DNA of 64,000 nt from Chthoniobacteraceae bacterium (GTDB taxonomy: Bacteria > Verrucomicrobiota > Verrucomicrobiia > Chthoniobacterales > Chthoniobacteraceae). The position numbers were made by a program, and so were the translations under genes. Of the stretch, positions 1 through 64,000 are shown in pieces; position 1 is the first letter of the stretch, and each line of letters opens with the position of its first letter. The DNA is taken from assembly GCA_028293625.1 (NCBI GenBank), contig JAQGOL010000010.1:1-64000 (forward strand), given 5' to 3'. The notes under the pieces were generated by a model. That model was not told the DNA's origin. It saw only the letters and a program-made list of their open reading frames with translations, and ran no database searches.

Positions 1-1655
1 TACCTTTGCCCTTCTTTTCAGACTGCCCGGGTTGCGGAGCGTCCGCATGCTTTTCACGAGGCTGCGCATCTGACCGGGCGGGCGGCTCATTACCGCGGGC
101 CGCTGCTGGCTCGGGCTTCTCACGGCCAGGAGCTTTCTCCTGCTTTGGCTTTTGTTCACCTTCCGTTGGAGCCGCCGCCGGTTTTCCATGCGATGCATCG
201 GCTGGTGAATTTTTTGGCTTCCGTTCCTCAGATTGCACCGGCATCGGAGCTGAATTATCCGCCTCATTCCGCTTTTCTTTTTTGCCGGCTTTCACTGGCG
301 CAGCCGGAGCAGCTTCCTCCCCTGGGGTTGCCGCGGGTGGTCGCTGTTGCCCGGCGCCTTTCGGGCCTTTCCCCTTCTTGCCTGGCTGTGCCTCATCGGC
401 CGCCTGATCAGGCTTGGCTTCAGGAGTCGCGGCAGGTGCGGGAACCGCATCAGGAGCAACCGGCTTCTGATTTTTGCCCGGTTTGGGCTGTTTTCCAGGC
501 TTCGTAGCAGGTTCTGCGGGAGGCGGATTTCCTTCGATGGCACCGGGAGTGGCTCCCGGCACGGGCGCGGCGTCCGAAGGTTGTGGCCGTTGGTTTTTCC
601 CTTTTTTGCCCGGCATTGCAGGAGGCTCCGGCTTACTCTGAGGTTCAGCAGGCGCTACCGCAGTTGGAGCAGCTGCATCACCCTTTTTGCCCTGGCCTTC
701 GTTTACCTTGGCGGCCGGGGCAGGCTCTACCGCTTCCACCGGCACAGGCGCTGCCGCTTCGCTTTTGACCTTGGTGCGAAGTTTGGCCACTTCCGCGGGA
801 GGTCCCGCGTTTTTCCATCCGTGATCAATCTGCGCCGCCTGCACTTTGGCAACCACCTTCTTGGGCGCGGTGGGCGGTTTGGCATCGACGGATAGTGCCA
901 CGACCTTGAACGATTCCCCTTCCACCCTTCCGCGGAGTTGATCGCCTTTAATGGAACGAATATCACCGTCGATATCTTCGCGGCGCTCGAGTTTGAGACG
1001 GCGTATCGGCTGGGCCGTTTCACGAGAGATCACGTCATAACGAGGGCCTTCGTTATACACCACATTGTTCACGTAGGTGACCTTGGTGATGTTGGTGGTC
1101 TGACTAATGATAGTCACGTTCTCACGCGGCTCCACAAATACCGTTCTTAACTTCGGTGCCCCGAAATTCCGCACTTCGACAAAATTGTAGCTGGTCGGGC
1201 CGATATCAAAATCGACGTCAACATTCCGGCTAAAACCGGAGGAACGCTCAAAACGCGCTTCAGGTGGAAGCGGCGCCCAGCCGACATGCTTGGGACTACG
1301 GCGCCAGGAGACCCAAGCGGGGCCCCATTCATTGCCCGGCACCCAGACCCAGCCTACACGCTCGACTTGAGCCCAGCGTCCATAATGATAAACCGCCCAG
1401 GAATACGGCTCATCGGAGTCCCATGTCCAGCCGGCATCGGTATAGATCCAATGCCCATCGCTATATGGACGCCAATTGGCATCCACATCGCGGGGCTGCC
1501 AGCAATAACCGTAGTCGCCCACTTCGCGCCAGTCGCCATACGACTCAAGGTTCTCGTGGAAGAAATCGACCGAAATTTGGGTAGCCGCCAGCAACGACGG
1601 TGCAACCATACCGGCCAGCAAGGCTGCGGAAAAGATAGACAAAAACTTTTTCATG
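1..1655 (-). CDS. DUF6600-type exported protein, 3' end beyond the window
   Basis: The reading frame stays open from ATG at 1655 to the window edge, giving at least 551 residues. Residues 1-24 form a signal peptide (MKKFLSIFSAALLAGMVAPS, then LLAATQ). Residues 25-130 are rich in Trp, Tyr and Gly, with repeated GYCWQP, DGHWIYTDAGW and WVWVPGNEWGPAWVSWR-type segments, the pattern of DUF6600 proteins. A middle region of about 150 residues is predicted to be mixed alpha/beta. From about residue 280 the protein becomes low complexity, rich in Pro, Ala, Lys, Glu and Gly with recurring PGKKGK blocks, which suggests a long flexible basic tail in the periplasm or outside the cell. No enzymatic motif is visible. 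The function is unknown and the C terminus cannot be seen. Confidence 0.85.
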
Positions 1656-1960
1656 TAAGGATAAAGGGAAGCTGCGAAAATCAGTTAATGAAGGAGATCG
1701 GATTGTTCAGTTCGACAGATACAAGCAGGGCGACATCTATATATGACGGCCCCGCGGTGCCGGGCTCATTGCACCCCGCGGCCGAACGCCGTCTGTGGAT
1801 GCAAATGGGTTGATTACTCATTCATCTCTAAATCGGGGTGGCTCCCGATGTGGTCTTGCCTGCGACTTCAAAGCGGAATGAATCGCGTCCCTATTACCGC
1901 CATGCGTCCCGCCACCGATTAGCCCGCGGCAAATGGGCTCGCGCTCATTTGTGCTGATGG
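1656..1960. other. Intergenic region, no gene seen
   Basis: This lies between two minus-strand genes and holds the 5' leader of the DUF6600 gene. I see no convincing ORF, tRNA or hairpin terminator. Confidence 0.5.
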
Positions 1961-3121
1961 CTACTCGCGCCGCAACGCAATCAGAGCCACATCATCCGAG
2001 ATCGACTCGCTTTGAGGACCGGAGTTTAATGCCGTTACGACTTGCTCCAAAAAATCGGCGGCCGACTTCGATGTCGGCGGAATCAGATTTTGCGCATCCG
2101 CGGGAATGAGGCGCTCTCCACTCTCATCTTTCATGCTGTAGAGACCGTCCGTGTAGAGAAGCAATGTCTCGCCCGGCTCCACTTTGATGGAGGTAATGCC
2201 ACAGCGAAGCTCCGCGTGCACACCCACTGGTGGCGCCTTGGAAGAAACGGATTCCACATGCCCATCCAGTCGCCGGATCAGCAATGCGGGATGCCCGGCC
2301 CCCGCGAAAATCACTTCCTCGGAACCCGGCCGCACGATCATGCACGCCGCGGTGAGAAAGGAGCGCCCCTTAAAGACTGCGAAAACGTCCGCGTTAACCG
2401 TATTAAGGATCTCGCCCGCCGACTGCCCTTCAGTGGCGGCGTGACGGAAAACGAGCTTCATGAACGTGGTTAAAAGCGCGGCGGCCGCGCCGTGTCCGGT
2501 CGCGTCGGCGATCCAGATAAGCCAGGCGCCATCGGGCAGCCGCAACCAATCGTACACATCGCCGCCGACCTGGATGAGCGGCTGATAATGCGCCGCGACC
2601 TGCCACCCACTGATGCCCGGCAAGTGCGCGGGCAGGATTGCCTGCTGCGTGGAGCGTGCGGCATCGAGATCAAGCTCATGAAGTGCCCGCCAGCGGTCCG
2701 TCTCGACTTTTTGCTCCCTCAACTCGGTCCGCAATCCGTGCAGGCGCATCTGCGTTTGGATTCTCGCCTTCAAGGTTGTCGCATTGACGGGCTTGGTGAC
2801 AAAATCATCGGCCCCGGCGCTTAAACATTCGATCTCATGCTTCTCGCCGATATGCGCTGTAAGAAGAATGATCGGCAGCGTCGCGATGGCCGGTTGAATA
2901 TTGGCTCGCACCTGCGCGCAAACCTCCACTCCGGTCAGCTCCGGCATTTCATAATCAAGCACGAGTAGCATCGGTTCACCGGCTTCAATGAGCTCCAATG
3001 CCTCCCGTCCGCTGCCGCATTCCAAGACAGCGAACCCTGACATTTCAAGCGAACGCGCCAGCAGCCTGCGACTAAAAGCGTTATCATCAACCAAAAGAAT
3101 GGGAGCGGAGCTGGAACTCAT
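1961..3121 (-). CDS. Response regulator with SpoIIE/PP2C-type phosphatase output (RsbU-like)
   Basis: The protein has 386 residues. Residues about 6-125 are a CheY-like receiver with the acidic pair D12/D13, phospho-acceptor D56 (in LVLDYEMP), T88 and K110 (VTKP). A short helical linker follows, then a SpoIIE-family PP2C Ser/Thr phosphatase domain from about residue 175 to the end. Metal-binding acidic motifs are visible: GGDVYDW, ADATGHG, LLYTDGLYS and SDDVALIAL. In this family phosphorylation of the receiver controls dephosphorylation of an anti-sigma-factor antagonist. No STAS-domain antagonist, RsbW-type kinase or cognate histidine kinase is adjacent, so the partner is elsewhere. The ATG start gives a full receiver domain with no spare N terminus. 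Confidence 0.93.
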   Translation of the reverse strand: MSSSSAPILLVDDNAFSRRLLARSLEMSGFAVLECGSGREALELIEAGEPMLLVLDYEMPELTGVEVCAQVRANIQPAIATLPIILLTAHIGEKHEIECLSAGADDFVTKPVNATTLKARIQTQMRLHGLRTELREQKVETDRWRALHELDLDAARSTQQAILPAHLPGISGWQVAAHYQPLIQVGGDVYDWLRLPDGAWLIWIADATGHGAAAALLTTFMKLVFRHAATEGQSAGEILNTVNADVFAVFKGRSFLTAACMIVRPGSEEVIFAGAGHPALLIRRLDGHVESVSSKAPPVGVHAELRCGITSIKVEPGETLLLYTDGLYSMKDESGERLIPADAQNLIPPTSKSAADFLEQVVTALNSGPQSESISDDVALIALRRE

Positions 3122-3435
3122 GATCTTCGCGGCAAGGCAGAAGCTTCCATGCCATATCCAACTCCATCTTTCGGCAGCCGCCGCGAGCGCGAAGAAATCC
3201 GCCGTAAAACGCGCATTTCAAATTTAGGGTCTCTTAAGCACATCGGATCCGGATTGTTCATAGGTGCGGGCATGAAAGAATCGCATGTGGGCTTGCCCGG
3301 AGAAGCCAGCCGCGGCAAGCTTTTAACCAGCTTTGCGTCCCGGGTCTTAGCCATCATCGTGATATGCCGTGCCAGTACCGCGCCCAGTTCCCCTCAGTTC
3401 CCCCCGTTTTCCCACTTCCCCTCAAAGCTCCTCTG
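3122..3435. other. Divergent intergenic region
   Basis: About 310 bases separate the divergent regulator and beta-propeller genes and should hold both promoters. A strikingly C-rich tract at 3389-3425 lies just before the propeller start. No ORF with coding character is seen. Confidence 0.45.
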
Positions 3436-4524
3436 ATGAAATATATCCTGCTCTTTGCCGCGTTGTTTGGGTCAATGGTATTGCACGCGGCGCCAGTGAA
3501 AAGTGATCTGCTCTATCTTGCCTCCCCTGACGGCGCGCAACCGGAAGGATCAACCGCAACCGGGGTCCTCATCTTCGATGTCGCCAACGGTCACAAGTTC
3601 GTGCGCCGGATTGATCTGCCGATCTTCAAAGAGGGAATCCGAGGCTTTTGCGCAAATGCCAGGACGCATCGCGCATTTTATTCCACCACCAATCACACGC
3701 TCGGCTGCATTGATCTGGAAACCGACAAGGTCGTCTGGGAGAAAAAATACGTGAACGGATGCGATCGGGCAGCGGTTACGCCGGACGGGAAAAAAATCTA
3801 TGTCCCGACCGGCTGGTGGGTCGGCGAAGGCGGCAGCGAATGGTTTGTTGTCGATGCGGAGACCGGAGAAATTACCGGGCACATTCCAGTCAAAGGCCAG
3901 TCGCATAACACAGTGATGGGATTGGACGGCAAATTTGTTTACTGCGGTTCGGAAGCCACGCTCATGACGGTCCGGACCAGTGATGACGCCGTTGTAAACG
4001 TCATTTCACCCATCGGGGAGAGCGGCGTTTTTCCATTCACGGTCAACGCGGCCGGAACCCTTGCGTTTGTCTGCCTGGGCAAACATATCGGGTTCGACGT
4101 GGCGGACCTTGCGTCGGGCAAAGTCATTCACCGGGTTCTGGCCGGCGACGGGACGCTGGCCCGCCGCACCCATGGAGCGGGGCTCACTCCCGATGAAAAA
4201 GAACTTTGGATCAGCGATCAGGATGGCAAACGCCTCTATATTTTCGATGCCACCGTCATGCCGCCCAACGAAACCGCACACGTCGATCTTTCAGCGGGCG
4301 GCCATGGCTGGATCACATTCTCCCTCGATGGCCGATTCGCCTGGACCCACACTCCCGATGTCATTGATGCCAGGAGCCGCCAGATCGTCGCAACGCTCAA
4401 AGACGAAAACGGGAAACCGGTCTGCAGCTCCAAATTTTTCGAAGCCATTTTTTACGACGGCAAGATCCAAAACGTCAGCGACCAATTTGGAGTGGGGCGC
4501 GCCGGCAAGCCTCTCCAGCCTTAG
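3436..4524 (+). CDS. Exported YVTN/quinoprotein-type beta-propeller protein
   Basis: I start this at ATG 3436, giving 362 residues, because it begins exactly at a signal peptide (MKYILLFAALFGSMVLHAAP). The upstream in-frame start at 3364 would add a proline-rich, non-coding-looking stretch. The mature part repeats blade-like segments with alternating hydrophobic strands and Asp/Gly turns (GVLIFDVANGHKFVRRID, CIDLETDKVVW, VVDAETGEITGHI, LYIFDATVMP, DVIDARSRQIVATL). This is typical of the YVTN or amine-dehydrogenase-like seven-bladed fold. No haem-binding CxxCH or quinone ligand is evident, so a binding or scaffold role is likelier than catalysis. The product is presumably periplasmic. Confidence 0.88.
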   Translation: MKYILLFAALFGSMVLHAAPVKSDLLYLASPDGAQPEGSTATGVLIFDVANGHKFVRRIDLPIFKEGIRGFCANARTHRAFYSTTNHTLGCIDLETDKVVWEKKYVNGCDRAAVTPDGKKIYVPTGWWVGEGGSEWFVVDAETGEITGHIPVKGQSHNTVMGLDGKFVYCGSEATLMTVRTSDDAVVNVISPIGESGVFPFTVNAAGTLAFVCLGKHIGFDVADLASGKVIHRVLAGDGTLARRTHGAGLTPDEKELWISDQDGKRLYIFDATVMPPNETAHVDLSAGGHGWITFSLDGRFAWTHTPDVIDARSRQIVATLKDENGKPVCSSKFFEAIFYDGKIQNVSDQFGVGRAGKPLQP

Positions 4525-4547
4525 GATCTGGACCGCGCCGGTTGCGG

Positions 4548-4901
4548 CTACCAAAGCGCCGGTTTCACCACTCCAAGCCATGCCATGATGCCGATCAGCG
4601 TCAATGAAACGGTGATTGCCACGCCAAGAGACGGTCTTAGTTTTCGGAAAATGACCGGGAGCATCGCAATGACCACCCAGAGCGCTGTTTTCACCATTGC
4701 AAAGGGTGGAAAACCGAGCTTGAGCTTGGCCAGCATCGCAAAACCCGAAACCAGCATCACGAGCACCGCGATCCCCTGCAATGCGACGAATGTTTTCCGA
4801 TTCTCTCCGCCCGCCATCATGCCGCCGACACCGAGGGCAAGCGCTGCGATTCCAATAAGATGAATTATCTTGTACGTGATGGGATTCATGGCGCGGATCA
4901 T
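4548..4901 (-). CDS. Small four-helix membrane protein of unknown function
   Basis: The protein has 117 residues and four predicted transmembrane segments at about 11-28, 36-57, 66-84 and 91-110. A conserved-looking GVGGMMAGGENRK loop follows the first helix and a KLKLGFPPFAMVKTALW segment precedes the third. Many bacteria carry such short integral proteins. I do not recognise a named family with certainty. The ATG at 4901 has GGGAG six bases upstream and was preferred over the in-frame ATG at 4889. It converges with the propeller gene across a 23-base gap. Confidence 0.75.
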   Translation of the reverse strand: MIRAMNPITYKIIHLIGIAALALGVGGMMAGGENRKTFVALQGIAVLVMLVSGFAMLAKLKLGFPPFAMVKTALWVVIAMLPVIFRKLRPSLGVAITVSLTLIGIMAWLGVVKPALW

Positions 4902-4978
4902 GGAGCGCTCCCGAAATCATTCAACCGCGCAAACCACGAATTCGCCGCCTGTTTTAGTCTTCATTTTTCCCTTATCCG

Positions 4979-5416
4979 ATGAACCGATTTCCTTTCCTCT
5001 CTCGAATCACGCTGATGGCTGCGTTGAGTTCCTGCGCTGTCATGCAGAAAGATTCACCCAACGCCTCAACCACCTTGCAGGCAAACTCCGTCACCGAAAT
5101 TGAACCCGTTGCAATCACGGCGTTTGAAGAGCGCGGGTTCCGGTGGAAAAGCACAGTGGGCGATGAGCTCACATTCGAGCGCCCTCTCAATAAAACCGAC
5201 GAAGTGCTTTATGGAACGTGGGGAGACGAAAAATCGATTGAACGCGTCGTGCTCCGGATTACGCCGGTTAAAACGGGGACGTTTAAAGCCGCCTGTTTTC
5301 CTTACACCATCCGCAACCCCAACAGCGGCATGGAAGACATTTCGCGTCGTCTCAGCGTCCATTCCCAAACGTACTCAGGCGCGCTGCACGACATGCGCCG
5401 ATCGCTTAATCGCTGA
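4979..5416 (+). CDS. Small predicted lipoprotein
   Basis: The protein has 145 residues. The N terminus MNRFPFLSRITLMAALSSC has a positive n-region, a hydrophobic core and a lipobox-like LSSC, so lipidation at Cys19 is likely. The mature part is about 125 residues with mixed strands. It includes TEIEPVAITAFEERGFRWKS and a GTWGDEKSIERVVLRITPV segment, and ends in a basic helix. No catalytic motif is seen and I cannot assign a function. It converges with the adaptor gene that follows. Confidence 0.75.
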   Translation: MNRFPFLSRITLMAALSSCAVMQKDSPNASTTLQANSVTEIEPVAITAFEERGFRWKSTVGDELTFERPLNKTDEVLYGTWGDEKSIERVVLRITPVKTGTFKAACFPYTIRNPNSGMEDISRRLSVHSQTYSGALHDMRRSLNR

Positions 5417-5432
5417 GCAAAAAGGCGGCGGT

Positions 5433-6707
5433 TTACCGGGCCCGGACCGAGGTTCCTTCCGTGAGTGAGTCGGGGGGATGCAGGATCACCGTCTGGCCTT
5501 GATTTAAACCCGAACGCACCTCGGCTGCCGTGCCGTTGTTATGGGCGATCTGCACTTTTGTCGCCCGGGCATGGCCTGATTCCATCAGAAAAGTCATCCA
5601 ATCGCCGCCGCGCCGAAAAAGGGCGCCCGTCGGCACCTGCAAAACGTGGGGTTCGCTCCAGGTAATAATCCGGGCTTCAACGCGGAACCGATCGCCAAGC
5701 GGCTGACCGGCAGGCAGCGGATCGGTAAAATTGACGCGCACCTTCACGCGCTGCTCTTCAACTCCAAGCGCCGAGACCTTGGTATAAGCGCCCGGTTCGA
5801 CCACATTCACGGTTCCCCGCAATGGCTTCTCTCCACCCCATTGCTCAATGGAGACCTCCGCGCCAGGACGCACACCGACCGCGTCGCTTGATAAAAGCTC
5901 GATTTCCGCCTCCAGATCGTTCGGATCGCCCACTTCCATGATCACCGTCCCGGCCGCCACAATCCGCGAGTTCTCCTCCATCACGTTCAGGACAAAACCG
6001 GAGACCGGCGCCACGATTTTCAATGGCTCGGACGCGGCCATCCCGGTGGAGCCCTGCGCCTGTTGAAGCGCTGCCTCCGCCTGTGTGACTTCAAAGGCAG
6101 CCACTTGCATCGCAAACTCTGCCGTGCGCAACTCACGGCCCAGCACCGTAAAATTGCTATCCATCGCATCCCATTCCTTGGCTGAGATGGCGCCTTTGTT
6201 TTTGAGCACCTCGGCCCTGCTCCGATCTTTTTTCGCAAGATCAAGGGCGGCACGGGCGCGTTCCAGATCGGATTCGCTGCGCATCCGGCTTGCTTCCGCC
6301 GCCTTGAGGCGCGCCTCGGATTCCGCTTTTGCACGCGGGTTCAGAAAGCTTGCCGGCTCGGCCTGAATGACAGCCAACACGGTTTTACCCGCTTCGATCC
6401 TGTCGCCGGCACGCAATTCAATCCGTTTAAGCAATCCGAACACCGGAGGCGAAATCACATGCCGATGCCGGATCCGCGTCTTGCCTTCCTCCAATACCAC
6501 CACCGTGAGCGGTCCCGTGTTCACCTGTGCGGTCTCCACTTCGATCGCTTTTGGCATAAGCCCCATGGCGATCGCCCCAACCAATCCGGCAACGATGAGA
6601 TAAGGAATCAGCTTTTTCCAGCCGCCACCTTTGCGGGACCTTGGACGCGCGCCAGCTTCCGATTCGGCCCGCGACGTTTTTGAAGAAATGCTGGCGTCTG
6701 ATTTCAC
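5433..6707 (-). CDS. HlyD/RND-type efflux periplasmic adaptor subunit
   Basis: The protein has 424 residues with a GTG start at 6707; no suitable upstream ATG exists. A basic cytoplasmic N terminus precedes one transmembrane anchor at about residues 32-51. A lipoyl/barrel-sandwich half follows (HVISPPVFGLLKRIELRAGD), then a coiled-coil hairpin at about 120-215 rich in Ala, Glu and Arg. The second lipoyl half is KIVAPVSGFVLNVMEE, followed by beta-barrel and membrane-proximal domains ending near PDSLTEGT. Adaptors of this type bridge an inner-membrane pump and an outer-membrane channel. No ABC, RND or TolC-type gene is adjacent, so its pump is encoded elsewhere or it works alone. Confidence 0.9.
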   Translation of the reverse strand: MKSDASISSKTSRAESEAGARPRSRKGGGWKKLIPYLIVAGLVGAIAMGLMPKAIEVETAQVNTGPLTVVVLEEGKTRIRHRHVISPPVFGLLKRIELRAGDRIEAGKTVLAVIQAEPASFLNPRAKAESEARLKAAEASRMRSESDLERARAALDLAKKDRSRAEVLKNKGAISAKEWDAMDSNFTVLGRELRTAEFAMQVAAFEVTQAEAALQQAQGSTGMAASEPLKIVAPVSGFVLNVMEENSRIVAAGTVIMEVGDPNDLEAEIELLSSDAVGVRPGAEVSIEQWGGEKPLRGTVNVVEPGAYTKVSALGVEEQRVKVRVNFTDPLPAGQPLGDRFRVEARIITWSEPHVLQVPTGALFRRGGDWMTFLMESGHARATKVQIAHNNGTAAEVRSGLNQGQTVILHPPDSLTEGTSVRAR

Positions 6708-6816
6708 GCTTTCTACCTAAATCCTCTTCTTCTCAATCGTAATCGTAATCTTGAGTTTAATGACCTTTTTCGTTCCCGATGCCGATCGCCTCCCGGCAAG
6801 CGATTTCACCGCGGGC

Positions 6817-9363
6817 TTAATCGACATAAACAAACTCATTTAAATTAAGCAGCGCCCTGCAGAGTTCAATCAGACCGTGCTCGGCGCGGAAACGGAGGCA
6901 GGCCAAGCGTTCCTCCTCATCGGGCGCACGCTGCAGAGCGGCGGCAAACGCCCGTTCCACCTGGGCGTCCGGCGCAACGCCCGCTTCGTTTTCAAGACGT
7001 TCCGCAAAGGCTTTCGCCAGCCCGGTCGCAAACGGGCTGTTAAGGAGGGTCAACGCTTGCGGCGCAACGGTCGAGACATTCCGGCGCGGACACGAAAGCG
7101 CGTTATCGGGCAAATCGAATGTCTCCATGAGGGGCACCCGAAGGCCGCGTTTCTGCACCAGATAAAGGCTGCGCACTTCGAGCTGGTCCGGGCTCGATGG
7201 ATACCATCCCTTGGTTTTCTCCGCGTTGTCGTCGAGCACAGCGGGATTGGCCCGAAGCAGCTCGTCCGGCACCGCGGGCCAGACCGGCGGACCGCCAGCG
7301 CTGGAGTGTAAACGCCCGGCTACCGCGAGCATGGAATCGCGCAATGCCTCCGCTCCGAGCCGCCTGGGGGACGATCCGCCCGAGCCGGCCACCGGTGCGC
7401 CTTGTAAATACGTGGCGCTCGTCACGATGAGCCGGTGCAGTTTTTTTAAGGACCATCCGCTTTTCACCAACTCGCTTGCAAGCCAGTCGAGCAGAGCCGG
7501 GTTTAAGGGACGTGTCCCGGAAAATCCAAAGTCGTTGGGCGTCGCCACGAGCCCCTCGCCGAAGTGCCCCTGCCAGATCCGGTTCACAATCACACGCGCG
7601 GTAAGCGGGTTGCGGCCCGAGACAAGCCATGCGGCCAGCGCGCTCCGGCGGCCTGTCGTCCCATTGCGCGCGGGCGGCGCAATATCGGCCGGATTGGGAT
7701 CGAGCACTGAGAGAAATCCCGGCGCCACGATTTCGCGTGGTTTAGTCAAATCACCTTGGAAAAGCAGATGCGTGGAAGGCGGGTTTTCATCGCTCGCAAC
7801 AAGGCCTGTTGTGAAAGGAAGCTGCTTTTCCTTGAGCGCCTTGATCTCGCGATCAGCGGCCGTGTAACGCACTTTTTCCGCATCTCCGAGCGCCGCTTTT
7901 ACCTCCTCCGCAGAAGGCGTGATCGTTTTCTCAAGCACTTTAATCTTCGCCGTGGTTTCCTCGTCCGGCTTGGCAAGCCGCAACAACGCCTGTTCTTCCT
8001 CGGAAAGTTTCCCCTTCCGCTCCGCTCGCAAACGCTTCTGTGTCGGCTCGGCAATCGCATCCCGAATTTTCCGTTTTTCAACGAGGAGCGCTTCAGTTTG
8101 TGCGTTCCGGTGACGGATTTCCGCCTGCGCCGTTTCAAGGTCCAGGGGCAGATCGTCTCGGAATTTCACGCCTTCAAAAAACGCCCGCAGCCGGTAATAG
8201 TCGGCCTGGGAAACCGGATCGAACTTATGATTGTGGCAGCGGCAGCACGAAAGCGTCAGGCCGAGAAACGCGGATCCCGTCGTTTCCACCAGATCGTTCA
8301 TCAAGGCGGCTCTTACCCGCGGGCCTTCGCCAAAAAGGGCGGCACTATTGTCATGGGGACCGAGCCGCAGAAAACCTGTGGCAACGAGGCAATCCTGTTC
8401 GGCGGCATTGCGCGGCGCATCGGCCACCATTTCATCCCCGGCGAGCTGCTCACGGATGAAGCGATCAAATGGCTTATCGGAATTAAACGAACGCACCACA
8501 TAATCGCGGAAGCGCCACGCCTGCGGCCGAAACTCATCCCAATCGAACCCGTTGCTATCGCTGTAACGGACCACATCCAGCCACATCCGGGCCCAATGCT
8601 CACCATAACGCGGCGAGGCGAGGAGTGCATCAACAGTCGTCTCAATCGCAGTCGCCCGGTCGCTGGCGGCCGATTGAAGGAAAGCTGCCATCTCCTCGGG
8701 CGCGGGCGGCAATCCGGTCAGGTCAAAATAAAGCCGGCGGCAGAGCGTGCGCGCATCAGCCTCGGGCGCTGGGGCAAGACGCGCCGTTTCAAACTTCTCC
8801 AAAACGAACCGGTCAATCGGATTGCGTGGCCACGTGTTATCCATTACCGGCGGCGGGACCGGCAGGGCGATCGGTTTGAGTGACCAGAGATCAAGCCGTT
8901 GACCGGCAAAAATCTTCACGATCGGATTTCGCGGATCGCTCCAGGCGTCGCCAAGAATTCCCGCCGAAACTTTGGGTGAAGGCAGCGCGTCGGCCGCCGT
9001 CCGTGCCGGCCATGGCGCTCCATCGGCGATCCACTGTTCGAGCGAGGCAATTTGTCCATCGGGCAGCTTTTCCTTTGGCGGCATCTTGCGATCGGCTTCC
9101 GTGTGACGCACCAACTTCAGGAGCAGACTTTCGCCCGGATTTCCCGCAACGATTGCCGGCCCGCTCTCGCCGCCTTTCAACGCCGCCTCGCGTGAATCCA
9201 GGCGCAGATCGGCTTTCTGTTTTTCGGCTCCATGACACCGCAAGCAGGAGCTCTCCAGCAGCGGCCAGACTTCGTTTTCAAATAGCTGCGCCCCGGTTGC
9301 CTCCGCGCCGTCTGCCGCCAGGCCAGCGCTTAAAAGCAGGGATGCGAACAGGAGAAAACGCAT
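6817..9363 (-). CDS. PSCyt1-DUF1549-DUF1553 c-type cytochrome protein (planctomycete type)
   Basis: The protein has 848 residues. A signal peptide (MRFLLFASLLLSAGLAADGA) is followed by a planctomycete-type cytochrome c domain with C40-x-x-C43-H44 (SSCLRCHG) and a distal Met in RKMPPKEKLPDG. DUF1549 (PSCyt2) spans about 175-390 and carries the second CxxCH-like signature SCCRCHNHKFDP. A charged helical insert at about 400-510 follows, then DUF1553 (PSD1) at about 570-830 with SALAAWL, VNRIWQGHFGEGLV and PRRNVSTVAPQALTLLN. Members are periplasmic and are often paired with DUF1501 proteins; their biochemical role is unproven but is usually linked to polysaccharide or sulfated-glycan use. The DUF1501 partner here is divergent, not in the same operon. 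Confidence 0.95.
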   Translation of the reverse strand: MRFLLFASLLLSAGLAADGAEATGAQLFENEVWPLLESSCLRCHGAEKQKADLRLDSREAALKGGESGPAIVAGNPGESLLLKLVRHTEADRKMPPKEKLPDGQIASLEQWIADGAPWPARTAADALPSPKVSAGILGDAWSDPRNPIVKIFAGQRLDLWSLKPIALPVPPPVMDNTWPRNPIDRFVLEKFETARLAPAPEADARTLCRRLYFDLTGLPPAPEEMAAFLQSAASDRATAIETTVDALLASPRYGEHWARMWLDVVRYSDSNGFDWDEFRPQAWRFRDYVVRSFNSDKPFDRFIREQLAGDEMVADAPRNAAEQDCLVATGFLRLGPHDNSAALFGEGPRVRAALMNDLVETTGSAFLGLTLSCCRCHNHKFDPVSQADYYRLRAFFEGVKFRDDLPLDLETAQAEIRHRNAQTEALLVEKRKIRDAIAEPTQKRLRAERKGKLSEEEQALLRLAKPDEETTAKIKVLEKTITPSAEEVKAALGDAEKVRYTAADREIKALKEKQLPFTTGLVASDENPPSTHLLFQGDLTKPREIVAPGFLSVLDPNPADIAPPARNGTTGRRSALAAWLVSGRNPLTARVIVNRIWQGHFGEGLVATPNDFGFSGTRPLNPALLDWLASELVKSGWSLKKLHRLIVTSATYLQGAPVAGSGGSSPRRLGAEALRDSMLAVAGRLHSSAGGPPVWPAVPDELLRANPAVLDDNAEKTKGWYPSSPDQLEVRSLYLVQKRGLRVPLMETFDLPDNALSCPRRNVSTVAPQALTLLNSPFATGLAKAFAERLENEAGVAPDAQVERAFAAALQRAPDEEERLACLRFRAEHGLIELCRALLNLNEFVYVD

Positions 9364-9431
9364 GGTAAAGAATAACCGGATATCGGGAAACCGGCTCGCA
9401 CAATATCTATTTGTTGCTAAAAAGTCTTCTC
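9364..9431. promoter_or_regulatory. Shared divergent promoter region of the PSCyt1 and DUF1501 genes
   Basis: Only 68 bases separate the two divergent start codons, so both promoters must overlap here or extend into the genes. The segment is locally AT-rich compared with its surroundings, for example around 9362-9375 and 9405-9425. Individual -35 and -10 boxes cannot be assigned with confidence. Confidence 0.35.
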
Positions 9432-10883
9432 ATGTTCGCCAGCCCCCGCCGTTCCCGTCGCGAATTCCTCGGCTCGATCACGGGCGGCTTTGGAGCCCTG
9501 GCGCTCGGGGCATTGTCAAAAGGCCGAGCCGCCGCGCCTGCCATCCGGATTGATCCGATCAACCCGTTTCTTGCGCGGGCACCGCATTTTCTACCAAAAG
9601 CCAGGTCGGTAATTTTTCTCTACATGGTAGGTGGCCCATCAAGTATCGACACTTTTGATTACAAACCTGAGCTTCAAAAACTTGCGGGCCAACCTGTGCC
9701 GGCATCGATCCGCGAGGCGCTGAAAAACTCGCGCCATTCCAACGTATTTGAAGGATGCAAAGACGAACTGATGGCGAGTCCGTTCAAGTTCTCCGAGTAT
9801 GGCCAAAGTGGCATGTGGGTTTCGGAGCTCTACCCGCATCTGGCCAAGCGTGTGGACGACCTTTGCTTCATCCATTCACTCCAGGCCGAGAGCAACAATC
9901 ACGCTCCCGCCAGCTACCAGCTTCACACCGGCGAAACGCTGGCCGGCAAAGCAAGTCTCGGCTCGTGGATTACTTACGGACTCGGCACCGAAAATCAAAA
10001 TCTGCCAGGTTATGTCCTGCTCTTTGAAGCCGGCCCGCTTGGAGGCGCCCCCAACTATTCCAACGGATTTCTTCCAGCCGCGTTTCAAGGGACGCGCTTG
10101 CGCAGCGAGGGAACGCCTGTGCTCGATCTGCTCCCGCCAGCCGAGCTTGCCAATGGACAACGCGCTTCCCTTGACTTGATCCATCAGCTCAACCTCAAAC
10201 ATCGCGCTGCCCGCCCTGGAGTTACTGAACTTGATGCGCGCATCGCCAGTTACGAGCTCGCCTATCGGATGCAATCGGCCGCCTTGGAAGTGGGCGACGT
10301 CGATAAGGAAAGCCCCGCCCTGCGCAATGATTACGGGCTTGAACATGCCGATCCGCAGGTGGGAAAATTCGGACGCAAATGCCTGCTCGCCCGCCGCCTT
10401 GTTGAACGCGGAGTCCGTTTTGTGCAAATCTATAACATGTTCGACAAGGACGGCTGGGACGCGCACGCCAAGCTTGCCACAAATCATCCGCCCCTGGCCC
10501 GCCAGACTGATCAACCGATCGCCGCCCTCATCAATGATCTTAAACAGCGGGGGCTTCTTGATGAAACCCTCGTTGTTTGCGCCAGTGAATTTGGCCGCAC
10601 CCCGATGATGCAAGGCGATCAAGGCCGCCAGCATAATGCCGCCGGATTTACCATCTGGATGGCCGGCGGCGGAGTCCAACCCGGCACCCGCATTGGGGCG
10701 ACCGACGCTATTGGTCTGATGGCGGCCGAACAGCCGTGTGATTTTAAAGATCTTCACGCCACGATTCTCGCCGCGCTCGGCTTAAATCACGACGATCTCC
10801 TCTTTGAACACAATGGGCGGCCCGAACGGCTTACCGGCATTGCTGGCAACGCCGAGATCATCAAAGGGGTCCTGCGTCCTTAA
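9432..10883 (+). CDS. DUF1501 domain protein with Tat signal
   Basis: I start at ATG 9432, giving 483 residues, because it begins MFASPRRSRREFLGSITGGF. This holds a twin-arginine motif (SRREFLG) and a hydrophobic h-region ending near LSKGRAAAPA. The upstream TTG at 9411 adds only seven residues. The mature protein has the sulfatase-like DUF1501 pattern: IFLYMVGGPSSIDTFDYKPEL near the N terminus, FIHSLQAESNNHAPA, VQIYNMFDKDGWDAH, and VVCASEFGRTPMMQ followed by GRQHNAAGFTIWMAGGGVQPG. The retained Asp, His and Arg positions resemble the alkaline-phosphatase-like fold. Export in folded form by Tat suggests that a metal cofactor is loaded in the cytoplasm. It is the usual partner of the PSCyt1 protein encoded divergently. 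Confidence 0.95.
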   Translation: MFASPRRSRREFLGSITGGFGALALGALSKGRAAAPAIRIDPINPFLARAPHFLPKARSVIFLYMVGGPSSIDTFDYKPELQKLAGQPVPASIREALKNSRHSNVFEGCKDELMASPFKFSEYGQSGMWVSELYPHLAKRVDDLCFIHSLQAESNNHAPASYQLHTGETLAGKASLGSWITYGLGTENQNLPGYVLLFEAGPLGGAPNYSNGFLPAAFQGTRLRSEGTPVLDLLPPAELANGQRASLDLIHQLNLKHRAARPGVTELDARIASYELAYRMQSAALEVGDVDKESPALRNDYGLEHADPQVGKFGRKCLLARRLVERGVRFVQIYNMFDKDGWDAHAKLATNHPPLARQTDQPIAALINDLKQRGLLDETLVVCASEFGRTPMMQGDQGRQHNAAGFTIWMAGGGVQPGTRIGATDAIGLMAAEQPCDFKDLHATILAALGLNHDDLLFEHNGRPERLTGIAGNAEIIKGVLRP

Positions 10884-11222
10884 TAGACTGCATACTATCT
10901 TTCCCAAGCCACCCGATGTAGCGCTGTGCAACGGGAGCGGGAACAAAAACGCGTAGACCCGGATAGTAAACTTCATTTATGCAAATCTGAAACTACCAGC
11001 AGCAGGCTTATTTCCACCACAACCGTGCACTTAATAGAGCTCAAAAACCATAGGCAATTTAACAAATGGCAAACATAAAAATGATCATTGAATGAGCTCA
11101 CATGCAATCCGTGATCCAGAAAAACATGCACAATGCGCGTTCCCCCAAAACATACAAATTTACTCCTGCCCGCGTTTTTCCTAAGCTCTTATCGAGCTTG
11201 AGTAAAGCAGCCACTGAATTAA
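10884..11222. other. AT-rich intergenic region, no gene seen
   Basis: This stretch is clearly richer in A and T than its surroundings and has no ORF with coding character. Together with the following remnant it looks like decayed sequence. Confidence 0.45.
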
Positions 11223-11507
11223 TCGATTAGTCCCGGATTTACTCTCACCGGTCTTACAGTGGGAGTTCCGTATAGCTTTAGCTTCTATGCGTCGCGAATC
11301 GGAGCCGGGGGAGACATAAGGACAACCGATTATTTTGTCAGCGGATCGATCAACGGGATGACAAAACTCAATGTAAGCGAAAACGTCAATGGAGCGGCTT
11401 TCGGTATTCGGAATAACGCCTACTTCAGCCGGCGAACCTTCCGTGGCAATGCTTTACAGCATTGCGCTTCTAGTAGTTCAAAGCCGCCGCCCAACCGCAG
11501 GGCTTAG
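11223..11507 (+). pseudogene. Remnant of a PEP-CTERM-type (choice-of-anchor) secreted protein
   Basis: After an in-frame stop at 11220-11222 the frame reads FTLTGLTVGVPYSFSFYASR and then, after a short Gly-rich turn, TTDYFVSGSINGMTKLNVSE and NVNGAAFGIRNNA. This matches the strand pattern seen near the C terminus of many verrucomicrobial PEP-CTERM proteins, where a TAGTTYTFTFYASR-like motif precedes a TVTG/N-rich block. The expected continuation (a short strand, then the PEP-CTERM anchor helix) is missing. The frame runs into unrelated sequence and stops at 11505-11507, and there is no upstream start, signal peptide or N-terminal body. I read it as a truncated gene fragment. The family match is from memory of the motif, not from a search. 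Confidence 0.5.
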
Positions 11508-11601
11508 AGTGCGGTGTGCCTCAGTCGGATTTCCTCTGTTCTGGAACTTCAACGGCAACTTAGCTCATTCGCACTTGAAGAGCTTGGGGCCGGAGACGGA
11601 A

Positions 11602-11641
11602 TAAAAAAACCGCCGGGAGCCAGCAGGCTTCCGGCGGTTTA
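11602..11641 (-). terminator. Rho-independent terminator of tkt
   Basis: A near-perfect hairpin pairs AACCGCCGGGAGCC with GGCTTCCGGCGGTT around a short AGCA loop. On the minus strand it is followed by a run of seven T. It lies 14 bases past the tkt stop codon. Confidence 0.85.
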
Positions 11642-11654
11642 TTTTGACGTCGTG

Positions 11655-13646
11655 TTAGGCTAAAGATTGAGCGGCTTCAACGACTGATTTGGCGTTGATA
11701 CCAAAGAAATCCATCACCTTGTTGCCGGGGGCACTGATGCCGAACCGGGGAATTCCGATGACTTTTCCATCGATGCCGACATAACGGTACCAAGGATCAG
11801 GGACACCGGCTTCAATCGCAACCCGGCGGCGGCAGCTGCTGGGGAGCACCGATTCCTTATAGGCGGGGCTTTGAGATTCAAACCGTTCAAGGCACGGCAT
11901 CGAAACAACGCGAACACCGGCTCCGAGCTCTTTGGCGGCGGCTACCGCGTGCTGAAGCTCGCTTCCGCAGCCTATGAGAATGGTTTTCAGTTCCCCTGTT
12001 TCATGAATGGCGATGTAACCGCCAAGGCGCACGCCATTGCGGCGGGTCTCGACCGGGATTTCATTAAGCATCGGCACGACCTGCCGGGTAAGCGCCAGAA
12101 GGGTTGGTCCGGTGGTGCGTTCAATGGCAGCCACGAATGCGCCGGCGGTCTCTTCCGGATCGGCTGGACGAATGACGTCAAGCTGAGGGATCACACGCAG
12201 ACCAGCAACCGTTTCCACGGGCTGATGAGTCGGTCCGTCTTCGCCTACGCCAATGGAGTCGTGTGTAAAGATATAGATAACCGGCAGCCTGGAGAGCGCT
12301 GCGATGCGGATTGCGGGACGGGCGTAATCGGCGAAAACCAGAAAGGTGGCGCCGCTCGGCCGGAAGATTCCGTCGTAAGCAAAGCCGTTGAGCATCGAAG
12401 CCATGGCATGCTCCCGGATTCCGAAGCGGATGTTGCGGCCACTCTGATTTTCAGGAGTGAAATCTTTGTCGGAATTGATGTAGTTAAGCGTCGAGCCATG
12501 CAGATCCGCGCTGCCGCTGATGAAAGTAGGAATCGCGGCGGCCAAAGGCTGCAGCACGTCACTTCCAGCCTTGCGTGTGGCGATCTTGGTGTCGGCAGGA
12601 AACGCTGGAATATGATCGATCAAATCGAGGGGAAGAATGTTTCCCAGCGCATCGGCGAGTTCTTTTGCGCGAACCGGATGGGCGCTCTCCCACATCTGAA
12701 AGGTGCCGGACCATTCCTCGTATTTTTCAACAAGCTTGTTTTTGTGAGCTTGAAAATAGGCGCGCGTCTCTTCGGAAACAAAGAAATGCTCATTCTCGGG
12801 CAAGCCAAGCCCCTTGCGAGCGGCATCAACAAATTTAGCGCCACCTTCTCCATGAGCTTTGGCGGTGCCGGCTACTTCGGGAATGCCTTTGCCAATCAGG
12901 GTCTTTGCGATGATCAGCTGTGGTTTGCCGACTGCATTTTTAGCCCGCTCAATAGCTTCAAAAATAGCGACCAGATCGTTACCCGGCACAGTCTGAACGT
13001 CGAATCCGTAAGCCTCGTAGCGTTTTGCGGCATCCTCGCTTTGCGAAGCTATAGCCATCGCGTCGAGAGTAACGTCATTGGAATCGTAAATAAGCACCAG
13101 GTTATCAAGCTTGTTATGGCCGGCAAAGGAGGAAGCTTCGCTTGAAACGCCTTCCTGCAAGCAGCCATCCCCGGCCAGACAGAAGATATGGTTATCGAAG
13201 ATCCGGTAGTCGTCTGTGTTGTAACGCGCGGCTGCCATCTTCTGCGACATTGCCATTCCGACGGCGTTGGCGACACCCTGGCCCAGCGGCCCGGTGGTGC
13301 ATTCAACTCCTTCAGTTTCGAACGACTCAGGATGCCCTGGCGTGTGGCTTCCAAAGGCGCGGAAATTTTTCACCTGCTCAAGCGTGACCATTGGATAGCC
13401 GGCCAAATGGAGCCAGGCATAAAGGAACATCGAGCCGTGTCCCGCGGAGAGCACAAAGCGATCTCGATTGAGCCAGCGCGGCTCGTCCGGATTGTAGTTC
13501 AAAGCCGACCCAAAAAGGGCGGCACCAATCTCCGCGCATCCAAGCGGGAGACCGAGGTGACCGGAGGAGCACGCATGGACGGCATCCATGGCGAGGCCGC
13601 GCGCTTCATTCGCGGCGCGAGAGAGGGCATCGAGATTCAGTGTCAT
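11655..13646 (-). CDS. tkt: Transketolase
   Basis: At 663 residues this is the usual length for transketolase (EC 2.2.1.1), the thiamine-diphosphate enzyme moving two-carbon units in the pentose phosphate pathway. The N-terminal ThDP-binding half shows [31 protein letters not shown] and the [13 protein letters not shown]...YDSN metal/ThDP motif. The central pyrimidine half has [14 protein letters not shown] with the catalytic Glu, and [18 protein letters not shown]. The C-terminal domain ends in an Ala-Ala-Gln-Ser-Leu-Ala tail. The gene is followed by its own terminator, and a terminator also precedes it, so it is likely transcribed alone. Confidence 0.97.
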
Positions 13647-13732
13647 AAGGGTGTTTTAGGAAAGGGTTGCAGCCTAAGAAGTGACCCCGGCAAGTCAAGA
13701 TTGCACACCAGCGCTTTATGAAACATCCGGAG

Positions 13733-13776
13733 GGAAATAAAAAACCGGCGACGCTTACTAAGAAGCGGCGCCGGTC
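13733..13776 (-). terminator. Rho-independent terminator of the giant-gene cluster
   Basis: The hairpin ACCGGCGACGCTT (13744-13756), loop ACTAAG, AAGCGGCGCCGGT (13763-13775) has one mismatch. A T-rich tail follows on the minus strand (TTTTTTATTT). It lies about 20 bases past the stop of the subtilase gene and separates the cluster from tkt. Confidence 0.8.
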
Positions 13777-13796
13777 TTTATTAACCAACTTGAATT

Positions 13797-16700
13797 CTAC
13801 TGAGGGGCGTTTGCCGGCGGTTGCGCAGGCTCCAGAAGGACCTTTCCAGTCTGGATTGTGACTCCGCTAATAGAACTTCCAAGGAAGGAGCCGACCCCGA
13901 TATTCTGTTTCTGGAAAAGGACGCCATTAATCGGCGTTCTCTTCGAGCTGACGGGATGAAGGAACGATCCGCTAAATGTGCCTGTTTTCGTGTTGATATT
14001 CAGGCTCACTGAATCAGTCCCGGGAGTGGTAATGATCACCTTATTGGAATCATCATAGGTGGCGGACTTGATGATTGGATTCACGATATTGCCCTCGTCG
14101 ATGGTGAGCTTCGCGTTTCCATCAGTCGAAGCAAAACCGGCTAATACGCGGCCACCAGCAGCAGGCGTATAGATGGAGCCAATGACGTCGTTATTATGAA
14201 CGGTAAACCCCTGCGGGTAGATCTTGTCGGTGGCACGCGTTGGCTTAAACCAATCGATCTGCCCGTGGAAGTCGCTGTCAGTCTGGGTCGCGTCCTGGGT
14301 AATGATACCGAGAACAACACCTTTCCGTAAATACGGCTGCGAGTAGAAGGCCCAGGTCAGATCCTTGCTGAGTGGCTGATTCAGAACGATTTTCGTTCCG
14401 TCACCCAGAGTGATGTTTGCATGAACGAGGCCGGCGGAATCAATCTTCGCGACGCCATAACCGTTGCCGTGAGGATCGAACTGAGTGTTACCGAGCGGCG
14501 CATTGGGAGGCAGCACGATTGTATAGCTCTTTACAAGCGCGTCAGGCAGGGGATTGGCTCTCCCGTAGACCGCGTGGTCTGCCTGAACATTAAGTGTAAA
14601 GCCGGAGGAAACAATGGTTCCTATGATCTGCTGGCTCCCCTCAGGAGAGAGGTCGACCTTCAGGCTAACCTCAAAGGGCAGGTCATTCTTACGAGGAATC
14701 GTTCCCACAAACAGCCCGTCACCGCTGAATTCGCCTCTGAAGGCATAAGATGAACCAGGCAGGAGGAGTTTCCCGGAGAAGAGTCCGCTACTCGTTACAT
14801 TGAGGTCGACGTAACCCGACGATTCAACTGCGAATACCGCGTTTCGTGCCAAGCCGGAATAACGTCCCACCAAGGCAGGAACAAAGGGACTCGGAACAAA
14901 CTCAGCTTGCAAGGTCGCCTCGGAGGCCGGCATGACAAAGCTAATGGTGCGGGCCGGGCTCGTAACCAAACCTGTCCAACCTTTAAAGACCTGTCCGGGA
15001 GCTGGCCTTGCCGCGATTGAATAAGTCAACCCGGCTTCACGGGTGGAAGTGGGCAGGAATCCGGGAGAGACACTGCCAGCACCTGCGACTGACACTGTTA
15101 ATGCCTGTTCCTTGACATACTTGAATAGCGCGGAAGAGATCTTCGAGCGGTTCCCATCTGAATCGACACTGGCGATTTCAAGTGTGTTAAACCCGTAACG
15201 CACTTCGCCGCCGGCGATGTCAGGGAGGCCCAGCTCGAAATTCCATTTCGCACTCGCACCGGTGATTTCAGCACTTGAGATCACCTTCCACTCACTCCCA
15301 TTAATCCGATACTCCACCCGATTGATGCCGGAGTTGTCGGTTGCAGTGCCTGAAACAAGCACCTTGTTCGGAGAAACTATCCGAGCCCCATTTTTAGGTT
15401 CGGAAAGGACCGTTCTTGGAATCACGGCGTCTGGTAGCTGCTCGTCTTCAAGGATTGTCAGCGTTATCGAGCTTGGGAAACCGAAATCAAATTCGCGGTT
15501 CGGGTTGTTAGCCAACGATATGACGACGGTTTTGATAGCCTGATAGACGGAATCATCCTTGGGTATTACATCAAGGACAACCTCGGACTGCCCCACCGGA
15601 ATCACGACCTTTTCAGGAAGCGGCTTAAGCGTATGGGCATCCACGTAGTTGCTGCCGTTGAGCTGCGTTCCGGTAAAGCTGAGATCAACTTCCAAGTCAG
15701 TCGCATTGATTGTCGGAGCCGACGCGGGATCATTCGCGTATCGCATGATTCGAACATGAGCAACCCGGTTAGGATCCTCTTCCTTAAGCAATGTAAGGCT
15801 GGACGAAATCTTCACAAACGGCCTGTCATGATCGAGAATGCGCACCTGTGCCGTAGAGGGAGCCCCTACCGCATAAGTTCCTGAGTCATCAGACAAAATG
15901 GTGAGATCAACTGTTTCAGTTCCTTCAATGTTGCCATCTTCGCGAGTGACGACCGTGACAGTGGTCGAAGTCTCGTTAGGAGGGATGATCGCGTTGTAGA
16001 TGATTGAAGACGAAGAGAGCGTATAATCGCCGCCTGGCTGTGAGCCAAAGGTGGCTGTTCCGCCAATGAGATATTTGACAGTCAGCGCCGCTGGTGAAGG
16101 AACGGTGCGGGAAATCGTGAATGTTCCGTTATCCGCAGCCACGCCTTCCGTAGGTTCCTTGGCAATCGGATCAGTTGCTTCCACGCTAACTGTGTTTGAA
16201 TCGTTATCGCGAATGAGGATCGTTGCCAAATTGATGCCACCAAGCGAGGCACCGCGAGGATTTTTCAGAAGCAGATAAATGACTTCATCCTCCTCGGCAA
16301 TTGTGTCGTGCAGAATCGGAATATTGATTTCCTTATTCGTCTCGCCATCGGCAAAGGTGATGGTTCCTCCAACCGGCGAGTAATCAGGGTTAACAACATT
16401 AAGGCCGGAAGCGGTGGCGGTGCCACGAGGGCTCGTGGAGAAATCGACCTGCGCGATTCCGACGGGCGGCCCGAGCCGCTGCACGTTCACTGTGAGGACT
16501 GAAGGAGATCCGCCGGAGGTTACATTGTCGGGCTCGCTGATGTTGTAGCGCGCCTTTTCAAACTTGATGCGCTGCGGAGTGCTCGGCGTGCCGTAAATAT
16601 GAACTGAGGCGGATTCGAGTTTTCCAAGGGTTCCCTTTAGCTTGTCGGCAACCAGCACTTTCCATGTGCCCGTGCTGTTTTCGCCCCAATGATGATTGGA

Positions 16701-18734
16701 AGTAAATATCCAGCCGAGTTGAGGGCCGTCGAATACGGAATACTTGAAGTTTTTGTCATCACCGAGCGGAGTGCCGCCTGCGACAAGAAGACTTTTTGTG
16801 CCATCAGGCGAGACCAGCGTAATTGAAAGATCGCTACGCCGCTCATGGGCGATAGAAACCGCTACCTCGACCGTTTCAACTCGGAGATTGGGGAAGTTAG
16901 GACCCGAGAAGTTGAACTGCAGAGGTAATCCCACCGTTCCTCCGTCATCAGGAATCTTCAGCGGAAAAACATTGGATTGATACGCAATGGATTGATCCTG
17001 TTCCTGAGCCAGATGACTCCAGTCCAGAGAGCGAATCACAGCAGCCGAGGCATCAACCATTCCTCCGCCGTATTTGTGGTTAAACTTAAATCCCGCCGCA
17101 TTATTGATCCAGTCCGGATCCGGTATATCGACCTGAACAGCAGTGGAGATGAGAATTTCTTTTACGTCGCGCCAGGTGAGGTCGGGGTTTGCTCCAAGCA
17201 TCAATGCGCAGACACCGGCGGTAAGCGGTGTGGCAGAGGAAGTACCGCCGAAGGAATTTGTATAGTTGGTGTCAGCCAGTTCCGTTCCGAAGGTAGGCGG
17301 GTTATAGCCTTCAACCCCGGTTGTATCCGTGGTAACAATTCCAAGCGTGCCGCCGTTTGAAGGAGCCGAGACAAGCACATTAGCGCCAATCTCACTATAA
17401 AACGAGGCACCTCCCAGGTTATCAATCGCGCCAACCGCAATCACAAAACGGGAATTTGCGTATCCGTTCAAGTTAGCCTCGCTGCCATCGCCATTGCCAT
17501 TGCCGGCCGCGAAAAGCGTGATCTGCCCCTTGCCTCCACGGCCCAGGACGGCAGCATCGCGGAGTGCAGCGCGAGTAAGGACATCAGGAGCGAGCAACCC
17601 AAAGGCTGCGGTTCTGGGTCCCCAGCTGTTATTTGAGATGTCAACGATAGCGTTGCCCTGTGGTTTCCAATAGAGAGCGCTTGCTTCCTCATCGTCAGTA
17701 ACGGGGACAAAGCCGCTCTCATTGATAAGCCGCAAGCCGAGAAGCCGTGAGGATGGAGAGGCGCCGGTCACGCCGAGATAGCTATTATCAGACGGGTTGA
17801 AGGAACCGTTGTTTTGAGCAGCCGCAGCAACGCCTGCCACTGAAGTGCCGTGCTGATCTCCAAAATGCGGATTGGGATCGATATCTTCGTCCAGGAAATC
17901 GTAATGCAGCAGAGAATTGACAGCAGGAACATTCGGCAGCAAATCGGGGTGATTTGTTTGAAGGCAGCTATCGACGATCGAGATGGTGATTCCAGCGCCC
18001 AGAGTAACTTTCCATGCATCAAGAATGTTAACGTCAATCCCGAGCTTGCTCCCTTGCTGGCCGGTATTGTGCAGGTGCCATTGCGCGGGAAAAAAGCGGT
18101 CTTTCGGCAGCGCCATCGCTTCCCACGAATGACCGAGCATCGGATTGGCATTGACACCAGCCGCCTTGAGGGCGGCAAGCGCGGAGAGAACATCGTGCGC
18201 AGTCGGCATGATGAATATCACGAGCCCGGCTTCGGAAGTAGGACGAATCGAAGTAGCGCCGACCTTTGCCGAGAGCTCCGCAGCCGAAGTTCCCTCGGGA
18301 ACTTTCACAAGGATCTTCGTTGTAATAATACGCCGGCTTCCTTTTCCGGCGGGAACACCTTCCACATAAAGCACCGGAAAGAGCTTCGCGTCGGGAAAAG
18401 TGGTGCTTACCTCATCGCTATGGGTCCGCGCCTTCGCTGCGTCGAAGATGTGGGGAAGCTTCACCAATGCGTGGCTGTCTGTGGAATCAAGGACCGTCAG
18501 ACCCGGCAGGGCGGCTTCAATGCGGGCGCGCAAATTGTTAGCCAGCAGAGGAACCGGCGTTTGAACGTAGACCTCGTCCTGGGCCAGAACGAAATTGCGC
18601 ACGGCACCGGCATCAATGAATTGATAGCCGGCGGCCGCCTGCGCGACAGCGCCGGACGGGATGAGGCCAAGGAACGCGCCCAGCAAAATGGCGAGCGCGG
18701 GAAGAACCGGCTTTATGGGTTTTCGGTAAAACAT
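13797..18734 (-). CDS. Large secreted subtilase with P domain and Calx-beta repeats
   Basis: ATG 18734 gives about 1645 residues and begins directly at a signal peptide (MFYRKPIKPVLPALAILLGA, then FLGLIPSGAVAQAAA). A GTG at 18770, immediately after the upstream stop, would add 12 residues. A pro-region of about 200 residues precedes the S8 domain. The triad is intact: D255 (SIVDSCL), H295 (HGTSVAG) and S499 (GGTSSATP), with the oxyanion Asn in FAAGNGNG. A proprotein-convertase P domain lies at about 625-715 (HERRSDLSITLVSPDG, GTWKVLVAD). Three Calx-beta-like domains span about 720-1140, with NDSNTVSVE, ILDHDRPFVKI and ILEDEQLP boundaries. An Ig-like domain and an InlB-type beta repeat (GSVSPGF...FKGWTG) follow. 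The last 300 residues hold two related GxFSGxL-type beta units. It is probably an extracellular processing or degradative protease. It is last in the giant-gene cluster. Confidence 0.93.
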   Translation of the reverse strand: MFYRKPIKPVLPALAILLGAFLGLIPSGAVAQAAAGYQFIDAGAVRNFVLAQDEVYVQTPVPLLANNLRARIEAALPGLTVLDSTDSHALVKLPHIFDAAKARTHSDEVSTTFPDAKLFPVLYVEGVPAGKGSRRIITTKILVKVPEGTSAAELSAKVGATSIRPTSEAGLVIFIMPTAHDVLSALAALKAAGVNANPMLGHSWEAMALPKDRFFPAQWHLHNTGQQGSKLGIDVNILDAWKVTLGAGITISIVDSCLQTNHPDLLPNVPAVNSLLHYDFLDEDIDPNPHFGDQHGTSVAGVAAAAQNNGSFNPSDNSYLGVTGASPSSRLLGLRLINESGFVPVTDDEEASALYWKPQGNAIVDISNNSWGPRTAAFGLLAPDVLTRAALRDAAVLGRGGKGQITLFAAGNGNGDGSEANLNGYANSRFVIAVGAIDNLGGASFYSEIGANVLVSAPSNGGTLGIVTTDTTGVEGYNPPTFGTELADTNYTNSFGGTSSATPLTAGVCALMLGANPDLTWRDVKEILISTAVQVDIPDPDWINNAAGFKFNHKYGGGMVDASAAVIRSLDWSHLAQEQDQSIAYQSNVFPLKIPDDGGTVGLPLQFNFSGPNFPNLRVETVEVAVSIAHERRSDLSITLVSPDGTKSLLVAGGTPLGDDKNFKYSVFDGPQLGWIFTSNHHWGENSTGTWKVLVADKLKGTLGKLESASVHIYGTPSTPQRIKFEKARYNISEPDNVTSGGSPSVLTVNVQRLGPPVGIAQVDFSTSPRGTATASGLNVVNPDYSPVGGTITFADGETNKEINIPILHDTIAEEDEVIYLLLKNPRGASLGGINLATILIRDNDSNTVSVEATDPIAKEPTEGVAADNGTFTISRTVPSPAALTVKYLIGGTATFGSQPGGDYTLSSSSIIYNAIIPPNETSTTVTVVTREDGNIEGTETVDLTILSDDSGTYAVGAPSTAQVRILDHDRPFVKISSSLTLLKEEDPNRVAHVRIMRYANDPASAPTINATDLEVDLSFTGTQLNGSNYVDAHTLKPLPEKVVIPVGQSEVVLDVIPKDDSVYQAIKTVVISLANNPNREFDFGFPSSITLTILEDEQLPDAVIPRTVLSEPKNGARIVSPNKVLVSGTATDNSGINRVEYRINGSEWKVISSAEITGASAKWNFELGLPDIAGGEVRYGFNTLEIASVDSDGNRSKISSALFKYVKEQALTVSVAGAGSVSPGFLPTSTREAGLTYSIAARPAPGQVFKGWTGLVTSPARTISFVMPASEATLQAEFVPSPFVPALVGRYSGLARNAVFAVESSGYVDLNVTSSGLFSGKLLLPGSSYAFRGEFSGDGLFVGTIPRKNDLPFEVSLKVDLSPEGSQQIIGTIVSSGFTLNVQADHAVYGRANPLPDALVKSYTIVLPPNAPLGNTQFDPHGNGYGVAKIDSAGLVHANITLGDGTKIVLNQPLSKDLTWAFYSQPYLRKGVVLGIITQDATQTDSDFHGQIDWFKPTRATDKIYPQGFTVHNNDVIGSIYTPAAGGRVLAGFASTDGNAKLTIDEGNIVNPIIKSATYDDSNKVIITTPGTDSVSLNINTKTGTFSGSFLHPVSSKRTPINGVLFQKQNIGVGSFLGSSISGVTIQTGKVLLEPAQPPANAPQ

Positions 18735-18770
18735 GGGGGAAACAGGTGGCTGAATCTGGGTGCCTTTCAC

Positions 18771-21700
18771 TTAAGGAAGAACGAATTTACGGTTTCCGGG
18801 CAGAACGCTATTGGTTGGTTTGGTAGAGGAAACAATTGCTCCATCTACAAGACCGCCATCGGAAACAGGTTCGGAAACAGGAATACCGAACTTGTTAAGG
18901 TAAGCAAATGGTAATGAACTCTTATCCGTGCCGGCGTCGCCGCCGGAATTTACAATCACTCTGTCGATGGTATGAATTGAAGCAATTCGTTCCACGCTGC
19001 CGGCAACAGCCGACATGATGTTGCGAGCTGTGATGTCGGTCAGGTCGCCATTAACGGCATGAAAGGCCGGCAGCGATTTGAAAATGGAGCCGCTGAGCGA
19101 GTCAAATCCCACAAAGACCGATTTAAGCCGGCCCGCGCCACCTACGACAACGCCGACGTTGCCGACATTATCGCCAACAAATCCCTGCACAAAGAGATCG
19201 CGCAGACGCTCATCGATGAAGTCGGCAATTTTCTGGCCCTGATTAAGATTGTTGTAGGATTTGATCGGGACGGTCGGGTCGATATTTCCGATGTTTCCAT
19301 CAAAACGGGAATTAGTGACTGAGCCGCCTTTACCAACAAACGTTACTGAATCACCCACCGTGCCATAATGGGTGGTATCACCTCCGTTGCCGGCGATAAG
19401 GTCGATGTGACTTCCAATACCACCGGACTGGAACATGTTGCTAATGCTTCCGCCATCGCCGCCACGGCCGACACGGCCGCCAAACGCTTTTTGCGACTGG
19501 TCAGGCGAGGGGTCACGCGGATTGGCGATAAAGGCTCCCGCGTCGCCGCCAGCGCCCGCGATAATCAGCGCTTTGGAGAGTGAGGTTCCTCCGACGTCGA
19601 GGCGGACAGTGCTGATGCCTCCGCCCTTGCCGCCAGTGGAAAGCCCGCTGCCACCGGCACCGGCCGCGACCACAAATGGTCCGTCTGAATTGCCGCTCAC
19701 AACGCTCGAGACTGAGCCGCCGGCTCCACCACCGCCGCCCGAACTTAATCCGCCGGGTCCGGCAATGATCCGGTTGTAATCATAAACCGTGGCGCGAGTG
19801 GAAATAATACTGCCGCCGATTGAAAGGGGCACACCATCGATTAAAGGCGCCTCGCCCAATGTCTTGGTTCCTTTGGAGGGGGTGGTGATATCGCGCACAT
19901 CCCCACCGCGGCCACCGGTTCCCTTGGTTGCGTCGCCGCCTGCGCCCGCCAGAAAGCTGAGCACCGCCGGGGCATCCTGGGTGGACGGTTGATTGACAAA
20001 AGTAACCACGTCGCCGCCAGCGCCGCCGGAGAGGCCGTCACCGCCATTACCTGCCCGCAGGTAGATGTCGCCACTCATCAGGTTATTATTTACCCCAAAG
20101 CGGAACGGACTCGTGTTGGTCACGCTGCCGCCTTTGCCTCCAGCTCCGGAGACCGAGGTGCCCGCGTCACCCGCCACGTAGTTGATGATGCCGGCGGAAT
20201 CGCCGCGAAACACGAGATCGAAGAGGCCGTGGTAGTTGGTGATGTTGCCACCATTGCCACCAGCTGTAATTCCATTGCCGCCCTTGCCCGCATAGATTTG
20301 CTGAAAGGATTCGCGGTTGTCGGCGAATTGCGCGACGCCATGGCCGATCACTGAACCGCCATTTCCGCCTACTTTCCCTGGTCCGCCATCGCCGGCTACC
20401 AAAAGGACGCCTTCATCAAGGGCATTTGCGATCAGGCTTCCACCGGCGCCACCGGCGCCGGAGACACCAAATCCGCCACTACCGGCGCGCAACGTAGTCT
20501 CGGTGCCAAAACGGGCGGTATTCTCGACAAAATGAATGGAAGTTCCAAGAATCCCGCCGCCGACTCCGCCTGTCGTGAATCCGTCTCCGCCACGGCCACC
20601 AGTCAGGAGGACCGTGCCTTCGTAGGCAATGTTTGCAGGCAGCGTAATGTTGAGTGCTCCAAAGAGGGTTTGGGAACTAATCCCCTGTCCATTGAGCAGA
20701 TTAAGCTGAGCCAGGCTGCCTCCCAGGAAGCCGCCTACTCCGCCGCGTCCAATGACGCCGTTGCCGCCGTCGCCGGCTGAAATTTTGATATAATGTTCGG
20801 CCTCCGGAGTGAAGCTGAGTCCATAAGCGCCACTTGAGAAGATGTCGTGAAGCCGCAGAGGATTCACCGAAGGCATGGCCGTTACGTAATTGGCAACGGC
20901 GGTAGTCGACGTATCAAAGAAATGGGTGTCAAAGGCGACAACACTGACATCGGCGCCGCTTGGCCTTTGCAAAGTAGACGCAAGTTCATTGACCAAATCG
21001 ACGCCTGGATTTCCCGTAATCACAGGAGGGAGGCCCAGCCCGGGCGTCTGCGCCAGCTTGATATCCCAGATTGAAAGTTCAATCACCAGGTATGGCAGCC
21101 CATCTCCGGCGATACCGAGATCAAGAACCGCCACATCGTCCGGCCTGAATCCGGCGAGATCATCGCCGAGTTCCGCGATATTGGTCGCGCGAATAGCGTG
21201 GATCGCGGTGGTGTCGTCCAAGCCGTTGGTGCCAAAGTAATAGCCCCGGTTATCCGACGGGCTGCCCGGGTTGTAAGTAACGATTGTGCCGTTTCCAAGA
21301 CCGGTGCCCGAGACGGCCACCATATAACCTTCGGGATCTCCCGTGATGGCAACGAAATCGGCTTTGCCATCCTTATCAAAATCAACGACTGTAAAGTCCC
21401 GAACAAAAGCCGGCACCAGGTTGATCTTATCCGCTCCCAGGATGCGGTTGGTATCGACACTCCCGTAGGAAATTGAACCACGCTGCGGCCCATAGATGCT
21501 CTTTTGCGAGAAATCGAAAAGCCGTGAGCTATTGGAAACCTGGCTGCCGAGCGGCTGCGCCATGATCACATCGTGAGTTGCGTCGGTGGAAAGCGCTGTC
21601 GACTCAAGACGCCCATTGTCGCCGCCCAACAATACAAATGGGACATACGGATTGGCGCCCACGGGAGGTTCACCTTTTCCTTTGGAACCGATATCCGCGT

Positions 21701-23774
21701 AAAATTGCCCGGTCAGTTTTCCAGCCTCCCGATCGGGAGTGAGGACCATGACCACTTCAGTAGGAGGCAGGAGCGGCCCTTTTGCAATGTAGGTTGCCAC
21801 CACGGCGATGTCTGTGTAGCCGTCGCCATCAAAGTCACCTACAGCGATATCGTTGATAGCGTTGGCTGAACGCACATAGTCATACTGATTGCTCAGGAGC
21901 AGCCCACCCGCAGGATCTCCAGCCGCCAGGGAAGGGAGCGGGCTGATCCGCGCGGTGTAGAATCCAAGGAAATCGTCCTTGCCGTTGTGATTAAGATCTT
22001 CGGCAATACTGAGCCCATTCGCGTTTGCGTCCTCCCATTTCGCGAGGAAAACCATGATTCCGGCAAAGTTGCCGACATCCGAGGAGGCGACCACGACATC
22101 CTGATGGCCGTCGCCATTAAAGTCGCCCACTGCCAGCGCTTCCGCGCTGATCGGCCCATCGAGATAGATCCGGATTGGCGCACCGGTATTAGGATCGACT
22201 CGGAAACCGGTGGTTGGATCGCTGAATTGAACGACCAGCTGTTCAGGCTCGGACGTGGTGAAAACCACGTCGGAATACCCATCCTCATCGAAATCGACAG
22301 GGATGCTGCGACCGATAACCCCTGCGCCAGCCTGGCCAAATGCCAGCAATTTGCCGGTAACCGGATCGTGTTTTCCATCGTGGGTTGTAGCGACCACCGC
22401 GCGTCCGTATTCGACCGTCCCCTCGGGCGTGGTGATGACCGCTTTAGTCAGGCTCGCACCATTGCCACCGGCCACAAATCCCGAGCCGCCGTCGCCCAGT
22501 TCAATTGAAAAGGCGCCATTGACATTCAGATTGGCCAGAGGCGCCGCGCCAGGTGCCGGCTTGGTTACAGGGATAACCTCACCGGTTGGTCCAACCGTGA
22601 AGGTCGGAATGACACCAAGACCGATATTGCCGCCATCGCCACCGTTGCCTGTGGTCCCGATACCGCCGCTTCCGATCTTCAAAGTGACTTTGCCCGTCAC
22701 GGATCCGAGATCGCTAAAGTTTAGGATGGAACCGCCGGTGCCACCGGAAGCACCGCGTCCGCCGTCCCCGGCAACAATCTGATAGCCCGAAGCGTTTTCC
22801 CCATTCAGAATGACCGTGTCAATATTGCCGCCGCGCGCGCCGAAGCCGCCCGTGCCGCTATAGAGGCCGCTGATGTTGAAGGTCGAGCCGGTCGTGCCAC
22901 GCACGTTGTAGATGTCGCCGCCAACCTGTCCCGCCGGAGGGGCAAATGTACGGAGGGTCCCCTGCAGATCGTCGCCGGCGGAAATGCCGAAACTGAAATA
23001 TTCGCTTGAAGCTGTCGAGCCGGTGCGGATGGCGCCAATGGTCGACTTGGTGGCAAGATAGAAATCGAGACCGACACCGTCGAAATTGTCGGCTTGCAGA
23101 ATGGTGCCCGCCGTATCGACCAGCAGACCGCTCCTGAGATCGCCAGCCACACCAAAGCCTTTGCCGGCGAGGATCTGACCGTGGATGGAATAACTGGTCA
23201 GTGCCAGCCGGAGCCCGATATCCACATCATCGACCGTGCCATCCTGGTTCTGGTCCGTGATATCGAATTCCGTCAGGGAGCGAAGGGTAATCGACTCAAT
23301 CACCGAGTTATTGAGAATCAGACCGTCGCCTTTGAGGAAGATATCGTTGTTACTCCCGTTATTATCGGAATCACTCAGAGTGGTATCCGCATCGAGATTG
23401 GTGACGATATCGCCATGGATATCAATGAAAGAGGTAAAACGCAGGCCGTCGCCGGCCGCAATTCCAGTAATCTCGTTGTAATCGACTTCCGAGTTCCCGT
23501 TCAGATCGGTCGTGAAGACGATCATCTGGCCTTTTTCAACCAGCAAAAGATAGCTGCCGCTGCGCGCTCCCGAACCGGTCGTCAGCACTTGGCCCGCTTT
23601 GAGCAGGATCGGACTGCCGTGCTGGGCATGCACGAAATGCTGATCGTGGAAAGGATCCTGATCGTAGGCAAGCTCAGCGTCTTTGACGGTCGGCAAGGCT
23701 GGTGTCAAAACAGCGGCCGGGGCAATGCGCGCTTCAAGAGCTTCGATGCTGTGGGGAGTTCTCTTTTTGAACAT
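18771..23774 (-). CDS. Giant LEPR-XLL-type surface protein with glycine-rich and FG-GAP repeats
   Basis: The protein has 1667 residues. The N terminus MFKKRTPHSIEALEARIAPA carries a LEPR-XLL-like motif, the short N-terminal signature of very large exported proteins in Planctomycetes and Verrucomicrobia. A globular region at about 40-260 contains Ca-binding-type loops (TDLNGNSEVDYNEITG, DQNQDGTVDDVDIG). A glycine-rich repeat block (GNGGDGGNIG-type, about 290-460) follows. FG-GAP/VCBS-like repeats at about 480-910 (DFDEDGYSDVVF, GDFNGDGHQDVVVAS, GDFDGDGYTDIAVV, DFDKDGKADFVAI) suggest a calcium-loaded beta-propeller. A second glycine-rich block at about 1020-1450 precedes a non-repetitive C-terminal 200 residues. 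No PEP-CTERM, LPxTG or type-IX sorting signal is seen at the C terminus. Function is unknown; adhesion or matrix is the likeliest guess. It lies 35 bases after the 2779-residue paralog. Confidence 0.9.
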   Translation of the reverse strand: MFKKRTPHSIEALEARIAPAAVLTPALPTVKDAELAYDQDPFHDQHFVHAQHGSPILLKAGQVLTTGSGARSGSYLLLVEKGQMIVFTTDLNGNSEVDYNEITGIAAGDGLRFTSFIDIHGDIVTNLDADTTLSDSDNNGSNNDIFLKGDGLILNNSVIESITLRSLTEFDITDQNQDGTVDDVDIGLRLALTSYSIHGQILAGKGFGVAGDLRSGLLVDTAGTILQADNFDGVGLDFYLATKSTIGAIRTGSTASSEYFSFGISAGDDLQGTLRTFAPPAGQVGGDIYNVRGTTGSTFNISGLYSGTGGFGARGGNIDTVILNGENASGYQIVAGDGGRGASGGTGGSILNFSDLGSVTGKVTLKIGSGGIGTTGNGGDGGNIGLGVIPTFTVGPTGEVIPVTKPAPGAAPLANLNVNGAFSIELGDGGSGFVAGGNGASLTKAVITTPEGTVEYGRAVVATTHDGKHDPVTGKLLAFGQAGAGVIGRSIPVDFDEDGYSDVVFTTSEPEQLVVQFSDPTTGFRVDPNTGAPIRIYLDGPISAEALAVGDFNGDGHQDVVVASSDVGNFAGIMVFLAKWEDANANGLSIAEDLNHNGKDDFLGFYTARISPLPSLAAGDPAGGLLLSNQYDYVRSANAINDIAVGDFDGDGYTDIAVVATYIAKGPLLPPTEVVMVLTPDREAGKLTGQFYADIGSKGKGEPPVGANPYVPFVLLGGDNGRLESTALSTDATHDVIMAQPLGSQVSNSSRLFDFSQKSIYGPQRGSISYGSVDTNRILGADKINLVPAFVRDFTVVDFDKDGKADFVAITGDPEGYMVAVSGTGLGNGTIVTYNPGSPSDNRGYYFGTNGLDDTTAIHAIRATNIAELGDDLAGFRPDDVAVLDLGIAGDGLPYLVIELSIWDIKLAQTPGLGLPPVITGNPGVDLVNELASTLQRPSGADVSVVAFDTHFFDTSTTAVANYVTAMPSVNPLRLHDIFSSGAYGLSFTPEAEHYIKISAGDGGNGVIGRGGVGGFLGGSLAQLNLLNGQGISSQTLFGALNITLPANIAYEGTVLLTGGRGGDGFTTGGVGGGILGTSIHFVENTARFGTETTLRAGSGGFGVSGAGGAGGSLIANALDEGVLLVAGDGGPGKVGGNGGSVIGHGVAQFADNRESFQQIYAGKGGNGITAGGNGGNITNYHGLFDLVFRGDSAGIINYVAGDAGTSVSGAGGKGGSVTNTSPFRFGVNNNLMSGDIYLRAGNGGDGLSGGAGGDVVTFVNQPSTQDAPAVLSFLAGAGGDATKGTGGRGGDVRDITTPSKGTKTLGEAPLIDGVPLSIGGSIISTRATVYDYNRIIAGPGGLSSGGGGGAGGSVSSVVSGNSDGPFVVAAGAGGSGLSTGGKGGGISTVRLDVGGTSLSKALIIAGAGGDAGAFIANPRDPSPDQSQKAFGGRVGRGGDGGSISNMFQSGGIGSHIDLIAGNGGDTTHYGTVGDSVTFVGKGGSVTNSRFDGNIGNIDPTVPIKSYNNLNQGQKIADFIDERLRDLFVQGFVGDNVGNVGVVVGGAGRLKSVFVGFDSLSGSIFKSLPAFHAVNGDLTDITARNIMSAVAGSVERIASIHTIDRVIVNSGGDAGTDKSSLPFAYLNKFGIPVSEPVSDGGLVDGAIVSSTKPTNSVLPGNRKFVLP

Positions 23775-23809
23775 AACGAGGGGAGATTGGGAGGCTGCGC
23801 GGCGCTGGC

Positions 23810-26800
23810 TTAGATCCGATTGTTGCTATCGAAGAATCCGTTGGCGGTAAATTTCGCCTCGGGAATGAAGTTGATGGTGGCTTGGTCGAGTATTTTGGCC
23901 ATCACGATGCCGTCGATCGGAAGGTCGCCTTCATTGAAGCCAGGCAGGCCGTTCTTCTCGAAGTAATGGAAGACGTTTGAGTCAATTTCGTTGAAGTCCT
24001 TGATTGCTCCCACCAGGGAACCGTCCGCGTATTTCTGAGGAACAAACGCGCCTTTGGTAATGAAGTTAACAGTCTGAACTTCACGAGCCGTGGAGTCTCC
24101 CTCGATGTTGGCCACCACGGGCAGCGGCGCAAGCGTCTGCGCGGCTTCAATCCTAATCGGATCGTTATCGCCCTCAAAGGTGAAGCTGAAGCTGCTATTT
24201 TCGCCCAGAACCACTTCCTTGATACCGCCGAGCGCAATAATCGATGGCAGCACATTGAGCGCGTCACGGATCTCGATGGCCGATGAATTTGGCCTCAGGA
24301 TGGTTGTCGTATCGCCCCCGTAGCTAAGAACATAGTCGCCCTGCTCATAGACGTCGACCCGCTGATTTTCATGCGTGTAGACCTTTCCGTGAATCAACGG
24401 CTGGTCAACGCTCTCAGTGAACTTGACGATCACGTTATTAGGCAGAGTGCTAGCGCTGAGGTCCACATTTACAAACGAAACGCCATCCAGGGCGGCATCA
24501 AGTTCGCCAATTGGCGTTGAACCGGGCAGACGTTCAGTGGCGCCAAAACTGTTTTTGGTACCAATGATGTTCGGTTGATCTCCAAACACTCCGAAATCGA
24601 TTCGATAGATTCCAGGAGCGATATCGATCACGGTCACCTTGCCTGTGCCGTTGCCGAGAGCCTTGATGCTCGGCAAGGCATTCAACGCGTCCTGGATTTG
24701 AAGCGAAGTCGCATCCCCATTGATTGGAGCGGTCGTATCGGCGCCAAATGTGAGGCGGATCCTCCCGTTTTCAACAGCCCCGAAGTGGTGAAGATTGAGC
24801 AATTGCTGCTCGGCGGTGGAGTCGGTGCCCGCGGTCACTTCATTGATATCAACGGGGGTTTCAACGGCAACAGTGGCGATGGTGCTGATAGCGCTTTGAT
24901 TGCCAAGATCATTAAAGTCGATCGTGAAGCCGGTGGCCACTCCGGGAGTGGCTACCACATTGACACTTCCCTCGTTATTACTGCGCAGCACTTTGATGCT
25001 CGCCAACGCTTCCAGGGCGGCGTCGACTTCGGCAGCCGTGGCGCCAACCTTGAGCGCCTTGGTCGGCTCGCCATTGACTACGAGGCGGAATAGGGCGTTC
25101 TGAAGCGTGCCGACTTCGCCAAAGCTCACCGTCTGCTGCTCGTGATGTCCGCCAAAACCAATCAGGCTTGGTTGATCACCCGGATTATTGAAGGTGACGC
25201 TGAAGGTGTTATTGGCGCCGGCATCAACCTTGACTCCGCCTGCAGCAATGATCGAGGCAATCCCATTGAGGGCAGCCTGAACATCGGCAGCGGAGGCGCT
25301 TGATGTAAGAATGTTGGTGGTGCTGGCGGTGACAAGCCCGGCATCGGAGCGATCAAAGCGCAGCTGGAATTCGCCGCCTGCGTTGACCACATCTGCCAGG
25401 TTGATCGTCTGCACTTCATTCACAGCGGCCGCCCCTTTGACGGTCTCAGCCACCGGCACGAGGATGCCCGCGCTCCCGGCTGCGTTTTCCACCGAATTAA
25501 TGATGCGATCGGCGGCCACCAGACTCCGTCCGCTTAGTGTGGGACGATCGCCGAATGTATTGAAGTCGACCGTAAAGGTGCCGGTGGAGGTCTCCGTGAC
25601 AACAACAGCGCCAGTGCGATCCGAACGTGTTCCTTTGACGCTCTCCAAAGCATTAAGGGCAGCCTGGACTTCGGCAGCCGAAGCCGTGACGGAAATGGCG
25701 CCAGTTGTCAGCCCGTTGTAAGTGAGGTTGAATTTTCCACCGCTTACATTGTGCAGTTCGCCAAGCACGATTTTCTGCGTTTCATGATTGGCGACGCCGC
25801 CTCCATTGCCGCTAAGTGAAGGAATATCGCCGAAGCTGTTAAACGTGACGGCAAACTGACCCGGCGCGGGGGATGTGACCGTCGCCCCGCCCGCGGCTTG
25901 CACGCTGTAGAGCGCGTTGATGGCAGTTTGAACCTGCGCCGCCGTTGCCGTGGCTGGCAATGGGTTTGTTGTGAAGGTGCCAAATTTAAGAACGAACTCT
26001 CCGCCCGAAGTACCGGCAATCGTGCCGAGATCGACTGTCTGCACTTCATGCAGACTGACAATCGCTTCAATCGCTGTCTTGTCGTCGACCGTATTGAAGG
26101 TGACGTCGTAGCCATTGGCCCCCTCAGTGACGGTCACTCCTTGTGCATTCTGCACGGTCGAAAGCCCATTGAGAGCCGCCGCAACCTGGCTGGCTGAAGC
26201 GCCAAATGCCAGCGGCGCCGTCGAGAGTGATCCGAATGCAAGGGTGAACTGGCCATTCGGGGCAGCTGCCAGCGCCGAGAGATCGATATGCTGAACTTCC
26301 TTGGTGGTCGCGTCGCCTTTGGTGGTCTCGGAGACAGGAGCGAGGAACGGGGCGCCGCCTTGTTTTTCTGAGACAAGAACCGGCACCTGTGAACCGTCAT
26401 GGGTTTGCGTAACGAGCACCGGATAACGATCTGTCGTGACCGCCCCGTCAGCTCTGACAAGCGCCTGATCACCGAAGATATTAAACTCGATATCGAACTT
26501 ACCGGGCTGGCCGGCAATAGCAGTTACGATGACTTTACCGGTTCCATCGGTACGAGTCTGGATAACAGCTGGCAGCTTATTGAGCGCCGCGGCAATATCC
26601 GCCGCGCTGGCGGTGACAGGAAGCGGTTCGCTGGTTTGTCCGGCGAAGGTAAGGTCGAAATAACCGCTGGAATAAGCCGAAAGCGATCCGAGATCGAGCT
26701 GCTGATGCTCATGCAAAGCAGTGCCGCCGGCTTTGACAATAATTGCCGGCAGATTGCCGTCAGGGCTTGGAAGGTTAAATTCGATTTGATAAACGCCGTT

Positions 26801-29800
26801 CGCGCCGCCCACCCGCACTCCCCCTTGCGCACTGATCGACCCCAACGCGTTCAGATAGTTTTGAATATCAATGGCGGTGGTCGAACCGGGCAGAGGAGGA
26901 GTCACTTCGCCATCAAACTCAAGGGTGATGTCGGTTGTCGGATCGACAAGCAACGGCGTCAGATTGAGCTTCTGAGTCTCAGGAACAATCCCTGTTCCGA
27001 TCATGTCGGGTTGATTGCCTGGGGCCGTAAAGGTAATCGTGAAAACATTGGAGCCCGCGACAGCCTCGGTGACGACGACGCCGCCAACTCCACTCACAGC
27101 CACCAACGCATTCAATTGATCCTGAATATCCTGCCGCAGAGCATTGACGCTGCCCGGAATCGGAATCACCCCGGTGGTTTCACCCGCGAAATTAAGGGTG
27201 AACGATCCGCCCAGGACCACGATTTTATTCACGTCAAGCCGGTCGACTTCAATGACAGCCGGCGTTCCGGCAACCACAGTCACCAAATCAAACCCATCGA
27301 CCGGAAGCGTGGTCGCCAGGAAACCGCCAGGCTGAGCGACTCGGACAAACCCTTCGCCCGTAATCGGGTTCATATCGCCGAAGGCGACAAACGAGACGCG
27401 GTAGGTTGAATTTGATACAAACGCCACAGTCACGCCACCCGCCGCCTTCACCGTGCCGAGCGCGTTGAGCGCGCTTTCAATGGCCGTGGCGGTCAGCGCC
27501 GTGGTAAGGCCAGCGGTCTTGATAACGCCGGTATTCTGACCATTGAAATTAAGGACATACTGCGCTCCGGCTCCGGAGAAATTGGCAACGTCGAGCGTCT
27601 GCGTCTCCTTGACCTGAGGATTTCCGTCAACGGAAACCACCGGGGGAAGTTTGAGCAGGTTGAACGGCACGGTTACCGTATCATTGCCCAGAATCGTCGT
27701 CGACCCGCCCTTGAATGCCTCAACCAAACTCAGCGAATGCTTGACCGCGAGCGAATATTCAGAGGTCACCCCGGTCGTGCCGCTCAGATCGATATGCTGA
27801 ACCTCGGGCTGGAGCGCGTCACTGGTGAGGTTAATCTTATCGCCGATTTGTCTGAAAGTGACGTCGACAACATGCGTTGGAGAAACGGTCACTGTCACGC
27901 CACCTTGCGACTTGATCGATGGCAGATTATTGAGCGCCACCGCGATTTGTGCCGCGCCTGCCGTGGCCGGCAGTTGTGGAGTGGTTTCGTTTCCGGAGCT
28001 GAGGGTAAATGTCGCTCCCGGAATGGCCGAGAGCGCTTCAAGCGAAAGCTCCTGCAGTTCAGGCACGCTGCCGGTTCCAGTCAGAGGAGGCTGATTTCCG
28101 TTCTTTCCAAAAGTGATGTCAAATTGACCGGCGCCAACCTGCACCACGGTCACGTTGCCTGCACTCGCCGCCTTGATGGAGGTAAGTCCATTCAAAGCAG
28201 CCTCGATCTCCGCGGCGGTCGCGGTTCCAAGGATGGGAGCAGTGGTGAAGATGGTCCCCGCGGCATCCTCAAAGCTTAACGTAAACTTGCTGTTTGGCAG
28301 CGTGCTCACCGAATCGAGGCTGATCCGTTGGGTTTCCTGGACCAAACGCAGACCTTCGATCTCAGATTGTGCGCCCAGAGCCTGGAAGGTGATGGTAAAG
28401 CGCGTTGCATCCAAAACGTCGACGATCACGCCGCCTGCATTCGCGATCGAAGGCACGAGATTGAGCGCAGTTTCAATGGCATCAGCCGTAGCCTGCGGAT
28501 CAACACCGATCTTCAGAGGAAGAGCGGTAGTAAAGCCGTCGAATGTCAGTGTGAACTCACCGTTGGGGAACGGGGTCAGACCCGATAGATCGAGCACTTG
28601 AATCTCGGTATCGACAGTCGATCCAGGCACCTGCTCGGTCGTCCTGAACTGCGCGGAGCCCGGCACAGGTTCAATAACAAGCACGTTCGTCTGTCCGGGG
28701 CGGAGCTCGAGCACCGGCAGGGAAATGCCGCCTTCGGTGGTTGCATCGACTGGAATGGTCTGCACCGAGCCGCGAATTTCTTCGGTCACATCGCCCGGAA
28801 CGATTTCAAGGCCGCTCAGCAGTTGCTGGTTGCCCGGATTATTAAAATGAATCTCATACCCGCGCGATTCGGTGGAAATTACCGTCACGCCTCCCGCGGC
28901 GATGATACCGCTGAGTTTGTTCAGCGCGATCTCCACGTTTGCAGCCGTGGAATTGGCTGCGAGAAGCGCTGTCTGCTGTGAACCAAAACGGATCTGGAAT
29001 TTGCCGTTCGGCACCAGCGCGTCATTGGTGGAAAGCAAAAGGGTTGAAGCGTCGCCCTGGACGTAAATATCGCCCACCTTTTCCGCCATCCGCGGGGTGT
29101 CGAGGCGACCCGCCACGATTGAGGAAATGGTATCGGCGGTCACTCCGGTCACACTGCCGTTGAGACCGGCCTTGGCCGCTGCTCCGCCCGTGCCGGCAAA
29201 CAAACCGCCCATGGTGGTATAACCGTAGGTCTGGCCGGTCCGCACACCGATATCCTGATTTTGAGCGTCAACTCCGCTGATGCTTCCTCCCAAACCGCCG
29301 GTCTTTGAGGCGCTGCCGCCGTTACCCGCCGCGACACTCTTGAAAATGGTTCCGGCCGCGACTTCGCTGACGCCGACCTTGCTGACGCTGCCACCGGCTC
29401 CGCCTTTGGATGCCGCCGGCGCATCGCCGGCATCGCCCGCTTCAAAGCGAAGCAATCCGCCGAGCGAGCCGCCCCGCGAAATCGTAATGTCGCTGATTGA
29501 ACCGCCAGGAGCAGCCTTGGTTACGGAGGGACCGCCGCCGCCGTCGCCGGCAAAAAATTGAGTCGTCTGGTTTAATCCCGAGGAAACAGCGCCGCTGACA
29601 TTGGTGATGTTACCACCGCGGCCCGCCAGTTTTCCTTCCACTGAACCGTTACCGGATTGAATCAAGATAGAACCAATCGGCGTCGGGGTAAGTGTCTCGC
29701 TTGTGCTGCCATACGTCAGGGCGACAATATCGCCGCCCGCTCCACCGTGCGCACCATTGCCGGCCATGATGACGATGTTTTTACTGGCGCGCAGTCCGGC

Positions 29801-32149
29801 CAGGGTTCCAAGGTTGCCGAGGATGCTTCCGCCGACGCTTGCCTTGGCTCCACTCAATCCGGCATCACCGGCACGCAGTTCTCCGGAACCAAATCGTCCA
29901 AACAGACCCGTTGCAATGATTGAGCCGCCGCGCCCGGACGCCGCCCCGGCGTTTCCGTCGACGGCAATCTGGCCGTTGCCACCGCTGCCGGCAATAATCA
30001 TGCTATCCCCATCCACGCTCAGGCTTGTGGTGCGGATATCTCCGCCACTGCCGCCCGCGCCGTTTCTTCCTTTGCCGTCGCCGCCGTCGCCCGAACGGAT
30101 CGAGCCTGTCACATTAATACCGTCCACCAAGCCATCACTGGTAAGCTGAACGAGGTCGAGGGAACCGCCAGCGCCGCCTTTTCCAATTCCGGTGGCACTT
30201 CCACCGGTGCCGGATGTGGCGCTGATATTCAAATTATTTGCCCCGCGAAGATCGACATCCAAAAGCGAACCGCCCGCGCCGCCGCCCTTGCTGCCGTCGC
30301 CACCGGTTCCGCTGCGGACTTCAAGAGCCCCTTCCAAGGAAACTCCCAGGCCGAGGTTACTGTCGAAATCGCCTATGTCCAAACGGGCAACAGCTCCGCC
30401 TTTACCACCAATTCCATTGAAGCTCTGGCCGCCATTGCCGCCGCTTCCGGTATTGACGATAAAAGATTGGAAATCGCCATTATCGACCGCGAGATCGCGC
30501 ACTTCACCACCGACTCCGCCTCGCGAGGCAAAACCGACTCCGCCGTGACCCGCATTGACGATGACATTGCGTGCAATGACAGAATCATCGCGTGCGATCT
30601 TAATGCCTGAAACCGTTCCACCCGAGCCGCCAATTCTCCCGTCAGATCCATCTCCGGCAATGAGTTGAAGGTCAAACCCAAGCAATAAACTGTTTTGCAC
30701 GGAGCCGCCGGCAGCGCCGAGGCTTGCCGCGTTGGAATCGCCGCCATTGCCCGCCTGCACTAAAATATCGCCGTTCGCGGTCGAAATTTGATTACGGACA
30801 TCGATCGCTGTGATTGAGCCGCCAGCGCCTGCTTTTCCACCGGGCGAACTGTTCGCGCCGCCGGTTCCACCCAGGATCTCGATTTCGTTGCCGTTCGCAT
30901 CGGGGGTCAGAACCCGCACCTTGATCTGCGAAACCGCGCCGCCCAATCCGCCGAGCTTGCCGCTGCCACCATCGCCCGCGGCAATGGAGAGACTGTCGGC
31001 AACCAACTCTGTGGAAGCGATCGATGCCCCCCCGACCAACTCAAAACCAACCTGTACATTTGTTACTTTTCCACCGACGCCGCCTTTGGAAGTCGATTCC
31101 GCATCTCCGCCACGACCCGCTTTAAGCACCATGCCGAGCGGGCTGTTCGCGGTGTTATCGACCGCCCCTGCGATATAAATGTTCGCGAGATCGCCGCCGG
31201 CTCCTCCGATGAGGCGCTTGCTGGAGGCATCCCCGCTGCCACCGTCTCCCGCCAAAAGCTTAAATCCGTTTGAATCCTCAAGGACTTTGATGCCGATCAA
31301 CGAACCGCCCTTTGAGCCAAATCCCCCGCCCCCTGCCTCAATACGATCAGTAACCGATCCGACAGTCGTATCGAGGATGGAAGGACCGACCGATTTGGAA
31401 GCGACGTCGGAAGGGAGTGGCGCCGACTGAAGGAAACGCTTCGTCAAAAAATCGCCCGGCTTTGTAACATCGCCGATTTTAAAAACATCAAAACTGGTGT
31501 TAAAAGCCGCGGTGCCAGCCAGAACACTTTCTACATTCTTAGCAATCTCAAGGCTTTTGATGGTGCCGCCGCTAAAAATGCTACCAAAGACCGAGCCGCC
31601 GAGCACCTTCAGGCTTGTGATTCCCTGATTAATGGAAACCAAACCATTTACAGAAATAGTGTCATCAGCGAGCTCCTTCGTGCCATGCTCATCCAAGTTG
31701 GTTAGAATATCGCCATTCACACTGCCGTTGATTTCCACCACCGCATTAGCGCCGAGCGACAGCCCGGTTAGCTCTCCGTCATCAAAATCATTGTTCCCAT
31801 TCAGATCAGTGAAAAAGGCAATCACATTGCCGCCTTTCACCACAATGAGATCTGTGTTGTAGTTATTACCCTCAGTCAACCGTTGAACAGTGTCACCAGC
31901 CTTCAAACGCAGATAAAAAGTATTATTACTTAACGGGCTGTCGACCGCCTGGGAAATCAGATCTCCGGGCGATGCGGACGTGTCCGTGAAGTTAAGCTTG
32001 TTAAAATCATCAGTTCGGCTGCCACCCGTTTCGTGATACTCGGTATCCGTTGTGTTTTCGAAGATGCCGGTCGCACCGATACGAATGGTAGCGGGTGCGA
32101 TTCGCGCTTCGAGGGGTTCAATCAAACCGGAGGAGAAAATGCGCTTCAT
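23810..32149 (-). CDS. Giant LEPR-XLL-type protein with about 15 copies of a ~90-residue beta repeat
   Basis: At 2779 residues this is the largest gene in the window. The N terminus MKRIFSSGLIEPLEARIAPA matches that of the 1667-residue protein, and both share a calcium-loop region (here TDLNGNNDFDDGELTG, followed by NGDILTNLDEHGT). Residues about 260-1010 are glycine-rich repeats of roughly 40-50 residues ending in AGxGGxG...GGxGGxV units, probably a parallel beta-helix. Residues about 1030-2650 are a second repeat type. Each copy starts with (V/T)Q-x-(I/V/L)-(D/N)-L, continues GxFTLxFxGxxTxPL and a helix ATAAxIxxALNxLPSI, then GGVTV and FxVTFNxxGDQPxLxG. I count about 15 recognisable copies plus degenerate ones. 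The last 80 residues are unique (ADGSLVGAIKDFNEID). No catalytic motif is visible. It is first in the cluster, after a 316-base gap. Confidence 0.9.
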   Translation of the reverse strand: MKRIFSSGLIEPLEARIAPATIRIGATGIFENTTDTEYHETGGSRTDDFNKLNFTDTSASPGDLISQAVDSPLSNNTFYLRLKAGDTVQRLTEGNNYNTDLIVVKGGNVIAFFTDLNGNNDFDDGELTGLSLGANAVVEINGSVNGDILTNLDEHGTKELADDTISVNGLVSINQGITSLKVLGGSVFGSIFSGGTIKSLEIAKNVESVLAGTAAFNTSFDVFKIGDVTKPGDFLTKRFLQSAPLPSDVASKSVGPSILDTTVGSVTDRIEAGGGGFGSKGGSLIGIKVLEDSNGFKLLAGDGGSGDASSKRLIGGAGGDLANIYIAGAVDNTANSPLGMVLKAGRGGDAESTSKGGVGGKVTNVQVGFELVGGASIASTELVADSLSIAAGDGGSGKLGGLGGAVSQIKVRVLTPDANGNEIEILGGTGGANSSPGGKAGAGGSITAIDVRNQISTANGDILVQAGNGGDSNAASLGAAGGSVQNSLLLGFDLQLIAGDGSDGRIGGSGGTVSGIKIARDDSVIARNVIVNAGHGGVGFASRGGVGGEVRDLAVDNGDFQSFIVNTGSGGNGGQSFNGIGGKGGAVARLDIGDFDSNLGLGVSLEGALEVRSGTGGDGSKGGGAGGSLLDVDLRGANNLNISATSGTGGSATGIGKGGAGGSLDLVQLTSDGLVDGINVTGSIRSGDGGDGKGRNGAGGSGGDIRTTSLSVDGDSMIIAGSGGNGQIAVDGNAGAASGRGGSIIATGLFGRFGSGELRAGDAGLSGAKASVGGSILGNLGTLAGLRASKNIVIMAGNGAHGGAGGDIVALTYGSTSETLTPTPIGSILIQSGNGSVEGKLAGRGGNITNVSGAVSSGLNQTTQFFAGDGGGGPSVTKAAPGGSISDITISRGGSLGGLLRFEAGDAGDAPAASKGGAGGSVSKVGVSEVAAGTIFKSVAAGNGGSASKTGGLGGSISGVDAQNQDIGVRTGQTYGYTTMGGLFAGTGGAAAKAGLNGSVTGVTADTISSIVAGRLDTPRMAEKVGDIYVQGDASTLLLSTNDALVPNGKFQIRFGSQQTALLAANSTAANVEIALNKLSGIIAAGGVTVISTESRGYEIHFNNPGNQQLLSGLEIVPGDVTEEIRGSVQTIPVDATTEGGISLPVLELRPGQTNVLVIEPVPGSAQFRTTEQVPGSTVDTEIQVLDLSGLTPFPNGEFTLTFDGFTTALPLKIGVDPQATADAIETALNLVPSIANAGGVIVDVLDATRFTITFQALGAQSEIEGLRLVQETQRISLDSVSTLPNSKFTLSFEDAAGTIFTTAPILGTATAAEIEAALNGLTSIKAASAGNVTVVQVGAGQFDITFGKNGNQPPLTGTGSVPELQELSLEALSAIPGATFTLSSGNETTPQLPATAGAAQIAVALNNLPSIKSQGGVTVTVSPTHVVDVTFRQIGDKINLTSDALQPEVQHIDLSGTTGVTSEYSLAVKHSLSLVEAFKGGSTTILGNDTVTVPFNLLKLPPVVSVDGNPQVKETQTLDVANFSGAGAQYVLNFNGQNTGVIKTAGLTTALTATAIESALNALGTVKAAGGVTVAFVSNSTYRVSFVAFGDMNPITGEGFVRVAQPGGFLATTLPVDGFDLVTVVAGTPAVIEVDRLDVNKIVVLGGSFTLNFAGETTGVIPIPGSVNALRQDIQDQLNALVAVSGVGGVVVTEAVAGSNVFTITFTAPGNQPDMIGTGIVPETQKLNLTPLLVDPTTDITLEFDGEVTPPLPGSTTAIDIQNYLNALGSISAQGGVRVGGANGVYQIEFNLPSPDGNLPAIIVKAGGTALHEHQQLDLGSLSAYSSGYFDLTFAGQTSEPLPVTASAADIAAALNKLPAVIQTRTDGTGKVIVTAIAGQPGKFDIEFNIFGDQALVRADGAVTTDRYPVLVTQTHDGSQVPVLVSEKQGGAPFLAPVSETTKGDATTKEVQHIDLSALAAAPNGQFTLAFGSLSTAPLAFGASASQVAAALNGLSTVQNAQGVTVTEGANGYDVTFNTVDDKTAIEAIVSLHEVQTVDLGTIAGTSGGEFVLKFGTFTTNPLPATATAAQVQTAINALYSVQAAGGATVTSPAPGQFAVTFNSFGDIPSLSGNGGGVANHETQKIVLGELHNVSGGKFNLTYNGLTTGAISVTASAAEVQAALNALESVKGTRSDRTGAVVVTETSTGTFTVDFNTFGDRPTLSGRSLVAADRIINSVENAAGSAGILVPVAETVKGAAAVNEVQTINLADVVNAGGEFQLRFDRSDAGLVTASTTNILTSSASAADVQAALNGIASIIAAGGVKVDAGANNTFSVTFNNPGDQPSLIGFGGHHEQQTVSFGEVGTLQNALFRLVVNGEPTKALKVGATAAEVDAALEALASIKVLRSNNEGSVNVVATPGVATGFTIDFNDLGNQSAISTIATVAVETPVDINEVTAGTDSTAEQQLLNLHHFGAVENGRIRLTFGADTTAPINGDATSLQIQDALNALPSIKALGNGTGKVTVIDIAPGIYRIDFGVFGDQPNIIGTKNSFGATERLPGSTPIGELDAALDGVSFVNVDLSASTLPNNVIVKFTESVDQPLIHGKVYTHENQRVDVYEQGDYVLSYGGDTTTILRPNSSAIEIRDALNVLPSIIALGGIKEVVLGENSSFSFTFEGDNDPIRIEAAQTLAPLPVVANIEGDSTAREVQTVNFITKGAFVPQKYADGSLVGAIKDFNEIDSNVFHYFEKNGLPGFNEGDLPIDGIVMAKILDQATINFIPEAKFTANGFFDSNNRI

Positions 32150-32465
32150 GATGGGGAACGTGAATGACTAAAGGAGAAGAAGGGGGCAGGAATTTAAACC
32201 AGTGCGCGGGGAGCCTAACGCACCGATAATTACGTTATCTTTATAACTTGTAAAGGACGAAGCGGGACAAATTTCCAGAGTGAAAACCGCGACTGGATAC
32301 GGGTCCTGAAAGTCGGCAAATGAGAGGAACTCGAGAGAGAGAAGGCCGGGGGGAACGACCATTCCAAATTCTTGCCCGCACCGGATTTCACCTCCCTGAA
32401 ATCCGCCCCGGCACGAAGGACCGCCGTCCTCTTCGTGGCGTGTGCGCGCTCGAAAAATCAGGAAA
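32150..32465. other. Upstream region of the giant-gene cluster
   Basis: The 316 bases between the DUF3467-type gene and the first giant gene contain an AT-rich patch at 32221-32260 in otherwise GC-rich DNA. This patch is the best candidate for the cluster promoter. No ORF with coding character is seen. Confidence 0.45.
32227..32254 (-). promoter_or_regulatory. Possible sigma-70-type promoter for the giant-gene cluster
   Basis: On the minus strand TTTACA (-35-like, 32249-32254) and TAATTA (-10-like, 32227-32232) are 16 bases apart. They lie about 78 bases upstream of the first giant gene. The match is by eye only. Confidence 0.3.
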
Positions 32466-32774
32466 CTATTGGGCTTTGGGGGGATTTTTCAGACGTTTGG
32501 TGACGTCGAGTTCAATCGTGCCGTAGCGGGCCTCGAAATTCTGGATGGTTGCCGTGAGATGAAGGCAGAGGCGCTTGGCGGCGTCGTGGGAAAGGATGAC
32601 CCGGTTATCAAGCTTGAGCGATTCTTCGAGGATATTGCCGAAGAAGTTAGGATTCATGCCGAAATCGATGATTACCTCGTTTGGGGTCTGGGCAATCCGG
32701 CAGACATTCGCATAGCTGGTGCGCAGGTTTGAGGTATCGATTTGGGAGGAGGCTGGCTTGGGTTCTTCGCTCAT
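32466..32774 (-). CDS. DUF3467-type small protein
   Basis: The protein has 102 residues. It contains YANVCRIAQTPNEVIIDFGM, then a RVILSHDAAKRLCLHLTATIQNFEARYG helix. This is the layout of DUF3467 proteins, which are short alpha/beta proteins of unknown function found in many bacteria. No signal peptide is present, so it should be cytoplasmic. It is divergent from recO, with 97 bases between the start codons. Confidence 0.85.
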   Translation of the reverse strand: MSEEPKPASSQIDTSNLRTSYANVCRIAQTPNEVIIDFGMNPNFFGNILEESLKLDNRVILSHDAAKRLCLHLTATIQNFEARYGTIELDVTKRLKNPPKAQ

Positions 32775-32871
32775 AAAAAAACTTTATAGGGGCCGGCACA
32801 ACTAGCGGAGCCGATTCTTTGCGGCAAACTTTTTCTGCCTTCGAAATTGATACCGCGTTAACATTGATTGC

Positions 32872-33402
32872 GTGGAAACCACCTCCGCCATTTTGTTGCG
32901 AAAAACAAAACTTACAGAAAGCAGTTTGATAATTACATGGTTAACAGATAGCCACGGAATTCTCAAAACAGTTTGCAAAGGCGCGCGCCAACCTAAAAGC
33001 CGGTTCGCCGGATTGCTGGACCTTTTTTTTGACTGTGAGATTGGATTTGTGCGCAGCCGCAGGAGCGAACTTCATATTCTGCGCGAAGTAACGCTGAGAA
33101 ACCCGCATGAAGGAGTCCGCCTCGATTATAGTCGGGTGGCGTTGGGCGCTTATTTCGTTGAACTCATTGAGCAGACCACCGAGTCCGAGCATCCCGCGCC
33201 CGAACTTTATGAGCTTCTGCAAAGGGCCCTTGGCTTCCTCAACGCGCAGCCGGCCTCGAAGCGCGCGCTTTTCCATTTTGAAAAAGAGCTGGCGCGTCTT
33301 TTGGGCATTCAACATCCCGACGTAAGCGCCGCGCTTGCCATCGGACGCGCATATCATCGCCTCCCCGCCGCGAGAGCAAAACTTCTCAACGTGCTTGAAT
33401 GA
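32872..33402 (+). CDS. recO: DNA repair protein RecO (short form)
   Basis: RecO mediates RecA loading on gapped DNA with RecF and RecR. The N-terminal OB fold is clear: AILLRKTKLTESSLIITWLT and GILKTVCKGARQPKSRFAGLL, then LFFDCEIGFVRSRRSELHILREV. The helical middle (GAYFVELIEQTTESEHPAPELYELL) is also present. The protein is only 176 residues, against about 230-250 for most RecO proteins. It ends after the first part of the C-terminal helical domain and has no CxxC zinc knuckle. The start is a GTG, which gives the expected N terminus. No frame continuation was found downstream, so this may be a natural short form. Confidence 0.85.
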   Translation: METTSAILLRKTKLTESSLIITWLTDSHGILKTVCKGARQPKSRFAGLLDLFFDCEIGFVRSRRSELHILREVTLRNPHEGVRLDYSRVALGAYFVELIEQTTESEHPAPELYELLQRALGFLNAQPASKRALFHFEKELARLLGIQHPDVSAALAIGRAYHRLPAARAKLLNVLE

Positions 33403-33461
33403 ACAACCAGCTTTGGTCTGTTGGACTTGACGCCACTCTCCGGCGCAACAACCCTCTTTGA

Positions 33462-34250
33462 ATGCTTCCTTTAGCCGGCTCAATTCTTCCCACCTCTCAC
33501 GCGGCACTGGCCGAGTCCATCAAACTTGGGTTTTCCAATCGCGGAGTGGCCCCTCGTGAAGTAAGCGTCGAAGGTGGCATTTTCCCCGCGATAGAAACGA
33601 TTCGGATTGATCTCAGCGGCGCGAAAATTACGCGCGAGCAACGGTTAAGCGGCCCGACGGGCGCGAATACCAGCTCCCATCTCCAGGTCGGCAAGATCGT
33701 TCTTAAAGCGGCGCCGATCGAGTTTGAAGGGACTCCGCTGGAGTTCAATCTTTATGCCAATGCGGCGACACTGGCGTTGTCTCAGGGCGCTGATTCTTTC
33801 CTCGTGCCCGTTAATGCAGCCGACGGGGAACTCGACGTCATTGCTCATCGCAGCGACCTGGAGCGGCTTGCCCATACGCTCGTGGCAGCCGCAGCGGCAA
33901 AACAAGGAATTGAGATTAAAAAGACCCGCCTTGAGGTAACTTCCACCGGAACACGCTCGCTGAGTTTCCGGGCGGAGGTGACGGCTAAAATGTTTATAAT
34001 GAGTGCGACAGTCGCGCTCTCCGGGCGGCTCGATATTGACCAGGAATTGAATGCGCGGCTTTCCGAGCTCTCCTGCCGGGGCGATGGCATGATCGCCAGT
34101 GCCGCGAACGCTTTTTTGAAACCTCACTTTCAACGCATTCAGGATCGCCCTTTTGCATTAAATTCGTTTGCCCTCGGCGATTTGAAACTTCGCGATATCT
34201 CGCTTGAGACCGGAGAAACGATCCGGCTTCATGGCCGCTTCGGAAGCTGA
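33462..34250 (+). CDS. Conserved protein of unknown function, possibly DUF2993/LmeA-like
   Basis: The protein has 262 residues, starts 59 bases after recO and shares its strand. There is no clear signal peptide, though the N terminus MLPLAGSILPTSHAALAESI is mildly hydrophobic. The body alternates short strands (IETIRIDLSGAKITR, LQVGKIVLKAAPIEF, LEFNLYANAATLAL) with a helix at about 135-150. It ends in IQDRPFALNSFALGDLKLRDISLETGETIRL. This strand-rich lipid-binding-like layout resembles DUF2993 (LmeA) proteins, but the resemblance is weak. I do not assign a function. Confidence 0.7.
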   Translation: MLPLAGSILPTSHAALAESIKLGFSNRGVAPREVSVEGGIFPAIETIRIDLSGAKITREQRLSGPTGANTSSHLQVGKIVLKAAPIEFEGTPLEFNLYANAATLALSQGADSFLVPVNAADGELDVIAHRSDLERLAHTLVAAAAAKQGIEIKKTRLEVTSTGTRSLSFRAEVTAKMFIMSATVALSGRLDIDQELNARLSELSCRGDGMIASAANAFLKPHFQRIQDRPFALNSFALGDLKLRDISLETGETIRLHGRFGS

Positions 34251-34272
34251 TCGCCCGGCTTTCAGCCAGGGC

Positions 34273-34313
34273 AAAAAAAAGCGGGGATACCCGGTTTCCC
34301 GGATATCCCCGCC
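34273..34313 (-). terminator. Rho-independent terminator of prc
   Basis: GCGGGGATA (34281-34289) pairs with TATCCCCGC (34304-34312) and an inner CCGG/CCGG extends the stem. The minus strand continues into eight T. The hairpin sits between two convergent genes. Confidence 0.85.
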
Positions 34314-34325
34314 TATAATTCACTA

Positions 34326-36500
34326 TTACCTGTTACGCGCGGTCGCCGGCAACTTGGCGCCGTGCGAGAGTTCCACGAGGTCTGCAACAATATTCAATGC
34401 CTCAGCACGAACCGCATCGACCACTGGCTTAGCGGAGTCGGCATCTGTCTCCTCCTCGGTATCCTCGGCCGTGGCGGCGGCTTTCTCTTCCGCGGCGGGA
34501 TCTTTCTTTTTATCGTTCGTCACCAGTTGAAGCTCAGGCTTGGTGACGTTATCGAGCGTTACGGAAAAGCGCTTTGGCTCAGCCATGGTACGGGTCGCGC
34601 GCTCGGCAGTCCGCTTCTCTTTGCGTGTTTTTTCCTCATCGTTTCCGGCGCGACGAGTGTCGATATTCAGCGAGAGCGTGTTGGCGGCAACCCGCTTTTT
34701 ATAAAGCTCGAGATCGTCATTGATGTATTGGAACTCGGGGTCGACAGCGACACGCGCTGAAGAGCGCTGGCGCAGTTCGTTTTTAAAGAGTGGCTTCTCC
34801 ACTTTATCAAAAGGCGCGGCTTCAATAGTGTCGTAAGGAAGCGGCCCCTTAAGCGAAACCTCGCCGATTTCGGGTTGATCGAAGGGCGACGACAACTTCA
34901 CGTCGGGCTCGACGCCTTTAAGCTGAGTGGAACCGCCTGCGATCCGGTAAAACTTTTGGATCGTCAACTTGAGGGCGCCCGCTTCGTTGGTCCCGCCCAG
35001 GAACGGCATCATCTTGCCGATTTCGAGCATGGTTTGCACGGTCCCTTTTCCGAACGAACTCGAGTCGCCCACGATCACTGCACGGTTATAGTCCTGCAAG
35101 GCGGCGGCAAAGATCTCACTGGCCGACGCGCTGAGCCGGTTGGTAAGCACTACCAGCGGGCCATCATAAGCAATTGAGGGATCACGATCCTTGGAGACGG
35201 TGATGACACCTGTGCTGTTTTTAGCCTGCACGACGGGTCCTTTCTTGATGAATAGTCCGGTCAGATTCACCGCTTCCTCCAGGGAACCGCCACCGTTGCG
35301 GCGAAGGTCCATGACCAGGCCGGTGATCCCTTCCTGTTTGAGGCGATTTATTAGCGCCAGGACGTCTTTGGTCGTGCTCTTTGCGCCGGCCACGCCGCTT
35401 CTCTCCATGTCGGCATAAAAAGAGGGCAACGTAATCCAGCCGAGCCGTTCAGTTGTCCCATCCGCACGCGGACGCTCGATGACTTCCGCCTTTGCTTCCT
35501 GCTCCTTGAGCTTAATCTCGTCCCGCTTGATTTCGATGATTTTGCGGACAGAAGGATCGGCGGCATTCACCGCGATTACCTGAAGCCGCACCGTGGTATC
35601 TTTTTTCCCACGAATCATCTCAACCACCTTGTCGAGTTTCATATCGACGGTATCGACAAAATCCTTCTCGCCTTGTGCAACCGCGGCGACGCGATCGCCA
35701 ACCTTGAGCCGGCCATCCTTGGAGGCGGGTCCGCCGGTGACCAATTCCATGATCTTGGCGTAGCCTTCCTCTGAATGGAGCACGGCTCCGATTCCCACCA
35801 GCGAGAGCCGCATATTGATGGAGAAATTCTCCAGCTCCGAGCGGCTCATGTATTCGCTATGAGGATCGTAAGTTTGCGCGAGCACGGTGAGGAAAGTCTT
35901 GATGACATCCTCCTTGGTTTGCTCGTGAAGATTACGAAGCATTTGATCGTATCGCTTGGTAAGAATCTTCACCGGCGGATCGATCTTATGCTTGTTGAGC
36001 GTTTCCTGAAGCATTTCGGCCTCAATCCGCTCGGCCCAGATCCGGTCTGCGTCAGCCTCATCCTTGGGCCACGCGGCTTTCTGCCGGTTGAGTTCCACCG
36101 TGCCGTCCGTTTTAAAGGTATATTCCTTTTTAATCAGCTCCTTGACGCCGGCAGCGCGCTCTTCCACCCGCTTTTTATAAAGCTCATAAATAGAGAATGC
36201 CGGCTCGGGATTTCCAAGGAGGATATCGTCATCAAGTGTGGTCGAATACTTCGCAGTAAAAGCGTCGATATCTTTCTGGAGAAAGAAAAGGTGATTATAA
36301 TCGAGCCCTTCGAGATAGTTCTTAAGGAGCTGCTGAGAGATCTTATCATCCAGCTTTCTGCGGCTGTAATGAATCTGTTCAAGCAGGCGGCCCACGGAGA
36401 TTTCGATCTGACCCGGGTCGGGTTCGTCGGCGGCAAAAGCAACCGAAGAGACAATGCAAATGGCCGCCAGCGGCCAGACAAGAAAGCGAATTGGCTTCAT
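34326..36500 (-). CDS. prc: Tail-specific protease (S41 carboxy-terminal processing peptidase)
   Basis: The protein has 724 residues, close to E. coli Prc (682). A signal peptide (FLVWPLAAICIVSSVAFAAD) is followed by an N-terminal helical domain (DYNHLFFLQKDIDAF, DPHSEYMSRSELENF). A PDZ domain lies at about 235-320 (GIGAVLHSEEGYAKI, GGPASKDGRLKVGDRV). The S41 domain contains GITGLVMDLRRNGGGSLEEA. By alignment with Prc S430/D441/K455, the catalytic residues are S459, D470 and K485, within SASASEIFAAALQDY and SSSFGKGTVQ. A charged C-terminal tail is rich in Lys, Glu and Ala. The enzyme degrades or trims periplasmic proteins, including lipoprotein and murein hydrolase substrates in other bacteria. 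Confidence 0.96.
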   Translation of the reverse strand: MKPIRFLVWPLAAICIVSSVAFAADEPDPGQIEISVGRLLEQIHYSRRKLDDKISQQLLKNYLEGLDYNHLFFLQKDIDAFTAKYSTTLDDDILLGNPEPAFSIYELYKKRVEERAAGVKELIKKEYTFKTDGTVELNRQKAAWPKDEADADRIWAERIEAEMLQETLNKHKIDPPVKILTKRYDQMLRNLHEQTKEDVIKTFLTVLAQTYDPHSEYMSRSELENFSINMRLSLVGIGAVLHSEEGYAKIMELVTGGPASKDGRLKVGDRVAAVAQGEKDFVDTVDMKLDKVVEMIRGKKDTTVRLQVIAVNAADPSVRKIIEIKRDEIKLKEQEAKAEVIERPRADGTTERLGWITLPSFYADMERSGVAGAKSTTKDVLALINRLKQEGITGLVMDLRRNGGGSLEEAVNLTGLFIKKGPVVQAKNSTGVITVSKDRDPSIAYDGPLVVLTNRLSASASEIFAAALQDYNRAVIVGDSSSFGKGTVQTMLEIGKMMPFLGGTNEAGALKLTIQKFYRIAGGSTQLKGVEPDVKLSSPFDQPEIGEVSLKGPLPYDTIEAAPFDKVEKPLFKNELRQRSSARVAVDPEFQYINDDLELYKKRVAANTLSLNIDTRRAGNDEEKTRKEKRTAERATRTMAEPKRFSVTLDNVTKPELQLVTNDKKKDPAAEEKAAATAEDTEEETDADSAKPVVDAVRAEALNIVADLVELSHGAKLPATARNR

Positions 36501-36711
36501 CAGGTATAAGGAGGAGGACTTAGGAAATTGGCGGACACCGTGACAGAATTAATTCAAAGCGCAAATGCGAGTTCGCGGTGTAATTCAATGAGGTTTGTAA
36601 TGAAGAACTAAGAAATTGGAAACTTTGTAAATCGAGTGCCAGTTTAATGTGGAAAGACGCTGCCGCGCGGGTCTTGCTGTTGCCGCGCAGCGTGTGCAAG
36701 TTGCCTGTTTC

Positions 36712-37335
36712 ATGAAGCAAATGGACACATTCACAGGCGGGATTTTTGATACAAACTGCTTTTTCCTGCCAGGCTCGGGCATTCTGGTCGACGCCCCGCA
36801 AGGCGCGGCGGAGTGGCTTGAAAGAAAGGGACACAAGATCAGCCTGCTTCTTCTTACCCACGGCCATATCGATCACGTTGTCGACGCCGCCCGCATTCAG
36901 CGGGAACATGGCTGCAAAGTGGCTTACCATCGTGAAACCGAGCAGATGGTGATCGATCCCCTCTTTTTTAAACGCCTCGGTTTCGGCTGGGAGATCGAAC
37001 CGGTGCGCGCCGATTTTTTCATCTCGGAAACCGATTCGGTTCATTTGGAAGGCCTCGATTTCCAGGTATTCGAAGTGCCGGGGCACTGCCCGGGAAGTCT
37101 TTGCTTTCTGCTAAAAGAAGAAGACGTGCTTTTTGGCGGGGACGTCCTTTTTGCCAGCGGCGTCGGACGCTGGGATCTGCCTGGCGGCGACCGTGACCTT
37201 CTTTTTACCGGCATCCGCACAAAACTCTTCCCACTTGCCGACAATATCACCGTGCTTCCCGGCCATGGCCCGGCAACCAAGATCGGCATTGAGCGCAAAA
37301 CCAATCCTTACGTGGGCGAAAATGCCCGGGATTGA
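36712..37335 (+). CDS. MBL-fold metallo-hydrolase (glyoxalase II-like)
   Basis: ATG 36712 gives 207 residues and fits the fold; the in-frame ATG at 36649 would add a Cys/Arg-rich stretch. The sequence has the five MBL motifs: SGILVDAP, THGHIDHV, the PGHCPGS His, the GGDVLF bridging Asp, and LPGHGPATKIG with the last His. This is the short YcbL/glyoxalase II-like type that hydrolyses thioesters or related substrates with two metal ions. The exact substrate cannot be told from sequence. Confidence 0.92.
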   Translation: MKQMDTFTGGIFDTNCFFLPGSGILVDAPQGAAEWLERKGHKISLLLLTHGHIDHVVDAARIQREHGCKVAYHRETEQMVIDPLFFKRLGFGWEIEPVRADFFISETDSVHLEGLDFQVFEVPGHCPGSLCFLLKEEDVLFGGDVLFASGVGRWDLPGGDRDLLFTGIRTKLFPLADNITVLPGHGPATKIGIERKTNPYVGENARD

Positions 37336-37341
37336 CCAGCG

Positions 37342-39102
37342 CTACATCCGCTCCGGCACGGCGATGCCGAGCAAGTCCAGACCGCGCGCCAAAACCTTGG
37401 CGGTGACCTTGCAAAGCGCCAGCCGCATCGCGCGCACCGCAGGTTCCGCCTTCAACACCGGGCACGCTTCAAAGAAACCGTGAAAGGTGGACGCCAGCTC
37501 AAAGAGATAGTTGGCAAGCACGTTGGGTCGAAAATCGACCAACACCTGCGGCAGAACTTCTCCAAAAAGTAGAAGTTTTTTAACCAGCGCGATTTCCGCG
37601 GGTTCAGAAAGCGAGATCACCAGACTCTCCTCGCCTGCGGGCTCCAGCGCGGCTTTGCGGAAGATTGCCTGGATGCGCACGTAGCTATACATGAGATAAG
37701 GGGCGGTGTTGCCTTGCAGGCTGAGCATCTTATCCCACGAGAAAACGTAATCGCTTTGCCGGCTCGGCAGCAGGTCGGCGTACTTCACCGACCCGAGCCC
37801 CACGATCGTGGCAATCTCGCGTTGCTCGATTTCCGGCATCAACGGATTTTTCTCCGCGATGATCTTCAGGGCGCGCTCTTCGGCCTCATCCAAAAGGTCA
37901 ACGAGCCGGATTGTCTCTCCGCTGCGCGTTTTAAATGGCTTGTTGTCATCGCCCAGGATCGAGCCAAACCAGACATGCGCGAGCCGCGTTTTGGCGGCCA
38001 GCTCCGGCTGCCAACGCTCGAAAATGGTGAAGAACTGCCTGAAATGGAGCTGCTGGCGGCCGTCCGTCACATAAAGAATCTCATCCGGCTTCCACGTTTC
38101 AAACCGGTATTGGAGCGTGGCGAGATCCGTGGTCGTATAATTGGCGGCGCCGTCCGCTTTTTGCACGATGGCTGGGATATCGGTCCATTGCCCGTCGCGC
38201 TGGATGAGAAACGGGTCTTCCTTCTCCGGCAAACGATGGTCGGAAAGGACACAGAGCGCTCCCTGGCTTTCAACCGCGATGCCGCGTTCGCGCAATTCCG
38301 AAACCACCGGGCCAAGCCGCGGATTGTAAAAGCTCTCGCCAAGCGTCGCGTCGAATCTGACGCCAAGCCTGCTGTAAACCGTATCAAACTGCGCCTGGGA
38401 AAGGCGGATCATCTGTTTCCAAAGCGCGAGGTTTTCCTCATCGCCGCCCTGAAGTTTGACGAGCTCCTGCCGGACACGGTCAAGGGTGGCCGGATCTTCT
38501 TTGCACCGGACGCTGATCAGTTTGTAGATACGCTCCATTTCGCTGAGCGGATCCGCTTCAAGCGCTTCCTGATTCAGCTCGCTCTTCCAGCCGACCAGCA
38601 ACATGCCAAACTGCGTGCCCCAATCGCCGATATGATTGTCGCGCACCACATCGTGGCCGATAAAGGTGGCGATCCGGGCCAGCGAATCACCGAGAATGGT
38701 GGAGCGGATATGGCCGACATGCATCGGCTTGGCGACATTGGGTGAACTGAAATCGACTACGATTTTTTTAATCCGCGAAGGCAACGGCACTCCAAGCCGC
38801 TCATCCCTGATCAACAATGCCAATTGATTCGCCAGGAAATCGGGCAACAGCCGGAAATTGATGAACCCGGCGCCCGCAATTTGTGGCGCCTCGCAGAGGC
38901 CGTCCACATCCAGTTTCTCAATAATCTGTTGAGCAAGCTGGCGCGGGTTGGCGCGCTGCTGTTTTGCCAGGATCATGGCCACGTTGGTCTGATAATCGCC
39001 AAACCGCGAATCGGCCGTCGGGGTCACCTGTGGCTCAAGCTCCGCGATACCGGCGATGGCCACGCGGATTCTGGATTCTAAAAGAGATTGGATGGTTTCC
39101 AT
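37342..39102 (-). CDS. argS: Arginine--tRNA ligase
   Basis: The protein has 586 residues, typical for class Ia ArgRS (EC 6.1.1.19). An N-terminal Add-1 tRNA D-loop domain is followed by the HIGH-type motif as KPMHVGHIRSTILGDSLAR, then NHIGDWGTQFGMLL. Further family signatures are ANYTTTDLATLQYR, VTDGRQQLHFRQFF and KTRSGETIRLVDLLDEA in the KMSKS-equivalent region, which is often degenerate in ArgRS. The anticodon-binding DALR domain ends with RLALCKVTAKVLARGLDLLGI, the usual C terminus. It converges with the MBL-fold gene. Confidence 0.97.
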   Translation of the reverse strand: METIQSLLESRIRVAIAGIAELEPQVTPTADSRFGDYQTNVAMILAKQQRANPRQLAQQIIEKLDVDGLCEAPQIAGAGFINFRLLPDFLANQLALLIRDERLGVPLPSRIKKIVVDFSSPNVAKPMHVGHIRSTILGDSLARIATFIGHDVVRDNHIGDWGTQFGMLLVGWKSELNQEALEADPLSEMERIYKLISVRCKEDPATLDRVRQELVKLQGGDEENLALWKQMIRLSQAQFDTVYSRLGVRFDATLGESFYNPRLGPVVSELRERGIAVESQGALCVLSDHRLPEKEDPFLIQRDGQWTDIPAIVQKADGAANYTTTDLATLQYRFETWKPDEILYVTDGRQQLHFRQFFTIFERWQPELAAKTRLAHVWFGSILGDDNKPFKTRSGETIRLVDLLDEAEERALKIIAEKNPLMPEIEQREIATIVGLGSVKYADLLPSRQSDYVFSWDKMLSLQGNTAPYLMYSYVRIQAIFRKAALEPAGEESLVISLSEPAEIALVKKLLLFGEVLPQVLVDFRPNVLANYLFELASTFHGFFEACPVLKAEPAVRAMRLALCKVTAKVLARGLDLLGIAVPERM

Positions 39103-39162
39103 GAAAAAGTGGGTTCAACCGCGCCTTGGAGCGGTTCAAAAAGGGTGGCTGCGGCGATGCGC

Positions 39163-39205
39163 CGAAAAAAAAATCCCGCCGCCCGCCACAAATTTTCGGG
39201 CGGCC
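39163..39205 (-). terminator. Rho-independent terminator of the PTS IIA gene
   Basis: GCCGCCCG (39178-39185) pairs with CGGGCGGC (39197-39204) around an 11-base loop. Nine T follow on the minus strand, broken by one base. It lies just past the stop of the IIA gene. Confidence 0.8.
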
Positions 39206-39217
39206 GCTTTTTCCCGG

Positions 39218-39688
39218 CTACGCTTTGCCGGGCGACGTGCTTTCAAAAATGGCGAGGATTTCCTCCGCCGAACCGGCCGTGCCGAGACGCTCGCGTACGG
39301 AGCGGTCATTGAGAAATTTTGCGATGGCAGCCAGGGTGCGCAGGTGCGTCTGGAACTGGTCTTTGGGGACCACAAAAAGCACGATGAACCGGACCGGGGC
39401 GTTATCAAGGGAATCGAATTCGATCCCTTTGCTGGAGCGGCCAAAAGCGGCCACTACCTGGGTAACGCGGTCGGATGAGGCGTGCGGGATGGCAATACCG
39501 AAGCCAATTCCCGTGCTCATGGTTTCTTCGCGCTGACGCAGAGCAGCGAGGACGACATCGCGGTCGACAGGTTTGATTTGGTCCCGGCTAACAAGAAGGT
39601 CGACCAGCTCCACAATGGCTGACCACCTTTCTGTCGCGGTCATCTCTGGGATGATTTGATCGACTGAAAGTAAGTTACCGAGAGTCAT
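39218..39688 (-). CDS. PTS fructose/nitrogen-type EIIA domain protein
   Basis: ATG 39688 gives 156 residues and starts MTLGNLLSVDQIIPEM, the common start of stand-alone EIIA-Fru/PtsN domains. The ORF continues upstream to 39778 but that part has no domain character. The phospho-acceptor His lies in GIAIPHASSD. Conserved features include LLVSRDQIKPVDRDVVLAAL, RREETMSTGIG and a final helix. Single-domain IIA proteins of this type usually act in regulation, not sugar transport. No EIIB/EIIC permease is nearby. The gene is divergent from glgA, with about 135 bases between starts, so a link to glycogen synthesis is plausible but unproven. Confidence 0.9.
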   Translation of the reverse strand: MTLGNLLSVDQIIPEMTATERWSAIVELVDLLVSRDQIKPVDRDVVLAALRQREETMSTGIGFGIAIPHASSDRVTQVVAAFGRSSKGIEFDSLDNAPVRFIVLFVVPKDQFQTHLRTLAAIAKFLNDRSVRERLGTAGSAEEILAIFESTSPGKA

Positions 39689-39823
39689 TCGTTGAGCGCG
39701 TGGCCGAGGGTCAAGGTCCGCCAATGTAGCCGCCCGAGTTAAAGTGAAAAGAGCAAAGTGCCTCTCAAAAGCATGCACTTTTGGCTTTCTCTGCTCGGAT
39801 GCTAAACGACAGTTTGAATCCAG

Positions 39824-41263
39824 ATGAAAATTCTCTTCGCCGGCAGTGAATTAACCCCCTTCGCACGCACAGGCGGACTTGGGGATGTCCTCGATGCATT
39901 GCCGGCCGCGCTGGCTGAACGCGGCCATGAAGTGAGCGTCGTGCTCCCCTGTTATAGAGGGCTGCGCGAAGATCCGCGCCTGGGCGTCCGCACCACCGGC
40001 GTCCAAATCACCGTGCAGGTCGGCGCAAAACGTCTCGATGCCGAGATCCTCCAAGGCGAAGCTCCCAATGGTGTGCAGGTTTTTCTCGTCCGCCGTGACG
40101 AATATTTTGATCGCTCGGGTCTGTATGGCTTTGACGGACGCGATTACGGCGATAACGCCGAACGATTTATTTATTTTTCCAAAGCCGTCGTCGAATTGGC
40201 GCGACGGGTTCTGCCGCCTCCGCAGATTTTGCACGTGCACGATTGGCAGGCGGCGCTTGTCCCGGCGCTGATCAAGGAACGCGCATTGCCATTCAAAACC
40301 GTCCTGACCATTCACAACCTCGCTTACCAGGGGAGCTTTTGGGGACTCGATTTCGGACTGACAAATCTGCCCGGCGATTATTTCTCGGAAAAGGGAGTCG
40401 AATTTTACGGCAACCTTAACCTGCTAAAGGGGGGAATCGTTTTTGCCGATCAGATCACTACCGTCAGCGAACGCTATGCGCGCGAGATCCAGACGCCCGA
40501 GTATGGCTGCGGACTTGATCCGGTGCTCCGGGAAAAAAATGGCGCTCTCTCCGGCATTCTCAACGGCGCGGATGCCCATATATGGAATCCTGAAACGGAT
40601 ACCTTTATTCCAGCCCATTTCAGCAGCACCGATCTGTCGGGGAAGGCGGTTTGCAAAAAGGCGCTTCTAACCGAACTGAACCTCGATCCGGATCCCAGGG
40701 GACCAGTTATTGCCATGGTCTCGCGCCTGGCTGAACAAAAAGGAATCGATCTGTTGCTCCCGATCATCGACCGGCTTCTCTCCGACGATGTTCGCCTGGT
40801 GATCCTCGGGGAGGGCGATACCGGGTATGAACGGGAACTCATGATCGCAAGCAAACGGCACGCGGGCCGTTTTTCGTTTCTGAAAGTCCTCGATGAACGC
40901 CTTGCCCATCTCATCGAGGCCGGCGCGGATATCGCACTTGTTCCATCCCATTTTGAACCGTGCGGTCTGAGCGCCATGTATTCGCTCAAATACGGCACCC
41001 TTCCCGTCGCCCGAGCGACGGGGGGACTGTTCCAGATTGTGCGCGATTACGATCCAGGGACCCATTCCGGAACCGGCTTCCTCTTTTTTGATTATCAATC
41101 CGAAGCCTTCTACGACTCCATTCTCCGCGCCAAACAGGTATTTGAAAATTCAGCTGAATGGCAAAAACTGATGGAGCGCGCAATGGGATCCGATTTTTCG
41201 TGGGCCAGGGCGGCGGAAAGTTACGAGGCCGTTTACGAACGCGCCTTGAAAGAAGAAGTGTGA
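39824..41263 (+). CDS. glgA: Glycogen synthase (ADP-glucose type)
   Basis: At 479 residues this matches bacterial GlgA (EC 2.4.1.21, GT5), which extends alpha-1,4-glucan chains from ADP-glucose. The N-terminal lobe has the nucleotide-sugar motif TGGLGDVLDALPAALAERGH, here with Arg instead of the usual Lys before TGGLGD. HVHDWQAALVPALI, TIHNLAYQG and FADQITTVSERYAREI follow. The C-terminal lobe has GVLNGxD-like SGILNGADAHIWNPETD, VSRLAEQKGIDLL and PSHFEPCGLSAMYSLKYGTLPVARATGG. The gene ends 16 bases before the convergent Dabb gene stop region. Confidence 0.96.
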   Translation: MKILFAGSELTPFARTGGLGDVLDALPAALAERGHEVSVVLPCYRGLREDPRLGVRTTGVQITVQVGAKRLDAEILQGEAPNGVQVFLVRRDEYFDRSGLYGFDGRDYGDNAERFIYFSKAVVELARRVLPPPQILHVHDWQAALVPALIKERALPFKTVLTIHNLAYQGSFWGLDFGLTNLPGDYFSEKGVEFYGNLNLLKGGIVFADQITTVSERYAREIQTPEYGCGLDPVLREKNGALSGILNGADAHIWNPETDTFIPAHFSSTDLSGKAVCKKALLTELNLDPDPRGPVIAMVSRLAEQKGIDLLLPIIDRLLSDDVRLVILGEGDTGYERELMIASKRHAGRFSFLKVLDERLAHLIEAGADIALVPSHFEPCGLSAMYSLKYGTLPVARATGGLFQIVRDYDPGTHSGTGFLFFDYQSEAFYDSILRAKQVFENSAEWQKLMERAMGSDFSWARAAESYEAVYERALKEEV

Positions 41264-41282
41264 CCCGGCGGCGATGAGCCGC

Positions 41283-41600
41283 TTAGGAAAATTTCACATG
41301 CTTGCCGGGATCCATTTCATAATGGATCGAAAGCCGCTCAGCCGTGTGCGCGTCGATGATGTCGGCTATGAACTTCATATAGATGGCGTCATCCTCGGTC
41401 ACCGCGAGTTTTTCCATCGACTCGTAATCAAGGGCGATAAAAAAGGGCCAGTCCGCAGGCATTTTGATCGCCTTGCCGCATTTGACACTCAGCACCTCGG
41501 GAATCTTTAAGAGGCTCATCCGGGTTGCGCGCATCATTTCCTCGAGCTTTGCCGGTGTCACCTCAGGTTTTAGCTTAAAGAGGATGATGTGATGAACCAT
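41283..41600 (-). CDS. Dabb-domain (stress-responsive A/B barrel) protein
   Basis: The protein has 105 residues. It starts MVHHIILFKLKPEVTPAKLE and contains KMPADWPFFIALDYESMEKL and a terminal HYEMDPGKHVKFS. This is the ferredoxin-like dimeric alpha/beta barrel of the Dabb family (PF07876). Members are cytoplasmic; most have no known reaction. No other domain is fused. Confidence 0.9.
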   Translation of the reverse strand: MVHHIILFKLKPEVTPAKLEEMMRATRMSLLKIPEVLSVKCGKAIKMPADWPFFIALDYESMEKLAVTEDDAIYMKFIADIIDAHTAERLSIHYEMDPGKHVKFS

Positions 41601-41680
41601 TGCCGCAGGTTAAAAGATCAGATCGCAAGAGGCAAGTTTATGGAATGATTGATCCCACATCGTTGAGTAAAAATGTCAGC

Positions 41681-41728
41681 GCAAAAAAAATCGGGCGGTC
41701 TGCCGGTTTCCCGGCAAGCCGCCCGAAT
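41681..41728 (-). terminator. Rho-independent terminator of nuoA
   Basis: TCGGGCGG (41691-41698) pairs with CCGCCCGA (41719-41726), and an inner GCCGG/CCGGC pair lengthens the stem. Eight T follow on the minus strand. Confidence 0.85.
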
Positions 41729-41758
41729 TGTATTTCTCGGATTTGAAGAGTGCCGCTC

Positions 41759-42142
41759 TTAACTATTCCACTCCAAGGCGCCCTTCTTGATGGCATAAAC
41801 GTAGCCAACTGTCAGGACGCTCACAAAGCAGAGCATACTCCAAAAGATCCGGGTGCCGTGTTCAACGAGAAAATCCCGGTAAACCACAGCCCACGGATAC
41901 ATGAAGACGATCTCAATATCGAAAAGGATAAAGAGCATCGCCACCAGGTAAAACTTGACGCTGAAACGAGGCTGCGGGCCGCCGATTGGCAGCATGCCGC
42001 ACTCGTAAGCCGAATCCTTGGTCGCATTCCGCTTGGCGGATTTCCCCAAAACCAGGCTGATGATCAGCGCAGACGCGGCAAAAACCACGGCAACGACAAC
42101 TTGGAGAAGAACGGGCAGGTATTCTTGCATCTGTGCCTTCAA
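41759..42142 (-). CDS. nuoA: NADH-quinone oxidoreductase subunit A
   Basis: The protein has 127 residues and three transmembrane segments at about 11-32, 66-86 and 98-118. It shows the NuoA signature ECGMLPIGGPQPRFSVKFYL and then FDIEIVFMYPWAVV. This is a membrane subunit of complex I near the quinone entry site. It is not followed by nuoB or other nuo genes; a terminator lies directly downstream. It is therefore a detached copy, which is the odd feature. A small unknown gene lies 15 bases upstream on the same strand. Confidence 0.94.
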   Translation of the reverse strand: MKAQMQEYLPVLLQVVVAVVFAASALIISLVLGKSAKRNATKDSAYECGMLPIGGPQPRFSVKFYLVAMLFILFDIEIVFMYPWAVVYRDFLVEHGTRIFWSMLCFVSVLTVGYVYAIKKGALEWNS

Positions 42143-42157
42143 ACCAAAATCAGCGAC

Positions 42158-42475
42158 TTAGACCACGGCCGCAGGCGCCGGAACCGGGGGCGGTGTCGTC
42201 TGCAATGTAGCGAGTTGCTTGGGAATGCCTTTGTACTTTTTGAGCTCTTTCTTAACCATCCCACGAGCCACCAGGTTCTGCAGCTTTTCGTAAGCTCGCA
42301 GACGAAGCATTTCTTCGCCGCCACTGGCAGCGTTGCGAGCCCGGAGATTGGCGTGAACGATTTCGAAGAGCTCCTTAAATTCAAAATTGGTTTTCGAGGA
42401 AAGCACACTGGCCAGCTCTTCTGTCACCAGATCGGGGAGACGCCGAGAAAATGCGGTCTTCTTGTGGATAGGCAT
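42158..42475 (-). CDS. Small conserved protein of unknown function upstream of nuoA
   Basis: The protein has 105 residues, without signal peptide or membrane segment. It has basic N-terminal sequence (MPIHKKTAFSRRLPDLV) and two or three helices (EFKELFEIVHANLRARNAAS, EEMLRLRAYEKLQNLVARGM). A KKELKKYKGIP turn and a short proline/alanine tail (TPPPVPAPAAVV) follow. The helical core could be a winged-helix-like unit, but I do not recognise it. It probably shares a transcript with nuoA. Confidence 0.7.
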   Translation of the reverse strand: MPIHKKTAFSRRLPDLVTEELASVLSSKTNFEFKELFEIVHANLRARNAASGGEEMLRLRAYEKLQNLVARGMVKKELKKYKGIPKQLATLQTTPPPVPAPAAVV

Positions 42476-42590
42476 AGGAATAAGACCCTACCACAGATTT
42501 AGCTTTCCACACCGAAAAATTTTTAGTTGGCACGAGAAATCGCCCGTTGGCCGGACCCCCGCCCCCCACCCAACGGTACGGGCCTCCAAA

Positions 42591-44453
42591 TCATGGCGCC
42601 ACTTTCGGGTCGTCCCCCTGCGCAGGCGCCTCTTTAAGCTCTTCAATCGAGCCCGCAGGCAGAATCGGCACGGATCTTTTTAATTGAAGCAGCGTGTCGG
42701 CATTGATCCCGCCCTCCCCTGTCAGTGTGCTCAGATTGGGCAACGCAGCGGCAACAGCCCCGGCCGCGCCGCCGACAAGAACCTGGGCAAACGTCAGCGT
42801 ACCGGCCGATTCAAAAAGCATTCCCTGCTCGGAACTTGATTGCGATAACACCATCGGACCAAAGTGTTTTATAATCGTAGCAGTGGAAGGAAGTTTTCCG
42901 GCATCGATGTATTCGCCCGCCTCCGGAGCGAACGTCATCGACATCACAGCAAACGGCCGAAAGATCCTTTCGTAGGCACGTTCGCAAAGTCCGGCAAGAT
43001 CGACATACCCGAAACTGCCTGTCGGTGTGCCAACAGAGCGCGCCGCATCTTCATATTTTGGCATCGTGTTTATCGCGGGCACTCCGGCCTTGAACCGCTC
43101 AAGAGCCGGCCCGACCGATTCCTCGTTCAATCCGACCAGGAAAAAACCATCCGTAAGCGCTATGGAAGGGGTAATCAGCGGCAGCGTTTCGGATTCCGGT
43201 GCCGTATAAATGACCGCACCGTCCTGCTCGCTCTTTTCCCAGGCGGCCTCTCCCGTCGTAAGCACCTCGGTGAAAGCTTTTGCCCTGACCGGATCGCGCA
43301 CATCAAACGCCAGCACGAGCGACGGCTGCGAGGTCGTCTGCGGCCAATCGACCACCGTGCCGAACTCCGGCCCGAACGCTTTTCCCAGATCCGCCAGGAC
43401 AAGGCCTTTTTCAGCGAGCCTCTTTTGCATCGACTCCAAGGCAGGCAGCCAAAGTGCCCCCATCGAAAACAACGACTCGGGCAATTCGATATTGGCCGGC
43501 AATCCCGCCGCGTAATAAAGAACCGTGCCCGGCGAGGTCAGCGCCAGGGAATGCCGCTGCAACGCGTGCTCGGGTTTTGATCCGGGGCCAAGCAAAAAAA
43601 CCGTGTCGCGGAATTGTTTGCCATCGATCTTGGTGGACGCGGCGATGGCTTGCGTTTTTTTCAAAGCAGCGAGCTGCAAATCGTCGATCTTTTGTCCGCT
43701 GGCGGCCAAAAGCCCCATGACACGATCCATCACCGTGCTGAGTTGGGCAAAAAGAAGCCCGTCATGCTCGGCGGAGAGTTTCGCCACGGCGGCGGCAAAC
43801 AGGGGTGAATCGGCCAGCGTGCCGCCGGGATTTGCGCCGCTTTCCCCAGCTTTTTTTCGATCATACCGATCGAGCGTGCGTTGCAGGAGTTCGAGGTTGT
43901 TGGCCGCAAAATACCAATCGCCGCGGAAACCGCCTGCCATCACGTTCTCTTTCTCCGAGAAAATCTCAATTTCCGAGGTGCCGTAGTTGATCAAATCGGC
44001 TTTTCCCGCCGGCCACGCTTTTTTCAATGCGGCCCGCGGTTCAGCCAGCAACGCTTCCACCTGGCTTTTGCTTCCGGAAAAACAGAGTCCCACGACAAAC
44101 CGCGGCGTCGGTCCGTCGATTGAGGTTACCGCGACAAACATCTCCCTTGGCCTGAGACGCACCAGATGATCCAACCGAGCCTGCCATGTGGAATCGTGCG
44201 CCATTTTGGCAAGCGGCTTCTCCATGAATGCCTCCATCTCCGGCTCCCTCCATAAATCGGCCAGCGCCGTTTTCAGCCAGCGATCCCGGGTGCGGGCCAG
44301 ATCGGGCAATTGAGCAAAAAAGAGCGTCTCAGCCGGTGCCAGTTCCGAAGCGCGCGCCGTGTGCGGTCCAAGATTCTTTTTCAGGTACAAAAAGCCGAGC
44401 CCGAGCGCGCCGCTCAACAGGGCAACTGAAAGAATAACGGAAATTTTTTTCAT
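42591..44453 (-). CDS. Exported protein of unknown function (DUF3352-like layout)
   Basis: I start at ATG 44453, giving 620 residues, because it begins MKKISVILSVALLSGALGLG, a clean signal-anchor or signal peptide; the ATG at 44468 adds five residues. The mature protein opens with ASELAPAETLFFAQLPDLAR and contains repeated long helices with SPLFAAAVAKLSAEHDGLLFAQLS-type segments. This is the pattern of large periplasmic proteins such as DUF3352. The C-terminal part has GTLTFAQVLVGGAAGAVAAALPNL, a short hydrophobic helix, and a polar tail. No catalytic motif is seen. The function is unknown. Confidence 0.75.
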   Translation of the reverse strand: MKKISVILSVALLSGALGLGFLYLKKNLGPHTARASELAPAETLFFAQLPDLARTRDRWLKTALADLWREPEMEAFMEKPLAKMAHDSTWQARLDHLVRLRPREMFVAVTSIDGPTPRFVVGLCFSGSKSQVEALLAEPRAALKKAWPAGKADLINYGTSEIEIFSEKENVMAGGFRGDWYFAANNLELLQRTLDRYDRKKAGESGANPGGTLADSPLFAAAVAKLSAEHDGLLFAQLSTVMDRVMGLLAASGQKIDDLQLAALKKTQAIAASTKIDGKQFRDTVFLLGPGSKPEHALQRHSLALTSPGTVLYYAAGLPANIELPESLFSMGALWLPALESMQKRLAEKGLVLADLGKAFGPEFGTVVDWPQTTSQPSLVLAFDVRDPVRAKAFTEVLTTGEAAWEKSEQDGAVIYTAPESETLPLITPSIALTDGFFLVGLNEESVGPALERFKAGVPAINTMPKYEDAARSVGTPTGSFGYVDLAGLCERAYERIFRPFAVMSMTFAPEAGEYIDAGKLPSTATIIKHFGPMVLSQSSSEQGMLFESAGTLTFAQVLVGGAAGAVAAALPNLSTLTGEGGINADTLLQLKRSVPILPAGSIEELKEAPAQGDDPKVAP

Positions 44454-44510
44454 AAGCGTGGGTGGCAACTTGGGGGGATAACTTTGGAAAATGTGCGAGC
44501 GCGACGGCTA

Positions 44511-45155
44511 TCACGGCTCGTAAATGCCGACGGTCTTCCATCCTTGCGCGCTGACCTCAAAAACCTCGACGCTGACCGGAAACGCCGTCGTTTTATACGC
44601 TTCCAGCACCACCCGGGCATATTGCTCGTAGCTGCTGGCCAAGGCGGGAAACACAAATGCCGTGTACCGGTTGGGCACCACCAGCAGCACCTTTTCCCCG
44701 AGCGTCTCCTTGAAAAGGTCGAGGAACTTTGTCCCAAGCACCGCTGAGTTCATGATCGGCTGCTTGGAACTGAGCAGCGCATACTCAATGACCTTTTTGC
44801 GATCCCTAAAGTATCGGGGTTTGAGTTCCACGGCATCCGCGTTGGCGCGAGCCCTCTTTAAGAACTGATCCCATCCAATCTTGAGCGCCTCGAAGTCCTC
44901 CTTTGAGATAGAAACATCGCGAGCCGGCGCATCCGAGTGAATCCCCGCGACAAGCTCGGTCTCGTGCGCGCCTGGAATCGGGGCGGAAACCGGCGCGTGT
45001 GTCGACTTTGGCTCAAGCCAGACCCGCCACTGATTCTCTGCGGGAAGCAATTGGACGGGCGCCTCAGCGCGTGCCTGAAATCGTTCGCCTCCCCCCATCT
45101 CATTGAGAACCATGAGGGCCGCGACGAAAAAGGCTTTCCAGTTGCCACGATGCAA
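44511..45155 (-). CDS. Exported protein of unknown function, start uncertain
   Basis: The frame is open to 45299, but that start would overlap ruvA. TTG 45155 gives about 214 residues and a signal-like N terminus (HRGNWKAFFVAALMVLNEMG), and it leaves 15 bases to the ruvA start. ATG 45113 is the alternative and would lose the hydrophobic stretch. The body has EDFEALKIGWDQFLKRARAN, KVIEYALLSSKQP and ETLGEKVLLVVPNRYTAFVF. The C terminus reads VEVFEVSAQGWKTVGIYEP. No family is recognised. It is downstream of the divergent ruvA promoter region and next to the 620-residue exported protein on the same strand. Confidence 0.65.
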   Translation of the reverse strand: MHRGNWKAFFVAALMVLNEMGGGERFQARAEAPVQLLPAENQWRVWLEPKSTHAPVSAPIPGAHETELVAGIHSDAPARDVSISKEDFEALKIGWDQFLKRARANADAVELKPRYFRDRKKVIEYALLSSKQPIMNSAVLGTKFLDLFKETLGEKVLLVVPNRYTAFVFPALASSYEQYARVVLEAYKTTAFPVSVEVFEVSAQGWKTVGIYEP

Positions 45156-45170
45156 CTTCCACTGCAGGCG

Positions 45171-45767
45171 ATGATCACATTCCTCGAAGGGATCCTTATT
45201 GAAGCGATGCCGACCCATGTTGTCATTGGAGTTCACGGTGTGGGCTATCATGTAGGCATCCCGCTTTCGAGCTACGACAAACTTCCGGTCCAGGGCCATC
45301 AGATCAAGATTTTAACGCATCTTCAGGTCCGCGAAGACGCGCATGTCCTCTACGGCTTCATGACAGCGGCCGAACGCGACCTTTTCCGGCTCCTGATTCT
45401 GCACGTCTCCGGCATTGGTCCCAAAACAGCACTTGATGTCCTGAGCGGCATCTCGGTCGTGCAATTTAAAGCCGCCGTCGTTAACAACGATGCGGCGTTG
45501 CTGGCCAAAACGAAAGGGATCGGCAAAAAAACCGCCGAGCGGATCATCGTGGAGCTCAAAGACAAAGTGGGCGTCGCTGCCGCGTGGGAAGCCGCAAGTG
45601 CCGCCAACGCTCCCGATCCGCGCATCACCGACGCTGTCCTGGCATTGATTTCGCTCGGATACAAACAAGTTGATGCGCACAAAGCAGTCAAACAAGTCAG
45701 CGAAAAGGGCGACGCCACCTTTGTTGTTGAAGATCTGGTACGCGGCGCCCTCAAACTTCTGATTTAA
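45171..45767 (+). CDS. ruvA: Holliday junction branch migration protein RuvA
   Basis: ATG 45171 gives 198 residues, the usual length for RuvA, and the standard start MITFLEGILIEAMPTHVVIG. It tetramerises on Holliday junctions and loads the RuvB motor. Domain I is an OB fold (GVGYHVGIPLSSYDKLP). Domain II carries two helix-hairpin-helix motifs (HVSGIGPKTALDVLSGI and TKGIGKKTAERIIVELKDK). Domain III is the C-terminal RuvB-binding helix bundle (ITDAVLALISLGYKQVDAHKAV). ruvB and ruvC are not in the window. Confidence 0.96.
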   Translation: MITFLEGILIEAMPTHVVIGVHGVGYHVGIPLSSYDKLPVQGHQIKILTHLQVREDAHVLYGFMTAAERDLFRLLILHVSGIGPKTALDVLSGISVVQFKAAVVNNDAALLAKTKGIGKKTAERIIVELKDKVGVAAAWEAASAANAPDPRITDAVLALISLGYKQVDAHKAVKQVSEKGDATFVVEDLVRGALKLLI

Positions 45768-45831
45768 ACTGACCGTCATCTCTCCCATCCGCGCCGCATT
45801 TGGCGCGGCCAAGGCTTGCCACCCCGCGCTT

Positions 45832-47118
45832 ATGTTTTCCGATTTCGATAAAGTCTCCACGATCCGCCAGGCGATGCCGGCCGAAGGCCTGTTCGCCGAC
45901 AAAGAGTGGCTCGTTTCTCCCGACGCCTTCCCCATCGATGCCAGGTTGTGCGATCAGCTCGAAAAACTCGGACATCGGCTCAACCTATTTAATCGCGCCT
46001 GCAACGAGCTCTATATCCGCAGCGTGGCCGGCAAACAACCAGCGTGGATCGCTGATTACCTAGACCGCGGCAAACCGCCGGAACTCGTTGAGTTCTCACG
46101 GAAAAAAGAGTTCCGCGCCGATCTCCCTCTCGTCATCCGGCCCGATCTTGTCCTCACCGAGGAGGGATTTACCATCGCCGAACTCGATACCGTACCTGGT
46201 GGAATCGGCCTGACCGCGTGGCTTAACCAGACCTATGCATCCCTGGGCGAGGATATCGTCGGCGGCGCAGCCGGCATGATTGAAGGATTCAACGCCATCG
46301 CGCCCAATGCTGACATCCTTGTCTCAAAAGAAGCGGGCACCTACCGGCCCGAGATGGAATGGATGGCGCGCCATACCGGCCAGCACGTTCACGCCGCCGA
46401 GAGCTACACGGCTACCGGTTCTCAATTGATCTACCGGTTTTTTGAGCAATTTGATCTGGCCAATATTCCATCCGTCCCGGCGCTCATGGCGGCTGCCGCG
46501 GCCGGCACGGTGCAAATCACTCCGCCGCTCAAGCCATACATTGAGGAAAAGATGTGGTTTGGACTCTTCTGGATGCAGCCTCTGCGGGAATTCTGGCGCC
46601 GCGAATTGGGCGAACGGCACTTTCTCGAGCTCCAGAAACACATCCCGTATACGTGGATTCTCGATCCGGCGCCGATCCCGCATCACGCGGTGATTCCCGG
46701 CCTGGATATCAATCGCTGGGAAGAACTCGGGCAGTTCAGTCAGAAGCAACGCGATTTGATTCTCAAAATCAGCGGATTCTCCGAACTCGGCTGGGGAAGC
46801 CGCAGCGTGGTCCTCGGATCAGACCAACCCCAGGGCGACTGGCAGGCGACGGTCGCGCACGCTTTGGCTGAGTTTCAACATCACCCCTACATCCTGCAAC
46901 GCTTCCACAAAGGGCGCGTCGTCGAGCATCGCTTTTTAAACCCGTCGACCGCTGCTTTTGAAACCATGCGAGGCAGGGTCCGGCTCTGCCCGTATTATTT
47001 CATCATCGATGGCAAAGCTCAGATGCGCGGCGCCCTTGCCACCATCTGTCCGGCGGACAAAAAGCTCCTGCACGGGATGAAAGACGCCGTCCTTGTGCCG
47101 ACCTCAGTCAAGGGATGA
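45832..47118 (+). CDS. Conserved protein, possibly ATP-grasp-like; unrecognised
   Basis: The protein has 428 residues with no signal peptide. It follows ruvA by 64 bases on the same strand. A region at about 100-135 (VIRPDLVLTEEGFTIAELD, then TVPGGIGLTAWLNQ) resembles the acidic substrate/metal loop of circularly permuted ATP-grasp or glutathionylspermidine-synthase-like proteins. The C-terminal third (HHPYILQRFHKGRVVEHRFL, then RLCPYYFI) fits an ATP-grasp-type lobe. This assignment is tentative. I do not name a substrate. Confidence 0.72.
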   Translation: MFSDFDKVSTIRQAMPAEGLFADKEWLVSPDAFPIDARLCDQLEKLGHRLNLFNRACNELYIRSVAGKQPAWIADYLDRGKPPELVEFSRKKEFRADLPLVIRPDLVLTEEGFTIAELDTVPGGIGLTAWLNQTYASLGEDIVGGAAGMIEGFNAIAPNADILVSKEAGTYRPEMEWMARHTGQHVHAAESYTATGSQLIYRFFEQFDLANIPSVPALMAAAAAGTVQITPPLKPYIEEKMWFGLFWMQPLREFWRRELGERHFLELQKHIPYTWILDPAPIPHHAVIPGLDINRWEELGQFSQKQRDLILKISGFSELGWGSRSVVLGSDQPQGDWQATVAHALAEFQHHPYILQRFHKGRVVEHRFLNPSTAAFETMRGRVRLCPYYFIIDGKAQMRGALATICPADKKLLHGMKDAVLVPTSVKG

Positions 47119-47164
47119 ACTGATTCCCGCGAGCCGGACCGACAGAGTGCGCTGGCCCCTTGCG

Positions 47165-48118
47165 TCAGGCCAAACAACTCTCGATTTGTTTGCGCAGACG
47201 AGCTTCATCGAGGTGTTTGCCAATAAAGACCAACTGGCTGGTGCGCGCCTCGGCTTTTTCCCAGAGCCGGTCCCACAAGATCGTAAACCGATTGTTTACC
47301 CCGTGGAAAATCGCCCGCCGCGGATTGCCGGCAATCTGGAGAAAACCTTTGCTGCGGAAAATGTGTTCTTTTTCGGAGAGTTCCTGCACGAAATTCTCGA
47401 ACTTCTCGACGTTGAACGCCTTGCTGAATTCAAAGGAAACTGAATTGATATCGTGATGATGCCGTTGGTTCAGCTCGTTTAAAAACTCCGGATCGGCCAC
47501 GAGTTTTTGATCGAGATTAAACGCGTTCATATCAAGCAGCTCCTTCAGGTTCGCCTGCGACTGATTGGTGCGGAAAATCTGCGCATGCGGATTGAGTCCG
47601 CGAAGGACGGTCTCGAGATGGGCCAGACCGGATTCGTCGACCAGATCGGTTTTATTGAGCAACAAAAAGTCGGCCATCACGATTTGTTCACGCGCCGTCT
47701 CGGTTGACTTCATCTGCTTTTCGATCTGCTCGGCATCGACCACGGTGATGATCGAATCGAGCCGCACGAACTGCTGAAGCTGCGGGATATTAAGGAAGGT
47801 CTGCGCCACGGGACCCGGGTCGGCGATGCCGGTGGTTTCAATAAGCAGATAATCGAAGCCGCCACGTTTAATCAGGTTTTGCACACCCTTAACCAAATCC
47901 TTCCGGATGGTGCAGCAAAGGCATCCATTATTCATCTGGATAACCTCCTCTTTTTGATTTTCCACCAGCATCCCGTCGATGCCGATCTTGCCAACTTCAT
48001 TGACGATGATCGCGAACTTGTAACCGTGCTGCTGTTTTAAGATGTAATTGAGCAGCGTTGTTTTTCCCGCGCCGAGAAAACCGGTGAGGATCGTGACAGG
48101 GATGGGGCGTGTGGACAT
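47165..48118 (-). CDS. CobW/COG0523-type GTPase (metal chaperone family)
   Basis: ATG 48118 gives 317 residues and starts MSTRPIPVTILTGFLGAGKTT; the ATG at 48190 adds a non-conserved stretch. The Walker A motif GFLGAGKTT, the metal-binding CxCC motif in NNGCLCCTIRKDL, the switch DYLLIETTGIADPGPV, and NKTDLVD are all present. The C-terminal CobW_C domain contains HHHDINSVSFEF and ends in KQIESCLA. Members insert or traffic metals such as Zn, Co or Ni. No metalloenzyme or zinc-responsive gene is adjacent to suggest which metal. Confidence 0.94.
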   Translation of the reverse strand: MSTRPIPVTILTGFLGAGKTTLLNYILKQQHGYKFAIIVNEVGKIGIDGMLVENQKEEVIQMNNGCLCCTIRKDLVKGVQNLIKRGGFDYLLIETTGIADPGPVAQTFLNIPQLQQFVRLDSIITVVDAEQIEKQMKSTETAREQIVMADFLLLNKTDLVDESGLAHLETVLRGLNPHAQIFRTNQSQANLKELLDMNAFNLDQKLVADPEFLNELNQRHHHDINSVSFEFSKAFNVEKFENFVQELSEKEHIFRSKGFLQIAGNPRRAIFHGVNNRFTILWDRLWEKAEARTSQLVFIGKHLDEARLRKQIESCLA

Positions 48119-48185
48119 GGCGGTAAATGGTAATGAATGGAGGCCGGGAAACCTCGCAAGGAATCGTTTGCTGCCGTCACAATAC

Positions 48186-48232
48186 GACAAAGGCGGCCGG
48201 AGGAGTTTTCCTCAGGCCGCCTTTATTTAAAG
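48186..48232 (-). terminator. Hairpin terminator downstream of the 66-residue protein gene
   Basis: AAAGGCGGCC (48189-48198) pairs with GGCCGCCTTT (48215-48224), with an extra GAGGA/TCCTC pairing inside. The T-run on the minus strand is short, so terminator strength is uncertain. Confidence 0.6.
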
Positions 48233-48245
48233 TGAGATCAGCGGG

Positions 48246-48446
48246 TCACTTTGTTTTTTTGAGCACGGGCAGGCCGGTCTTGGCTTCGGATACATAATAT
48301 CCCGCCGGCACTGCATCAATGGCGAGCTCGGTCGCCTTTCCGGCAAAATAATAAAGCGTCGTCGTATGGCCGCCTCGAAGCGTCTGTTCACGCGCGTGCA
48401 GCACGTAACTTTTGCCCGACTTGCTGCTAATGGCGTTGAAGGCCAT
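48246..48446 (-). CDS. Small conserved protein of unknown function
   Basis: The protein has 66 residues. It contains SSKSGKSYVLHAREQTLRGG and HTTTLYYFAGKATELAIDAV, and ends in KTGLPVLKKTK. It is basic, without signal peptide, and a plausible single-domain beta-rich fold. It lies 29 bases after rpmB on the same strand. It has regular codon use and a following hairpin, which support a real gene. Confidence 0.65.
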   Translation of the reverse strand: MAFNAISSKSGKSYVLHAREQTLRGGHTTTLYYFAGKATELAIDAVPAGYYVSEAKTGLPVLKKTK

Positions 48447-48475
48447 GACGAAGCAGGATTTAAAAACAGGAAGTC

Positions 48476-48739
48476 TTAAATGACGCCCGCGCCCTTGAGG
48501 GTCGAGTAAGCGCCATTCTTGGCCACCGTCTTCAAAGCGCGCGCCGTCAGCTTGACCCGCACGAAACGCTTGAGCTCAGCCACCCAGATCCGCTTGGTCT
48601 TCAGGTTGGGAAAAAAGGTGCGCGAAACCACTTTGGTGACGTGCTGGCCGATACCGCCCTTTTTCTTGGCGAGACCGCGGCGATGGATGATGGAGCCTTT
48701 GGTCGGCCGGGTGTGGGTAATGCTGCAAACTTTGCTCAT
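48476..48739 (-). CDS. rpmB: 50S ribosomal protein L28
   Basis: ATG 48739 gives 87 residues and the expected start MSKVCSITHTRPTKGSIIHR. The L28 signature VSRTFFPNLKTKRIWVAEL and the VKLTARALKTVAKNG C terminus are present. No Cys-based zinc ribbon is seen beyond Cys5, so this is likely the non-zinc form. The longer ORF to 48835 carries a Leu/Arg-rich stretch that is not part of the family. Confidence 0.95.
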   Translation of the reverse strand: MSKVCSITHTRPTKGSIIHRRGLAKKKGGIGQHVTKVVSRTFFPNLKTKRIWVAELKRFVRVKLTARALKTVAKNGAYSTLKGAGVI

Positions 48740-48849
48740 AAAAATTCTCTTTTGTAGACGAGGGGCGGGGACAATGAAGGCACATCGAAGGAGGGTCAAG
48801 CGACAATTTAGCTCGCTTTTCGATCTCGGCGCCAAAGCCGGGGGCTGGC

Positions 48850-49596
48850 TTAAATCTGCGTCGCGGCGCGCGCGGTGCGCAGGATCTCCTGTTGGGCGGC
48901 GAGCAGTTCGGTAATCCCCTTTTTGCCAAGCGCGAGCATCGCGGAGAGCTCCTCCTGGCTGAAAGTGCTCTCCTCGCCGGAGCCTTGCACCTCCACGAAC
49001 TTGCCTTCATCAGTCATCACCAGGTTCATGTCGACGCTCGCATCGCGATCCTCGATGTAATTGAGATCCAGCAACGGCTGCCCATTGACAATCCCCACGC
49101 TTACGGCGCCGACAAATTTCGCGATTGGGCTTTTGGAAATCACCTTGGCATCGAGCAACTTTTGAAACGCCAGCGCCGCCGCCACGCACGCTCCGGTGAT
49201 CGAGGCCGTCCGCGTGCCGCCATCGGCCTGAAGCACGTCGCAATCAATGCAAAGAGTCCTTTGCCCAAGCGCATCCAGATCGATCACGGCACGCAACGAG
49301 CGTCCGATCAGGCGCTGGATTTCCACGCTGCGTCCATCCAGGCGGCCCTTGGAAATGTCGCGCGCCTTTCGTTGAAGCGTTGAATACGGCAGCATCGAAT
49401 ACTCGGCCGTAATCCAGCCACCGGGCACTTTCTGTTCTTTCATCCAGCGCGGCACCGATTCTTCAATCATGGCGCTGCAAATCACGCGGGTATCGCCGCT
49501 TGCGACCAGCACTGAGCCCGTCGAGTTCGGGGCGATATTCAAAACAAACGAGATGGGGCGGAGCTGATCCGGCGCGCGGCCGTCGTGACGATTCAT
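48850..49596 (-). CDS. rph: Ribonuclease PH
   Basis: The protein has 248 residues, the normal size. RNase PH (EC 2.7.7.56) trims tRNA 3' ends by phosphorolysis as a hexamer. Signatures are RPISFVLNIAPNSTGSVLVA, GWITAEYSMLPYSTLQRKAR and the DCDVLQADGGTRTASITGA block. VDMNLVMTDEGKFVEVQGS and EESTFSQEELSAMLALG follow. It is 110 bases upstream of rpmB on the same strand. Confidence 0.96.
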   Translation of the reverse strand: MNRHDGRAPDQLRPISFVLNIAPNSTGSVLVASGDTRVICSAMIEESVPRWMKEQKVPGGWITAEYSMLPYSTLQRKARDISKGRLDGRSVEIQRLIGRSLRAVIDLDALGQRTLCIDCDVLQADGGTRTASITGACVAAALAFQKLLDAKVISKSPIAKFVGAVSVGIVNGQPLLDLNYIEDRDASVDMNLVMTDEGKFVEVQGSGEESTFSQEELSAMLALGKKGITELLAAQQEILRTARAATQI

Positions 49597-49790
49597 GGGG
49601 GGCAGACCGTAAGCATCCCGCCAAAAGAGGAAAGCGATAAAAACAAACCGCGAATGGAGGCCGGATCAGGCGGCTCGAAATCCGTTTTCCTCTTAGAAAT
49701 TCGTGTTCATTGGCGGTTTAAATCTCCTGGTGCCCATTTACAGCCATTCGCGGTTTGACCAGGCACGGTTTAGCTCGCGAGACTCACGCT

Positions 49791-50627
49791 ATGAACGAAG
49801 TCACCATAAACGTTCCGGCCACCTCCGCCAATCTCGGGCCCGGTTACGACTCTCTTGGAGTCGCTTTGCAAATTCACAACCAGGTCACGGTGCGCCGAGG
49901 CGGGCCTTCACAGACTCACGTCATGGCAGCCGATGCCGCCGCCCGGTTTTTCAACGCCGCGCGCACGGAACCGTTTGCATTCCATTGGGAAATCAAAGGC
50001 GAGGTCCCCCAATCGCGCGGACTTGGCAGCAGCGTGACCGTCCGCCTTGGACTTCTTCACGGCTTGAACGAACTCACCGGCAAACCGCTTAGCCGCGAAC
50101 ATCTCTTTGAACTTTGCGCCCAGCTTGAAGGACACCCCGATAACGCGGCCCCCGCGGAATTCGGCGGCTTTACCGTTGCAAAATCGGGCCTCCCTTCCCT
50201 CCGATGCGAGGTTTCGCCCGAGCTGCATTTTGTCCTGCTGGTGCCCGGATTTGAAATTGCCACACCGGCTGCGCGAGCCGTGCTGCCGGAAATGATTGAT
50301 CATAAAAAAGCGGCCGCCAGCTCCGCGAACGCCTGCCGCATCACCGCTGCGTTTGCCCTTCAACGGTATGAACTGTTGCGCGGCTGCTTTGAGGATTTCT
50401 TCCATCAACCGTACCGCGAGCCGCTCATTCCGATGCTGCCGCGCGTGATTGCCGCCGGGGAAAAAGCCGGCGCGCTTGGTGGATTTTTGAGCGGCTCAGG
50501 TTCGACCATCTGCTGTCTGACTCTCGAGAATCCCGAAGCGGTGACGGCCGCCATGTTGTCCGCCGCCGATGGCGAGGCCCGCACGATCCTCACCCAGGCC
50601 GACAATACCGGCGCCACCCGGCTCTGA
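49791..50627 (+). CDS. thrB: Homoserine kinase
   Basis: ATG 49791 gives 278 residues starting MNEVTINVPATSANLGPGYD, the GHMP-kinase start; the ATG at 49755 adds a non-conserved segment. The enzyme (EC 2.7.1.39) phosphorylates homoserine in threonine synthesis. The ATP-binding motif QSRGLGSSVTVRLGLLHGL and the C-terminal GFLSGSGSTICCLT are intact. thrC and the other threonine genes are not adjacent. The stop codon is one base before the lpxK start, so the two are probably translationally coupled. Confidence 0.95.
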   Translation: MNEVTINVPATSANLGPGYDSLGVALQIHNQVTVRRGGPSQTHVMAADAAARFFNAARTEPFAFHWEIKGEVPQSRGLGSSVTVRLGLLHGLNELTGKPLSREHLFELCAQLEGHPDNAAPAEFGGFTVAKSGLPSLRCEVSPELHFVLLVPGFEIATPAARAVLPEMIDHKKAAASSANACRITAAFALQRYELLRGCFEDFFHQPYREPLIPMLPRVIAAGEKAGALGGFLSGSGSTICCLTLENPEAVTAAMLSAADGEARTILTQADNTGATRL

Positions 50628-50628
50628 C

Positions 50629-51825
50629 GTGTTCCGCCGCTGGCTGGAAGGCTTTGAGCAGTTTGCCATCGACGTCATTCTTGAACGTCGATACGGCAAG
50701 CGCGCCGCATTGCTTCGCTGGTTTTTATACGGGCTTTCCTGGATTTTCCGAGGCATCGTTCAGAGCCGCCTCTGGATGTTCCGCCATCGCATTTTGCGTG
50801 AGCACACGCCGGGCTGCCTGGTCATTTCCATTGGCAACCTCACGGTTGGCGGCACAGGCAAGACACCGGTGGTGGAAAAATTCGCGCGCACCTTGCAGGA
50901 CAACGGGCGGCGCGTGGCAATCCTGAGCCGGGGTTATAAAAGTAAAAAACCGCCTTTGTTCCGCCGCCTTCAGCGCAAGTGGCTCGGGATGGAGCGCAAA
51001 AAACCACGCATTGTCCATGACGGTCAGCGTCTGCTCCTTGATTCAAGCTTCGCCGGCGACGAACCATTCATGCTCGCGCGCAGCCTGAAAAACGTCATCG
51101 TCCTCGTCGACAAGGACCGCGTTAAAAGCGCCATCCACGCCATCGAACACATGGGTGTTGATACCCTCATCCTCGATGACGGCATGCAATATCTGCATCT
51201 TAAACATCGGCTCGATATCTGTCTGATTGATCGCCAGGCACCCTTTGGTAACGAATTCCTTTTGCCCCGCGGAACTTTGCGCGAACCGCCCTCCAATCTG
51301 CGCCGCGCGAGCTACATTTTTATTACCAAAAGCATCCCGGGAGGCAACGCCGCGCTCATTGAACGCATCCGAAAATTCAACCGCACCGCCGAGATTATCG
51401 AATGCACGCATCAGCCGCTTTATTTGCAAAACCTTTACACCCAGGAACGCAAACCGCTGGAGCTGCTCCAAGGTAAATTCATTGGCGCCATCAGCGGGAT
51501 CGCACAGCCTGAAAGCTTTGAAAACGGTTTGCGCGGACTCGGCTCGCAATTGGAAATCACGAAACGCTTTGCCGATCATCATCGCTTTACCGTCAAGGAA
51601 TTGCAGGAATTCATCAATCGCTGTATCCGGCGCGACCTCGACATGATCGTTACCACGGAAAAAGATGCGGTTCGTTTCCCGCATAGCGTCGGAAACCTCG
51701 ATCTGCCGATTTATTTTATGCGGGTGGAGATTGAAATCCTTTCCGGACACGAGAGCTGGCAGGAACTTGTTGATCGCATTTGCAAGCCCGGCAGCTTTCT
51801 TCCACCTGCCCGCTTTTTTGAGTAA
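50629..51825 (+). CDS. lpxK: Tetraacyldisaccharide 4'-kinase
   Basis: GTG 50629 gives 398 residues and begins one base after the thrB stop; the upstream ATG at 50569 lies inside thrB. LpxK (EC 2.7.1.130) phosphorylates the lipid A precursor at the inner membrane. The N-terminal amphipathic/hydrophobic segment contains [20 protein letters not shown]. The Walker A motif is [20 protein letters not shown], followed by [19 protein letters not shown] and [12 protein letters not shown]. It is longer than E. coli LpxK (328 residues), with a charged insert near [16 protein letters not shown]. Its presence shows a lipid-A-bearing outer membrane. Confidence 0.94.
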
Positions 51826-51864
51826 AAAAAGAAAGCCCGCGAGGGTAGAGCTCGCGGGCTTTGT
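51824..51864. terminator. Bidirectional hairpin terminator between lpxK and the convergent gene
   Basis: AAAGCCCGCGAG (51832-51843) pairs perfectly with CTCGCGGGCTTT (51851-51862) around a 7-base loop. An A-run at 51824-51830 gives a T-tail on the minus strand, and the plus strand ends in TTTG. Confidence 0.85.
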
Positions 51865-51901
51865 CAATTGCCAGCCATAAAAAGGCCGGCTCTGCAGAGA
51901 A

Positions 51902-52372
51902 TTACTTCTCGATCGTGGTCGTCGTGCTCGACTTTTTCTCGATCACAGCGGGGGCGTCGCTGCTGCGGGTTGTTTTCTTTTCAACAACTGTTCCGCCGTC
52001 ACCAGTGGTCGTGGTCGTCTTCTTACGGACAACGACTTTGTTGGCGATCATACGGTCACCTTCCTTGACGTAATAGACAGTCACAGGAAGCCCGGACTTT
52101 ACCAGTTCACGCGAGACCGGCGCGCCGGCTTCATCGACATAAGTAGTGGTCTTGCTATAGCTGTAACGGATTGGATCAGGCGAAGTCTCGGAACGGACGA
52201 CAATGGTGTCATCGCCGAAGTCGCTGATGGTGCCGGCGGTCGTGGTCGTCGAGACGGAGGTGGTGGCGCCGCCTGAGGCAGTGGTCACGGTGGTCTGGGC
52301 GAAGGCGGCGGGGCTGAGGGCGAGAGCCGCTGCGATTGCGAGGGTGCTGTTGATGATACGGATAGTCTTCAT
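51902..52372 (-). CDS. Secreted Thr/Lys-rich small protein
   Basis: The protein has 156 residues. A signal peptide (MKTIRIINSTLAIAAALALS, then PAAFAQ) is followed by a Thr/Ser-rich stretch (TTTASGG-, STTTTAG-type). A small beta domain (DFGDDTIVVRSETSPDPIRY, then KTTTYVDEAGAPVS) comes next, and the tail is rich in Lys/Thr with KKTTTTTGDGG and EKKSSTTTTIEK segments. It has the look of an SH3-like or wall-associated secreted protein. No enzyme motif is seen and no family is recognised. Confidence 0.75.
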   Translation of the reverse strand: MKTIRIINSTLAIAAALALSPAAFAQTTVTTASGGATTSVSTTTTAGTISDFGDDTIVVRSETSPDPIRYSYSKTTTYVDEAGAPVSRELVKSGLPVTVYYVKEGDRMIANKVVVRKKTTTTTGDGGTVVEKKTTRSSDAPAVIEKKSSTTTTIEK

Positions 52373-52663
52373 AAGATGTAGCTGGTTAAGATGTTAAGCT
52401 CCTTGGGAAGGAGTGCTCGGGGAGCATAATTGAATCGGATTTCCCGCAATGCTGGTCGTTTCCCCTCCAATTCATATTGCCGTGAACCTCCCAACCTAAC
52501 GTGATTGTAACGTTTCAATTATTGCGCGCGCACAATCGCCTCTTCATCTTAGCGTCGTTCCGGGGGGAACAGCGCGGGTGTCCAGCCTTTCGGCAGGCGC
52601 CCGCGCACCTTTAAACTTCCGCGCTCCAGCGAATGAATATTTCAGACTGCTTACGCCGTCTGA
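52373..52663. other. Intergenic region
   Basis: About 290 bases between two minus-strand genes contain the 5' leader of the secreted protein gene. An AT-rich patch at 52495-52530 is a possible promoter. No ORF is seen. Confidence 0.4.
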
Positions 52664-53356
52664 CTAACCTTCCAGCCGGTAGCCGAGGCCATGGACTGTT
52701 AACAGATAACGCGGCTCGGCGGGAACGTCTTCCAGCTTCTGTCGGAGTTTGACGATAAGCTGATCGAGCGTGCGTGTCGTTCCGTAATACTCAATTCCCC
52801 AGACTTCATTCAGCATTGCATCCCGGGAGACTGCATTGCCGCGTTCGCGATGGAGAATGGCCAGCACTTTGAGCTCCCGCGGTGTCAATTCAAACGATTC
52901 AATGCCGCGTTTTCCACGCAAGGCCCGGGAATCGACACAGACGTTCCCAAACCGAATTTCATCCGGAGCGACGGCGGGCGCGCCGCCCGAATCGGCCCTC
53001 CTTAGCAAGGCATGAACCCGGGCAAGGAGTTCGCGCAAGCTAAACGGTTTGGTGACATAATCGTCCGCACCCAACTCAAGCCCGACCACCTTGTCGATCT
53101 CCTGGCCTTTTGCCGAAAGCATCAGGATGGGAACCTGATTCTTCGCGCTCCGTATTTCGCGGCAAAGATCGTAACCGCTTTTATTGGGAAGCATGATGTC
53201 GAGCACGACAAGTCCCGCGCCGCTTTGACGCAATAGTTGAAGGGCTTTGGCGCCGTCCCCGCATTCGCTGACTTCATAACCTTCGGCCCGCAACGCATCG
53301 CATAATCCAAGCCGGATATGCGCGTCATCTTCGACTACTAATATCTTCTTTTTCAT
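52664..53356 (-). CDS. OmpR-family response regulator
   Basis: The protein has 230 residues. The receiver has acidic pair E9/D10-D11, phospho-acceptor D53 (VLDIMLP), and K103 (VTKPFS). The winged-helix DNA-binding domain at about 135-228 contains FELTPRELKVLAILHRERGN and RTLDQLIVKLRQKLED. It lies 35 bases after the kinase stop codon on the same strand and is surely its partner. The output gene is unknown; the adjacent VWA protein is a candidate. Confidence 0.95.
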   Translation of the reverse strand: MKKKILVVEDDAHIRLGLCDALRAEGYEVSECGDGAKALQLLRQSGAGLVVLDIMLPNKSGYDLCREIRSAKNQVPILMLSAKGQEIDKVVGLELGADDYVTKPFSLRELLARVHALLRRADSGGAPAVAPDEIRFGNVCVDSRALRGKRGIESFELTPRELKVLAILHRERGNAVSRDAMLNEVWGIEYYGTTRTLDQLIVKLRQKLEDVPAEPRYLLTVHGLGYRLEG

Positions 53357-53391
53357 CTCTAAATTTCAAAAGGCGGCAACTCGGAAAGTAG

Positions 53392-55290
53392 TTACGAGAG
53401 AAGAGGAAGCCGCAGGGTGAAGATGCTTCCGCCGCCCGCCCGCGCCTGGTAAAGTATCTCACCCGCGTGCTCGCGCGCGTGCCGTTGCGCGAGGGTGAGC
53501 CCGAGACCGGAGCCTTGTATCCCGCTTGAAAGCGAATCGTGCGCTCGATAGAACGCTTCGAAGATTTTCTGCTCCTCGCCCTCGGGAACTCCGGTGCCGC
53601 GATCAAGAACGCTCACACAAACAGTTTCCCCGTCAATATAGCTATGAAGCTCAACTTCCTTCTGCGCGCCGGAATACTTCTCGGCGTTTGAAAGTAGATT
53701 GACCAAGACTTGCGCCAGCGCGTCTTCATCTCCATGGACAGGGTAAGGCTCGGGTGAATCTTTCCAGCTCGTTAAGAATCCACTCTCCCGCAAGTGGAGC
53801 TCATGATTTTCCCAAATCCTTTCCAGCGTCCTGTGAAGGTCAAACCGGATTCTATCAAACTGCTTTTGCCTCCTCTCAAGCCGCGCAAAATCGAGCACGT
53901 TATTAATGAGCCGGGTCAGCCGCTCGGATTCCACCATGATGATCCGCAAATATTGGGCGTGACGCGCCGGCTCCGCGCGCCCGCTTTGCATCAGCTCGGC
54001 AAACATCCGGATTGAAGTCAGCGGTGTCTTTAGTTCATGGGAGACATTGGAAACAAAATCGGTCTTCTTCTGGGCAAGCAGCAACTGGCGGCGCGCATCC
54101 GCCACCACCAGCCAGCCGCCGCATGCAATCGCACTGAGCGCCGTGCCGATCAGAAGATAAAGCGTGCGTCTTACTTTCTTTGCCGATTCCTGCAATTGCT
54201 CGGGATGCGGCAGGTAAAGAGCCGCTTCCCAATGCGGCAATGCTTCCCCGATCTCCGACGCGACAAACGGCCGCTTCCAATCGCGCCCGCCCACGCCCGC
54301 CGGCGCGCTGATCACCGCGCGCGCTTTGTCGTCCAGAAGCGTGACAATAAACTCAGGGCCCTCTCCTTTTTTCGCCGTGACAGGCTCCGGAAGCGCCAAA
54401 GCCCAGAGATCGCGCAAACTATCCGCCTCCACCAGGCAGCCGAAAATCAACTCCGGCGCCTGTTCCGGACGCAGCCAGAGGATCATCTCAAGGCGGTCCT
54501 GCACAAAGCGAGTTACCATTCCTTCTTTGGCTTCAGTGGTCAGCGCCTTGAAACCGGTGGTCGCCCAATTTAGCTGCGAATAAGCAGCTCGATCGCTCAA
54601 GGCCAGCATCTGTTGCGGCGCGACGTTGCGCACCATGGCGTCCGGCTGCTTCTCAGAGTCCTGCTCGTTTTTTTGCGGGGAGGACGCTTCCTTGGAGAGG
54701 GCATTCGACGCCCGCTCGGAAGGCGGTGCCTCCGACTTTTGTTCCTTCAGTGGCGCCGGCACACTCGGCGCCGCGGACTTTTTGCTCATGACCAAAACCG
54801 ATTGCTGCTCCTGGGAAGCCTTTTTCCGGTATTGGTCAGGACGATTTAAATCGTCCACCGAGACCGGGAAAACCATCACGGCCATCTGATTGCAAAGAAA
54901 CTGGCCGTTATCCCAGAGAAACCGCTTCCAATCCGCATTGCTGCCTGCGTCCTTGGCCGTCGGCGAGACGATTCGGCCATCCGCGCCGATGGCGAATCCG
55001 ACCGCCTTCCGCGGCCATGCATCGATCAGCGCGGGAGCGAAATTTTTAGCGAGCTGTTCAGGAGGCCGCGTGGAGAGCAAGCGGCGCACACTCTCGGCAA
55101 ATCCGCGGCGCTGTTCATCGATGATTGCCCGCACTCCCGCGGCGGCATTATCGACTTCGCTCTGGTAAAGCTCGGCGGTGCGGCGTTCGATGATGATCTG
55201 TTGCTCCTGCGCGTTGCGCAATGCCAGCCAGCCAAGCACGACGCTTGGCAAAAGCACTGCAAGCAGGAAGATCGCAACATTTTTTCTCAT
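53392..55290 (-). CDS. Membrane sensor histidine kinase
   Basis: The protein has 632 residues. A transmembrane segment at about 6-22 (AIFLLAVLLPSVVLGWLAL) and a second at about 381-400 (LYLLIGTALSAIACGGWLVV) bound a periplasmic sensor of about 350 residues. The sensor contains a low-complexity Ser/Pro/Lys/Glu linker near residues 170-215. The HisKA domain has FVSNVSHELKTPLTSIRMF with H418. The HATPase has the N-box (LVNLLSNAEKYSG), G1 (DRGTGVPEGE) and G2 (GSGLGLTLAQRHAREH). The ligand is unknown. The regulator gene follows by 35 bases. Confidence 0.94.
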   Translation of the reverse strand: MRKNVAIFLLAVLLPSVVLGWLALRNAQEQQIIIERRTAELYQSEVDNAAAGVRAIIDEQRRGFAESVRRLLSTRPPEQLAKNFAPALIDAWPRKAVGFAIGADGRIVSPTAKDAGSNADWKRFLWDNGQFLCNQMAVMVFPVSVDDLNRPDQYRKKASQEQQSVLVMSKKSAAPSVPAPLKEQKSEAPPSERASNALSKEASSPQKNEQDSEKQPDAMVRNVAPQQMLALSDRAAYSQLNWATTGFKALTTEAKEGMVTRFVQDRLEMILWLRPEQAPELIFGCLVEADSLRDLWALALPEPVTAKKGEGPEFIVTLLDDKARAVISAPAGVGGRDWKRPFVASEIGEALPHWEAALYLPHPEQLQESAKKVRRTLYLLIGTALSAIACGGWLVVADARRQLLLAQKKTDFVSNVSHELKTPLTSIRMFAELMQSGRAEPARHAQYLRIIMVESERLTRLINNVLDFARLERRQKQFDRIRFDLHRTLERIWENHELHLRESGFLTSWKDSPEPYPVHGDEDALAQVLVNLLSNAEKYSGAQKEVELHSYIDGETVCVSVLDRGTGVPEGEEQKIFEAFYRAHDSLSSGIQGSGLGLTLAQRHAREHAGEILYQARAGGGSIFTLRLPLLS

Positions 55291-55384
55291 CTAAAAACGC
55301 ATCCTTCCGCGAGGCTGAAGCATGCCCAAGGCAATGACAAGGCGGCCATTCCGCTCAGCGCTTCTGGTATTTATCCTGATAGTT

Positions 55385-56674
55385 CTAGTATTGCACCTGC
55401 TTGCGGCTCGACTTGCTCAAAGTGCCATTTGAATCGACCTCCGATGCGCTTGCTTCAAGCTTCCGATTTTCTTCCGCCAAATTGGGAATCTTCGCCTGGG
55501 CAGGCGCGGCGGCATTGGCGGCGGCCTGGCTGCGCAGCACACTCGCGGCTTCCTTTGATTTGCCTTCATCAGCGAGTTTGACCGCCAACTCCTTGGCTTC
55601 GCGGTTCCTGAACACGGAAACCTCCCGGGCAACCTCCGCGCGCAGGCTTTCATCGGATTTATCGGGCTGATCGGTGAATTTAACCGTCGCGGCCTCGCTT
55701 TGATTTCCCGCTTTGCCGCTCCCGGCCTCTTCATATTTTAATGCAACGGAAGCCAGCTCAAGTGGTTCACTCCGCGCCTCTTCCACCACGCAACGCGCCA
55801 AAAAGCGGCGTTTGTCCGATCCGAAATATTCCGGAAGCGAGATCTCCGCGGAATGATTGCCGCAATGAATCTCAGGATGCCCAAGGATTTCACGAATCCG
55901 AACCCCTTGCGGCACGGTGATGCGGATGGTGATGGCGCGGGCAAGCACGGTGCGGGCAGAGCCCAGTTCCTCGGAAAAAATGCCAGGAAGCTTCTCCGCA
56001 TCCTTCACATAATAATAATTGGCATGGCTGGCTTCCGCCAAAGCGGTCATGAGATCCTCGTTGTAATCATCCCCAAGGCCGATCGTCGTCACACTGAGCC
56101 CTTCCTCGCGCAGCTTGAGGCCGAGCCCGGCCAGATCCGAGGTGCGGCTGGGTCCTGAATTGGCGAGCCCATCAGAAAGCAGGATCACCCGGCTCAACCG
56201 CTCCCGGTCGCTATTTTTACGAAGCTGCGCGGCCCCGAGCTTTACTCCCGCGTAGATCGCCGTGCCGCCGCCGGGGCGTATCCGTTCAATGCGCTCCTTC
56301 AGCGCTTCGCGCTCGCGCGGGGAATCGATCTGTTGCGGTGGGATGAGCACCTCGGCATCGTTATCATACATGACCAGGGAGAAATAATCGTTCGCATCGA
56401 GTTGATCCAACGCGACGCATGCCGCTTGCCGGGCTTTCTCGAGCTTCGCTCCCGCCATTGAACCGCTGCGATCGAGCACCACGGCAAGATTCATCGGCGA
56501 ACGTTGACTGCGCTCGGGACGCTTTCCTTCCAGTTCAATTTGAATAAGCACTTCGCGCGAACCGCCGCTGTAAACCACGTCACGCTCGGGTGCCACTCGC
56601 AGCGTCAACGGTTCAGGCGCCGCTGAGGCAACGCAGGCGGATAACAACAGGATGAGGAGAGGGTTTATCTTCAT
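55385..56674 (-). CDS. von Willebrand factor type A domain protein
   Basis: The protein has 429 residues. It begins with a signal peptide (MKINPLLILLLSACVASAAP) that has a possible lipobox (LLSAC at residues 10-14). The VWA domain at about 60-230 carries the MIDAS motif DRSGSMAGAKL and the Thr and Asp positions (RPGGGTAIYAGV, LLSDGLANSGPSR), so divalent-metal-dependent ligand binding is likely. A beta-rich region (ITIRITVPQGVRIREILG) follows. The C-terminal third is rich in Ala/Glu/Lys coiled-coil-like sequence. It sits 94 bases upstream of the histidine kinase on the same strand. Confidence 0.92.
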   Translation of the reverse strand: MKINPLLILLLSACVASAAPEPLTLRVAPERDVVYSGGSREVLIQIELEGKRPERSQRSPMNLAVVLDRSGSMAGAKLEKARQAACVALDQLDANDYFSLVMYDNDAEVLIPPQQIDSPREREALKERIERIRPGGGTAIYAGVKLGAAQLRKNSDRERLSRVILLSDGLANSGPSRTSDLAGLGLKLREEGLSVTTIGLGDDYNEDLMTALAEASHANYYYVKDAEKLPGIFSEELGSARTVLARAITIRITVPQGVRIREILGHPEIHCGNHSAEISLPEYFGSDKRRFLARCVVEEARSEPLELASVALKYEEAGSGKAGNQSEAATVKFTDQPDKSDESLRAEVAREVSVFRNREAKELAVKLADEGKSKEAASVLRSQAAANAAAPAQAKIPNLAEENRKLEASASEVDSNGTLSKSSRKQVQY

Positions 56675-56781
56675 GCCGGAACGCTACGGCTCCCCCCCGC
56701 GCCGTTTGTCAGAGCCCGGTGCGGACTTTGTAAAAAAATTGTCAGTGAAAGAAAAAACGCGGCATGCCGTCGCCCGTCAGG

Positions 56782-58185
56782 TCAACGCTTGCGCGCCGTG
56801 ACGCCGAGATAGCGTTTTACCGTGCGGCGATCAAGATTGGTACGGCGGGCCACCTCTTCCAGATTGTCGTGACGCGTGTAAAGCAAAGCGCAATAAGCAC
56901 TCAGAAGCGCGTCGGCATCGAGGGATCCGGCCGCCACTCCCGCTTGCAATTCGGAAAGTTGATCCGGGATGGCGGCGGCGGCTCCCCCAGGATGAGTCCG
57001 GGTCAGGATGATGCGTCGCACCGATTGCTCAAGTTCGCGCACATTCCCAGGCCAGCGGTAATTGGAGTGGATCAATTCGCTCAGCGCTGCGCGGACGATT
57101 GGCAAAAGCGCAATGGCGGCATCTCCGCCAATCCGCGCAACCAGATGCTCGAGTAGTTGATCAAGCTCACGCGGCTCTTCCGCCAAACGCTCGCGCAGAG
57201 TCGGCAGCGTGATCGCGTTTGAGCAAAGCCGGTAATAAAAATCGTCTCGAAAATGACCTTTTAAGTCCGTCCTGTGCGTCGCCGCGATCAACCTGCCGCG
57301 AAAAGGGATTTCCTCATGGCTGCCGACAGGTGAAAATACGCGGTTATTCAGAACCCCGAGCAACTTGCTCTGGATCGGCGCCGCCAGTTCGCCGATCTCA
57401 TCGAGAAAGATCGTCCCAAATGGGCTGCATCGCGCAAACAGACCTTCGTGCGCTTCAACAGCTCCGGGAAAAGCGCCTTTTCGATGCCCAAAGAGCTCGG
57501 ACTCGATGAGCGTGTCCGGATATTGGGACAGGTTCAGCGAGACAAAACCGCGCGTGACGCTCTCCGCAAAGCACTGTTTTTTCGCGTCAAAAGGAATAAA
57601 CCCCGAGCGTCCAATCGCGGCGGCTGCCGTGCCTTTGCCGGTGCCGGTCTCGCCAATGAGCAGGGTGGAAAAATCGTCCATGCGATCCCAGAGCGAGCGC
57701 TCATAGATATGCATGTCGTGGGTAAAGACATTGTTCCAAAGATGCCGCCGCAACGTCTTCATCACATCACTTTGCCCCGCCAACCCTTCCCCAATAAAAG
57801 AATGCGCCCGCCGGATCTGAAAGAAAATGGCGAACGCCCGTTGCGCCTCTTCCCCCTCAATCCCGCGCCGTGCCAGCAAACTGAGTAATTCATCCGCGAA
57901 CGGCACGGTCGCATCGCCCTTTCTATTCTGCTCAGCAACGAGCCGATCAAGCTCCGGCTGGAACCGGCGGTAGGTGTCAAAAAGAAAAACGGTCCGCATC
58001 GTGGCGCGCTCCTCAGCCCGGTACCGGCGCAAATGTGTGGCGCCGGCCTGATCGAGCTTGCTGACCCGGCCGCTCAGTTCCGCCTCAATCTCCGGGAGCA
58101 ATGCATTAAATTCCTCATCGAAAGGATTTGAGAACGCCACGCGGGCGGTCCGGAGCCAAAAATCGTGTTGAGGGGCGCGATTCAT
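56782..58185 (-). CDS. Enhancer-binding-type AAA+ regulator with GAFPGA loop
   Basis: ATG 58185 gives 467 residues; an in-frame start at 58260 also exists and the choice is uncertain. A helical N-terminal domain of about 160 residues (NPFDEEFNALLPEIEAEL, AEERATMRTVFLFDTYRRF) is unlike a receiver, GAF or PAS domain. The AAA+ domain has Walker A (GETGTGKG) and Walker B (GTIFLDEIGEL), plus FRDDFYYRLCSNAITLPTLRER and NYRWPGNVRELEQSVRR. The sigma-54-contacting loop, normally GAFTGA, reads GAFPGA at residues 237-242, which may abolish or alter sigma-54 contact. A C-terminal Fis-like HTH (NLEEVARRTNLDRRTVKRYL) remains. It is probably a transcription regulator of unknown target. Confidence 0.88.
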   Translation of the reverse strand: MNRAPQHDFWLRTARVAFSNPFDEEFNALLPEIEAELSGRVSKLDQAGATHLRRYRAEERATMRTVFLFDTYRRFQPELDRLVAEQNRKGDATVPFADELLSLLARRGIEGEEAQRAFAIFFQIRRAHSFIGEGLAGQSDVMKTLRRHLWNNVFTHDMHIYERSLWDRMDDFSTLLIGETGTGKGTAAAAIGRSGFIPFDAKKQCFAESVTRGFVSLNLSQYPDTLIESELFGHRKGAFPGAVEAHEGLFARCSPFGTIFLDEIGELAAPIQSKLLGVLNNRVFSPVGSHEEIPFRGRLIAATHRTDLKGHFRDDFYYRLCSNAITLPTLRERLAEEPRELDQLLEHLVARIGGDAAIALLPIVRAALSELIHSNYRWPGNVRELEQSVRRIILTRTHPGGAAAAIPDQLSELQAGVAAGSLDADALLSAYCALLYTRHDNLEEVARRTNLDRRTVKRYLGVTARKR

Positions 58186-58292
58186 GCATAAAATGCAACC
58201 CGGAAGCGCATTAAATGTCGAGCCCGATGGCTTCTCCTCTTCTATCGCCCCGGCACACACGCGGAGCAGGAACGGGATGCAAAGGCGCCTGC

Positions 58293-59072
58293 TTACCTGA
58301 CGCGAAGCAATTGCTCCACGCTCTCCGCGACATTGCCTGTCCGCATCAACGTTTCGCCCACGAGAATTGCGTTACAACCAACGTCAAAGACACGCTGTGT
58401 ATCCGCTCCGGTCTTAATCCCGCTCTCGCTCACCAGGATAATCCCATCCGGCACTTCCTCGCTGAGCTCCTCGGTCGCCTTCAAGTCCACTTCGAACGTC
58501 GTCAAATTACGATTGTTTATCCCGATGATTTTCGCGCCGAGATCGAGCGCCCGGTCGAGCTCCTCAAGTGAATGCACTTCGACCAGCACCTCCAGCTGAC
58601 ACGTCTGCGCCGTCTGATAGAGAGCTTCCAGGGCCTCCTGCTCAAGCGCTGCCACGATCAACAAAATAGCATCCGCGCCTGCCACCGACGCCTCATAAAT
58701 CTGAGCGTCGTGAATGATAAAGTCTTTGCGCAAACATGGAAGCGACACCGCTTTGCGGATCTGCGTGAGATAACGGAGGCTCCCTTTGAAAAACTCCTCG
58801 TCTGTCAGCACCGATATCGCATGGGCTCCCGCCGCTTCATAAGCCTCCGCGATTGCCACCGGATCAAAGTTCTCGGCAATGGTGCCCGCCGACGGAGACG
58901 CCTTTTTTACCTCCGCAATTAAACCGAGCGCTTCCGGTCCGCGATCGATGGAAAGCGCAAACCCGCGGAAATCATCGCGCTGCAGCGCCGCCGCGCGCAA
59001 CAACTCGACTCGTGGCAGGAGCTTTGCCACTTCGCTTTTTTTCACATCGAGAATCTTCTGAAGCCGGTTCAT
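58293..59072 (-). CDS. trpC: Indole-3-glycerol phosphate synthase
   Basis: The protein has 259 residues. The TIM-barrel motifs of TrpC (EC 4.1.1.48) are intact: MNRLQKILDVKKSEVAKLLP at the start, LIAEVKKASPSAGTI, VLTDEEFFKGSLRYLTQIRK, LPCLRKDFIIHDAQIYEA, IIGINNRNLTTFEVDL and LVSESGIKT. It forms indole-3-glycerol phosphate in tryptophan synthesis. The usual trp neighbours are not adjacent, so the trp genes are scattered in this organism. Confidence 0.96.
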   Translation of the reverse strand: MNRLQKILDVKKSEVAKLLPRVELLRAAALQRDDFRGFALSIDRGPEALGLIAEVKKASPSAGTIAENFDPVAIAEAYEAAGAHAISVLTDEEFFKGSLRYLTQIRKAVSLPCLRKDFIIHDAQIYEASVAGADAILLIVAALEQEALEALYQTAQTCQLEVLVEVHSLEELDRALDLGAKIIGINNRNLTTFEVDLKATEELSEEVPDGIILVSESGIKTGADTQRVFDVGCNAILVGETLMRTGNVAESVEQLLRVR

Positions 59073-59174
59073 CCGGGAAGTCCAAGGGCGAAAAGCAAAA
59101 CTGGAAAGTGAAAAGTGCCGTCACAACGAGAAATGCTCGCGAAGAATTGCCCAAAGCCCAAAATTCCTTCCATC

Positions 59175-59627
59175 ATGAGCCAATCTCCCCTCCCCTCCGC
59201 CGTTCTCCAGGCGCTCGCCTCCGGTAATTGTTCCGAAGTTCTCGCCGCCACGCTAGCCCATTTTGATTGCCAGGCCGGCACGGTGCATCGTCTCGAAGAT
59301 GGTGTCCTAAAACTGGTCACTTCCGCGAATATCCCCCCGCATATCGTGCAATTGGTCGGCACGGTGCCCGTGGGAAAAGGGATTGCCGGACTTGCCGCCG
59401 AACGCCGCGAGCCGATTACATTATGCAATCTTCAAACCGACACGTCCGGCCAGGCCCTTCCCGCGGCGAAACAAACCGGCATGGAAGGCTCCCTTGCCGT
59501 TCCGATGCTGACGGCAGGCGAGCTGCGCGGTGTCCTTGGAATCGCCAAAACCGGCGCTTACGACTGGTCTGAAGCGGAAACCTCTCTCCTTTTGGCCATT
59601 GGAACCGCGCTCGGCGCCTTGATTTAA
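59175..59627 (+). CDS. GAF-domain protein
   Basis: ATG 59175 gives 150 residues and starts MSQSPLPSAVLQAL; the ATG at 59115 adds a basic stretch. The whole protein is one GAF domain: CQAGTVHRLEDGVLKLVTSA, VGKGIAGLAAERREPITLCN and AVPMLTAGELRGVLGIAKTG. GAF domains bind small ligands, and in this stand-alone form the ligand and partner are unknown. It is divergent from trpC and lies upstream of the tRNA-Gly gene. Confidence 0.88.
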   Translation: MSQSPLPSAVLQALASGNCSEVLAATLAHFDCQAGTVHRLEDGVLKLVTSANIPPHIVQLVGTVPVGKGIAGLAAERREPITLCNLQTDTSGQALPAAKQTGMEGSLAVPMLTAGELRGVLGIAKTGAYDWSEAETSLLLAIGTALGALI

Positions 59628-59689
59628 AGGCATTTGGGGAGGAACCCGCCCGGCGGCGCAAAAAAAAACGAAAAACGCATAAAAAGTGA

Positions 59690-59718
59690 TTGCCAGATCC
59701 GCTTTGGCTTCCTACTTT
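59690..59718 (+). promoter_or_regulatory. Sigma-70-type promoter of the tRNA-Gly gene
   Basis: TTGCCA (59690-59695) and TACTTT (59713-59718) are separated by 17 bases and end 15 bases before the tRNA start. Both boxes are near consensus, with optimal spacing. The match is by eye. Confidence 0.55.
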
Positions 59719-59733
59719 CACGGCTCGCTTCAC

Positions 59734-59806
59734 GCGGGTGTAGCTCAGTTGGTAGAGCACTTCCTTGCCAAGGAAGATGTCGAGAGTTCGAGTCTCTTCA
59801 CCCGCT
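59734..59806 (+). tRNA. tRNA-Gly (GCC)
   Basis: A canonical 73-base cloverleaf. The acceptor GCGGGTG pairs with CACCCGC. The D arm contains AGCTCAGTTGGTAGAGC. The anticodon stem CTTCC/GGAAG closes a loop with the GCC anticodon (TTGCCAA), and the T arm GAGAGTTCGAGTCTCTT is intact. The discriminator is T. CCA is not encoded. Confidence 0.95.
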
Positions 59807-59980
59807 CCCCCTTGATTCTCAAGGGGTAATGTTCCGAGGCGGTTCAGAAAGGTTCTGAACGAGGGCGATTTCAATCGCGCAAAGTCTCTGCCATTCAGAG
59901 GCGGCTGCTTTTTTAATCGTGTGAGAAGTGCAGAGAAAACGAGAGCGTTGGAGTGATTTTTAGCCGATGTTCAGCTCAGA

Positions 59981-60379
59981 ATGGACTCCATCGAAAGATC
60001 CATCATCGTTGATACCTCGGCGGCCGAGGCATTCAGCACCTGGCTGCGCTTTGAGAACTGGCCCCACTTTCTTAAAGCCATTCGCACGGTACGCCGTCTG
60101 GATGAGTCAAAATTCCAACTCTTTATCGAGCGAGGCGGCAAAGAATATGAATCAGTCGTGGAACTCTCTCTTGTTATTCCCCCAACGCGCATTGCCTGGC
60201 GCACGGTTTCCGGAGTGGACAAGTCGGGGGTCGTTTGCTTTGAAGCGCTGCCTGATGGCAGGTCCAAAGTGAGCTTCAAAATGAAATATTTCCATGAAGC
60301 CGGTTGGAATCATCCCCACATTCTGGCGCAACGCCTGGAATCCCACCTCGCCTGCTTTAAAAAGTTCGTCGAAAACTAA
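59981..60379 (+). CDS. SRPBCC-family protein (polyketide cyclase/dehydrase-like)
   Basis: The protein has 132 residues. It starts MDSIERSIIVDTSAAEAFST and contains RFENWPHFLKAIRTVRRLDE, ESVVELSLVIPPTRIAWRTV and PDGRSKVSFKMKYF. This is the START-like helix-grip fold of SRPBCC/COG5637-type proteins, which form a hydrophobic cavity for lipids or aromatics. A small-ligand or stress role is typical; no partner is adjacent. The final helix (LESHLACFKKFVEN) is the lid of the family. Confidence 0.9.
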   Translation: MDSIERSIIVDTSAAEAFSTWLRFENWPHFLKAIRTVRRLDESKFQLFIERGGKEYESVVELSLVIPPTRIAWRTVSGVDKSGVVCFEALPDGRSKVSFKMKYFHEAGWNHPHILAQRLESHLACFKKFVEN

Positions 60380-60505
60380 AAGAGGCCGACCAATCCAACC
60401 GATTCGCGGTCAGCATCGGCCTGGGAAAAAAGATACGCGATTCGCCGTGCAATTGGCTTGGGCGCAAGATCGCCGCCGCACGGAACCCGATGTAATAATA
60501 AGAGT

Positions 60506-62296
60506 ATGACGATCCCCGCTGCGGCACGGCCGGTGAGTGATGATGGAACAGTGGTGATCGTAGCCCACCGGGGGCCTCACGATTTTGTATGGGAAGCGGG
60601 CCAATGGGTCGCCAAAGCTTCCACTAACGGACTCGTCAGCATGATCGAACCGCTCGCGCGCCAGCCCAATGTGGCATGGTTTTGCTGCGTTTCAGAACCG
60701 CCGGGAAGCGAATCCGAGCGAGATGCCCTTTATACCACCGCCAACGATCAGACCGATTCGGATCTTAATGTCGTGCCCGTGCCGTTGCCAGCAGGCATTT
60801 ATCACGAGTATTACGGCGTTATCAGCAACGAGATCCTCTGGAGGCTTCACCATCATCTCGTTAACCAATTCGGATACGCTCAGCTGGATCAAAAAACGCA
60901 TCGCGCGTGGGACTCTTATCTCGAAGCCAACCGCCGATTGGCCGAAGCCATCCGCGCCACGGAAATTCCGGTCCGCGCATTCCTGATCCAGGATTATCAT
61001 CTTTATCCGCTGGCTGAAATGTTACGGCGCCATTTTCCGGAGACGCCGATCCTCCATTTTATTCACATTCCCTTTCCCGAGCCTGCCATCCTCAAACTGC
61101 TCCCCAAGGCATGGCGCGAGACCCTCTTGCGCGGATTGCTCGGATGCAACGTCATCGGCCTTCAGACCGCCGCCGATGTGCGCTCTTTCCTGGCGTGCTG
61201 CCAGGAGATCCTTGGCGCCACCGTTGATCTTCACCGAAGCACGGTCATCCTCAGTTCGGGCCGCACCGTGCGGGTCCGGGCATTCCCGGCAAGCATTGAC
61301 CCCAAGGCGCTTAAAACCCTTCAGCAAAGTGCCGAGACAGCCGAGGCCCGGCAACAGCTCGCCTCCAGCATGGGCGAACTGAGCATCATTCGCGTCGATC
61401 GGCTTGATCCTAGCAAAAACCAGATCATCGGATTCAATGCGTTTGAGCGGCTGCTCGACCTCCACCCGCAACTCATCGGGCATGTTCGCTTTCTCGCCTT
61501 TTTAATCCCTTCCCGTACCGATTTAACGGTCTACCTCGCATATCGGGATGCCGTCTATCGCGAGATCGAGCGGATCAATTCCCGTTTTTCCCAGACCTGC
61601 GGATTTAATCCGATCGAGGTCTTTTACACCAGCGATCGCACCCAGGCTCTCGCCGCCATGGAATCGTGCGATGTGTTCCTGGTTAACTCCGGCAAGGATG
61701 GTATGAATCTCTTCGTCAAGGAGTGGGCATTGGTCTCTCATAAACCGGGCGTCCTCGTTGTCTCAGAAACAGTAGGTGTCGCATTGGAAACCCGAGCGCT
61801 CTCCTTGCAGGTCTGCGCGCTCGATGTCGAAGGGATAGCCAAAGCATTCGCCGAAGCGCTCTTTATGCCAGCGGATGCGCGCTCCGCATGGCTTTCCCCC
61901 CTTCGCGCGAACATTGAAAAATGGACCGCCCACGACTGGCTTGTCGCGCAATTGCGGGAACTGGAGATCACGCTTCCCGAGCCGGCGCCGTTTCCCGCGC
62001 ATCTCAAACCAGCCACTCAAAAGGGCGTAGTGGAATGGGAACTGCGGGTCCTCAATAAGGAAGGCATTCACGCCCGGCCCGCGGCTGCTTTTGTTCGATG
62101 CGCCCGCAGTTTTCTCTGCGAGATCGAGATCATCAAAGGCGGCACCAGCTTCTCGGCCAAAAGCATCCTCTCGGTGCTGACTGCCAATCTCAACCGCGAC
62201 ACGCACTTTATCCTGCGGGCTTCCGGTGTCGACGCAACGGCTGCCGCCGAGCAGATCCGCCAGCTGCTTGAAAGCTTCGAGCACGAGGAGGGCTAA
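60506..62296 (+). CDS. otsA: Trehalose-6-phosphate synthase fused to an HPr phosphocarrier domain
   Basis: ATG 60506 gives 596 residues. Residues 1-500 are a GT20 OtsA-type synthase: TVVIVAHRGPHDF near the start, WDSYLEANRRLAEAIRATEI, LIQDYHLYPLAEMLRRHFPE, HFIHIPFPEPAILKLLP, IRVDRLDPSKNQIIGFNAFE, and LVNSGKDGMNLFVKEWALVS in the UDP-glucose lobe. The usual phosphatase OtsB is not fused. Residues about 508-596 are a full HPr domain. The phospho-His is H522 in NKEGIHARPAAAF and the regulatory-type Ser is S553 in SFSAKSILSVL, exactly 31 residues apart as in H15/S46 of HPr. The last helix (AAEQIRQLLESF) is also present. This joins trehalose synthesis to a PTS phosphocarrier. Confidence 0.9.
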   Translation: MTIPAAARPVSDDGTVVIVAHRGPHDFVWEAGQWVAKASTNGLVSMIEPLARQPNVAWFCCVSEPPGSESERDALYTTANDQTDSDLNVVPVPLPAGIYHEYYGVISNEILWRLHHHLVNQFGYAQLDQKTHRAWDSYLEANRRLAEAIRATEIPVRAFLIQDYHLYPLAEMLRRHFPETPILHFIHIPFPEPAILKLLPKAWRETLLRGLLGCNVIGLQTAADVRSFLACCQEILGATVDLHRSTVILSSGRTVRVRAFPASIDPKALKTLQQSAETAEARQQLASSMGELSIIRVDRLDPSKNQIIGFNAFERLLDLHPQLIGHVRFLAFLIPSRTDLTVYLAYRDAVYREIERINSRFSQTCGFNPIEVFYTSDRTQALAAMESCDVFLVNSGKDGMNLFVKEWALVSHKPGVLVVSETVGVALETRALSLQVCALDVEGIAKAFAEALFMPADARSAWLSPLRANIEKWTAHDWLVAQLRELEITLPEPAPFPAHLKPATQKGVVEWELRVLNKEGIHARPAAAFVRCARSFLCEIEIIKGGTSFSAKSILSVLTANLNRDTHFILRASGVDATAAAEQIRQLLESFEHEEG

Positions 62297-62525
62297 ATCT
62301 GGCCGAAGCGGGTTGCAGCTTGCGAAAAAGGAAGTCGTTGCCAACAGCAAGACGATCCGGCGCCTGGGCAATCGATGCGCGCGCGCAATTTTTTCTCGGG
62401 AACCAAAAAAACCGTTGAATTACTCTAGTATATAAATATAGATTAAAGAAGTCATCTGATTCGCGCTCCATTTTTGCCGTTTCCAATTCAGCGCGACCCG
62501 GAAAATTGACCCGCCACATTGCCCC

Positions 62526-63320
62526 ATGACGACTCTGCTTTCATCTCCGCCCGCCTCACACAATATCGTCTCGGAACTCCTTGCCCCGCTGCTTGAAACC
62601 GCACAGGAATCCGAAAGCCTGATTGCGAGCCAGCATCCCGTGCTGATTGGCAATCAGCGCATTGAGATTCCCAAGTTCATGCTTCTTGGGGCGCGGGGAG
62701 GCGGCAAACCGATCCGGCTCGCGCTCTTTGCCGGACTCGATGCGGGGCTGCCTGAAAGCATCATTGCGCTGGCCAGGCTGCTGTTTGAATTTGAACTCAA
62801 TCCGGCCCTGGCCCGCGATTATGCGCTCTTTGCTTATCCCGTGGTTAACCTGCCGGGCTTTGACGAAAACCCGCTGCCGTTGCGTGCATTTGAAGGGCGC
62901 TATCGCAAAGAAACAACCGATGCAGACGTTGAGTTCTTCAAAGGCGAACTGCGCAAATGGTTCTTTGATGGAATGATCACACTTCGAACCGATCTGAATG
63001 CCGAAGGGTTTTATGCCACGGTGCGCAGCGAGGTTCTCGCCCGCGAAGTCGTTGAACCGGCCGTTGCCACTGCGGGCAAAACAATTCCGCTCCATGAAAG
63101 CCCGATTAGAATCCGCCCGTCGGACCGTCACTCGCGACTTTCCGATTACGTCCAGGGGAGGCTCGCTCCACCGGCCGATATTCGTCCCTATCCGTTCGAG
63201 ATTGAACTATTTGCACCGGGCCGCATTCCGACAGAAGATCGTGTGCGGGGGCTTTTTGTGGCGGTGCATGAGATTCTGCGGCATTACCGGGACATGATTT
63301 CCCACGCGCAGAACTTATAA
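62526..63320 (+). CDS. M14/AstE-like protein with degenerate metal site
   Basis: The protein has 264 residues. The fold signature of M14 carboxypeptidase/succinylglutamate-desuccinylase-like proteins is partly visible. LALFAGLDAGLPES aligns with the HxxE metal motif (GxHGDEP), and AYPVVNLPGFDEN aligns with the NPxGF substrate motif. In this alignment the first His is Asp, the Glu is Leu, and the later His ligand (DLH) is DLN, so the three zinc ligands appear lost. A pseudoenzyme or a different chemistry is likely. The start MTTLLSSPPASHNIV is the only ATG in a suitable place. Confidence 0.75.
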   Translation: MTTLLSSPPASHNIVSELLAPLLETAQESESLIASQHPVLIGNQRIEIPKFMLLGARGGGKPIRLALFAGLDAGLPESIIALARLLFEFELNPALARDYALFAYPVVNLPGFDENPLPLRAFEGRYRKETTDADVEFFKGELRKWFFDGMITLRTDLNAEGFYATVRSEVLAREVVEPAVATAGKTIPLHESPIRIRPSDRHSRLSDYVQGRLAPPADIRPYPFEIELFAPGRIPTEDRVRGLFVAVHEILRHYRDMISHAQNL

Positions 63321-63332
63321 CATTTTTACAAA

Positions 63333-63406
63333 GGCGGGGTAGCCAAGTGGCAAGGCACGGTCTCCGCAAGGGCCGTATACGCAGTGTTCGATTCCTGCCC
63401 CCGCCT
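63333..63406 (+). tRNA. Aberrant tRNA-Cys-like gene
   Basis: The acceptor GGCGGGG pairs with CCCCGCC (discriminator T, as in tRNA-Cys). The D arm GCC/GGC is normal. The anticodon stem CGGTC/GGCCG (63358-63362, 63371-63375) encloses eight bases, TCCGCAAG, instead of seven. The Cys anticodon GCA is at 63366-63368, but T33 is not in place. The T arm pairs GCAG/CTGC but has an unpaired extra T at 63385. No CCA is encoded. Two one-base irregularities suggest a degenerate or specialised tRNA. A usual Cys tRNA must exist elsewhere. Confidence 0.65.
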
Positions 63407-63934
63407 CTTCTTTTGCTCATTGCGAGCGACTTACGCTAAAGGTACTCATAAAGGCAAAAGTCAGAACAATAATCAGGACAGGCTCACCGAATTCACAGAT
63501 GTTTGCCCGTGTTTTGAGAAGGCGTTGCGAGCGGCATAGTCAATCCAGCAATCGGTGCGACCGCTGGGGATGAAGTGCCGTATCAACAGAGCAGTTTGAC
63601 CAGGTGATCAAAAGTGTCCGTCAAGGCGTTGTCTGGACAAGGTATAATTGCGCGGGTTAATTGAAGCTCTTTTCGCTGCTTGAAATTTGCTCGGAGGTCG
63701 ATCCCGATAAGAACTCGAACGCAGCCATTTCCCGCGAATTCCTTACCGACCGCGGCGCCCGAGGCTCATGGTCGAAAGCGCATTACTTCGGCCGCCAGCA
63801 GCATCTTGATGCCGTTCAGACGTTAACCACAAAGGCGTGTCGCCGTGCCGGCTAAGGACATTATTGTGTAAGGAGCACCAATCCGCTCGCAGCAAAGATC
63901 TTCACTCTTTGTTGCTCCCTGAGTAAGAGGGGGC
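63407..63934. other. Intergenic region, no gene supported
   Basis: This 528-base stretch holds a 64-codon TTG-started ORF at 63661-63855. It lacks any recognised motif and I do not call it. No tRNA or hairpin was found. Confidence 0.4.
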
Positions 63935-64000
63935 ATGATTAACCGCTTCCTTCTATCGTTTGTCCTGATGTTTTCAGGCTGCGCACTATCACATACGGGA
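63935..64000 (+). CDS. N-terminal part of a lipoprotein, cut by the window end
   Basis: ATG 63935 with TAAGAGGGGG upstream opens MINRFLLSFVLMFSGCALSH, a signal peptide with lipobox FSGC and Cys16 as the likely lipidation site. The gene continues past the window end, so nothing is known of the mature protein. Confidence 0.7.
   Translation, partial: MINRFLLSFVLMFSGCALSHTG

Follow-up and report, generated by a model that had tools for sequence, protein, structure and literature searches.

A GT20 protein of the trehalose-6-phosphate synthase kind with a C-terminal HPr domain in Chthoniobacteraceae: a possible PTS switch in cis

Introduction

In ordinary HPr, His15 is phosphorylated by enzyme I (EI), while Ser46 is the target of HPr kinase (HprK). 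Besides its role as a phosphocarrier, HPr is known as a free regulator, and extra HPr proteins can be found beside a complete ptsH, as is the case of the paralogues NPr and Crh, both of them free proteins and the latter devoid of His15. Glycogen phosphorylase, a GT35 enzyme, has a GT-B-type fold. It has been reported that this glucosyltransferase is bound and regulated by HPr in E. coli (available text of PMC11046441 and PMC5320558; structures 9s8k and 9s8b). NPr, for its part, has been called regulatory, and HPr also occurs as a domain of larger proteins such as FruB/FPr, DhaM and the EIIA-HPr-EI multiphosphoryl transfer proteins, in which its partners are EIIA and EI domains; the fusions described there join HPr to PTS domains, some of which are encoded together with dihydroxyacetone kinase genes (available text of PMC2405797). 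Concerning trehalose synthesis, a mycobacterial OtsA is inhibited allosterically by 2-phosphoglycerate, as stated in the available part of PMC6879718.

Here we describe a gene encoding an HPr domain fused to a GT20 glycosyltransferase, found in a Chthoniobacteraceae bacterium (GCA_028293625.1) within the window, that is, the whole stretch of 64,000 nucleotides analysed (contig JAQGOL010000010.1, positions 1 to 64,000). Like the HPr-glycogen phosphorylase pair, the arrangement would bring HPr to act directly on a GT-B-type glucosyltransferase, which in E. coli is one of storage-glucan metabolism; in the E. coli system, however, HPr is free, whereas here it is fused to GT20 and comes from a second HPr class. 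As in the multiphosphoryl transfer proteins, HPr is a domain of a larger polypeptide, but the partner is a glycosyltransferase. Like NPr and Crh, it is an extra HPr beside a complete ptsH, and unlike Crh it has a His15 equivalent. The first-pass annotation of the window knew of no described system with this architecture; in agreement with it, no prior description of HPr fused to GT20 was found in the text available from searches of open PubMed Central papers.

Architecture of the fusion gene

The features of the locus are collected in Table 1. The frame reads without interruption through 596 codons and a stop, and both domains are matched over nearly their full profiles: PF00982 reaches 317.1 bits (cut-off 32.5) over profile positions 3-472 of 473, and PF00381 reaches 69.3 bits (cut-off 23) over positions 3-80 of 81, with the HPr family model TIGR01003 at 58.6 bits (cut-off 47.9). 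The first-pass annotation had read a full GT20 synthase followed by a complete HPr fold at residues 508-596, with H522 and S553 spaced as H15 and S46; this reading holds, as the strong HPr match falls within that stretch and the two residues lie 31 positions apart, exactly as in HPr, with R524 and P525 also present. The protein consists of GT20 and HPr only, no EIIA or EI domain being detected with Pfam at E 0.01.

Table 1. Coordinates of the fusion gene, its parts and its neighbours in the window
Feature	Position	Strand	Evidence
tps-hpr fusion gene	60506..62296	+	single open frame, 596 aa; GT20 and HPr in like order in three other copies
GT20 (trehalose-6-phosphate synthase-like) domain, residues 16-487	60551..61966	+	PF00982 E 2.5e-94; fold shared with solved GT20 structures
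Interdomain linker, about residues 488-505	61967..62020	+	pLDDT <50 at 491-504; dN 0.53-1.69 between copies
HPr domain, residues 506-596	62021..62293	+	PF00381 at 511-589, E 2.9e-19; model pLDDT 91.0; Z 17.5 to 3lfg_B
His522 codon (H15 equivalent), then Ala523-Arg524-Pro525	62069..62071	+	H15, R17, P18 in 4/4 fusions
Ser553 codon (S46 equivalent), within Lys-Ser-Ile-Leu	62162..62164	+	present in 4/4 fusions
AstE/AspA-like gene without zinc-ligand motifs	62526..63320	+	downstream of fusion; no Pfam match at E 0.01; relative also downstream in G139
Polyketide cyclase-like gene, upstream neighbour with no shown link	59981..60379	+	PF03364, PF10604

A frameshift or a chimera joining two separate genes is very unlikely, because three further copies (termed C26, G139 and G158 below) keep the same domain order, and a sequencing or assembly artefact is ruled out by the presence of four copies in three genomes. 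The identity as a trehalose-6-phosphate synthase is putative. The fold and the kept residues are in its favour, but the OtsA equivalog model TIGR02400 gives 292.9 bits, below its cut-off of 564.85, and hence the label rests on residues and fold. On these grounds, rather than by equivalog match, the fusion is best classed as a predicted GT20 enzyme of the trehalose-6-phosphate synthase kind.

Origin of the HPr domain and its phospho-sites

The fused domain was compared with a set of 59 distinct HPr domains taken from 77 matches (those family members whose DNA was fetched, not all), which comprises 30 ptsH products, 20 second HPr proteins, the four fusions, two fructose-type fusions, one further HPr of the same genome and two Legionella proteins. 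The four fusion domains are monophyletic (UFBoot 100), and together with the second HPr proteins they form a clade apart from ptsH (UFBoot 99), within which their exact placement has weak support (38-86). The fused HPr therefore groups with the second, non-ptsH class and not with the ptsH that lies beside hprK, which rules out canonical ptsH as its source. Since the fusion domains form one clade inside the second class, the fusion looks like the product of one capture.

The equivalents of H15, R17, P18 and S46 are kept in all four fusions, which also show complete or almost complete identity in the phospho-His loop and around Ser46, while the rest of the domain varies. Ser553 is preceded by Lys in every copy and hprK is encoded in the genome; at this preceding position 45, Lys is also present in 30/30 ptsH and in 0/20 second HPr proteins, 19 of which have Ser46. 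Position 49 is Gly in 30/30 ptsH, Ser or Ala in the fusions and acidic in all 20 free second HPr proteins, a possible class mark of regulatory HPr that is itself without prior description. Among the cases scanned, the second HPr adjoins an SIS+CBS protein in G000 (the genome of the window), G124 and G078, and lies near a GT4 glycosyltransferase in G000, G078 and G032, several other regions having different neighbours.

Folded alone with three other HPr rows, the HPr part gave a model (pLDDT 91.0) that matches 3lfg_B with rmsd 1.5 over 89 aligned residues, with helices predicted at 18-29, after His17 (equal to H522), and at 49-54, after Ser48 (equal to S553). It also superposes on 9s8k_G, the HPr found with E. 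coli glycogen phosphorylase (Z 16.5, rmsd 0.8, 83 aligned), a likeness that concerns the HPr fold. A further divergent HPr is encoded in G000 at L014 11396-11800 (-), about 19 kb from the C26 fusion; it scores 65.8 bits to the HPr family model and has HLRP instead of HARP.

An intact HPr domain might serve as an ordinary phosphocarrier, from EI to EIIA, replacing an absent free second HPr. This would fit G139 and G158, in which the fusion is the sole HPr found besides ptsH; these genomes, however, are 86 and 79% complete, respectively. In addition, G000 keeps a free second HPr alongside its two fusions, G023 has neither a second HPr nor a fusion, and a pure carrier would have no need of the attached enzyme, so that we regard such a role as very unlikely.

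PTS components encoded in the genome

The first-pass annotation had pointed to ptsI and hprK as genes to look for, and both were found, each over its NCBIfam cut-off. They flank ptsH in an hprK, ptsH, ptsI row on contig C31, where PtsI scores 642 bits with the enzyme I model (cut-off 341.7) and HprK, encoded by one gene, scores 352.4 bits (cut-off 240). A second EI (522.4 bits, NCBIfam) is part of an EIIA-HPr-EI protein on C27, which adjoins EIIBC and a PfkB-type kinase and belongs to a fructose PTS, and a third match to the shared PEP-utilizer domain lies in a 1052 aa frame on C31. As two enzyme I proteins, HprK and a fructose PTS are encoded, a phosphate donor for H522 is evidently present in the genome, and its phosphate would presumably reach H522. 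No studies of PTS regulation in Verrucomicrobiota were found in narrow searches of open PubMed Central papers.

The genome codes for four EIIA-2 domains, and one of these is the product of a PtsN-like gene within the window (39218-39778, minus strand). This gene stands beside argS (37342-39102) and adjoins a divergent starch/glycogen synthase-like gene (39824-41263).

Copies and distribution of the fusion

The G000 genome (6.83 Mb, 43 contigs, 96.4% complete) contains six HPr domains and two GT20 domains by profile search, and both GT20 domains are within fusions: the window copy, on contig C14, and a second one on contig C26 (123490-125265), 76% identical to it. In the samples of Verrucomicrobiota genomes covered, the combination of GT20 and PF00381, for which the first-pass annotation had proposed a search, was found in three genomes, all within one family. 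The fusion is present in 3 of the 40 family genomes, with two copies in G000 and one each in G139, of the same genus as G000, and G158, the four copies being 56-76% identical in pairs. G120 also passed the search threshold among these 40 genomes, but matches the GT20 part only. Among the matches listed for the order sample (197 genomes), the fusion occurs in the same three genomes, and G119 and G170 have a close GT20 without HPr.

The phylum sample (387 genomes, E up to 1e-70) and the class sample (384 genomes, E up to 1e-80) gave a fusion match in G000 only; as neither yielded G139 or G158, these two genomes are evidently outside both samples. The order, phylum and class samples overlap, and the first few candidates per genome were scored, which makes the fusion count a lower bound. 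A scan of named genomes with two exact peptide patterns gave five loci, namely two unfused relatives, two Legionella HPr genes and one fusion, located on JAQGOK010000079.1 of Chthoniobacter sp. RYN_611 (a genus of Verrucomicrobiota) and corresponding to the G158 copy.

Outside chromosomes, 377 plasmid records match, all of them with less than 60% identity, and in 16 of them a single place spans 80% or more of the query. Two of the six plasmid proteins listed, H1 from Bradyrhizobium and H4 from Spirosoma, contain GT20, together with a trehalose phosphatase domain in H4, and no HPr was found beside GT20 in these two at E 1. With one protein query, no relative of the fusion was found in viral contigs, and in PHROGs one family of unknown function matches the GT20 part, over residues 100-479. 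In G132, G072 and G166, too, HPr lies within a long open frame. That of G132 was considered as another HPr fusion and rejected as a likely frame overrun, because its similarity to related proteins is confined to the HPr domain and the stretch immediately preceding it.

The rarity and the scattered occurrence of the fusion would suit a chance joining of two domains, neutral or degrading and without function. This explanation is extremely improbable in our view, given that four copies in three genomes, 56-76% identical, keep the phospho-sites and show low dN/dS in the HPr part.

Catalytic residues and constraint in the GT20 part

By sequence, the nearest solved structure is 5lqd, the GDP-glucose-dependent OtsA of Streptomyces, and in the fold search 5lqd_A (Z 35.5, rmsd 3.2, 438 aligned) heads a GT20 group tied within 1 Z. 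The fusions share with OtsA of E. coli and Streptomyces venezuelae (5lqd) the common fold and most substrate contacts, and differ from it in the low identity to E. coli OtsA (28-31% in the four copies), in the score below the equivalog cut-off and in the possession of HPr. The contacts named in the available text of PMC6879718, at Arg, Tyr, Asp, His, Lys, Glu and DGMNL positions, are kept in the window copy, and the substrate contacts shared with E. coli OtsA, mapped by motif, are kept in the window, C26 and G158 copies. The base-binding residues of the GDP-glucose enzyme are named in the available part of PMC5247666.

At three of 33 OtsA positions compared, the window copy departs where OtsA, C26 and G158 agree: His replaces Asn ahead of the conserved Arg, Asn replaces Gly within the GG loop, and Phe replaces Val after DGMNL, all three in loops near the donor motifs. 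The second Gly of the GG pair, probably Gly39, is kept in this copy. Gly39 is described as absolutely conserved in the available part of PMC6879718. When positions identical in eight other aligned proteins, E. coli OtsA included, are considered, the window copy breaks three (G41N, E318D and P438A), C26 one, G158 none and G139 ten. In G139 the changes reach the DGMNL motif itself (D to E, M to I, N to S), and this copy has lost part of the donor motif. Because the window and G139 copies are changed in donor-side loops, at least one of the fusions may not be a working synthase. For trehalose phosphatase, G000 gave one partial match, at 27.3 bits against a cut-off of 27 and over 68 of 235 positions.

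Between copies, dN/dS ranges from 0.105 to 0.219 in the GT20 part (five of six pairs, dS being infinite in the other) and from 0.115 to 0.274 in the HPr part (all six pairs), values that are rough because dS is saturated; taken as such, they place both domains under apparent constraint. In relative rate tests of the GT20 part, two of the six outgroups show the window copy to change faster than C26 (chi-square about 8.3) and the remaining four give no clear difference (0.4-3.3), and in the HPr part no difference between these two copies was detected. G000 holds two fusions, of which the window copy seems the more diverged in its GT20 part. In the GT20 tree this copy groups with C26 (87) and not with G139; deep nodes are weak (12, 29 and 65) and the OtsA outgroup is very distant, and hence the single origin of the fusion rests on the HPr tree.

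Gene neighbourhoods and a possible regulatory GT20

In C26 and G158 the fusion lies 33 and 43 bases, respectively, behind an ABC ATPase gene that belongs to a sulfate-type operon, the G158 ATPase being read from the frame and not domain-scanned. At the sulfate loci L013 3712-11269 (contig C26) and L049 1167-7755, TPS-HPr lies directly behind the sulfate ABC transporter genes, an AstE-like gene with a zinc motif is among the genes, and cysK is present in C26. In the window and in G139, the fusion is followed by an AstE/AspA-like gene of the group without zinc ligands. AstE/AspA-like genes give 29 matches in 24 of the 40 family genomes; HGDE-type zinc motifs are kept in 18 of 23 aligned relatives and lost in five, two of which stand beside a TPS-HPr fusion. 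In G119 and G170, the unfused GT20 and a HAD hydrolase-like gene downstream of it overlap in their longest frames, the Pfam scan covering G119. At these loci (L022 812-1552 and L023 398-1186) the hydrolase-like gene is a candidate phosphatase partner.

The uneven loss of invariant positions, ten in G139 and three in the window copy as against one in C26 and none in G158, might be explained if GT20 were turning into a sensor or scaffold, with catalysis lost or altered in the window and G139 copies, which would act as HPr-bearing regulators binding a sugar nucleotide or sugar phosphate, while C26 stays an enzyme. The faster rate of the window copy with two outgroups, the phospho-site motif intact in these two copies and the neighbour of the zinc-ligand-less group beside the fusion in both genomes are consistent with such a change. 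However, the window copy keeps those donor and acceptor contacts, named in the available text of PMC6879718, that E. coli OtsA also has, the GT20 dN/dS stays low, four of six outgroups give no clear rate difference, and its closest relative in the GT20 tree is C26 instead of G139. We consider a regulatory GT20 rather improbable.

The linker and the relation between the two domains

The full-length model of the fusion, built with four sequences, has a pLDDT of 67.3 and a pTM of 0.60 and gives no reliable interdomain contact. The linker diverges fast; in the two pairs that allowed a dN/dS estimate for it, the values are 0.66 and 1.08. A poorly conserved linker predicted with low confidence is what would be expected of a flexible tether, and HPr might then be a docking tag that places the synthase near PTS complexes (enzyme I, HprK, EIIA or other), its phosphorylation having no effect on catalysis. 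The four EIIA-2 domains encoded, including the one in the window, would provide possible anchors, and MtlR and Rsd are among the known binding partners of HPr (available part of PMC5320558). On the other hand, the near identity of the phospho-His loop and Ser46 region in the four fusions points to phosphotransfer or to partners that read the phospho-site, and a mere tether seems to us unlikely.

A proposed mechanism

The reading that we prefer, and to which we give about an even chance of being right, is that the fused HPr is a cis-regulatory domain reporting PTS phosphorylation to a GT20 enzyme of the trehalose-6-phosphate synthase kind. According to this model, a regulatory HPr domain would have been captured from the second HPr of the family and would be carried in cis by the GT20 enzyme. 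Enzyme I would use PEP to phosphorylate His522, the tethered HPr would dock on the GT-B fold differently according to whether it is phosphorylated, and the altered docking would in turn set the rate of trehalose-6-phosphate formation. Ser553 might act, with less support, as a second input via HprK. In this way trehalose synthesis would come under the control of PTS phosphorylation, as the first-pass annotation had suggested. The regulation of glycogen phosphorylase by E. coli HPr, of which the fusion would be a single-chain counterpart, and the allosteric inhibition of a mycobacterial OtsA offer precedents for such a switch.

This is the best reading of the near-complete domains, their expected folds, the conserved phospho-sites, the grouping with the second HPr, the constraint, the EI and HprK genes and the kept substrate contacts. 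What counts against it are the loop changes in the window and G139 copies, the rarity of the fusion (3/40), the moderate quality of the full-length model, the OtsA cut-off that is missed and the single partial phosphatase match. The alternatives discussed above are placed in the order tether, regulatory GT20, plain carrier and chance fusion. A more specific proposal, possible but doubtful, is that the fusion is a new kind of PTS switch, acting in cis on the enzyme that forms the signalling sugar trehalose 6-phosphate, and that its duplication gave two forms, one behind the sulfate-uptake genes that works as the enzyme and one in the window that is diverging and may have become regulatory.

Significance

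The HPr-GT20 fusion suggests a direct connection between trehalose synthesis and the energy signal of the cell. While the known roles of HPr are those of a phosphocarrier and of a free regulator, the fused form gives a fixed one-to-one stoichiometry and represents a ready-made test object for HPr control of glucosyltransferases, a question that has just been reached by the 9s8k and 9s8b structures. If the proposed switch is true, PEP and the state of the PTS would be connected directly to trehalose 6-phosphate in Verrucomicrobiota.
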